The notes under the pieces: model-generated
The model's input: only the letters and a program-made list of their open reading frames with translations
Told to the model about the DNA's origin: nothing
Database searches by the model: none
Source: Lepisosteus oculatus
Lineage: Eukaryota > Chordata > Actinopteri > Semionotiformes > Lepisosteidae
NCBI RefSeq assembly: GCF_040954835.1
Contig: NC_090716.1
Location: forward strand, 4,947,605-5,011,604
Length of the DNA stretch: 64,000 nt
Direction of reading: 5' to 3'
Part shown: one piece after another, positions 1 through 64,000 of the stretch
Layout of the letters: each line of letters begins with the position of its first letter
Position numbering within the stretch: position 1 is the stretch's first letter
Translations under genes and position numbers: made by a program

Positions 1-3000
1 GCATAAAGCATGCCATTAATAAGACGACACAGTGTAAAAAAAAAATATTTATGATCAATGCAATGAATGAGAAATGATTTGGAATGCAACTTATCTTTCG
101 TGCACAAAACACACCAGAGGAAGGTTTATCTGGCAGTGCCATTTTCTGCATTTTCTACACAAATCCCAGGAAAGCAAATAAAAATGGTGGCTATTAAATA
201 GGGACAGGCAATTAACATTTTCAATAATTCCAAGAATCAACATGTTTAAAAAATACATCCCCCTTGTGCAATGTTACTTCCATGAACTCAACCGCAAAAC
301 ATTTAACATTTCATTACTTTACAGTAGTCACTGACTGAAATAAAAAATATTTAACATTTTCGCCACTTCTGCCATTGTCCCCTCTCAAGTGTTACAATAA
401 CAGCAATTCCAACTGAAGAGTTTCCAAATGAATAAACAAAACTGCAATTAACTGTAGTTGAAAGGCACAGTTCCGTAGAAAATTAAGCAAGACTGCATCA
501 ACTCTCTTAACTCGATTTTGGAAAAACTAAAATGTTTGCTGAATTTACACCTAATTGATTAAATGATTTGCTTAAAGCTCTGTAATGCAGGACAGCCTAG
601 CACTGTTGTATTTATAAATTGTAGAACCAGGTCTATAAACAACAGCACTGCTAGATAGGCTGATATTGACAAACTGCAGAACTACACTTACCAACAAGTG
701 CATGGGTAGACAGGCTGCTATTTACAAAATTCAGAAACGGGTCTACAAACAAAACAACTGCACTGCTGCAGAGGCAGGTATTTACAAATTGTGACACTAC
801 ATTTCCAAACATCTGCACTGGTGGACAGGCTGATAGTCACAATTTTAGAACCTGGTCTGATGCAAAGCAGGTTAGGCGGATGTGTAAAAAGACAGCACAG
901 AGTGGTCAGAGAGAAAATGGAAGACTCGTTACTTTGGTGGAGACATGTAAAACTCTCAACATTATATGCACAAAGACAGATGGGTCTGCAGAACAGCCTT
1001 CTTCTTGTCCCAGACCACCACGGATGTCTTTCATTTAAAGCTGAATAACAAAAACATTTGTACAGTGTCCATTCAATTTGTGCCACTACCACAGTAGATG
1101 GAATAAAGCAAAATCGAATTGACAGTTCTCCGACGCTGATGTCTGACAGAGATGTTGTCTCTGTACTTGTGGCTACATGCAGATAAAGCATGTGCTTATC
1201 ATACAGCAGAACTTAAAAGGGAATACACTGATCATCAAAGATGATTACAAAGTCACCAGTGTGACATGTGAACATGTGGACCATGTTGAACAGATTGGTT
1301 ATGATTTTGAAAAAAAGAAGATAAAAATGGTTGACTCAATGCCTGTGATCCAGATGAGACTGGACTGTTGTTGTGACACAGTACAGTTTTTCAGATGTAC
1401 TGATGACTGAGATTCTGGGTAATATTCCTCTGCACTGGCAGTGAAACCATAAGCAAAAAGGCATGTTAAGATAATATACGGGCAATTTGCCTGTGTACAT
1501 GCCACTATCACAGAGTTTGCTGAAGCCCGCAGAGGGTAAGCGAGGTTGTTCTTGGAAACTTGTCTGTTTGGCAGAGAGTAATCCTGAAGTGGTCTGCCAG
1601 CATCTCACGCAATAATCCAGCAAATTGCATGGCTTTATGAACAGCTCTGGGCTAAAAGGAAAAGACACACAGTCCCCTAATTGGATTTACAACACATTGA
1701 TAGCCCAGACACCTTCTTCAATCCTTTGGCTGTTATATCTTTTTATTTTTTAAACCCACTACGAAGCACACAAAAGTGCCACCCTAATCCTTTCCTCCAC
1801 CAATACAAGAAATAAACAGCTAGTGATCTAGTGATTTATACACAGCTCAGCTTTGAATCAGCTATAACAAAAGCGATTACCACAAACCCAAGTACGAGCA
1901 AAACTAACCCTTAATACCAGCACACAGTACAACTAACTAGTTTATTTTCTAAGTAATGGTCCGAACACACTCTTCCATATAAGCACAATACTGACCCCAT
2001 CAATGGCTAGAAGAGTGATTTGGTGTAGCAAAAAAAAAAGCACATTTATGCTCACCCTATACATTTGACATTGGGTTCGCATTGAGTTTCTTCCTCACAA
2101 AATATATAGTATATTAGGTGATAACACCGAGATTTTTTTAAAGGAAATGTATTCCATGATTTCATAGTACATTTAGCAATAAACTGAACCGCACTGCACA
2201 TGATTTAATATTTTGTATTTCTATGTACGGGCAAATAATTATGCAAACTATTTTAAATTACTTCTGATATGAATGCAAAAGGACCGATTTTATGCACACC
2301 TGTCAAACTTAGCACATCGCCCATGGCGTGCAATTCGTTACTTTTTTGCCACGTATATGTAACGATGGGGCCTACCACACTATAGTGCCTTTCACACAAT
2401 CTCAATCTCGGCACAAATGTAGCCTTTAAATGTGCCGACAAACTTTGGCAACACGTCATGACACCAAACAAAAATGAGGACGGAGTTTTTTTTTTTTTAA
2501 ACGAGTCAAGAAACGCAGAACGTTTTAGAACAGCTTTGAGAGCAACGCTCAAAAAACGAAAACTTGCATGCACTACAACTGCGCAAAGCACAAACAACGG
2601 CATCGGATCGTGATCTAAAACAAAACAAATGCGTGATTCCCGATATGTTTTAGCACAATTTTAAAAAGAAATAAAAGCAGGGAAGTGTTATGCTGGGTGT
2701 TCCTATGGTTTGCTATACGAGAGGACAGTTGAAAGGAGTGATAGTGATATACCAATTCACTTCACCCACGAGCTGCGTATTTATTACATCAAAATTAAAC
2801 TGGAAAACTATCAGAGACAGTTGCACAACATGGTACAAAGAAATCAATTGTGAATACGGAGTCTTTAAATTCCAATACAATTGTTCAGTTGTGTCTCCAT
2901 TCCACAGTTAACTCGTGAGCACCGCACCAGCTTAGCTCTCACAACACTTATCTAATTCTAGCCAGAATCGGAAATTATACACCCTTCATAAAAATGTCAT

Positions 3001-3580
3001 TTGAGCTCAACACAAATCAGAAAAGATATCGCGATTTAAAGGGAGGCGTTTATTTTTACATTTTTATTTAAAAAAAACTTCCAACGTCAACAGGAAAATT
3101 GGAACAGGATTCCACACTCCTAAAATTTCCTAACTGAATCTAAAAAACGATTCTAAATCGCTCCCGGTGACACAACACTATATTATCATTAATAATACAC
3201 GCAAACGGCCATTAAGATATGTTTTAAATAAGGAAATAACACAAACACACCCGAAGGCCTAGGCCTACCTTTTTTTTTCCTGTATTTTTGTTGCGAGTTT
3301 CTCCAAGACGCAGGGTACCTGTAAATGCAGCTAAAATCTCTCTTCTGATACGACTGGATAAAAACGGGTTACCCTGGCTTGCATTGATTATATTAATATC
3401 GACTGCGGCAGCGATTTTAAAAAATGTTTTCTTAAAAAACATTAAGGTTACAGCTTGTGCACACAGAACACAAAATACATTCAAATAGGCAGCCAGAACA
3501 AGCGGCTCACAGATCAGCGATATCTAGCTAATCGAAAACCGAGAGCATGGATCGCTCGTTGACGAGGAGGGTTCACGGCT
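1..3580. other. Left-flank sequence with no recognised gene
   Basis: AT-rich DNA with no open frame that I can join into a known protein. The longest frames here (for example 718-1191 and 2253-2603, both minus) have low-complexity, unrecognisable translations and no paired splice signals. In the human block the gene beyond ACP2 is NR1H3, head-to-head with ACP2, so part of an NR1H3 5' region on the minus strand could lie here. I see no nuclear-receptor zinc-finger or ligand-binding sequence to support that. The tandem repeat at 611-871 is listed separately. Confidence 0.5.
611..871. repeat. Imperfect tandem repeat, 55-60 bp units
   Basis: About 4.5 head-to-tail copies: 611-665, 666-720, 721-780, 781-835 and a partial copy at 836-871. 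Shared words are a start like TTTACAAATTGTAGAAC, a middle TCTACAAACA, and an end like GCACTGGTAGACAGGCTG. Copies differ at many positions, and one is 60 bp instead of 55, so the array is old. Confidence 0.75.
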
Positions 3581-3582
3581 CC

Positions 3583-4316
3583 TTGCAAAAGTATTCAGCC
3601 CCTGCAAAAATTCAGCATTTTGATTAATGCAATTTTCTAATAGAATCAAGCTCTGAGTCTGCCCGTACCACACAAGGATATTCACTCTCTTTTTGTCAGA
3701 TCATTTCAGGTTTACAGCCTTGTGCCTCGGGTTATTGTCTTGGTGAAATGTGAATTTTTGACCCAGTTTTAGATTCTTAAGTGTCTGACGACGGGTTTCT
3801 TTTGGGATTTACCTTTACTTTGCACCTTCCTTCCTGAATCCTGGCATGTTTCCAGGAGTCTCTGCTGATCACAACTATCCTCAAAACACAGCCCTGCCAC
3901 CAACGTGCTTGACAGTTCTGATTGGGCGATGTACTCTGCTAGACGCTATACTTTGTTTTCGGACATAAATGGACGTTTTTGCCTCATTTGACTGTAAAAC
4001 CTCCTGTTGTGTCTGTGGTATCTTTCACAGGAGAGTGAAGATCAAGTGTTTTCAGTACACGCTTCCTTCGTGCTTCTTATTCATAAAGGCCTTGCCTAAG
4101 GACTGGATATCGTCAGTGTATGATTAGCGACTCCCATCTCAGACTCGGATCTTTGTTAAGTCTTTCACGGTCACTGATAGCCCCACGGTGCCTCCGTAAT
4201 CCCTGTCTACTGGCCTGCTTGTCCAGCAGCTCAGTCAGAAAGGGCAGCCCGAGGTGGTAATGATGTAGCTGACGATGCAGATCTGTGCATTTTTATCACA
4301 TTTCGAAAAATATTCA
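3583..4316 (-). mobile_element. Decayed Tc1/mariner-like DNA transposon (transposase on minus strand)
   Basis: The stretch opens with CTTGCAAAAGTATTCAGCCCC (near 3582-3602), the terminal sequence of a very common fish Tc1-like family. It then runs collinearly with the antisense transposase of that family: a GTTATTGTCTTGGTGAA block near 3731, CCTGCCACCAACGTGCTTGACAG near 3894, and CATAAAGGCCTTGCC near 4083. It ends near an AAAAATATTCAGGG word at 4307-4320. Every frame has stops and indels, so it is a fossil. The family match is from memory and was not searched. Confidence 0.65.
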
Positions 4317-4319
4317 GGG

Positions 4320-5385
4320 ATCACAAATATCTTTATGCACAATATTAATATATAGGGGGATAAATCGGGTATCGTCATAATGTGAGCTCTCGAAGCATAC
4401 GCGGCGACGCGTACTCGCTTTAAATTAAATTATATTTTAATCCCAATCTACTGAATGCACTTCATTGCAGTTACTGTACTGTATGTTAACGTGCGGTTGA
4501 TGGGATGAGAAAAAAATATTTAATCTGTACAAAATATACTGTACATACATCGTTGCAAAATATAAATCTGGTAGGTTGTAGCTAATAGAAGTACTCAAAA
4601 ATGAAGCACCAAAAACAATAAAAAGCAGAAATAACATACTTATACTAAACTTTGGCGAATTAAGTTTTCCTTTGATTTGTGTACGCCATACGTCGTGCAG
4701 ACGCCTTCTGCATTCGGCAAGTGTTTACCATTTTAAATTGGTATGAACAGAAAGAAAAATATTTTTCTTTGCAGTACATTTCAGTGTTGTATTGGTGTAG
4801 GCTTTTTGTTTCCTTCTTTATAGCTGAGGGGGATTTTGTGTTTGTTAAATAAAACGAAATCCCCTTGATAATGTGCGATTGATTGGATGTTTTTAACATA
4901 GGGTAAGGGGCGGACAAATATGTATTTTTGTTTGCTTTAAGGTAATAATACATTTGTTGTGAGAATACCGTCGTCGATAGCATTTGCTGCGACGCTAGAT
5001 TGCACCCTTTCTGTTTGGAGAGCGGACAAGGGTCATTCAGTCACGCTCTTACAACAAAAAATAGCCATTTTACTCAATACTCTTTATTTACATATCATTT
5101 ACTATATCAGTTATCATATATTTGCTCACGAAACAATTGCAATTTACCAGGTGAATGTTATACAAAATCAGTAGTGCAATTACATAGAAGACAATATACC
5201 ACTAATATATTTTGTGTAATTTTGGAATTTCTTTAATATAAATTATAAATCTGTATAAAGTTCATATGTAGCGGTGCAAGAGAAAACAATATTAAGTCTG
5301 CTTTGTTTGTTTATAATGGTTGCAATACAAAATAAGATGTTTGTGCTGTAGTGTTAAGGCGATCCAATGCTTGTAACACTAGGAC
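4320..5385. other. AT-rich spacer, nothing recognised
   Basis: Very AT-rich sequence between the Tc1-like remnant and the (TAA)n repeat. Short frames on both strands have no recognisable content. Confidence 0.5.
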
Positions 5386-5387
5386 AC

Positions 5388-5398
5388 GAAATATTATT

Positions 5399-5431
<33 letters not shown>

Positions 5432-5535
5432 TGCTTACACTTATATAACGCTTTTCTGGACACTCCATTCAAAGCGCTTTACAGGTAATGGGGATCCCCT
5501 CCACCACCACCAATGTGCAGCCCCACCTGATAATC
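5388..5535 (-). repeat. (TAA)n tract plus tail of an interspersed repeat
   Basis: An (AAT)n microsatellite (about 5388-5431) is followed by a block containing TTGCTTACACTTATATAACG and AAGCGCTTTACAGG. The same block recurs at 57464-57560. On the minus strand this reads as a unique 3' segment ending in (ATT)n, the layout of a LINE or SINE tail. Confidence 0.7.
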
Positions 5536-5759
5536 CATCTAATAACACAACATGCATCCAATCACATTTGCAGTTAAGCCCATAAATACCAATACATTTA
5601 TCGATTAATGTACCGAAATTTCAAACTACCTTATCCAGATATTTTAATATTATATATAGTTGAGAACCTTTTAATCTGCTAATCAAAATACTTCTAATCT
5701 CAGTTCACACTAGCCTTGCTTTCGCAATATACGAACCGGAACTGCCGGCATTCATTCAC

Positions 5760-5947
5760 TTCCGCCCTACCAACATGGCGGCAAATTTACATACGATTGT
5801 GACGTTACATCGTAGATCACTTCTATTTTCTACGGTATGAATGGACGCTTCGTAATGTGACGTAAACACGTCGGCCCCTCCCTGTGCCGTGACACCCTTC
5901 GGTCCCCGGCCGGTTGTTTTTTTTATTTTCTCCTGAGTGGTGCGGTG
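5760..5947 (+). promoter_or_regulatory. ACP2: Probable ACP2 promoter and 5' leader
   Basis: This GC- and CpG-richer stretch lies just upstream of the ACP2 start. It holds a YY1-like CAACATGGCGGC word at 5771-5782 and two CRE-like words, TGACGTTA at 5800-5807 and TGACGTAA at 5858-5865. There is no TATA box at a useful distance. No CACGTG core of a TFEB/CLEAR site is visible here, although lysosomal genes often carry one. The transcription start cannot be fixed from sequence. Confidence 0.5.
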
Positions 5948-8900
5948 ATGGCGTGTGGGGTCCCTTGTTCCTCTTGGTCTGGCAGGTCTCTGTCTCTTGT
6001 CGTGCTGCTGTTAGCAGTCTCGATCGTACTGCACACGGCAGTCGGAGAAAGGCAACTGAAATTCGTCACCCTGGTAAGCCGGTGTCCCTGGATTTCGATT
6101 AATAACTTGGTCGGAGGGTAGTAAAGAGTGCAGATCCGGTGTGCTTTGTGTCTTCAGGGTTATCGATCTGTGCACCGTCCAGCTCGCCCTTGTGTCGGCG
6201 AACTGTCCTTTAACACAACATTTAAGGCGAAGTTTCATGGAAATCCGGGTGCGGCGTTTTATGCAAATAATATTCAGGCTGCACTGATCCTGTAAACGTA
6301 AGTCAGAATAAAAACATGTCATGGTTTCGGTAACGCACCTGTGCATGAGAAGAACTTTAACTTTGCCAATATAAATAATGATTTTTCTGTCGTCGTATTT
6401 TATATTCTTATATTGTTTTTCATTACTATCTGTTTCTTCTTGCTATGCACTTGCTGTAATTTAAACTCAACATAACGTTGGATGAATCGAGTAAACCTGT
6501 TATACAACGAACTGCGTAAATAGTAATTCCGTTGAGGGAAAGTAAACAAAAACCGTTTAATTGTATGCAACTCTTTAAAACACATTGAAAAGTATATGGT
6601 ATTTTCGAGGTTCTGGTATTGTTCAGCAGGGGTCTCCCTCCAATTCAGTTTTGGGTCATCTTAAATTACCTGTTTTGTTACAGAACACTTTTTATGGTCT
6701 TGTGTTTTTATGGAAGTTATTGATTCAATTAAGGGAAATTGTCTTTTCAGAATGGGTGTTCAGATGTCTGTTCTGAATGATCGCCATATCACTCAATAAA
6801 TCACCAGTTTAATTGATCACAATTAAATTGTATTTGGTCTTTAGAATTTGATGATTCAGTGGTACCATATAAAACCCGGAACATTAGCATGGATCATGAT
6901 CAGGGGCATAGACTCTCTGTGTTTATTGCAACATTCGCTACAGTACATTCAGTACAGTGGAACTCAAGTTCCACAGTTCTTTACAAAACTGCAATTTATG
7001 GGTGAAGCAAATGGGTGCTTCTTGTGTCTGTGCGTTTTGCAAAAAGCAGTCAATAACAGTGGCCTTTCTATACTGAAATGCAGAATAAGTCATGCACAGA
7101 CACAGTCAAATCTTTAGTCACATTGAGTCACTTTAAGTATGGTGATGAGTGTTACTGTCTGTCAGATAAACTGTAAAATATCTGCATCCATAGGCCTTAC
7201 ATTTGTGTTTGTGTTACACTCTGTAACGTGCTGACATGGAGTAAAATCTACTGTCTGTGAATATTCTACCTCAAGGCATGAATTCTCTTTTGTTATTGTT
7301 CTGCCTCTTCTGCTGTTACCTGAATTACCTGATTTGGACCCGGTGTGGTGTGCTTGCTAACATTAACATGACACAGAATGTGAGGTTATCTGATTGAAAA
7401 CAATTTCCACACAACACAGCAAGTACACACTGATGAAGCAGCCCTCCAACACACACCATATTAAACAAAAATCAATGAAATGGGGGAAAAACACAGTCAC
7501 ATGCACATGTAAACATTAACCCTACTTTTGGCAAACAATTGTAAAAGATGCTGAAGGTAATTAGCTGAAGGGGGAGAGTTCAAAGTTCACCTGGCAGTTG
7601 GAAAGAAGCTAACGTTGAAGCAAGCAGCACCTCAGAGGATCGATTGAAAGCATTTTCCCAAAGGCAGGAGCTGAAAAAAGATTCTGAGCTGGTCTTGTAG
7701 GCGCAGCTGAAGGTATGGCTTGTGTAAAGGGATGAAATGGAAGAGAGTTCATAGCCTATTTTCGCAGTTTTGGTCCCTTCCAGTTTCTTTTGTATGGCTG
7801 TACAAGCTCCCCATACCAAACCGATCAACCTGTCACAATACTTTGAATTCTGGCTGTGTCAAACTGGGGGAAGAAGTTGGGGGCTCACTCCGTGCTTCTT
7901 AAGCAACCCGAGAAAGTACCTCCTCTGCTGCACCCTCTTCACTATGTGATCTGTGTTGGTGCTGCCTTTGAGGTTTTCACTTACGTGTGTCACCAGAAAT
8001 CTGAAGAAATTTGTCACCCTATGTGACCATTGGGGGGTCATTAATGATGATGGGGAGTTTTATTTTCTGGACACGTCTAAAATCAAGAATCGTGCCCTTA
8101 GTTTTAAGTGTATCGAGTGGAAGTTCACGATCAGAACACCCAACACCTGTCGTTAATTTATAAGACCAACAATAGTGGTATCATCCACATCTTTCAAAAT
8201 CTTAACAGAGTCAACCTGAGGTGTGAAGTTTTGTAAAAAGGGCATAATGCCGCGAACACAGGCTTTGGGGACAGCCTGTATTAAGAGGGAAAGATGTTCT
8301 GTTATACTCTTTGACTGTTTGTTGGCGACGTGTCAAACGGTCCAGAATCGAACAACAGATAGCACAGTTTATGTTCAAATCGAGCCATTTATTAAGTAAT
8401 TTATGTGGGTTCGTGGTGATGTAGGCTTAACCAAAATCCCCAAAAGGATCATGGGAGTTTGGCTTCTCCAGATGCTGGAGTGTATGGTGGAGAGCCAGGT
8501 TAAAATCCTCAACAGACCTTTTGACCCTGTAAGTTATGATTTTGCGTCTAATGACACGTTAAAACCCAGCTAGCTATTCATGAAGCAAAGCGGACTCACT
8601 CGGTGTGTGTGTGTTGATTTTGCGCCACTCATCTAGAGTTAGAAAGTCTTATAGCTTCTTATGAGGTCCCCGTGGATTTTGAAGTTGGAAACATTTTCAG
8701 AATCACATCTCTCAGTAGCGAAAATTGAATCTCTCCAAGTTAAGATGCTCTACTTTGAAAAGGGAAGCAGTCAAGCCAGTATATCAGATCACCAGACTCG
8801 AAATAAAACCCTATCTCTCTCAATTTGAATCCTGTATTTTGGTTAAATCTTAACGAGTACTTGGGAAGCGAATAAATGATTGGTTTGTCTGTTGGGATCC

Positions 8901-11900
8901 CAGATTGCATACAATTTCTGAAGAGACAGCTGAGCAGATGGTTTTGGCTGACTTTTATTTGCATGAAAAAGATGAGAGAGCCCTTTTTTTTGGCAATACT
9001 GTGGGATCCCTTCCACAGAAAACGCTGAGTGATTCTGATAAACAAAAATTCAGAATGTAGACTTTGCCAGTACCTTTCAGTGGCTTGTTTCAAGTGGTTG
9101 TGGAACAACCTGAGAATTTTCTGTGCTGCGGAAAAATACTTTGCGGTAACTAAGCGTTCAAAATTTTAATTTCTCCCGTAGCATAGCACTCCAAGATGCT
9201 CTCTCTAAGGGGAATCTTCCTTGTTTCCTGCTTAGGGTATTTTTAAAGGGCAGCATTTTGATTGGGAATAGCCAGTGACCCGTAATTATTAGTTTGATGT
9301 GACCCGTCCATTTTCCTCCTTTGAGGACAAAGTGTGGAAGGAACTCCATTACAGAGCTGCAGACTAGTCAGGTTGGTCAGTTTGTTTCCATTTTCAGCCT
9401 CATACAGAATCACATTAAGGTAAACAATGATGTGACTTTCATTTATGTCGCTTCCATATCTGTCTAGGAAGAACGCAGAGAGTGGGGAACAGGCTAGCAT
9501 AATTTCCCAGACAATGCATGGCAATGGACAGCACAATGCTGCTTTGAACACGTGTCAGCTGCCCAGCAGGCGACTGTTAGGTTGTGCACAGTGAACATAG
9601 AAAGACTTGTGTGCCCCTACTTGTCTTCCCTTGCGGAAGAATGTGTACCTTCCCCAGCGGGCGACTCGTTTGTTAACGTTAAGTTATCTGGAACTTGACA
9701 TAATTGCTCAGTGGGAGCTGAATAGCCTTTTCTTTAGCTTTAATTTGTAACTGGTGGAACATTATACTTTGGAGCTCTTAACAGGGCTGTGAGCACTTTG
9801 TAACGGGGGCTGATGGATGGATGGATATTATTCCACATACATCACCTTATTAATTAAAGCTCTTTACTTAAAGTGCAGGAAGTATAAAGCACCCGCTGTA
9901 TTATAGTGGCCAGCATTGAAGTTAAAACAAAAAGGTAGATTTTTCTGTAATCTGAAAGAAGAGACAGTTTCAGTTCTTCTCTCAGTCACAACCCTTAATA
10001 GTGGAAGTGCTGCAGAAATATTGTTCTAAAGATGGACCACTGTAAATGTCCACTTCAGCTATTTCTTCTACATTATTTTGCATTTTACAGGGAAGGTGCT
10101 ATATTATGCTATTAATGGCATGCTTTTCCTGAAAGCATTTTAAAGTGGCATCCAAATGTTATGATCTGCAGTTCTACATGGTTTATTATGCTGTAACAAT
10201 CCTGGATAGAATTTTTAACTGATTGAATTTGTAGATGTTTAAATGTCTGAAAGTATTATATATAGCAAAGCATGGTTTAAGCATGCTGGAGTATGAGGAG
10301 GTATTTTGGAGACAAATTCAAACCCCGGTAACATAACCACTCAGATATCATGCAGATTGACATTGGGAAAAACTACATTAAAGGTTTAGACACACCTATA
10401 ATGTGGTTGACATTAAGTCTATAGTTGGTTAACAGAAGCAGAAGGGGAAAAACCAATTTGGTTTCATTATTCACTTTCAGTTTGATCATAGCATTCTTTC
10501 TGCACCTGTTGTTTAAAGTAAGAAAGTTTATACTATATGTGTAAAACCTGATTCTGTAAAGAACACATTAATGTTGTCTAAAAAGCTTGCTGTAATCGCC
10601 TGATTTTCTACATGAGCACAGGGAAAACATACAAACTCCATGCAAAAAAACACCCCTGGCTGGGAATTGAAACTAAGGGCCTCAGCACCGTGTGGCACCT
10701 CTGTGCCCCTATTATTATTTCTTTTAAGCATTAAAATATCAAATATCATACAGCAGTTCCATGACATGAGCTCCTTAAATGCTAGGGACTTAAATGTTTT
10801 AGTGTTCAATTGCATCTGTTGTGTTTTTTCTAGCTTTATCGCCATGGTGACAGGTCTCCAGTCAGGGCCTATCCCACTGATCCATATCAAGAGAGTGCCT
10901 GGCCTCAGGGATTTGGTCAGCTCTCCCAGGTATGTCTCACCCAAAAAGCGCACGTATTTCAGAACTTTATTCCTGCTGTTACAGTGTAACCCTTCTACCA
11001 CGCCAGACAGGGACATGTAAGCTTGCAGTCATAATCTAACACATAAGCTGTTGTTTAGAATTGCCGTTCTTCCACTGTACAGAGCAGTGAGCAAGCGTGT
11101 GATACCATGGAAAACAAATTCTCAATTCACCCCTGTTATGTGTTGTCCCCGAGTGTGAGATACTGAAGGCATTCCCCTGTACAGCTTCTGTTTGGCCACC
11201 TTTTAAAATAATGTTTAACTCACTTAACCAATTTCATTGATTTCACTCCTTCCTCGTAGCTTGTTACTGGGTTTTTCCTACTTTAATAGTGATTTCAGTC
11301 AGGAGGGAAATGGGTGCGATGGTTTTTGAGTTCAACATCAGTGACTGCATGCTGTGACGCACTTTTAGCCCAAATAGTTTTCAGACAGCATTGTTCACAA
11401 GCCAGCGCTGCTCCTCAAGCTTAAATGTGCTGTTGTTAACTCCATCAGGATGTTTTTAATACCCTGTCATTGACTTGTTCTTTTCAGGAGGGAATGAGGC
11501 AGCATCTAGAGCTGGGGCAGCTCCTGAGGAGACGCTATCATGGTTTTCTCAATGAAAGTTACAATCGGAAAGAGGTAGCTAGTTCTTTTGTGGTCTTCTA
11601 TTTTGTGTGTGGACTTTGGGAACTCAGCTCCTCACAATAAACACATTTGCAGTTCTATGCATTCAGGGCTGTGACATCATAATTGCTCTGTTCCATCTGT
11701 GCTTTAAAACTATTAAAGGCCAAACTGTGAGTCTCCAAATAAAAAAAAAACAACAGCATCTAAGGTTCTTTTTTTTTTCTCAGGGCTGTATTAAGAAAGA
11801 TTTTGGAAGTCCTGGTCCTCAGCAATTTAGGGCTGTTAACCCTAACCTAGTGCAATCATAATGTTTAGGTGTAACTGGATAAGTGGTAGTGGGAGATATG

Positions 11901-14900
11901 TGATTACAGCTGCCTTCTGCTTACCCTCCTACTTGTATGCTTACCCTCCTGTTCCTCGCAATTTAAAACTTTGAGGGAACTTTTAACCTTGTTCAAGTGC
12001 TCCACCACTAAAGGTGCTGTTCTTGAAATGTGCTCCAGGAATTGAAGGTTAGAGCCTGGGCTGCATCAGAAAGCAGCTGTGACTGGGGCTCCCATTAGTG
12101 GTGCAGTGCTGCTTCTCAGCAGACCACTGGGGTTGAGCAGTCTTTTGTTAGCCAGTGCTCTTGACTTTGACACGCCTTAGTGAGGCCTGTGGCCTTCCTG
12201 GCTCTTTTGAGCTTGCTGTATTATCAGTAACGTGTTTCATGTACTACATGTGACACTGCCTGGACTCTGTGCCATCAATGAGGTGAAAAATGGCTGATGG
12301 CTCTGCAGTACTCTTCAACAGCTGGTTAAGGGGACCCTGCAGCTAGCTGAATCAATTAGGAATTGGTGCTCTGTAATTGGTGTGGGAGGGGCACAGAGAC
12401 ATAGGTGGTTCCAGGTGCCTGAAGACTTCCTTCTTCATCCTTCCTACAGATTTCAGTCCGTAGCACGGATTATGACCGGACTCTGATGAGTGCAGAGACT
12501 AATCTGGCGGGGCTGTATCCCCCTAATGGATCTCAGATCTTCAACCCCAACATCCCCTGGCAGCCCATTCCTGTCCACACTGTTCCTGAAGGAGAAGACA
12601 GGGTAACACCCCTCATACCTGTGTAGTCTTGTTCTAACATTTGTTTTTATTATTAATTGTTGTTGAAACTTTGGAGTCTTCTGGGATTTTTGTTTGTGTA
12701 AATAACTTCAAATTATCCTGCTTCTTCTTTTTTGTTTTATCTCTTACCATGGCTACAGATGTCTTTTATAAAAAGCAGAACATTTTGGCCATTGTTCTGC
12801 TGAATCTTCAAATTTTTTGTTCATAATAGTATACGTTTTTTTGCATACAAAAATCAAGCAAAACCACTCATGTTTCTCCATTTTTTCTGCCTTACTGAAG
12901 GCGGACATCTATCTTCATCAGTCTGCAGTTTTCTTTCAAGCACATTTCTTATTCTTTGTCATTTCTACTCCACATGCCTGACTGTAATTTTGGTATCGTT
13001 TTCGTATCGTTTTAGCTACTCTCATTTCCCATCCCAGACTGCCCTCGCTATGACCTCCTGATGAACGAAACAAAGCGAACGGACGAGTACATTAACTTGT
13101 TGAATAGCAACAAAGTAAGTACCAGTTTTGGTTCTGCCTCTGTTGCGAGACGAAGAATACAGTTGCATTTGTTTTGTAGTTCCAGTTTTACTCTTTCACC
13201 CTCACTCTTCTCTTCAGGAGTTTTTGGAGATGGTGAGGAATAAGACGGGGTTGAAGGATGCCACTGTGGAGTCGGTGTGGAGCGTCCATGATACACTTTT
13301 CTGTGAGGTGAGCTTGGTCCTTCTCTTACCTGCCCTGGTCAGTAGGATCCCTGATCCAGGCTGGGATGGATTTTCTCCAGTCATGTTTTCTGGATGGATG
13401 TGTCCACACTGGCCATCTATGGTCCTAAAGGCAAAAATATGATAAGAGTGGTAGTTCTGTAAGTTTGTTGTTTACCAGCTGAATGTGTCCTAGTGAGAAA
13501 AGTAACGATTTCACAAGGATTACACAATGGCTTGGCTCCCTTGAAGCGGAACTGGAATGGGAGGATGAGGCAGAGCCGCAGTTGCACGCTGGGCTGCCCC
13601 AGTCTTGTGATTTGAGGAGGGTGATACCTCATGTGACTTCAGTGTTTTTTTCAGTCATGCAGTCCATTTCCAAATAGGGGAATTCTGCAGGATATGGACA
13701 GCAGAGGTTTCCGTCCAAACCAACAGTTTATAGGGCTAAAAAGTTATGGTTAGCCTAAATGATTAAAAAAAAATCATATGGATGGATAAAGGCTCATTTG
13801 TCAATTTCGTTGACAGTCTCTTTTTGTGACTGTTTGTACTGGCACTGTTCTTGCCCATCTTGGCTGATACAGAGAGGTTTCTGTAATTACAGGCAAAGCA
13901 CAACATGACCCCTCCTTCCTGGGTGACTCCGGAGGTGATGGAGCAGCTGAGGAAGCTGAAAGATTACAGCTTTGAGCTGATGTTTGGAGTTTACAAGAGG
14001 GAGGAGAAGACGCGTCTCCAGGGAGGTGAGGATGAGTCAGCCATGAGCAAGCGGCATCACGCTGCTATCTCTCTCCATGTGTGTTTTGCGGCAGGGTTGT
14101 CTTTACTGGCTTCTGGGGCAGGCTCATGCCTCTTTTACTGCTGGGCAAGGAGGATACTGCATTTGTTTTTCTGAATCCATTCTGTTACGCTCCAGTTTCT
14201 GGTCAGCTGTGCTGCAGTGCGATGATTGGTTCCAGTGTGCTGTTAAAGATGTTATAGGAAAAGCAGTAAATGGCTGGATCTGGGACATGCCAGGAAAAGG
14301 AAGAGGAAAAGACCATCCGTGAGTAGGGGTCTGAGGAAAAAAAAAAGTGAGGGTCCCAGGTGAAAATTAAAAGGGGAGAGGATGGTGAGCCAACGCCGTA
14401 AAAATGACTCAAAAAAGGAAAAAAATCAAAAGGGAAAAACAAAAATAAGGCAAAGAAAAAAAATTACCATTAAAAAAGGGAAGGGTTGGGGGAATAAGGA
14501 GAAGAGGGAAACGGGGAATTGAAAGAGAAACTTTTCAAGTAAAGAGAAGCGACTGCTTGCATGAGAGTTGAGGCTCTAATGACAGAGTGATGATACAGTG
14601 GTTCATGGTGACTAAATCAGGGTGTCTAATAATAATAATAATAATAATGTTTCTTTATTAGCCCTATACAATTTCTTGGATTAGGAATGTGTCTTTTCGC
14701 ATACCCCAGCTTTTTCTCCAGGGAGACACAGACACAGAGACAGGGAGAGAAGCTTGGGGTCAGAGCGCAGGGTCTGCCATTGTACGGCGCCCCTGGAGCA
14801 GTTGGGGTTAAGGGCCTTGCTCAGGGGCCCAACGGAGTAGGATTCCTCTGCCGGCCGTGGGATTTGAACCGGCAACCTTCCGGTCACAGGTGCAGATCCT

Positions 14901-17115
14901 TAGCCACAGAGCCACCGTCTGAACTAGTCCAGAGCCTGATGGGGAGAGGGTGGGAGTGTTACCTTGATTTGAAAGGCGCCCTGATCTAGTTTGAGGGGCA
15001 GGTTGAGAGCTCGTGGGAATGCTGCTGTTGCCATGGGCAACCGCAGGATGTGTCGGTCCCAGCCCGGGCCCGACATGTTCATCTTTTGTTCACCCAGATG
15101 TTTTCGCATTGCCATCCCATCCCCAGTGTGTAGCCAATTAAGCAAATTTCCACTGCTTTATTGAGAGGGCACTAACGGGCAAACCTGATGCAAGGAGGCC
15201 TGGGTAAACAAGGAAAGAGCTCTCGTTTGCTGACAAGAAATGGACTTAAGGTCTTTGCCACAGAAGCAAGCGAACAGTCTGATTGGAAACGATCAAAGCA
15301 GCATCAGCTCTCTCACTTCATTGTAACCTTTCTTTAACCTCATCTTTCATAGGTGTTCTTCTTGGGCACATTGTAAAAAAATTGTCAGATGCGGCAAAGT
15401 CTTCAGTTCCGTCTCCGAAATTAATGATCTATTCAGCGGTGAGTCCAACTTCCAGTGCTGTACTGTTTGATCTTAATTTGTGTGTTTTGGTACCTGTTGA
15501 AGGTCATTACACAGACATGGTTAGAATTTACCAGCTGTCTGTGCCAACCACTGTCAGGTAAATTTCCAAGCTAAACTTCTCAATTTCTTTCTCATTTCAA
15601 GCCCTGAAATTTGAAAGTGATGCAATAAAACATTGTTTAAAGTTCAAATAATAAACCCACATTTACGACCAGATAAAATGAAGATGTGATCTGATTTGTG
15701 GTGGCAGTTTTCATTGGTCAGTCATCTTGCTTCTACCCAATGAAAATCCTTCACTGAGTAATGGCAGCCAATCACCCATGACCAACCAGGAAATGGTGTT
15801 GCCATTTGGGATTCATTGGGAAAATCCAAGTTTTTGATTTGGCCTCAGTAGTGCTGGACAAACGGGTGACAGATTTAATTTCCTCTTTGGCTCATAAATC
15901 TGGACAGATCGTTACTTTGTCACTTCTCTTCTTTTTCTCCAGCATGACACTACAGTCGTGGCCTTGCAGTCAGCGTTGAATGTTTTCAATGGGAAACAAC
16001 CCCCCTATGCTTCCTGCCACTTTTTTGAATTGTACAGAGAAGGCAATGGGTAGGTAATTCCAGATGTGCTTGTACTTTGAATTAACGATTGCAGGCGCCG
16101 TTTTCTCACTGGTAATAGCAGGCAATCTTCGTGTTTTTGAATAGTTGAGAGCCATTTCTTCATTGTTCTCAGGTCTTTCACGGTGGCCATGTTCTATCGA
16201 AACCACACCGAGCAGGAGCCTTACCCTGTAAGTTTGCCTGGCTGCTCCCAGTTCTGTCTCCTGGAGGATTTTCTCAGAGTCACCAAGTCTGCCATCCCAG
16301 AGAACAGGGAGAAGGAATGCCAGGTGGCCAGAACAATGAAGGACACGGGTACAGTGAGCTGTTAATCTTTTGCAGTGCGGTACTGTTGTCCAGATGACAG
16401 TGGCAGAACTGCATGTAGACTAGTCTGTACTCTGATTCAGGCAGCTTGAAGCATGTAGTAAAATGAAAGGGTTGTAGCATTATGTTGCACTGTTTCAGCC
16501 AAGTTTGTATTCATAAGAACTGTTACAAATGCCTTCCGACCCATTTAGTTCTTTTGTTAGTTACTGTTTACCCTGAGGAGCTCGTCTAACCATTTCCTGA
16601 AAGAAGCCAGGGTATTAGCGTCAAAAGCATTGCTGGGTAGCTTGTTGCATAGTGCTACCACCCTGTATACAAATAGTGCAAAGTCCTTGGTTTTTAACGC
16701 ACTTTGTTGATGTCTGAGCTTCCACTTGTGTCATCTTGTTCACATTATACGGTTATTCTGCAGCAGTCCATTGGGTTGACTTTGTCAATACCTTTGAGGA
16801 TTTTGGATACTTATGTCATGTCCCATTATAATCTTCTCTGTTCAAAAAGCTCTGAGCTAGAAAGCTTCAGTTCTTTCAGCATGTCGGTAAAGGGCAGTAT
16901 TGAGATGTTCTGTCTCAGTTATTTTGTTTTTGCATAATTTTCTCACAAAGTCCTTTTTCTTTTAATCGGGGCACCCAGAGGTGATTGTGGGACTGGCGGT
17001 GTGCGGCTGCCTGCTCTTCCTCCTCATCGCGCTGCTCCTTACCGTGCTGTTCCGGCAGAGGGATGCTCAAGATGGATACCGCCACGTTTTAAACGAGGGG
17101 GATGACCACTCCTGA
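5948..17115 (+). CDS. ACP2: Lysosomal acid phosphatase 2, 11 coding exons
   Basis: Histidine acid phosphatase that hydrolyses phosphomonoesters in the lysosome. It is made as a membrane-bound precursor. Exons: 5948-6073, 10834-10929, 11488-11574, 12450-12602, 13016-13114, 13218-13307, 13893-14025, 15353-15438, 15943-16049, 16173-16348, 16979-17115. All introns are GT-AG and all phases join, giving 429 aa (human 423 from memory, also 11 exons). Residues 1-33 are a signal peptide with an [12 protein letters not shown] core. The catalytic motif RHGDRSP is at 45-51 (His46 is the nucleophile), and the proton-donor pair HD is at 291-292. NxS/T sequons include NES, NET, NKT, NMT and NHT. A transmembrane helix lies at about 386-410, followed by a short tail with GYRHV, the YxxPhi endosomal sorting signal of this family. 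The start was chosen for the signal peptide. ACP2 is preferred over ACPP by the tail and by the neighbours DDB2, PACSIN3 and ARFGAP2. Confidence 0.96.
7850..8290 (-). mobile_element. Decayed LINE reverse-transcriptase fragment
   Basis: On the minus strand around 8187-8160 the translation reads [11 protein letters not shown], the RT catalytic motif block (F/YADD type, usually FADDTTVVG in fish L2/Rex-like LINEs). Flanking plus-strand text runs collinearly with the antisense RT of that family, including a TCCACGATCAG-like word near 8123-8133. Stops and indels break every frame, so the element is dead. The exact clade is uncertain. Confidence 0.7.
10590..10722 (-). mobile_element. tRNA-derived SINE fragment, minus strand
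   Basis: Contains GGAAAACATACAAACTCCATG (near 10621-10641), the reverse complement of the SINE body seen at 43061-43340. It also has GGGAATTGAAAC, a degraded reverse box B, and a box A-like GTGCCACACGG on the minus strand. It is followed by an ATTATTATT tail. Confidence 0.6.
14627..14925 (-). mobile_element. tRNA-derived SINE with (ATT)n tail, minus strand
   Basis: On the minus strand, box A-like GGTGGCTCTGTGGC lies at about 14920-14907. Box B GGTTCAAATCC lies about 40 bases further on (near 14870-14860). A unique body then ends in an (ATT)n tail at 14627-14648. It sits in ACP2 intron 7 and carries no known coding sequence. Confidence 0.75.
16515..16910 (-). repeat. Old interspersed repeat (LINE-tail type)
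   Basis: In ACP2 intron 10. Words such as CATTTCCTGAAAGAAGCCAGGG (16590-16611), AGTCCATTGGGTTGACTTTG (16765-16784) and the ATCATGTCCC-like TGTCATGTCCC (16813-16823) belong to a repeat common in fish and amphibian genomes, recognised from memory. A shorter, more decayed piece may be present near 34090-34130 (AGAAGTCCATTGGGCTGAC). I cannot name the family. Confidence 0.45.
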
Positions 17116-17510
17116 CAATCATTGGCGCTGCTCGGGAAACGGGATTGCTGGGATAGCGAAGAGGACCTCTAGAATTTGCGGGGCACGTGTCCCGTGAGTT
17201 CCACAGCAAGGAGGGAACCCTAAGTTTTAACATGACACTCCTCATGTCTTTGGTTGGTGCCACAGCCACTAAGCAGAAGACAAGGCTGTTTCTTCAATGG
17301 CTCAGATTGGGTTAGTATTGGGCGCCACCTAGGCACAAACACTTAGGAATCGAGTTTCCAGTCTTTCGTGTGGCATTGATCTGTTTGTGATCCTGCTTGC
17401 TTTTAAAGAAAATCAAGATGTAGATATTCTGATTCTGTTTTAATGCAATGAACATGCAAGTTTGGGGACCTTTTTATTTTTTTTATAATAAAGGCACGCA
17501 AAAGGAGAAA
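17116..17510 (+). other. ACP2: ACP2 3' UTR and polyadenylation signal
   Basis: The sequence after the TGA at 17113-17115 leads to an AATAAA at 17487-17492, giving a 3' UTR of roughly 0.4 kb. No other hexamer lies closer to the stop. Confidence 0.65.
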
Positions 17511-19760
17511 AAAACATTGTAGGGATTTTATCTTGATTTAATTTTATGAACGTTCAATGTTAACAAGTTCAAGTGTTAATCCACAGTGAGGGGTGGGTAT
17601 TCATAAGATGTGTTAATATATCAGTAATATGGTCATCTTCCCTTAATAAGATATTGTGATTATAAATGGGAGACATAGAATTTCAGTAGTGTCTCAAACT
17701 TGCAACAATTGCAATAGATTTTACAATTAAGAGTCCTGTACCATTACAAAAAGAATTTTGGAATCTTAAGAGTTAGGTCTACTATGTTTTTTTCCAATTT
17801 TGTTCTGCATGATCTTGATATAATTATAAGATGATCAGAAAACAAAACCTGAATAATGGACTACAGTGCTGAAATTTGCACCATAAGGGAATGAGAGCAT
17901 CTTGCAGTGAAAGGACCAGGAGCACGCAGGACTCCCTGGTGGACGAAGGCGTGCGTGTCCGTCTTTCTGTTTACAGTGTAGTTCCAGCAGATGGATGAGT
18001 CAGGGAGTAGTGTTGCTGTCTATTTACAAACAGGGAAATTTCAGTCAAAGGTATTGGAAAATCCTTAAGAAGACTGATGATGCATGTGACCTGAAAATTG
18101 TAACCGTACGGGAAGTCTTTCTCCAGGAGTCAGCAATTCCTTGCTTCACTATATATATATAAAAAATGCTTTTCACATCTGGGACTTTCCTTTGCGGTAG
18201 TATTCTCTCCGTTTAGTTCCATGAATCCAAGTGGACAAACCACTTAAAAGGCAAAAAACAATCAAAGTAACTCACTGGCCACATCAATTTTCTGATGCTG
18301 AGCGTCCTCACACAGTGTTTACTGATGTGTAAATCCTTCTGCTTTTTCTTTGACTGTATAAGGTCTCTACGCTGGAGAGGAATAGTCCCCTTGACCCAAA
18401 TCACCGGAGGTGTCTGAATAAGAAACTGATGAGTTACTAAATGTACTGTTTATTCTTTATGACAATTTTAAGTCACCTTTTAGAGCTGAACTGTTTAATT
18501 GCTTTTTTCATTCTTAGCTTTGTTAGCTTTATTTTAGCATAATCAAAGGGAGATGTCTCAGCTGTAATGCTTTGTGTTTGGAGGTACAGTTGCTTCCTAC
18601 AGTTTATCTTCATCAAACATTTAATGCCAGCTTTGAGTTGCATCCCACTGTCCTCTCAGTTCTCATCTTTCTTCATCTGCATATATCTGAGCTTGGCCAT
18701 ATAACTACTTCTAAAGACCGATCCCCAAATCCTCAGCCTTGTTCTAATTAGGTCTGACTCATTCAGAGAGCATTTCAATCGTCGTTTTAGGTCCTGTGCA
18801 AGGTCATGTATAGAGTTCTGACTTGGTGGAAAAAAAGGAACAAATTACTTTTGTTTTGGCCAAATTTTATTAATGTTCTCAATCTCAAAATCTCCTGTGA
18901 TATCCTTTTTATTGTTTTAAATGGAATTGCTCATTAAGGATTGTGGTTTTTTTTCCTTAACAAATGTAATACAAAGAATATCTTCATACCATTTATTCGC
19001 AGCACCACGCAGGAAGTAAATGGATTAAGTTTAATTCTTTTGGACCAATTAACTATATTGATATTGGCACACAGTCTTTAAGTTACCGTTTCTGTTGGAA
19101 CAAGACATGGAAAGTGCACAAGGTAATGTTAAATGTGATTCCCTTTATCTGTTAACATTTCCTTTGCACAATGTACGATGTTCTGTAGAATTAATACTGT
19201 CCATAAAATGTTTTTTAAGTGTGTGTCTGGCTTCCTTTTATTTGTTCTCAAAACCTCAGTCCTTGTAAAAGCCTGTTCTCCGATGGTACCAGAAGAAAAG
19301 TAAATATTTAACCTGTCATCATTAACAGAAATTTTCCGGGAGTCTCATTTAGCTGCTGGCAAAAATAAGCCCGCAACCGTAACAAAATCTTGTGTGGGCA
19401 AAACTGTACGCTTACAGAGCAGGTGCAAGGCAACAGCACTGGTAAGCTTATGGCAGCCAAGGGGCCCTCAGAACTTCATTAAAGGGTTGATGGGCAGGAG
19501 TGTGAGGCGCACATGATGATGGAGAAAGCAGGCACAGTCCTCAAAACACAATTTAATGTGTCAGACTTCCAAATTTAGAATGAAGGTCCAGAGCCACAGC
19601 TTTGTTGATGTCTAAGCTAATACTTGTCTATTTGGCCCTACCTGGAGAAAGGCACCAGCAGAATAGTTCCACAACCATCTGATGTACAAAGAACAGTCTG
19701 AGCCACACAGTGATGTTTCCCAGCTGCACTCCAGAAAAGACCACCATTTACATTCAAAAG
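17511..19760. other. Spacer between convergent ACP2 and DDB2
   Basis: AT-rich sequence without recognisable genes. Short frames on both strands have no paired splice signals. An (AT)n word at 18149-18160 is the only simple repeat noted. Confidence 0.5.
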
Positions 19761-19761
19761 C

Positions 19762-20843
19762 TTTATTTTACAAAAATAATCTTTTCAAAACCTGAATGCA
19801 ACTTTAGTTCAAATTAGATGTTCCATTTAGGTTTAGTATTACATTTGTCTTATAAAAGAATTGTCAACTTACTGCTTTATGAAAAAGTAAACCTATCACA
19901 AATCTTATTTATGAAATACACAACGTTTGCTTTCACAAAAATAAGCAAAAACAGACTCTGCCTGTGAGGAGAATGCCCTTTTTTTGAAGAAAGGTTTTTA
20001 GACAAGTTTAAATGCTTCCTTAAGACAAAGTACGAACGAAAACGAAGAGGCAAGAAGTGGAATCTGACAAAATGAGAGAAGTTAATTGCATGTCAGTTGC
20101 AGTGTTTTTGTTCCACCTAATCCAGTAAAACTGTGGTACAGTAATGTATGGAATCCATTAGTGAACAACATCAACACTTTAAAGACACCTAGAAACTGTT
20201 TTAGTAAAAGTATTCTTGGCAAGCACAAGTACAATAAAATTGGTCCCCAGACATTCAGCCATATGTAATAAGTTCAAACAGAAAACAGACATAAAAAAAA
20301 TATTCATCACATGCTTGGATATGCAAAATACAAAGCCAGACCTGCTAGAGAAATGCTGCATCTGTTCATCTAAAAACAGAATTGGGAGACAACAGGGGTA
20401 GTCCAGAACTGGCATTTATGACATGTATGAACACACAAGAAACAGGAGGAGAAATTGACTAAAACTAGAAAAGCCTACTGAACTATAGGCTCATTCTGGC
20501 AGACAGGCTGTTCAGCTCAATCTGCTCCTCTTTGGCTGTGGTTTGCATTTACAATGTGGACCACAACATCCATACAGCAGCATCCATTTGCCGATGTATT
20601 TGTATCTGCTGCTCACCTGATGCAGCTTCAGTTTCAACTACACTAACACTACTGTATGTTTTAATTTCAAATAGCTGGTGAACCATTCCAATCAGTGAGC
20701 TTCAACCCGCCCTTCTTTCTATTGAAATGTCCTTTTCAGGACCTGAGAAGACGTTGAAATGAGCTTTAGTATGACAAAGCACATGAGGAGGGATACTTGA
20801 AATAAGGCATTATATCAAGAACCCTAGTCTAATAAAAAACAAT
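19762..20843 (-). other. DDB2: Probable DDB2 3' UTR with polyadenylation signal
   Basis: Downstream of the DDB2 stop, the first clear minus-strand AATAAA is the TTTATT at 19762-19767, implying a 3' UTR of about 1.1 kb. The choice of hexamer is an inference. Confidence 0.4.
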
Positions 20844-21089
20844 TTAATCATTTGTCTTCGTCCGGTCTCTCTGGGGTTTGGCGTTTTTTCCTTTGGTCTT
20901 GGTCTGTGTCTTTCCCGACTCTGAGCTGCCCAGTTTCTTTTTCCGCTTAGTCCTCTCTGTGCTTTCCCTGCTCTCCCTGCCCGCGTGCCGCCGAGCCCCA
21001 CGCAGTCCCAGGGAGGTGCTAGCAGTGGAGCCCATGCCGAGATCGTCCCCCCTGGCTCTTATCAGCCTCTCCTGCCTGCTTCTCAGCAT
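20844..21089 (-). other. DDB2: DDB2 basic C-terminal extension
   Basis: After the conserved ILIWSREE, where the human protein soon stops, the frame continues about 80 residues to TAA at 20846-20844. The tail is dominated by Lys, Arg, Ser and Thr, with TKRKKKLG as a likely nuclear-localisation stretch and no hydrophobic core. I recall that zebrafish DDB2 is also longer than human, so this is probably a shared fish feature. The role is unknown; nucleosome or DNA contact is a guess. Confidence 0.75.
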
Positions 21090-24000
21090 CTCCTCCCGGC
21101 TCCAGATCAGAATGTTAAAGCCTGCGCAGCAAAAGACAGAGCTGTCATGCCCATATCAGCTGTTCCCAATGCAAATTTTAAAATGCTGCATGCCACTAAT
21201 ACAGAACAGGAAATGCATGATGCTCTTAATAGCAAATCAAGATGAGGAACAGTTACATAAGTGAACTGTCCAATGTACTGCGACTACTTTTAAAAACATA
21301 TCCTGCCATCAGTCTCTTACTGTGGTTCAGTATCTGCTAAATGATTACAAACCAGTCATTGATCTACGCACCCATTCCAGATCCCAGAGTATCTCCCATC
21401 AGGTTAAACTTGTTAAGCTGGAAAATAAAAAGTTTTTCAGGTTTATGGCCCGTGGTACTGTTTGTGGTTGACAGGTCACCCACAGTGTAATATTCATTAC
21501 GGAATAAGTTCCTCAACAAATCAAATGTATAGCTACATGCATGTCTTTTAAGCATCGTGTTTAAACACCTGATTTAATTAACTCTACAATAAGAAATTCT
21601 GCATTTAAAGGCTAATTCACATTCGTTAATGTCATTGAAGAAACATCAAAAATAGATTTAAAGAGTAGGCAATCAAAGTTCATCCTTAGCTTTTCCAACT
21701 AGCTCTTACATACTTTCCGTGACATGGAAGACACCTGAAGCAGTTTTTCAGCATGCTAGCTCTGCAGTAGGGTAGAGCTGGCATGCCTGGTTAATCTGCT
21801 GGTCTTTAACATGGAACAAAATTGGCACTCACTGAAATAATACCAGGGGCATTGGGGTCATGCAGCTGACAGACCACTTCTCCGGTACTGGCATCAAACA
21901 CATCGATGGTCCTGAGCTCGTCTGGAGAGACGCGGCTATCTGGGTAGCGGCCCGCTACAATGAGGTCGTACAGAGGGTGCCAGGTCGCCTGGAATCCAGA
22001 GGACACGGCGCGAATCACAACAATAGCACACAGCTCACTCAGTGCCAGTTATTTTACAACAAGAGCTAGTAATTGCATTATGGTTTGGCTTTGCATTATG
22101 TTCACACTTTGCGCTTGGTGGGGTATGAAACTCCACCCCCCCATCATGAACTAAAGCACAGAGCGGAATGAGAAAGCTACGCTTTTGGCTACATGTGAAC
22201 ACTGACCACACACCACAGGATGAGTCGGTAAGAGTCTCTTATGAGCCACAAACGAGAGGAGGACATTCAGCTCATCCAGCTTGTTTGGCAGTAAGTTAAG
22301 CTTTTGTCACACTACAGGACTCGACGTGACTTCTAGGCGAAGAACATGTCAAACTTAACGACTGAATCTCGCTGCCTTTTCTGTCCTAGAGGGTGTCAAA
22401 CTATATGTCCTAGAGGGTGTCACACTACACAAATGACGGGCCCGAATGCGGCTCTATACGCCGATTGTCTTACGATTATGTAAATGAAGGCTGCGACTGA
22501 AAATCCTGGGAAAAGTCGTGTAGTGTGACGCCGACTTTCAAGGATCCAGGGATCTCACCACTCGCTGGAACTACAGTTTCTGTAGCCGTACTGCAGTGGC
22601 TTTTCACTACCGACCTTGATAGGGGTGAGGTGCTGGAACTGCCGGTGTGGGTGGATCATCACATTCTGAGGCTTGCTGAAATCCGCACAGGAGTACAATC
22701 GGATTTCATCGTACTGGTCTGTGGTGAGCAGTTTGGACCCATCTGTGGGGTTGAAGTAGGCTGTAGCACACAGAGCAAAGAAAAGAGGCGGGATGAGATA
22801 CTGGTGGCCAGGACTGGAACATTCCCTTTTGTGAAACCGGGAATAGGACAATAGCAGTCGAGATGCTACAGAAACTGAAACTACCTGTAAAGGTGGGCGT
22901 ATCTGATGAAAGCCACATGTGCTGCAAAGAAATGATAAGTGCGCTTTCTGGTAACCACTAAAAAGCTATCCTGTGAAAAACGTGCTCATGTCAACTCTAG
23001 ACCAAACAGAATTTTAACAAACAGAAAACCTCATAGGTAAGTGAAGGTTAACAAAAAATGAAAAATGTTATTCATTACAAATAAGAAACATTGGAACTAA
23101 ACAAGAATATGTCATTGAAAGACTCGCCAAGATGCGTTTCTTACCAGAGTTGACGGCCTTCTTGTGAGGCAGCTCGTGCAGGAAGCTGTTCTTGTCCCCG
23201 ATGCTCCTCAGGTCCCAGATCTTCACTGTATGGTCTACAGAAGCTGTTGCCATCAGCCAGTCACAACGCTGGTTAAACTCTACATGCGTCACCTTGGCCT
23301 TATGCAGCTTCTGATTCCAAACCTGAAAAGGGACGTTTGCCACAAAATGCGGCACATTATTTTCCCCTACAAGCACTTTTCAGGATTTACCCCCCAAAAG
23401 ATGATACACAACGATCACAACACAACACACATTGCGAAAGACTGAGAGTATTACATACTGTAAGTGTCATTATCCCCTATCTCTAGCACTACTACTACTT
23501 TATAAATAAAACTTACTAAAATGCATAAATCTGACAATGATTTCTCTTCTAAATGTATTTCACACTCACCCCAAATTACACATTTATTACTGTAGCAAGC
23601 AGTAATAAATTAAGACAAAGGGAGCGAATACTTATTTCTACAGTTACCTATAAAGTTACAGCATATAAAGTACATAATACTGTGTAATCATGCGTACACT
23701 GTCATTTCAATCACTAGAAAGTTTAAGCATCGCACACAATGATAAAGAGTATCAACTAAACCTAGAATGTATATATTTGTCAAATCTGTAATAATTTAAC
23801 AAACTATATTAATCATCAATATGCAATTAAATAACAGAGAGTGCCTACTGTGTCTGTGGTAGCAGTTACATTCGTCCTTGCCAGGCCAGCCCCCCTCACT
23901 CACCTTTGTACCATCCATTCCTAGTAGGAGGACTCTGCCAACATTGTCTCCAGTCACCACCACCTGTCTGCTGGGTGACACATCAACACTGCAGAACCAG

Positions 24001-27000
24001 ACACTGGGAAGAAACACAGATTGGGATCACCACCAACCAAAGACCTTCTGGACTTGCGCTCTGCTGGGTTACTGGCTATAAAACAATTCCACCTGAGTTG
24101 TCCACCCTTTGGGTATCGAGCAGATTTCCCAAAAGCCAGCAAAGCGAAGATTTTTGCTTAAGGAGAACCAGGTGTAAGTGCTTAACAAGCCTCTCTTCAC
24201 TGTACAGGTGAAGCCAAGGTTAACTGCTTTCCTTGGCCACCCCCTGAGTATTTACAACAATGACATCTACTGCAAATACGGTCCACCCAGCACTGCAGCT
24301 GTCTCAGTAAAATGCCCAAACAAGGACTTTAGATAAAGGCATGAGGCTGCGATCCAGCAAGTGTACATCGTACATACTGTACATTTAACTGCCAAACTAC
24401 TTCTGAAAAACACAGGAAATAATATAGTGTTGTTCGCAAGGTGATTATTGGCACACGGATTATACTTTACTGCCGAGAGACAAATTCTATCATTTTAGCT
24501 AGTAAATTATGGTCACAAAAGGCAACATGCCAAGATGAGCTGAAAAGTCTTACTCACAGATCTAACTGGCATGAAACACTGCAGCTAGTATGGTGTTCTT
24601 TTATCAGCGCTGAGATCGTTTATTTAACTTCAGTGTCCATAGTGGCACTGTTTCTAAGAACAGAACAATAATTACACAGATATAAGGACAGTAGTTGTGC
24701 CCCTGCAGCCTCATTAGAGGTGCTCACACCTTGAGCCCTGTTTTCTCACCACACATTATGGTGATCGTGGCCACAGTCTGGAGCTCTTGACAGTATTTGA
24801 GACGGACCACCACCAAAGTCCTGCAGACTCAGTGAGCCGTCCCCTGATGCAGTGTAGATTTTGGATGGGTCAGTGGGACTGAACTTGATCTCGCCGACAA
24901 AATCCCCTGCTCCTTTCTGGAACAAACACAGGCACACGGGGATGAATGAGGCCAGATCTCCGCCATAACATCCAAAGGATTCACACCACAGTGAATCACT
25001 GAGGCAAACACTGAACAGGAACATGGAAGCCTGGCCTTCAATCCCACAGCAGCTCAAACTAAAAACACTGTAGATCTGTACCAGCACGCCTCAAGCCTCA
25101 TGGCATCCATGCGCCCTCCAGTGGTACTTGATAATACCTGCACTGTTTGCAGGTAAGAAATGTCACCACTGAAACTCCTCCGATTTCCTTTTGGTTTCCA
25201 TTTTTAGATTTTAAATTGCAGAAATCAAAGGAGAAGGAATAAAGGTGCAAATTGTGTTTTGAAGGCGGAAGTTTTAAATAAAAAACTGTATGTAATGGAG
25301 ATTTAACCAAGTGAAACAACATCATTCAAACTTCCTCCAAGCAGCCCAACAGTCTAATATAGTGCTCATACGTGGAAGTTACAAAAGTAAAATCCAGTCT
25401 AGAGAGAAGACTACAACAACAACAAAATGTATATTTTTACAATACACTACAAAGGAAAGGTCAGCTTTCGAATCTTTAAAATCAAGGCTAACAGTGTAAC
25501 GCTATGCATGCAATATCCCAGTGTATGTAAACAGTTGTTTTTCTTCAGAATTTATACTTTTGAAATGTATGTCATTAGGTTTCCATGCCACATACTGTAC
25601 ATTTAAAAAGGATCATTTAACAAAAGTACCAATGTAATATGTGAAATTAATTGAAATTGGTGAGTAGCAAAGGCTTACAACAACATGATTCATTTGCATA
25701 AAGCTTGTTTCTGTAACCTACTGTTAAACAGTATTGTGGTAATGACAATCCCTTTCCCTAAGGAACCTTATTATATTCATCCTTGAAATCAAGTCACTGG
25801 TTACTTCTGCAAGCAGTAAAAGTCTGAGACAAGAATCTATTGTTCTGTCTTCATCCTTGCATGTGATGCTCAGACTTTGTATTTCAGTTAACAGCTGAGC
25901 TCAAGAATGCAAAAGATTAGATATTGCAGTGTAAAGTTACAGCATTGTTAAACACACTACAATAGGATTGTCAACTATATGCTGTACAGTAGCCAAATGC
26001 CTTCATCTTGCACTGAGCAGTGAAGAAGTTATTGGGTATTATTTTACAACCATAACACTAAATTCTAAACTTAAATATTTATCCTGGAATAGTGAAGAGT
26101 AGGTCTGTAAGTATTAAAACTGATTCTCCATTTATGACATACTAGGGATACACTGATGATAAATGAACAACTTTTAAAATACGTAAGTGCTTAGACATGT
26201 CTTAAAAGACAATCATTCACATGGCTAGAGACTGAATTAAAATGACATCACTCTAATCAAACAGAACCTTACTTTTATGCATCATTCTCTTTATTTCTGC
26301 CATTAAAAAAACATGGATTTTCAAGTTCAGTAGCGCTTCTAAAAACTGGTTCATCATGGCATTACTTAGGTTCAATGTAAATGCCACACAGGAAAACAAA
26401 AGACCAGCTCAGCTGGACTGTGTATTTCAGTTCACTGCTTTGGAAAGAATAAGGAAATTGGTCAGAAATCTGAATATAGCTAAAGATCTGCAGTGCTCAC
26501 AATTGACATGAATACTAAGAATATTTCTGCTTTACCATGGCCAGACAGGACTTGCTGATGCTTGATTTATTTTTTATTTCTGCTTCAGCTATGAAAAAAT
26601 GACCATAGAATTCCATAAAATAGCAAAGATTTACCAAAACAGCTGGAGAAGCTGGAGTATTACGTAGCTGCTTCCCAGAGTGTTAGTGTATTTTCAGAAG
26701 CATCTACCTCCATTGAAAAACAAAATCTTACAGCAGACTTAAAGGATCTGAGGCAATAATTAAATATATAGTAAGTCATGACACACCATTAAACTATACT
26801 AAGATTCACTGTACAAGTGTCTAGTTTTGCCCTTCGGCATTTTTAAAAGTCAACAATAAGTTAAAAAACTGCATCAAAACTTTCTTACTCCCACTGATGA
26901 GTGCTGGCAAAAACTTTAATAGTGTTGCCTGTAAAATCCTGCAGAGAGGTCGTGCCTCCGACAGACGATGTAAACAGCTGACTGGGATTGAAAGGGTTAA

Positions 27001-28648
27001 ACTTCATGTCTGTTATGGAGCCCCCAGCTCCCATCTAAACAAATATAAAAAAAAACACAAAAGGAAAATATCTCAGGACACTGATCACGGTGTGCTAACT
27101 ACATTCTTGGAATGGAATTCACACCCAGACAAAACCACAGCATACTGTATATACCTGCCAGGCCTGGAGAGAAACCACTCACCCCTTGGATGAACTTGGT
27201 ATTCTTTGACATTTCGTAGTCCAACAACACTATGTCCCCCCCCTTGGAGCCTACTGCCAGGGTGCTGGGGCACGTTGGGTGCCACTCCAGGCACGTCACC
27301 CTGCGATCGAATGGGCTGGCTGCATGGAAGAGACTGTAGGAGTTCAGAAAGCGCAGGAATGGCTGTTGTAGGCACTGGAGAGACAGGAGAGCCACATCGG
27401 TCTTCCAGACAAGAAAAGAGGCCAGATTTACAGAGGGATGGCACAGGCAGTGCAGTTATTTCTCACAAGCACGCTTCAAATGTGTGTTCTTAAGATACAA
27501 CTCCGATGTCCGGAGACAGAAACAGCACACTTTTTTTTTTCTTTTTCGCTCCGTATGTGACTGACTATATGTCAAATGTTTGTGTAACAGGGAGCGGTCA
27601 TGGCTTGATAAAATCACTAAGAGAGTTACCATTATTCTGCTATACCTTACAAAATCATTTTATCTTTCTGACAAAAAGGGGAAAAAAAACGTTCTTTAGA
27701 CGGCAGCTCTAAAAAGAAATTCAAACCTGGCGCATCTGTGACTGGATGTTCTGACCCAGTGAGTGTTTATACACATAATGGACAATACTGTTCTGCCTGG
27801 CCGCCTTCTGAAACCCCACACTCTCTCTGTTATTCTGGAGTTCAGATCTTGCTTCTGAAATAAGAACAAGACCAGAATGATTACAAAAACCATCATTTTC
27901 GCCAAACCTACCACTAAACATAACCATTATCGGGGTTAAACCTGGGGAAACCTGTCTTTTTTAAATGTCCCACTGAAATTTAGAAGTTAAAAAAAAACAA
28001 TCGAAAAGCAAAATCAAAGCAATACTCTCATACCACTACAAGTTTGAGTTATTCGAACTTTGTAAAGAATTAGCCAGGATTTTACTTTTTTCAGTACATG
28101 ACATTAGTCAAATCCCACTGGCTGTTTATGGTAATTCTTACATTTCTAAAACCAAAGTCATTTAAAGTGTAAATAAATCGAAGAGACCGCATGTACAGGA
28201 ATATCCTCTGGCTAATTCCATAAAGTCAGAGGAAACGACAGTAAGGAGCAGTGGAAAAGGTCGCTTTGTAACAACCATGCACATCGTTTTTTAAGTAACA
28301 TTCCCTTGTCTTCTGGTACTGATTGCTTGAGCACAAGCACCAGCAGATGGAGCAGCAACTCAGAGGGGAACCGCTGGCGCCGCAGTCTCATTCCGCCCAC
28401 TACTTGTTGGGGAGCTGGGCAGGCATGCCTTATTGCTGAACCGTCCCTGCTTGGGGAAATTCAACTTGAGACAAAGCCATGAGCTCCAGTCACACACCTG
28501 CTTTCCCCGGAACGCCTTCCTTTTTCTTCTTCAGCTTTCTTGAGAGGGGTTCTTCCGAAGGCTCTGCTCGTTTGCTCCGAGAGGTGGATGGCCTTTCCTT
28601 TTGGCGTTTGGGCACCGTGCTGTCCAGGAGAACTTTCTTTTTGGCCAT
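20844..28648 (-). CDS. DDB2: DNA damage-binding protein 2 (XPE), with an alternative exon pair
   Basis: WD40 subunit of UV-DDB. It binds UV photolesions in chromatin, recruits DDB1-CUL4 and starts global-genome nucleotide excision repair in the nucleus. Exons on the minus strand: 28648-28498, 27854-27727, 27374-27183, then either 27034-26889 or 24916-24750, then 24003-23904, 23322-23145, 22760-22615, 21988-21833, 21417-21372, 21121-20844. All junctions keep frame. Length is 506 aa with the first alternative and 513 with the second (human 427). Landmarks in the 506-aa form are a Lys/Arg-rich N-terminus starting MAKKK, Lys249 (human Lys244), IWDLR ending at Arg278 (human Arg273, the DDB1-contact box mutated in XP-E), and the lesion-probing hairpin FQH at 340-342 (codons 22638-22630). 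The last exon adds a basic tail of about 80 residues that human DDB2 lacks. Confidence 0.96.
22306..22529. mobile_element. Short non-autonomous DNA element with GTCACACTACA terminal repeats
   Basis: The left terminus GTCACACTACA (22306-22316) is matched by its exact reverse complement at 22519-22529. Similarity continues inward (GACTCGAC against a reverse-complemented CGACTTTT). The interior has no coding capacity and contains a 24-bp direct duplication (GTCCTAGAGGGTGTCA, 22385 and 22409) and a third copy of GTCACACTACA near 22422. It lies in a DDB2 intron, 85 bases from the exon at 22615-22760. Confidence 0.65.
24750..24916 (-). CDS. DDB2: DDB2 alternative exon 4b (second version of one WD40 blade)
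   Basis: A 167-bp exon, acceptor TTGTTCCAG, donor TG|GTGAGA, phase 0 in and phase 2 out. Its translation starts [14 protein letters not shown], includes [10 protein letters not shown] and ends with DCGHDHHNV. It aligns with exon 4a (27034-26889) at GAG, KF.P, PS, T.S and SLQDF.G, and is seven residues longer before the shared WFCSVDVS of the next exon. The frame is open and both splice sites are good. From memory, zebrafish DDB2 has a very similar PDC.HDHHNVC stretch, so this is the teleost-type version. Confidence 0.85.
25120..26880 (-). other. DDB2: DDB2 intron between the two alternative exons, central part
   Basis: AT-rich intronic DNA between exons 4a and 4b. No coding or repeat family is recognised. 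If exon choice is regulated, intronic control elements are likely here or close to the two exons, but none can be named from sequence. Confidence 0.4.
26889..27034 (-). CDS. DDB2: DDB2 alternative exon 4a (tetrapod-like version of the blade)
   Basis: A 146-bp exon with a strong polypyrimidine acceptor (TTTGTTTAG) and donor GA|GTAAGA, phase 0 in and phase 2 out. It reads [13 protein letters not shown], then [12 protein letters not shown] and KVFAS. It aligns without gaps to the human segment GAGGSITGLKFNP, LQDFKGN, RVFAS, as I remember it. The intron to the preceding exon is 148 bp. The intron to exon 4b is 1972 bp, far too long for steric exclusion between the two exons. Confidence 0.88.
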
Positions 28649-29300
28649 CGCTTTCCTTGTGCTGTTCACCTGGTGTGTCGGATAAAAAGGAACAGGAAAA
28701 CTATTTCTGTGCATGAAGGGTTAAATAAGTTCACACTCAAGTCAGTGCTCTGTGTAATGTATTCCTACAAAATACTACTAGACCTCGTTTAACTAAACGC
28801 TTAGCATTTTCCTGGTATCTGACTGAAGAACATAACTTTGCAATAACGTGAGAATACGGGAGATATCCAGCTTTAACATAAGGGACTAGTTGCTCTTACA
28901 AAAAGTGCAGGAATGCAGAAGAAATGTATGCATTTAGCCTCTCAAAGCATTCTTAGACAACAATAACAATTCAAAAGCACTGCAAGCTTTTCGATGTTTA
29001 AAAAAAACACATGCACTTCTATTTTTAACAAGCAATTTGGGTTCTACTTCCCCTCCTATAGTTTCGTAACACCATCATTAAATAAAATTACGAACAGCAA
29101 AATTCCCATCTTAAAACAAAGCCCGTGCAGTCATACGTCACCTAATCCTTTGTAAAAGACGCTTGAATGAGGTTCTTTATGGTGATTTTTTAGAGGGTGA
29201 TCGATACTAAGCGCTCATTTGCCTAACACATGGACGCAGACACGATCGATTTTGTTTTTAATGACGTCACGACCGGGTTGTTTTGTAACATTTTCTCTTT
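28649..29300 (-). promoter_or_regulatory. DDB2: Probable DDB2 5' leader and promoter with a perfect CRE
   Basis: The palindromic CRE/ATF site TGACGTCA is at 29262-29269, about 615 bases upstream of the DDB2 start codon. A 3'-splice-like CACACCAG|GTG (minus strand, near 28670) could mean that the ATG lies in a second exon, with an untranslated exon near the CRE; this is not established. DDB2 is p53-responsive in humans, but I could not identify a p53 site with confidence. Confidence 0.4.
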
Positions 29301-32300
29301 GTTAATCCAGCAGGTGGCAGTACTAATACATCCACTTTTCCGTCCCCCTTTTTTTCTTTCAGCGGAAGACAACTTTCCGACAATTGTCTACTAATCATTA
29401 TGCACATTTTGGCCAATTTCGTAAAGGTTTTAAGACAAATCAAGGTTATTGTGAGTACTACGTTTAAAAATATATCACATATCACCAGTTTTCAGGTGTG
29501 TTAGGGAAGATCAGATTGATCGGAATTATCATCGATATTCAGGGACATTAGACAATCAAAGCGTAGACTGAAGACTCAGGTAGCTGAAGTTCACACATGA
29601 TGGTGCTGATATATATGATCAAGGTTGTATGCAATATTTGTGGAGCAGATTGATTCAAATTAGAACCACGTAGACTTAAAGACAACCGGGCCGTTAAGAT
29701 CATTCCAAAAGACAATACAGAAATATGAATCCTGGGTGCCTGGAAACTGAAACTCTAGGAAAGTCCAGTCCACTGTTTTTTGTAGGTAGCCTTAAAGCCT
29801 TAAAAGTTTGAACTCACACTGGTAATATTGTAGAATAAATCCAAAAATGATTGAGGGCTATTTGTGTAAGGGTGTTTGATAAACACCTGAAAGAGACAGA
29901 TCACCAAATCAATTATTTTGTCATAAATCATTCCACTCCTCATCTATAAATAGTCCAGTCTGATAGCTTCTATCTTGACCTTGGAAGTAGATGCCATTTT
30001 TGGTACTTTCATCCTTATGCATTTTCTATGTTTTTTTTTAATTAAGACAATAAGCAGTCAGAAGCAGTTCTATTACAGGGTTCAATTGTGTCACTGAGGG
30101 CTCAGCTGGAACAAAAACAAACAGGTGTGTTGGTCATCAGCACCAGGATAGGGAACCACTGATTTATGAGCACACCGAAGAGGACTGAAAGTAAGGTATT
30201 ATCTATGTCAGCAGGAAAATGCACTTAAAACTCATTCAGGAACAGAAAGATGAGCTATTCCCCTTCAGCTACCTTGAAAAGTATGCTTCTCTCTCTGAAA
30301 CAGAAGAATGAGACTCTCAGATTAATTACCTACTAACTACCAAACCAGCTGGGTCAAAGGGTCTCCTGCAGTGTGTAACATTTCTTTAATTCCCATCTTT
30401 GCTGACCATTCACAGTTTGACTTTTAGGCGTTGTAAATTACTGACACTCTGCAGTGCTGTTTTTCTTAATGATGTCATTTATTTTAGAAAATTAAGTTCT
30501 AAAGTACAGAGACTGCTTAATATTGAACCTGAGCGGAAAATCCTCCGTGGCATTAAATTGAGTACGTCTCCGGGATGTTCCCGCGGAACACCTTTTCCAG
30601 CTGGACTATATTCAGAAAATAAGAAGCTCTTGTGATGCAATATACAAAACGATGCCTAATCATTCAAAATTCTGAATCGATAAAACAGTGGCATTATCCT
30701 CTTCACAATTAGCATCGGCACCTATAGGGTTAAATCCAGTAATTGGATTAATGCGTAGAGCGGAACCACAGGATCCAATTACACCCCAGAAGACCCTTCC
30801 AGAAGAGAAGAGAAGACAAGTTGTCTTTTAACCTGCCTGAGGAAAAATACCCAAACAATTATATGTTCGATATTTTCTTCATTTCTGCTCGGTTTTTGAA
30901 CTTCTCGTTGTCATTGTGCCTCGAAATTGGCCTTGCCGGTCGAGTAATTCCCAAAGAAAATTCCTCTTCTTTTCTGCTCTATGGCGGCGAAGTGTTTGTC
31001 TGCAGTCCTGCTGTAACCGCGCATCAACTACGGTAATAGGAGCTTGTAACTGAGGGGGGGAAAAACCCGCAGGTCTGGTTAAAGTCGGAGGGGTGTTACC
31101 GTTTACTCTCATAAATGCACTGAGGACTTTTTAAACGCGAAGTGCGGATTTTCCGTTTATCTGTGTTTTGCAACAAAATAGGCATTCTCTGGAAATAAAC
31201 TGAAGTCGCAACAGGTAAGAATCAGAGAGAAATGTCACAATGAGATGTTGCTCAAATGCTCCATGTGAAGTGTAAAACGTTTTTTTTTTATTATTATTTG
31301 AGCCGGATCTCCCACCTTCGTATATATATATATAAAATAAAGTACGGCGTTGCACGCCTGTGGAAGGTTTAAAAACCATTTACATTCCAATAGCGTCAAT
31401 AGATGTCTGTGGAGTACAGTTTCATAGGGCTCAATTATAGTCCAGATGCAATAGGACCGTTGATTTGTGAAGTCGTCACTCATTACTTCTTTTCAGCTTG
31501 TCATCAAGTGACGAATATTTGCACGAAACTACTGAATGCGAAGTGTTCTCTAACGGTCCCATAGATGTGTTTTATTTTTTTCTTTTGCTCGCAGTCAGTA
31601 TGGAAATAGTGGATTTGTTTGCGTGGGGTGCTGAACTGTAGTCTAGTGACCTCGCTTGGGAGCACAGCGTGCACCGCGCTTTCCTCCGGTGTATCCCTTT
31701 TCATTGAAATCCAACCTGGGCTCCGGAGAGGAAGACGAGACCGGTGGGTTCCGCGTAAACTGTTGAAAACCGGACCACTCTGCCCTCGCTGCAAAGATAA
31801 AAGGGTTTGGTTGGTACTGGTGTCGTTTCTAGGTATTTTAAACAACGTTGTTCGTGTCAGTATTAGTTTCTTTCTCCGCCGTCTTTGCGAGTGCTTTTTG
31901 TTTGCCTTTAAGTATCAGAATCTGCCCGTTGTTAAAGTCGATTTAAAGGAATATTTGTAAATTTAACGGTGTTGTTTTTGTTACTTCGCAGTTAATTTAT
32001 AAGCGAACGAAATGCAACAAATGTTTGACGGCGTATACAATGTAATTGCTTAAACGATTCCCCTGCGTAGGGTTGGTAGTAGTAGCCCTTTCCAGTTGAG
32101 TCGCATTTTAAGTACAATGCAAGGCTTTCCATTGAAATATACTCTTTCGTTTTTTCTCAGTGGGACAGCTTTCTCTTAATATGACACAATCTTATGTTGT
32201 ACCCATCGAAACAGGTGACCTCCTTCTGAGCTTGTAGGTTAATTCAGTTGTGAAATATATAGGGGTCCCCGAGTCAGTGCTGTTGTTTCCCTTGGTGAAT

Positions 32301-35300
32301 GGATCAGGTTATTAAAGAAGGATACAATTATTTTAGTCTGACGGTTTACCGTGTGTGTTTTTACGCATGGAACCTGTATTAAAAACTAGAAGAAGAACAG
32401 ACATTTTATTTGGAATGCATGATTTACAAAAGTGTCGGATGTAAGATGTGCCTTCAATACGTGTAATTGTATTGTACAACCTACACGGATGCTGAGGTTA
32501 AAAACAAGAACTTGAGTACTAATACACCACTTTTGCGTCGCAAGTAAACTGCACTCAGCCGTGAATGCAGCCCCCTGCGGGTTTTTGGAGCTGCGCCCTC
32601 GACCACTTTGGGTGGAATAACGTTACCGGCCTCACAGTCCCCAGTTAGCTCTTAGGGGCTTGGTGTCCGAGTAGACTTCATTTCCTCCCCAGTTAATAGG
32701 AACTGATTTATAACAAAACGTTAAGGCTGAGAGAAAGACCTGAAAAAATCAGGAATGGAAACAGCTGGTTCCATTAGTAACTGAGTTTGCGTTTAGAAAC
32801 AAACGCAGAAGTGCGACACATCTGTGAATTCTTTAGCATTAACCCTAAAAATAATCACTTTGCAGCCCACAATGACTAGTCCAGAGGGCTTAAGGTTAAT
32901 CTATAGTTGAGCCGCAAAATGCATTAGAACTACATGCATTTCTCAAATGCTGATAAACGGCAAAAAATGTATTTGTGCTTTTTTTAAAAATTAGCTTAAG
33001 ATTACTTTATGATACCATTTATTCTTCCACCTTACTGAACAATACCTTTTCACTCAACAGGAGGCAGCCAAAAACCTTCTGTCCCCTATTCAGATAATCT
33101 GTTTTTTATTTAGAAGTTTATCTTGCTTTAAGTAAACAAAATTTTAAATGCTTCCTTATTTAGAATGATCAGGAGAGGGTTAAAGTGTTTGGTTTTGCAT
33201 TCCTTAGCACAAGAGGTACTCCATGTTTACCAAGTGCATAATTCTAGGAAAATGCTAGTAAAAAAATTACCAGTAACTGAGTTCTTTTTTATAGTAATGG
33301 CATGAGTTACAAAGTGTTGTGTACTACAAACAGAAATTAATCCCTGTTATGCTTGTGAGAATTGGAGGACGAATTGGTGTCTTGAGTAGAGGGGTGTGGC
33401 TTTAAACGCTGAAAAACAGTGTAGTTAAGCCATTTTCTTCCGGGTCATGCTATTCTGAAAATGAGATCTCTACTGGAAATGTAGCAGTATCTAAAGGGCA
33501 CACTATCAAATTTCAGTTGGAAGTTTATAAATGATTTTCTTTGTTTCACTGAGCATGAAAGCATGGCACATTCTATATAATAGTTTTTGTATGGACAAAC
33601 TACAAACTGATTTTACTGCAAGGTTTTTTGTTAACTGTAGAATGGAAATGGGACAGCTGTTACCACCTAGGGTGAAAGATTCTTGTTTTGTGTACTTTTA
33701 TTTACCTTCTGGACATGGAATACAGGTTTTCTTAATAATACGAGCTTGAAAAATGAATGTGTCTCTGTGTTAATTTGTACTTTTACTTATTAACTATCAT
33801 TATGCCTGCAAGTGCTAGTTGGGGTGTGGCAGTTTTAAATTATCGCCAAGAACAGGGCATGAAGTAAGATTGTTGTAAGAGAAAGTTTGCAAACCAGAGG
33901 AGACCTTTTGATCCACCTTGGTTTGCTTGTTAGTTTAGTAGCAAAGGTCATTAAAATTTTACTCAGGCACTTCTTGAAGGGGCCCTGTTTGGGCCTCAAT
34001 CATTTGGCTGGGACGCTTGCTCTCACACCTGCAACACATTGTATTAATAATTTTTCTAATTCCCCTTCAGTTTCCTGTTGAGCTGAGCCTGAAGAAGTCC
34101 ATTGGGCTGACTATACGTTTTAGGATTTTATATTCATATTAATCATCCTTTCAGTGAAGAGATCTAGTTTTATTTACTGCATGTCTGTATATGATAGTCT
34201 TGAGACCAGGAATCTGTCCTGCTGCTTTTTGAGAGTTTTATAGGAATATAATACTCTGAGAAATGGTGAAATCTGAGCATAATTTGATGAAAGATCCGAA
34301 TGTCCTTGCTCTTGATTCAAGGTCTTTGTTTTTCCTTTGCTTCCTCACATTGTCCTGATGAGGACATCCCAGATCCTTTGGTATCACTTCCTCCAACTCA
34401 GGATTCCTAAGAAGAAGCGTATATTGTAGGCACCTACTTCATGATTACTTTGCATATAACAGCGCTGTGTTCCATTTTGCCTAGTATTTCTCCAACCCAT
34501 GAATCCGTGTCTTTTTGCCAAGGTTCCCTATTTTTGTTTGCCGCTCCCCTGGTTTTTGTATCATAAGGAAATGTATCTAGTTTGTCCACTGTTCTGGAAC
34601 CTGGAAGTCGTTGATCTGGATCAGGAAGGACTTCTGGACGGGTGCTCGTCCCTGCGCTACACTATTGTGTACTGTGGCCCAGCTGGAGGTTATGGCCCCT
34701 AAGATCACGTGCTGTTTCCTGTTCATTGACCAGTTTTCAATCCTCGTGTATGCGGTACTCTGGATTCCTACAGCTTTGAACCTGCCTGTTAACCTTTTTA
34801 TGGAGGACCTCTTTAAAAGCTTTCAAGAATGCTTAAAATATTGGGTCATATTTGAAGTGGTCACAAACAAAGTAACCTTGGGCCAGATGGACAGCACACT
34901 TAAATGTGAATGGGCCACATTTCACAGAGTATTTATCAGTAGTTACTACGCTATAGAAGTGTCGCCTGTTTTTTAATGAAGTAAAAAATACTTAACATTT
35001 ATTTTCTAGTTGCTCAATAAAATTCCTAAAATAGGAACAAAGTACAAAGGAGAAACTATTTCTTCACAGCCTGTTACATTTATCAGTGTGAAGTCTGTCA
35101 GTAGGTTTATATTTTAATAAAACAAACTCTTGACCAAACATCCAAGAGTTTTTAAACATCTTCTAATTTAACTTAACCTGTCACTTCCAGAAGCTTCTCA
35201 TTGACAGGAGTACGCCGATTGTATGTTTTTATTATACGCTGCATTATGTGGTATGAAGGGGTTACATTTTTAAAATGGCTTTTTCATGCATGTTTACTGA

Positions 35301-36118
35301 TCCTGCCTTCCTACAGTTGACCAGTCAACTTGGTCAATATTTGTTTTCTTACCTACCTTGATACTCCTCTAGTGTTTTATTATACTTTGCTCATACTTTC
35401 TCAAGTCTGCTGGTTTGGTTTTGGAGTTTGGATTTGCTTTGGAAAGGATTACAGCGACTTAAACTGTTTTCCATAGGAACATAAACCAAGTAAAACAAAT
35501 TAGCTTTAGCATTTCGTTACTGGGGCCCATTACAGCTGTCCTTGTGGCAAAACAACCTTTTATTCTTGTCAGATTAAGTTTTCTAAATAAAAGCAAATGT
35601 CTGTGTTTTAACTGGATTTTGGAGTGTTTTGGAATTCCGAGATGGAGTTGAAAATGAGGTTCTTGTGGGAGCTGGAGAAACATTGTGTGCTGCCTCTTTT
35701 TTTTTTTTTTTTGTCCTGGCATAGTGTTTGAAAGAAATGGGTGTGGAACAAGTGTCCCTTTGTTCCCATGCCTACCAAGGGATTTTGGAGACAGTGAGCT
35801 TTCATGAGCTCAGTATATTGAGCTGCAGAGTGGTCCTAACAGAGAGCCCATTGACTGATGTAGATACATCACGGAAGCTGCTATATACGAAATGGTCTGC
35901 TCCAAGGACTCAGTGTCTAGCTGGAGAAGTTGGCCTTCCTGCCAACATGGATAAAAAAGGGAATGAATGCTATTTTTTTGGTGTGCTCTACATTGTTTCT
36001 CACTGCAGTTAAAAAGGCTTTGTTACAGATATATATTTTTTTGGAAACGTTTTTCTCTGAAACGAGAGCGCTTGCTCCAAAAATGTGCTTCCTCCAGGAC
36101 CGGGATTGGACAGCCCTG
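29301..36118. other. Non-coding gap between DDB2 and PACSIN3, left part
   Basis: Largely AT-rich. The stretch 31600-31830 is richer in CpG and could be a promoter or first exon for PACSIN3, but no donor can be tied to it. An (AT)n run is at 31319-31334 and a T-run at 35696-35713. I see no coding exon of a recognisable protein. Confidence 0.4.
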
Positions 36119-36762
36119 CTTTAAAGGGGAACTGCAATGCTATTTTTATCATTTGGGGTTAGAAAGAATAGGCATTGGTGAGTGAATTTCAAATCATGAT
36201 GAACGTAAAATGTACATGGTAATTTGTAAAACCTCCAATTTACATCAGTTACACAAAACAGCCAAAATGGCCAGGTATGTGCAGCTCCATGTTCTGTGAT
36301 TCAGAACGGGGCAACAGAACATCCGGTGATGTCATAGGGCCGCTTCACATTGTAAACAAGCAGGCTTGTGAATACATCTTTTAATCCAATAGAGAATTAA
36401 AGGTAGTTTTGCCAATAAATGGAACTAACTTGTTAACTCCGTATGCAGATCATGTTGGAAACTTTCTGCAGTGAAATGTCTGCTGCTCAACCTGTACTTA
36501 TTCACTCGTATTACATCCTATTAGTCATGACAGTGACTAGTGAGTAGGAAGAGGCCACATAACGTTGCAATTCTTGCGAGCTCTCGCCTGTAGTGAGACC
36601 AGGGCTTTATGACAACATGGCAACTTGCGATACTTTGGCAATGTTCATGATTTTGTGATAATTCTGAGTTTGTCATTTTTTTCTGTACTGTCAATGAGTT
36701 TATTTTGTTACTGAGATTTAAAAACCAGTCTGAGAAATTGGGACTACGGTTCCCCTTTAAAG
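36119..36762. mobile_element. Non-autonomous DNA element (MITE-like) flanked by TTAA
   Basis: The left end CTTTAAAGGGGAACT (36119-36133) is the near-perfect reverse complement of the right end GGTTCCCCTTTAAAG (36748-36762). Read as TTAA|AGGGGAAC...GTTCCCCT|TTAA, the element is flanked by TTAA, the target duplication of piggyBac-type elements. The roughly 640 bp interior has no open frame, so it would be non-autonomous. The superfamily is an inference from the ends alone. Confidence 0.65.
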
Positions 36763-38660
36763 TGTGGATGCTGTTAATGGGTTTGTGTGTTAGCTGTACA
36801 CGCTAAAATACAATTACAGGGTTTAAGTGGGTTAGTTTAAAAAATACCTCTTGTAGGTTGGTGCAAAGGTAAAGAGTTAGGTGGCGATTTAAAAAAAATG
36901 CTGTTCTGTTCATTTTCTGTAAGTGTCTGGCAGGGCTTTCATTATAAAATCCATATTTCTTGTCAAAGAAATGTTTATTCACATGTATCTGATAAGTTAA
37001 TCAAGGAGGTCCTGATATTTCTTTTACTTTTGACATGTTCAGGGTTGATCTATGCATATCTTTAATGCAAAAAAGCTCACTAATTTATTCTACCATTTTC
37101 AGTTAAGTTTCAAGCTTGTTAGGAGGTACCATACTTTAGACAAAAAGATCATTGTTGTTTTTAAAGGAAAATGGTAGGAAATTGTATGCTTTAATGTAGG
37201 GAGAGAAAAAGAAACTTTACATGTCATGCAACTCATTTGGTTATGGTTTCTAAGTTGCAAAACCTGTTACAGTAGATATTCTGCATTCAGGTATACTGCT
37301 TAAGTGCAAGAACCCAAGGTTAAATCTGCCACATAAATATGGGGGGTTAAAACTGCAGACTTTGTGGAATAGTTCTCTTGCAGGCTATTGGGTGATCAGA
37401 TGCTTATTGGCAGCTGTTCTTGGCATGAGGTCTTAATTAGAGCTTCAGTTGTACATGCACTAATTTGAAGCGGTAGGCTGTGAGGCCTAATTACATTTTC
37501 AGCACATGAATTTGAAACAGTCCTTTTAGTGATATCCAAACAGGCCAGTTTCAGCCCCTCACCCCTTCAGTGCAGGCATTGCACTAATTATCTTTGGTCG
37601 TGCGGGGGTTTGTTGGGCACTGTGAAACAGCCCGTATTTCATTTTTTTTTTGTACTTCCCACCCTCTCTGGTCTAAACCGCAAGCTACAAGGTGAATTGT
37701 TGGCTGATGTTTTTGCACAAATGCTGCAAAGTGCAGAAATGTCAAATATAAATAATTACATTTAAATCCAGTGCAAGCTGCATGACTACGGTCTTTTCCC
37801 AAGCATCCAGTACAGATGTTTCATTGGTACACGCATGTATTTAGAGAATCCCATTGTGCGTGTTGACCTCTGACCTGCCAACGGCTGTTGCCTCAGATTA
37901 GGGAGTGCACTGCTGAAGTGGATCAGTCTCATGTGGGTTTCCCTGCGTGTCTGAACCTGATATGGGCTGGAATGTCTCTGCTGTGTGATATCATCCTTTT
38001 TCGTTAACTTGAGGTGACAGTGAGCATGCAGTTCGTTTGTCTGTAAAACAAATGTCCCACTAGTTCTCGTGCCTCACTGCGGCATGTTCAGTTATGACGT
38101 GACCGAAAATGTGAAGCTTTCTTTGTTGGCATGGCAGGCGTTTTTCAGGATAGAGGAGTTTTTTGGAAATGTGGAGGAGATGAGCATGGAACTTAGTAAG
38201 AAATTGAAACCGTGTTGTCACTAGCCGAAATAAAATGTGCTGGGAAAGGACCGTGTTCTCAGTGTGTGACGGAAGAGGGTAACTGCACAAACGGTCTCTG
38301 CCAGGCTTGCCTCGACTCATTTCCACCTAAGTAACGTGTCCAAAGGTGAAAGCAAAAATTTCCAGTATCTGAAGCTACGGTTTCCCTTCAGCGGGGGTTG
38401 CCCACACCATCTGAATTTTCCTGTGGCCTCTCGCTGTGATGGAATGGTGTTTCCATTTTCGTTTCTGTTGGTGCTCACGCCTGTTGGCTCGGTTTTCCGA
38501 CACGCGCCTTAGGATTTTAGCAAGGGCTGCTTCTTGTGGCATTTCGCCGCAGGATTCAGAATCTGCCACCTCTTGGCCCACCGTGCAGATATATTTCCCT
38601 GCTGTTTGGCTCGGCCCCTGTGCTCGCCAGGCTGCCTCTTGACGCGAGTCTCCTTTCTCC
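36763..38660. other. Non-coding gap, middle part
   Basis: No gene recognised. The sequence becomes less AT-rich toward 38400-38660, with several overlapping short frames on both strands that have no recognisable translation. Confidence 0.4.
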
Positions 38661-38666
38661 CTTACA

Positions 38667-38763
38667 GTCCGGTCCTTCTGTTCCAGTCTTGTTCCAGGAG
38701 CAGACAGCAAGCTGAGATCCCGAAAGAAACTGTGACATTGTGTCTTCTTTTGCTACAGCTGGG
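38667..38763 (+). other. PACSIN3: Possible PACSIN3 5' untranslated exon
   Basis: A 97-bp segment is bounded by a good acceptor (CTCCCTTACAG) and a consensus donor (GGTAAGTG at 38763/38764). It lies 5.6 kb upstream of the first coding exon, which itself opens with a 3' splice site, so at least one untranslated exon must exist upstream. This segment is a candidate only; the signals could be chance. Confidence 0.3.
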
Positions 38764-38769
38764 GTAAGT

Positions 38770-41700
38770 GTGAGTCTTTACCGAGTCCTTTATTTATAAA
38801 TAATTTTTCAGTTTTGTTTTAGGTAAGGTGCTAAAATATTTGTTTTTAAATGTTGCCAGTAGCCTTTGCTTTAGTGTAAAGGGTTTGCAAACCCTGTTCA
38901 AAAAGCTGTGGTTATATTTTAAAAATGTTGTACTGTGCACATAATAAACATTCAAGAATATAAAAATCTGATTATTTTCTGTTAAAAAAATACTTTTACA
39001 TTAATGTCTGACCCACAATACTGGAATAATGTCTCTTACACTTGCCCTGGGAAACTTTTGCCTAATTGCCAGCTTGTGGAAGCAGAATGATCACACAACA
39101 AGTGTTTAAGCCACATCAAACAAAACTGCATTGCTATGGATTATTAACATGTAGAAATGGTACAGTAATGTCTTGCAACTCTTCACACACTGTTTTAGTC
39201 TGGACAGAAGTTTGAAATCTTAAGTACACGAAGAGAAGCAACTGGAATAATCTGCAGTTTGTGACATGTTCAGTCAGTCTCGGTCAAAATGTAGCCTAGT
39301 ATTGAGACAAAGATAGTGGTTGAAATAGTTTAATTCTATCATGGCTTATAAAAGTCTCTTTTGTATTGGAATTGGTTATCTTGAATCTTGGTTATTGTGG
39401 GAAATCTTATATCTTTATGGTTGGAAATGACATGCTGTAAAAAAACATTCCTGCTTCCTTAAATCTGGTGCTCTCGTATAATCATTGTACAGCTTAGACT
39501 GTCAATCTTGCGTGCCTGCTCAACAGTTCCAGCACAGATCACTCTAAAGTAATGGCTCACTTTGATTACTGAATGTATGGTCTGAATGCAATTTCCTTGT
39601 CACCAAAAAGTGCACAGTAATCCACTTTTTTTGATCAAAGACAACCTATTACCATGCTGAAATAGTTTGAATGCTTTTACTGACACATCCTGTATGCAGT
39701 CTTTTGGCTTATGCTTCAGGGAAGATTTGAGCAGGTTCCTTAGTATTGGTTTATTACTAAGGCGACCTCTAAGACTACCAATAAGTATCTTTCTAGTCGC
39801 CTTTTGTTTTTTTTGCAATACTGTTTGGACTGTCAGCTTGGGTTTTGATTGGTGGGTGTGTTTGTGCTGTGGATGGCTTTATATAAACCAGTCCCACATG
39901 CCGCAAGTCTTGTTTTTAAACCCACATCTAAGATTGGCTCAAGCTCGTCTAATGACTTTCGAATGTTTTGCTGTTTGATACAGAAGCCATGTGCTCTGCC
40001 GTAATGAGCTGCACTTTGCACTCCGTATTCTTGAAAATGTCAGTAGATTTCTTGATTATGTATCCCGGGGTCATGTAATCCTTTCCTTTTGGGGCACCTT
40101 TTTCAAAGAAATGACTGCAGTGTCTCCAGGGCCTGTCAAGCCCATTTGTGGAATGTCTAACCAGATCACCAAAGAGGACACATTTTGCAGGCAAGTGAAA
40201 AGGTTAGGCATTTTCCATGTCTAAAAAAAAAACCTGAAGAATTTACAAAAGTAGACAACAGCAAACAATTCGTTTCATATTGAGAGCTCACGCAGTTTAT
40301 GTAAATGGACTCTCTCTTGCCCACAGACTTGTTCTATCGTGGAACAGAATGTGAAACTGGTCCTGCTGAGTGGTTTTTGTTGTCCTCGGCAGTGTAGATT
40401 GAAGGGCCTTTTCAAACGCCAGTCCTGGATTTTAATTTGTACACAGAGAAGATGTATATCAACTGCGTTAATTGTTGTGAGTTTGTTTGCACGTTTTCAT
40501 TGCTCGTTTAATTTTAATGTCGTCTGAGAGGAATAATACTTTGTGGTGATTGGTGACGGTACTGAAAAGGCTTCTGGGAGCTCTGATAAAGAGGTAAGCA
40601 GTGAATAAGAGGATTTCCCTGTCAGGTCTAGACTGGTTAGCAGGATCTTAACTTGCCCTAAAGCGATAGCCATGCTTGCCTGAGGCAAGGGCTCAGGGCT
40701 GGTATACAGCCTTTAGCAGTCTGGCCCTGCGGTTCGGCCTGGTGTATTTGGATCTGCCATCTTGACCTGAAAACCGGCCCAGATAAAGACCTGCTCTTGT
40801 AAACCGTTGTGGGATCTGAAGTAAACATGTAAACTGAGTCCTGGGGATTCAGATTTTGGGTTGTCTTCCACTTGGAATCTTTCAGGTATGGTGCGCCTTG
40901 GCCTGCTTGGAGGTGACTTCTTTTGGTGCTGAAGTGTTCGGTTTCGTAACGCAATGCTTTTGAACTGATGTATTTGCATGGGCAGGTACAGTATGTGAAT
41001 ACTATAGTATTAGTATGTGAACAGTATGTCCCGCGCTCTGTGATGAAACAGGAACCGGTGGAGTTGCCTTGAAAAATACTATGCTTTGGTTGTCCAGGAT
41101 ATCGAATGGATTTTTCTTTTCGTAGATTTATTGCATCATTCATTCAATTCAGAATGATTGGATCGTTCTGATTATACATCTCAGTGGGATTAATTAAGTC
41201 CTTGAGCAACATTATGTACTCTCCTAAGAATGCTGGAGGTGTGCGCTGACTTACATTCGAATTGTACATGTCCCATCACTTCCCCTCTTCTCTGCGTGCT
41301 GTGGAGCTCCTGCAGCTTGCCCTTCGACATGAGATTACACACGCTGCATACCCGTGTCATTCCACACGAGCCAATCGCTTCCCGTTGGCTACCTATATAT
41401 CCGTGGAATTGCTGTTCCTATAAGAAGTACTTGTCTCTTTCAGTGCGAGTTTCAGAGGAAACCGCTGCACACGCCTCAACAGAATCTTTGCCAGAAATTC
41501 TGATTCACTGTCCTCTCAGCTGATCTGGTCATAAAGCACTTTGCAGATTTGTGAATTGTGTTGCATCATGTTACAGTCATCCTTAGAACGCCGCTTTCAG
41601 TCAGCTCTCGGGTTTTTACGAGAGAAGATGAATTCTAATTTGCCTAGAATGGCTGCTTCCCGTGGGAAAAAGTAGATGGGGGGAAAAAGACTGTTTTGTT

Positions 41701-43060
41701 GTCGATTTCCAAAGAATCAGGTGAAGGTTGGATCTTCCTGCTGTTGACTGTAGGAGAAGACTGACGGAACTATAGCATGACCAGTTTAACTCGGGCCTCC
41801 AGTCGGTCTTGACTGGCCAAACATTAGAGCTGCTACAGGGGTTGTCTCCGTCTGAACATTTTCCTGTTTTAAAATTAGATTATTATAGGATAAAAACATT
41901 TTCCTGTTTATTCAGAAAGTTGGCATATTAACACCACAGAAGAATGTGAATCTCCAGCATTCAATACAGCACTGAGCACTGTCTGTGGTTGTTCATGTGG
42001 CCGATCGTTCGTATTCTACACTGTAGGATTCTTTTTAGAATCTTGAAAGAAGGTTTAGATCTGAGAATTAACGTTTACTTAAATTAAAAAAAATTAAAGC
42101 TGTTTACTTCATCATCTCATTGTTTCGTTGGTAACGGTAAGAGCATTTCAATTAGCACTAGCAGACTAAACGAGTCTGTTACAGAAAGTCTCTTATTAAC
42201 ACATTTGTGGGAAATGCCCTACCCTGCATACTTTCCATCTACTGAGGGCAGGGTGTGCATTTCTTTATAAAGAGTAGAATATATTGCGTTTTTATTTTCC
42301 CGGTAAGGCAAATTAGGGGAAATTACTGTATTTTTTAAAAATAAAAGCTAACTAAATCCATGTAAAGTATTATTCCCCTCTTAAAAGGGAGACTATTTTA
42401 TGCCAAAAGTGTCATGAAGGGGGTAATTGTACAGTACATGTAAAGTGAATAACATTTTTATAAAGAAAGGTTTATTATAAAACATTTAAAGGCAGTAAAC
42501 TGAAAATTCAGGTGTTTTAGAAGTTTTTTCCAGAGGGGAAAAAACTCTGGAAGGGCCTGGGTTTTGTTCCAGCTGGGCTCACGCATACACAGTTGGTCTG
42601 AATTTTTTTTTAATGAACTGCAGACCTGTTCTACTTCTAACCACGCTCCAAGGTGCTTTCTGTGTAACTTTAATGAAGTGAGTGTTTTGAGTGATCAGGT
42701 CTGTAAAAGACCCAATGAAACATGGTACTGCTGTGTAAGTATCATTAAGTGAATTTTTTGGGCTGCTCGGGTTGGAACTAAAACCAGCCGACTCTAGGCC
42801 ACTCCAAGAACTGAGCTTCAGACCCCTCGATTAAAACCGTTCAAAAGCATTTCCCAGATAGAAAGTCTTCTGAAACTGTCTGTGCACACTGCTGTCCTTG
42901 TTATCCAAACATAGTCGCCCCTGGCAGAGGTGACCTTGCCTCGATTGTGCATTTTGAAAACGGAGAAGAAGAATAAAGTCTGAGACTCTGTCCCAGCAAC
43001 ACGAGGTGGGGTGCTGAAGTTATTTTGATTCTGATGAGGAAGTTCTTGGAGAAGGGGAGC
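38770..43060. other. Presumed PACSIN3 intronic sequence
   Basis: No coding exon or repeat family recognised. The several 60-160 codon frames on both strands (for example 40658-41143 minus) are unrecognisable and lack paired splice sites. Confidence 0.4.
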
Positions 43061-43345
43061 GGCACGGTGGCCCAGGGCCACAGCATCCCTGCCTTTTATA
43101 ACTGGAGCCCCAAGTTCGATTCCAGACCCGGGAGTGTGTATCTGTGTGGAGTCTGTATGTTCTCCCGGTGTTCGTGTGGGTTTCCTCCCACAGTCCCAGC
43201 ACACACTAGTAGGTTCAAACCGGCCCTGGTGCAAGTGCGTGTCTGGCTGTGCGTGCCTTCGAGATGGACTGGCATCCCGTCTGGGGGTGTCCTGCCCCCT
43301 GCGGCCGTCATTTGATGGGGAAGGGTTGCGGGGAGCCAGGGACTG
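43061..43345 (+). mobile_element. tRNA-derived SINE, plus strand
   Basis: Box A-like GCACGGTGGCCCAGGG (43064 onward) and box B-like AGTTCGATTCC (near 43112) are followed by the conserved fish SINE body: GTGTGGAGTCTGTATGTTCTCC, GTGTGGGTTTCCTCCCACAGTC and GATGGACTGGCATCCCGTC. The same family gives the minus-strand fragment at about 10590-10722. The family was identified from memory, without a search. Confidence 0.8.
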
Positions 43346-44340
43346 AGTAGGATGGAGGTAGAAAAATAATAAGCTTAGAATAGCAGTAAGCCAGTGAGGG
43401 ACATTTTACATGCATGTGTTTCTTGGGAAGAGGGGAACAGATCATTTAGTAACTGCATTGTTTATGTGAAAACATTGAAGCCCCCACTTGTTTAATGTCA
43501 GACAGTGTGTTGGGGAGCAGAGAGTGGTTCTTATACAGATTTTTATCCAATGAAAACTCTGCAGAGTGAGTCATTCTGTGGGAGTTTTTTTAATTATTAT
43601 AGACAGGTTTGACAGGGTGATATCGTTCTCCTGCAGCCTTGCAGCTCTAGTGCCCCACCTCTTCTTTGGAAAACTCGTTTTTCTGTCATTGATCCTGCAT
43701 GCAAAGTGCCTGCGCAGAGCTTGTTGGTTTTTCTTGAGGGAGTGGTGCCTTTCTCAGCGAGCCTGCCTGTGCAGACTAGTGCCATTCCTGGATCACTCTG
43801 AGGAGAACCAGCAACATCTATATATGATCTCAAAGCAAATGGAGGGGGGAGGACTTGAATAACTCGGCAATAAGAAAAAATGAACGAGGAGTGTCTCGTT
43901 CATTGATGCAGTCTGCCTAATTGAGGGAACAGCCATTAAGCTCTGACCTGGGGGATACAGATGATACTGCGGGTATGTAAAAAATATCATTATCGAGCTC
44001 CAGAGATGATCAAATACATAATGATTAAACTCTTTACTTTTTCTTTTTTTTTCTTGCTATTGAGTTTGGAATGTGTTCATTTTTACGTATGCTGATAAGT
44101 GCCTATAATGTTTCCAGGACTAGGAAGTAATGTGAACTCCCACATTTTGCAAAACTGACTTTATTCATTTGGGAGCAGTTGGCCAAGTCCTTACCTCCGT
44201 GGCAGTTGTATTGCCAAGTTGTCTTCATAACTCTTGAAGAAAGCAGGAGTTCTTAAAGTGTACACACCTTTGTTGCGAACCTCACTGCACTACTAATATT
44301 TGCACTGTTCACTCATGTGGGAAATGCTCACCTCTTGGTT

Positions 44341-44370
44341 TCCCCCCCCCCCCCCCTCTGCGTTTCCCAG
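44341..44370 (+). promoter_or_regulatory. PACSIN3: Poly-C polypyrimidine tract at a PACSIN3 splice acceptor
   Basis: An uninterrupted run of about 15-16 C (44342-44356) followed by TCTGCGTTTCCCAG forms the 3' splice site of the exon carrying the PACSIN3 start codon. Such homopolymers vary in length and are hard to sequence. Confidence 0.7.
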
Positions 44371-54942
<10,572 letters not shown>

Positions 54943-56460
54943 TGACCATTTCCTGGATGTCTGCAGCCATTTTAAGCGGAGGCCAACGAGAGAGAACACC
55001 TGACTCTGTTGCTTCGGATTGCATTCCTGGTCCCAGCCCTGATGCTAGGTGCAGGCCATGTGCTTGACTGGGAGGCGCTGTGCGTTTTCTGCGGCTCCAT
55101 GATGAATTCTAAGCAAGATATCGTGTTTTTATTTTTTATATATGTATAAAATGAGACTTATGACAAGGTGGAAACGGCATCTGAGTCAGGGAGGGTGGTG
55201 ATCCTTACTAGAGAAGCGCCGAGAATAGTGCCTTTGAAAGATCCCAGTGAAGCCAGTACTTGTAGACATCCACTGCAGTGAATTTTCCATTCAACGTTTG
55301 TGGATTGCAGCTGGCACTTTCAAGGTTAGTAAGCTTAGACACAGCCTTGGGCATACAACATCGCAGATAACAACAGAGCTATCGGATCATTCATAACCAG
55401 AAATCCAATGCACAATACATTGTTAGAGATTGCAGCCTGATATTATTGGAATGTGAAAAAGTCAGATCTCTAGGCCGCTGAAATCTGTGCCATAGGTTTA
55501 GAGATCATGGGCTAACTAAAAGCAATATTTGCATATCAGAGATGCCAGTATTCATTCCCTGAATGTCAACAGCAAATTTGGACAGGGGGAGATGGTTAAA
55601 TCTGTCCATTAAAATTTAGGTATTAATAGAGCCTTTTTATGCTAACAAATTTTATAGTGATTTAGATTTACTTACAAGAGAAACTGACTGGTGTGTTTTT
55701 CTTTAGACGCTGGTGAAAAGTTTAACCTTGGATTAGAAGTAAGAGATTAGCTACAAACCACCCAGCTGTTCTCTTGGTGTGTTTACAGAGCTCTCTGTGC
55801 ATTTCTTATTTGAGTGTGCACCCAAGGGTTTTTGTGTTGTTTTTATAGAGATTCCAATTTAATCATTTTACATGCGCTGAGGGTTAATTCCCATGTAGTC
55901 TGGAACGGTTTCAAAGGGATTCATTATTTAACTCTAAGCGGGCCATTCTGTGTAAGTGCAACTCTCCAGCCTGCAATTTCCTCCAGCCCTTTTAGAAACA
56001 TTGATAAGAAGAGCTTGTAACAAGTTTCTATTTTTGGGCCTGACCTACCAATATAAATGAAACCTTATTGGGAGGGAGGAGACAAAGATTTCTTAGTTGT
56101 TTGATTTATGCTTTTTTATCGTTTCCTTCCATTCTTCTTTTTAATTTATTTTTTGTTACTCTTAAAAAACAAAAAAAGCTTAAAAAAAATTAACTCATCC
56201 AGTTGGACAGAGGCTAAAACCTGACCAAAGTAGGGATGTTTTAGGTATGTAAATTGCAGGACTTAGCCCACTAATGCAGGTTTAAGTTATTAATGAAGGA
56301 GAGGAAGGACCACCATTCATGCTGGAGTACAAGGGACTCTGGGTAAGTTGCTGCACAGATCTGTACTTCTGCATCATCCTGCTGTAAACCCGACTTCACA
56401 ACACTGCTGTAACCTTCTTTGATCTAATCTATGTACAAATCTTAAATAAACAAATTACAA
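54943..56460 (+). other. PACSIN3: PACSIN3 3' UTR and polyadenylation signal
   Basis: From the TGA (54940-54942) the sequence runs without recognisable coding content to AATAAA at 56445-56450, giving a 3' UTR of about 1.5 kb. Confidence 0.6.
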
Positions 56461-57460
56461 TTAAGATGGTGCTGAAAAGTGTTTTGTTTTATTGTTGTCT
56501 GTGTCATTTTCTTTATAACACAGCAGTGCTTTCCCCAATGTTTTTTGTAGTCTCTTAATGCCAGGCCTGTGAGGGAGGGTTTCGTTGTGTTTAGAAGCAG
56601 TGGATTAGGACTCCTTAAAATGAAAGGTCATGTTAAAAGTTGTCTGTTCAGCACTCTCGCATAAAGCGTTTTAAATGCATAATGCCAATAGCCTACTTGT
56701 GGAAAACAAGAGATTTTATGTTTCCGCTTAAAATTGGCAGACGTGAAGTACCAAATCCCATTCAGCAGAGGAATGAAAAAGATTGCAGAGCTTTTTAAAA
56801 GGAGAAAGGAAGTTGTTGGGACATGACCAGCTCAGCCCTATAAGACCTGTGTTCTTTTTTTTTTATAGTAGCTCAAGCACATCAGCTGAAAAACTTGTGA
56901 TTATAAAACTTATTCTGATTCTGCTACCAAATGCATATGCTTCTGCCTGGGGAAATATCCTTCAGGGTACATGGAAAATAAATATTTAATAACTATAGCC
57001 ATGCTAATTTAAACAAGAAAGGCTTACATGGAAAATGCCCGAGGTTTTATCCGGTGGTGGATTTATTGACTTGAAAACACTGTCCTCCTGTATGTCCTGT
57101 TATTTTTAATGGAGGAATGAAGGATACGGATACACATTTGCTTTTATTTGGGGAAACCACCTTGGATACTGTGGAGCTGGGGATGCCAATCTGCTGGACT
57201 GATCACATGCGAGATGTGACTGAAGGCCATTATCCCCAATGTCTGCAGAAACAAACGTCTGCCTGGAGAAGAGAGTTTACAGGCAAATGAACATGCCAGC
57301 TGGAGCTGTGGAGAAAGAAGGGTGTTGGGCACTAACAGGCACAAACCACACACCTAGTGTAGAGAGGTTACAAAGCCCAAAGCCGTCTGTTCCCCAGGGA
57401 AGTACTTTTGTGTATATGGTTGTTTTACTGTATTTGCTTACTGTAAAATCTTTAAGGTTT
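56461..57460. other. Spacer between PACSIN3 and ARFGAP2, left part
   Basis: No gene or named repeat recognised. Confidence 0.45.
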
Positions 57461-57463
57461 TAT

Positions 57464-57800
57464 ATAATAATTGCTTACACTTGTATAGCACTTTTTCTGG
57501 ACACTCCACTCAAAGCGCTTTACAGGTAATGGGGACTCCCCTCCACCACCACCAATGTGCAGCATCCACCTGGATGATGCGACGGCAGCCATAGTGCGCC
57601 AGAACGCTCACCACACATCAGCTATCAGTGGGGAGAAGAGCAGAGTGATGAAGCCAATTCACAGAGGGGGATTGTTAGGAGGCCATGATTGATAAAGGCC
57701 GATGGGGAAATTTGGCCAGGATGCTGGGGTTACACCCCTACTCTTTTCGAGAAACACCCTGGGATTTTTAATGACCACAGAGAGTTATTATATGGCATTC
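57464..57800 (-). repeat. Second, longer copy of the repeat at 5388-5535
   Basis: Shares TAATTGCTTACACTTGTATAG, TTTTCTGGACACTCCACTCAAAG and the CGCTTTACAGGTAATGGGGA block with the first copy. It extends further, to GACCACAGAGAGT near 57773-57785. Orientation is inferred from the (ATT)-like end on the minus strand. The longer body has conserved words (CCACCACCACCAATGTGCAG) known to me from many fish genomes, but I cannot name the family. Confidence 0.65.
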
Positions 57801-58900
57801 AAGTAAGTAAAGCCGAAGCCACCTTTCACGGAGGGGGACAAAAGTTACCTTCAAAATGTGAAGTAATGAAGATTTGTAATAACTTAAAAAAACTCCTTGT
57901 AGCCGTATGTAGCCGTATTTGATCAAACATTCTTGTACACAGCTTAAATCTGTATTACTTTTAAGCATGGGAGAAAACAATCTTTTAAGCTCTTGATTTT
58001 AACAAGGTGGGAAAGCTGTCATGCATAAATGAAAAACATCTGTTTGTTATATGAATACTGATGTGAAAGTGTTTCACATATTACTTTAATCAGAAACAAG
58101 CATAAGTGATTTGACTTTGACTGCAGATGCATTCTCATTTCAGTGCCGGAAATTACTACACTGGGTGATGGGCATGCTCTTGTTGAACCTTTCCTATGTT
58201 CTTAACATCACAGAATGGGCCCTTAACCTGCTTTTAAGTCACAAAAATTCAATTTGCACATTCACAATTCGTCAACAAAAGAACTCTCCTTCTTTACAGT
58301 AATCCTCGTCCTAACCCTGGCCTGACCTTAAAACGGTTTTACACACACTGGAAGACCATTGGATTTTGGTCGGATGGATCTGCAACCTGTATTCTGCTGG
58401 GGGAACAAGTGCCACCTTGTGGTCAAATTCAGGAGATCCTATCCCTAGAAAAGTGGTTTCCAACTCAAAGAGTTTCCTGTTTCCTAATGCTATGAGCTGC
58501 TCTTCACCTGTGCAAATTAATTCCTTCGGCACAGCTTTAACTCTGTGGGATCTGAGAATCAAGTTTCATCCCCAGTAATCTTAATACTGCAAATCCTCTG
58601 CAAAGAGACATCATACATGTTTAAGTTTTGGGGGCTGAAATAAAGTCACCACTCGCAGAATGGATCTTTATAATTTATTTAGTACAATTACTTTCTGCCA
58701 CACCTTTTGCCACACATCCCCCAGGTCGCGGGTGTACTTCAACGTTTTATAAAGTGGGTTCACTCCTATATGTAAGGCTTTTTGGGATGAAATGCGCTGT
58801 AGAAATGGAAATAATTATTAATTCGTATTATCGATTTTCACTTTGGGTGTCCTAATTAGTTGGGATTTCCTGTAAAGTCCAAACCCAGATAAGGCTGGAA
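57801..58900. other. Spacer between PACSIN3 and ARFGAP2, right part
   Basis: No coding sequence recognised. A short block near 58760-58825 (ATGCGCTGTAGAAATGGAAA then AATTATTAATT) resembles the tail of the same kind of (ATT)-ended repeat, too decayed to be sure. Confidence 0.4.
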
Positions 58901-58939
58901 GCAAACAATGGAGTAGGAAAATGTTTTCCTATTCATTTC

Positions 58940-59038
58940 CCCACTTTTGAGAGCGGATCTGAAGTCACGCCGAGAGCGTACTGTTTGATCCACCCAGGCA
59001 CCCGTAGTTGTGTGAGCCTTGTGCTGTAAGGTGGCAAG
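58940..59038 (+). promoter_or_regulatory. ARFGAP2: Probable ARFGAP2 promoter and leader
   Basis: A CpG-containing stretch directly before the ATG. The start codon is embedded in GCAAGATGGCG, a YY1-type element of the kind found at the starts of many housekeeping genes. No TATA box is visible. Confidence 0.45.
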
Positions 59039-63870
<4,832 letters not shown>

Positions 63871-64000
63871 GTAAGCCATTATTCCAGACGCTCAGACTGA
63901 AACCACCTCTATTAAAATGCCACTCTCATTATTTGGCGAGCAAATGTAATTATCTGCAGTATCCACATATTAACGACGAGGTGATGTAAAACACATTTAA

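Follow-up and report, generated by a model that had tools for sequence, protein, structure and literature searches.

A putative pair of alternative exons for the lesion-contacting segment of DDB2 in Lepisosteus oculatus

The DDB2 gene of Lepisosteus oculatus features two homologous copies of its fourth coding exon, 4a and 4b, in a window of 64,000 nucleotides (64 kb) from contig NC_090716.1. With a probability of roughly 0.7, these are tandem-duplicated alternative exons, for which the choice of one exon would give two UV sensors and the use of both or neither would give a stop. DDB2 is the protein that first recognises UV lesions in chromatin. In the proposed scheme exon 4 would have been duplicated in tandem to give 4a and 4b, a pair found nowhere else among the assembly candidates scored. 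A transcript that takes exactly one of the two would encode full-length DDB2, and transcripts with both or neither would reach a stop codon and probably enter nonsense-mediated decay. The 4a form would be the DDB2 known from human and, presumably, zebrafish. The 4b form would be another UV sensor, with the pocket Gly-Ala-Gly and the reported contacts encoded outside exon 4 retained, and with the loop by which CPD methyl groups are read exchanged for a longer, more acidic, Cys/His-rich loop. The most likely effect of 4b would be that lesions, CPD in particular, are bound with a different affinity or preference. If the lesion-touching part is exchangeable, the lesion choice of UV-DDB would be tunable by splicing. 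The two forms would also be a natural protein pair that differs solely in the lesion-touching part of DDB2, with which discrimination between CPD, 6-4 photoproducts and abasic sites could be tested without designed mutants.

Gene structure and reading frames

DDB2 is located on the minus strand and has ten coding exon positions, of which position 4 is duplicated; all coordinates below are on this strand and count from the first letter of the window. Coding exon 1 (28498..28648) begins at an ATG at 28648 that was picked by eye. It is followed by exon 2 (27727..27854) and by exon 3 (27183..27374), which ends in phase 0 and is the upstream partner common to 4a and 4b. Exon 4a (26889..27034) is 146 nt long and the homologous alternative exon 4b (24750..24916) is 167 nt long, and the intron between them (24917..26888, GC 0.358) is 1972 nt long. 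Exon 5 (23904..24003) is the common downstream partner. The remaining exons are exon 6 (23145..23322), exon 7 (22615..22760), exon 8 (21833..21988), exon 9 (21372..21417) and exon 10 with the stop codon (20844..21121). The predicted protein is 506 aa with 4a and 513 aa with 4b, and each is open to one terminal stop.

The DDB2 chains 4a08 and 3ei1 were used for comparison together with the crystallised human chain; we take both to be zebrafish. Both forms of the protein align over the propeller with the human and presumed zebrafish chains and contain the FQH hairpin, whose residues are carried by exon 7, as in DDB2 (XPE), the lesion-binding subunit of UV-DDB. Unlike these chains, the gene described here has an alternative lesion-contact exon, and exon 10 encodes a long basic C-terminal tail that extends past the end of the matched chains.

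Both 4a and 4b start in phase 0 and end in phase 2, and each fits exons 3 and 5 in frame. An earlier note on this DNA had given these coordinates, frames and phases and had held that one-exon products alone are full length, and the gene model agrees with it throughout. When 4a is joined to 4b the frame meets a TGA inside 4b (24829..24831), which the coordinates place 79 nt upstream of the junction between 4b and exon 5. When both exons are skipped, a TGA is read in exon 5 at 23985-23983. DDB2 transcripts with both or neither exon are probably removed by nonsense-mediated decay.

Homology and origin of the two exons

The claim that 4a and 4b are homologous exons encoding the same WD40 blade is borne out by likeness beyond chance in two kinds of comparison. 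A tblastn search with 4a against the 64 kb window found 4b with an E-value of 6e-9 (40% identity over 42 aa), and the next best piece was another DDB2 blade at 0.047. The Smith-Waterman score of the pair is 95, and the best of 2000 shuffled 4b sequences reached 50. The alignment contains 17 identical residues out of 43 and 62 common bases out of 129. At E ≤ 10, queries with 4b and with 4a against the 1.2 Gb assembly each returned two matches, the query itself and the other exon (3 and 2 best candidates scored, respectively). An origin of 4b in another gene was considered and is not supported, the sole other match among the best candidates scored being 4a. In the PDB, no match to the 4b-type sequence was better than E 0.0002, and the best was a generic WD40 protein. 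No such sequence was found in bacterial, archaeal and viral contigs, where none is expected. Taken singly, neither exon reached the Pfam cut-off, and Rfam gave no match at the gathering threshold across the window. A duplicated DDB2 exon is nowhere reported among the matches listed from open-licence PMC papers.

There are some discrepancies with the earlier note regarding the age of the duplication. It had matched human DDB2 to 4a, which the crystallised human chain confirms, and zebrafish DDB2 to 4b. For chains 4a08 and 3ei1, the E-value is instead about 2e-16 with 4a and only 0.002 with 4b, so that the second assignment fails if they are zebrafish as presumed. Since both crystallised types of DDB2, human and presumed zebrafish, match 4a, there is no support for an ancient duplicate with reciprocal loss. 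In a quartet test with a small sample of 43 residues, the preferred position of 4b is beside 4a. This placement leans towards a duplication that is later than, and not before, the split of human and zebrafish.

Lesion contacts of the exon-4 segment

In the passages of PMC12606344 used here, six residues of human DDB2 touch the CPD lesion, I200 and N201 read the CPD methyl groups, and the surface of the segment that corresponds to exon 4 binds DNA. The contact residues were mapped onto the gene by alignment, and 18 of 18 human residue numbers agree with the paper. The exon-4 segment holds five of the six reported CPD contacts, including I200 and N201. The suggestion that swapping the blade could change DNA contacts is therefore sharpened: the exchanged segment is the one to which most of the reported CPD contacts map.

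The Gly-Ala-Gly of 4b (24905..24913) aligns with the human lesion contacts G154-A155-G156 and is kept. The I200/N201 loop is replaced by a Cys/His-rich stretch, DCGHDHHNV(C), whose codons lie at 24750..24778 and which is a net seven residues longer; the alignment of this loop is uncertain, as it passes through the seven-residue insertion. At the I200 and N201 positions 4a has Trp and Asp rather than Ile and Asn, and the same is seen in the presumed zebrafish chain. Outside exon 4, the reported lesion and backbone contacts R112, K132, W203 (encoded by exon 5), K244 and Q308 and the F-Q-H hairpin are kept. The one exception among the listed contacts is Y413, which is Phe here and in the presumed zebrafish chain. 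With the Gly-Ala-Gly kept and the I200/N201 loop replaced, 4b should change how lesions are read, and most of the other reported contacts should stay as they are. Tentatively, UV-DDB carrying 4b may differ in the lesions that it reads: it may favour 6-4 photoproducts or abasic sites over CPD, for example, or read lesions in another redox or metal state through the Cys/His-rich loop. One repair gene would then have two lesion specificities, and the choice between exons may follow cell type, stage or light exposure.

Alternative explanations

The 4b protein could be lesion-blind and still bound to DDB1, acting as a brake or a partner-changing form, if the longer, acidic loop fills the pocket or repels DNA there. 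The charge of the segment is consistent with this, as basic and acidic residues number 4 and 7 in 4b and 2 and 3 in 4a, on what is a DNA-binding surface, but the retention of the Gly-Ala-Gly lesion contacts and of the contacts outside exon 4 makes it a doubtful reading. A mainly regulatory 4b, with strong splice sites that lead to double inclusion and decay, would set the DDB2 level and yield little 4b protein. Splice scores, obtained with an untrained matrix, are 9.5 for the acceptor and 8.2 for the donor of 4b, compared to 6.7 and 4.7 for 4a, and the position of the double-inclusion stop 79 nt before the junction also fits such a role. A pure poison exon, however, need not keep an open, DDB2-like frame that starts in phase 0 and ends in phase 2 to fit exon 5, as 4b does, and a chiefly regulatory exon is considered unlikely.

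It is similarly unlikely that 4b is a relic, decaying or unused, because its frame is open and its ends intact, its synonymous sites are highly diverged and its splice scores exceed those of 4a. Between the two exons about 29 of 31.7 synonymous sites differ, compared to 38 of 97.3 nonsynonymous sites (Fisher p 3e-7), and within the two introns that follow 4a, no open exon of this type other than 4b scores ≥ 4 at both ends. If 4b had no use, splice sites of this kind would also tend to spoil the DDB2 mRNA. In a neutral simulation of 4000 runs, the open frame and splice dinucleotides survived in 2.4% of cases at K = 0.5 and 0.25% at K = 1. In favour of an unused exon, the bounds on its age and neutral distance are loose. 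Differences are seen at 6 of 10 fourfold sites, which gives a lower limit of K about 0.32 in total, and at the corresponding lower limit of about 0.16 for the 4b branch some 1/5 to 2/5 of neutral copies would survive, judging by the runs at K = 0.1 and K = 0.2. That 4b is an artefact of assembly or haplotype is very improbable. Nothing was found in favour of this, the exons agree at just 62 of 129 aligned bases, and the window contains no N; the 2285-base stretch also matches a single place in the assembly, which is the window's own source and thus no independent check.

Comparison with known exon pairs

The preferred reading, alternative exons giving two UV sensors, has precedents. In the portions of PMC5224494 used here, NMD reduces the U2AF1 transcripts with both or neither of exons Ab and 3, which carry stop codons, and the exon whose signals are less favourable is used more often. 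DDB2 likewise has adjacent homologous exons of which both or neither give stops. Seven residues distinguish the U2AF1 exons from each other; 4a and 4b have only 17 of 43 aligned residues in common and differ by 21 nt in length, and the alternative splicing of the DDB2 pair is putative. In a Drosophila example, a homologous segment is swapped within an otherwise identical protein and only 16 of 39 residues are kept; in DDB2, too, a homologous segment would be exchanged and the rest of the protein would be identical. DDB2 does not appear by name in the available main text of the paper with this example. Taken together, adjacency, homology, phases and the non-productive outcome of both or neither match the DDB2 pair to tandem-duplicated exons, and mutual exclusivity is putative.

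Possible means of exclusion

OGDH exons 4a and 4b are also a mutually exclusive homologous pair of a vertebrate gene, and in the portions of PMC7969005 used here their exclusion is enforced by distant branch points. In DDB2 the AG exclusion zone that precedes 4b is of ordinary length, at just 39 nt, and does not point to a distant branch point. Simple steric exclusion had been ruled out by the earlier note, and its classical form is indeed unlikely with an intron of 1972 nt. U2/U12 incompatibility is not indicated, as GT-AG ends are found at all 9 scored junctions, including both site types, and the sites are ordinary and U2-like (U12 type was judged by eye).

A docking/selector arrangement was also considered for a G-rich candidate site near 25120 and is not supported, as the site pairs well with most acceptors tested. 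In an intron-shuffle control for the site near 25128, its pairing with the 4b acceptor and with the exon 5 acceptor was equalled in 0 of 60 shuffles each, and pairing with the 4a acceptor, 4a donor and 4b donor in 11, 5 and 34 of 60, respectively. Among 2132 real stretches of the window, the site ranks 5 for 4b, 11 for exon 5, 9 for exon 6, 11 for exon 7, 30 for exon 3 and 209 for 4a. Its pairing is mostly composition, since it ranks similarly for the acceptors of other exons. For the local hairpin that spans the 4b acceptor, z is -1.87 and 8 of 200 shuffles are as good, and competing RNA structures at 4b are a weak lead. Additionally, all four sense-strand TGGTGG motifs of DDB2 are located in the stretch from 4b to exon 5 (two in 4b, one in the intron and one in exon 5), and this motif presumably resembles that of ESRP.

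Probable alternative exons of DDB2

DDB2, which encodes the lesion-binding subunit of the UV-damage sensor UV-DDB, has ten coding exon positions on the minus strand (28648 to 20844) and its frame is open from ATG to TAA. The fourth position features two homologous versions on this strand, exon 4a (27034-26889) and exon 4b (24916-24750), and we consider the two to be alternative exons with a probability of about 0.7. Each version follows exon 3 in phase 0 and joins exon 5 in phase 2, giving predicted products of 506 aa (4a form) and 513 aa (4b form). Double inclusion leads to a TGA at 24831-24829, and skipping of both exons leads to a TGA at 23985-23983. The coordinates place both premature stops 79 nt upstream of the next junction with further junctions downstream, which would be the usual situation for nonsense-mediated decay. 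An earlier note had proposed two versions of exon 4 of which only one at a time allows a full frame, and the phases, lengths, and TGA positions bear this out.

The 4a form matches the 4a08/3ei1 DDB2 chains, which we take to be zebrafish, at 1e-173 and the human DDB2 chains at about 1e-142. These matches cover the full propeller, with 215/318 identical residues to the presumed zebrafish chain and 194/317 to human. The 4b form gives weaker matches to the same eight distinct sequences (3e-157 for 4a08/3ei1 and about 1e-128 for human), and neither exon searched singly reaches the Pfam cut-off. The exons share 17 of 43 ungapped residues, and tblastn inside the window pairs them at 6e-9, the runner-up being a piece of DDB2 blade 1 at 0.047. 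Searches of the assembly at E up to 10, which score the best candidates only, returned two places for 4b (itself and 4a) and the same two for 4a; this argues strongly, if not absolutely, for a single exon pair in the assembly.

It is unlikely, judging from the sequence, that 4b is a relic. Between the exons, about 29 of 31.7 synonymous sites differ, as against 38 of 97.3 nonsynonymous sites (Nei-Gojobori count, Fisher p 3e-7), a contrast that is partly due to constraint on 4a. When 4b was evolved neutrally in 4000 runs, the open frame and both splice dinucleotides were kept in 42% at K=0.1, 19% at 0.2, 2.4% at 0.5, 0.7% at 0.75, and 0.25% at 1.0. At K=0.5 and 0.75, simulations starting from 4a remained open with at least 17/43 identical residues in 18% and 1.5% of runs, and at 1.0 in 0/4000. 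The neutral distance between the exons is loosely bounded: 6 of 10 fourfold sites differ, and K is about 1.2 in total, with a lower limit near 0.32.

Predicted splicing of the pair

Scored with an untrained weight matrix, the 4b acceptor and donor reach 9.5 and 8.2 bits and those of 4a reach 6.7 and 4.7 bits; in the remaining DDB2 exons, acceptors score 6.0 to 12.0 and donors 3.9 to 12.2. Among stretches of 101-199 nt in the introns after 4a, 4b alone combines an open frame and a phase-2 end with acceptor and donor scores of 4 or more. An intron of 1972 nt separates the exons and 4b is preceded by an AG exclusion zone of 39 nt, so that crowding or a distant branch point is unlikely to keep them apart; the length of the intron agrees with the earlier doubt about steric exclusion. 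A docking-site model with competing RNA structures was tested and is not supported. If both sites were free, the double-inclusion form would dominate and be wasted, and therefore 4b or 4a would have to be held back by regulation. A U2AF1 report (PMC5224494) describes both-or-neither transcripts that carry stops, with the exon having the less favourable signals being used more, and U2AF1 offers a parallel to the DDB2 pair.

A hairpin is predicted over the 4b branch-point and pyrimidine region (24911-25150, minus strand, z -1.87), and its G-rich arm near 25120 can pair with the majority of the acceptors tested. DDB2 has four sense-strand TGGTGG hexamers, all within 23904-24916 (minus strand), and these are possible splicing-regulator sites.

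The lesion pocket

In the structure of human UV-DDB on a CPD-nucleosome described in PMC12606344, G154, A155, G156, I200, N201, and W203 touch the CPD directly, the two methyl groups of which are read by I200 and N201; in the structures with 6-4PP or an abasic site, these two residues are placed away from the lesion. The human-chain numbering used here agrees with that paper for 18/18 checked residues. The alignment places the equivalents of G154 to I200 within the exon-4-encoded segment; the junction of exons 4 and 5 divides the N201-equivalent codon, and W203 follows two codons on, in exon 5. The 4b form retains Gly-Ala-Gly and W203. The I200/N201 positions are W-D in 4a and in the presumed zebrafish chain, and in 4b this loop falls within a 13-residue stretch that is seven residues longer, the position of the insertion in the loop being uncertain. 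Both forms keep the positively charged set R112, K132, K244, and Q308 and the hairpin F334-Q335-H336 of the human chain, and both feature Phe at Y413, as does the presumed zebrafish chain. The 4b segment has 4 basic and 7 acidic residues, 3 His, and 2 Cys; the 4a segment has 2 basic and 3 acidic residues, 1 His, and no Cys.

The swap would thus target the lesion pocket, above all the part described as CPD-specific in PMC12606344. This mapping favours the earlier suggestion that the swap could change DNA contacts. The pair is of an already known kind, tandem-duplicated alternative exons, and its interest is raised by its place in the lesion-contacting segment; no report of such a pair in DDB2 came up in a limited search of open-licence papers.

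Origin of the duplication

Zebrafish DDB2 had been assigned to the 4b type, which is not borne out: over 43 ungapped residues 4a is identical at 26 to the presumed zebrafish chain and at 27 to human, and 4b at 12 and 14. A four-sequence test on these residues groups 4a with 4b, apart from the presumed zebrafish and human sequences, by a margin of 3.8 to 5.2 log units in four models, a signal carried by few sites, mainly Pro-Ser at positions 17 and 18, and the AU p of the two alternative trees is 0.03 to 0.15. The test leans toward 4a having been duplicated once this lineage had parted from that of zebrafish, with 4b then changing fast; an older duplication is less likely.

Neighbouring features

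The last DDB2 exon (20844-21121, minus strand) encodes a basic, Ser-rich tail that extends about 80 residues past the human and presumed zebrafish chain ends in the alignment, and the intron after exon 7 features 1.9 copies of a 24-base unit (22382-22427). A lysosomal-type acid phosphatase gene, presumably ACP2, lies tail to tail with DDB2 (11440-17115, plus strand); DDB2 and ACP2 are neighbours in human as well. Its 11440-11640 piece matches prostatic acid phosphatase at 7e-6, and 16966-17115 (plus strand) encodes a membrane segment and a short YRHV-type tail. An open stretch at 16557-16730 (minus strand) resembles, by eye, the C-terminal end of a non-LTR retrotransposon reverse transcriptase.
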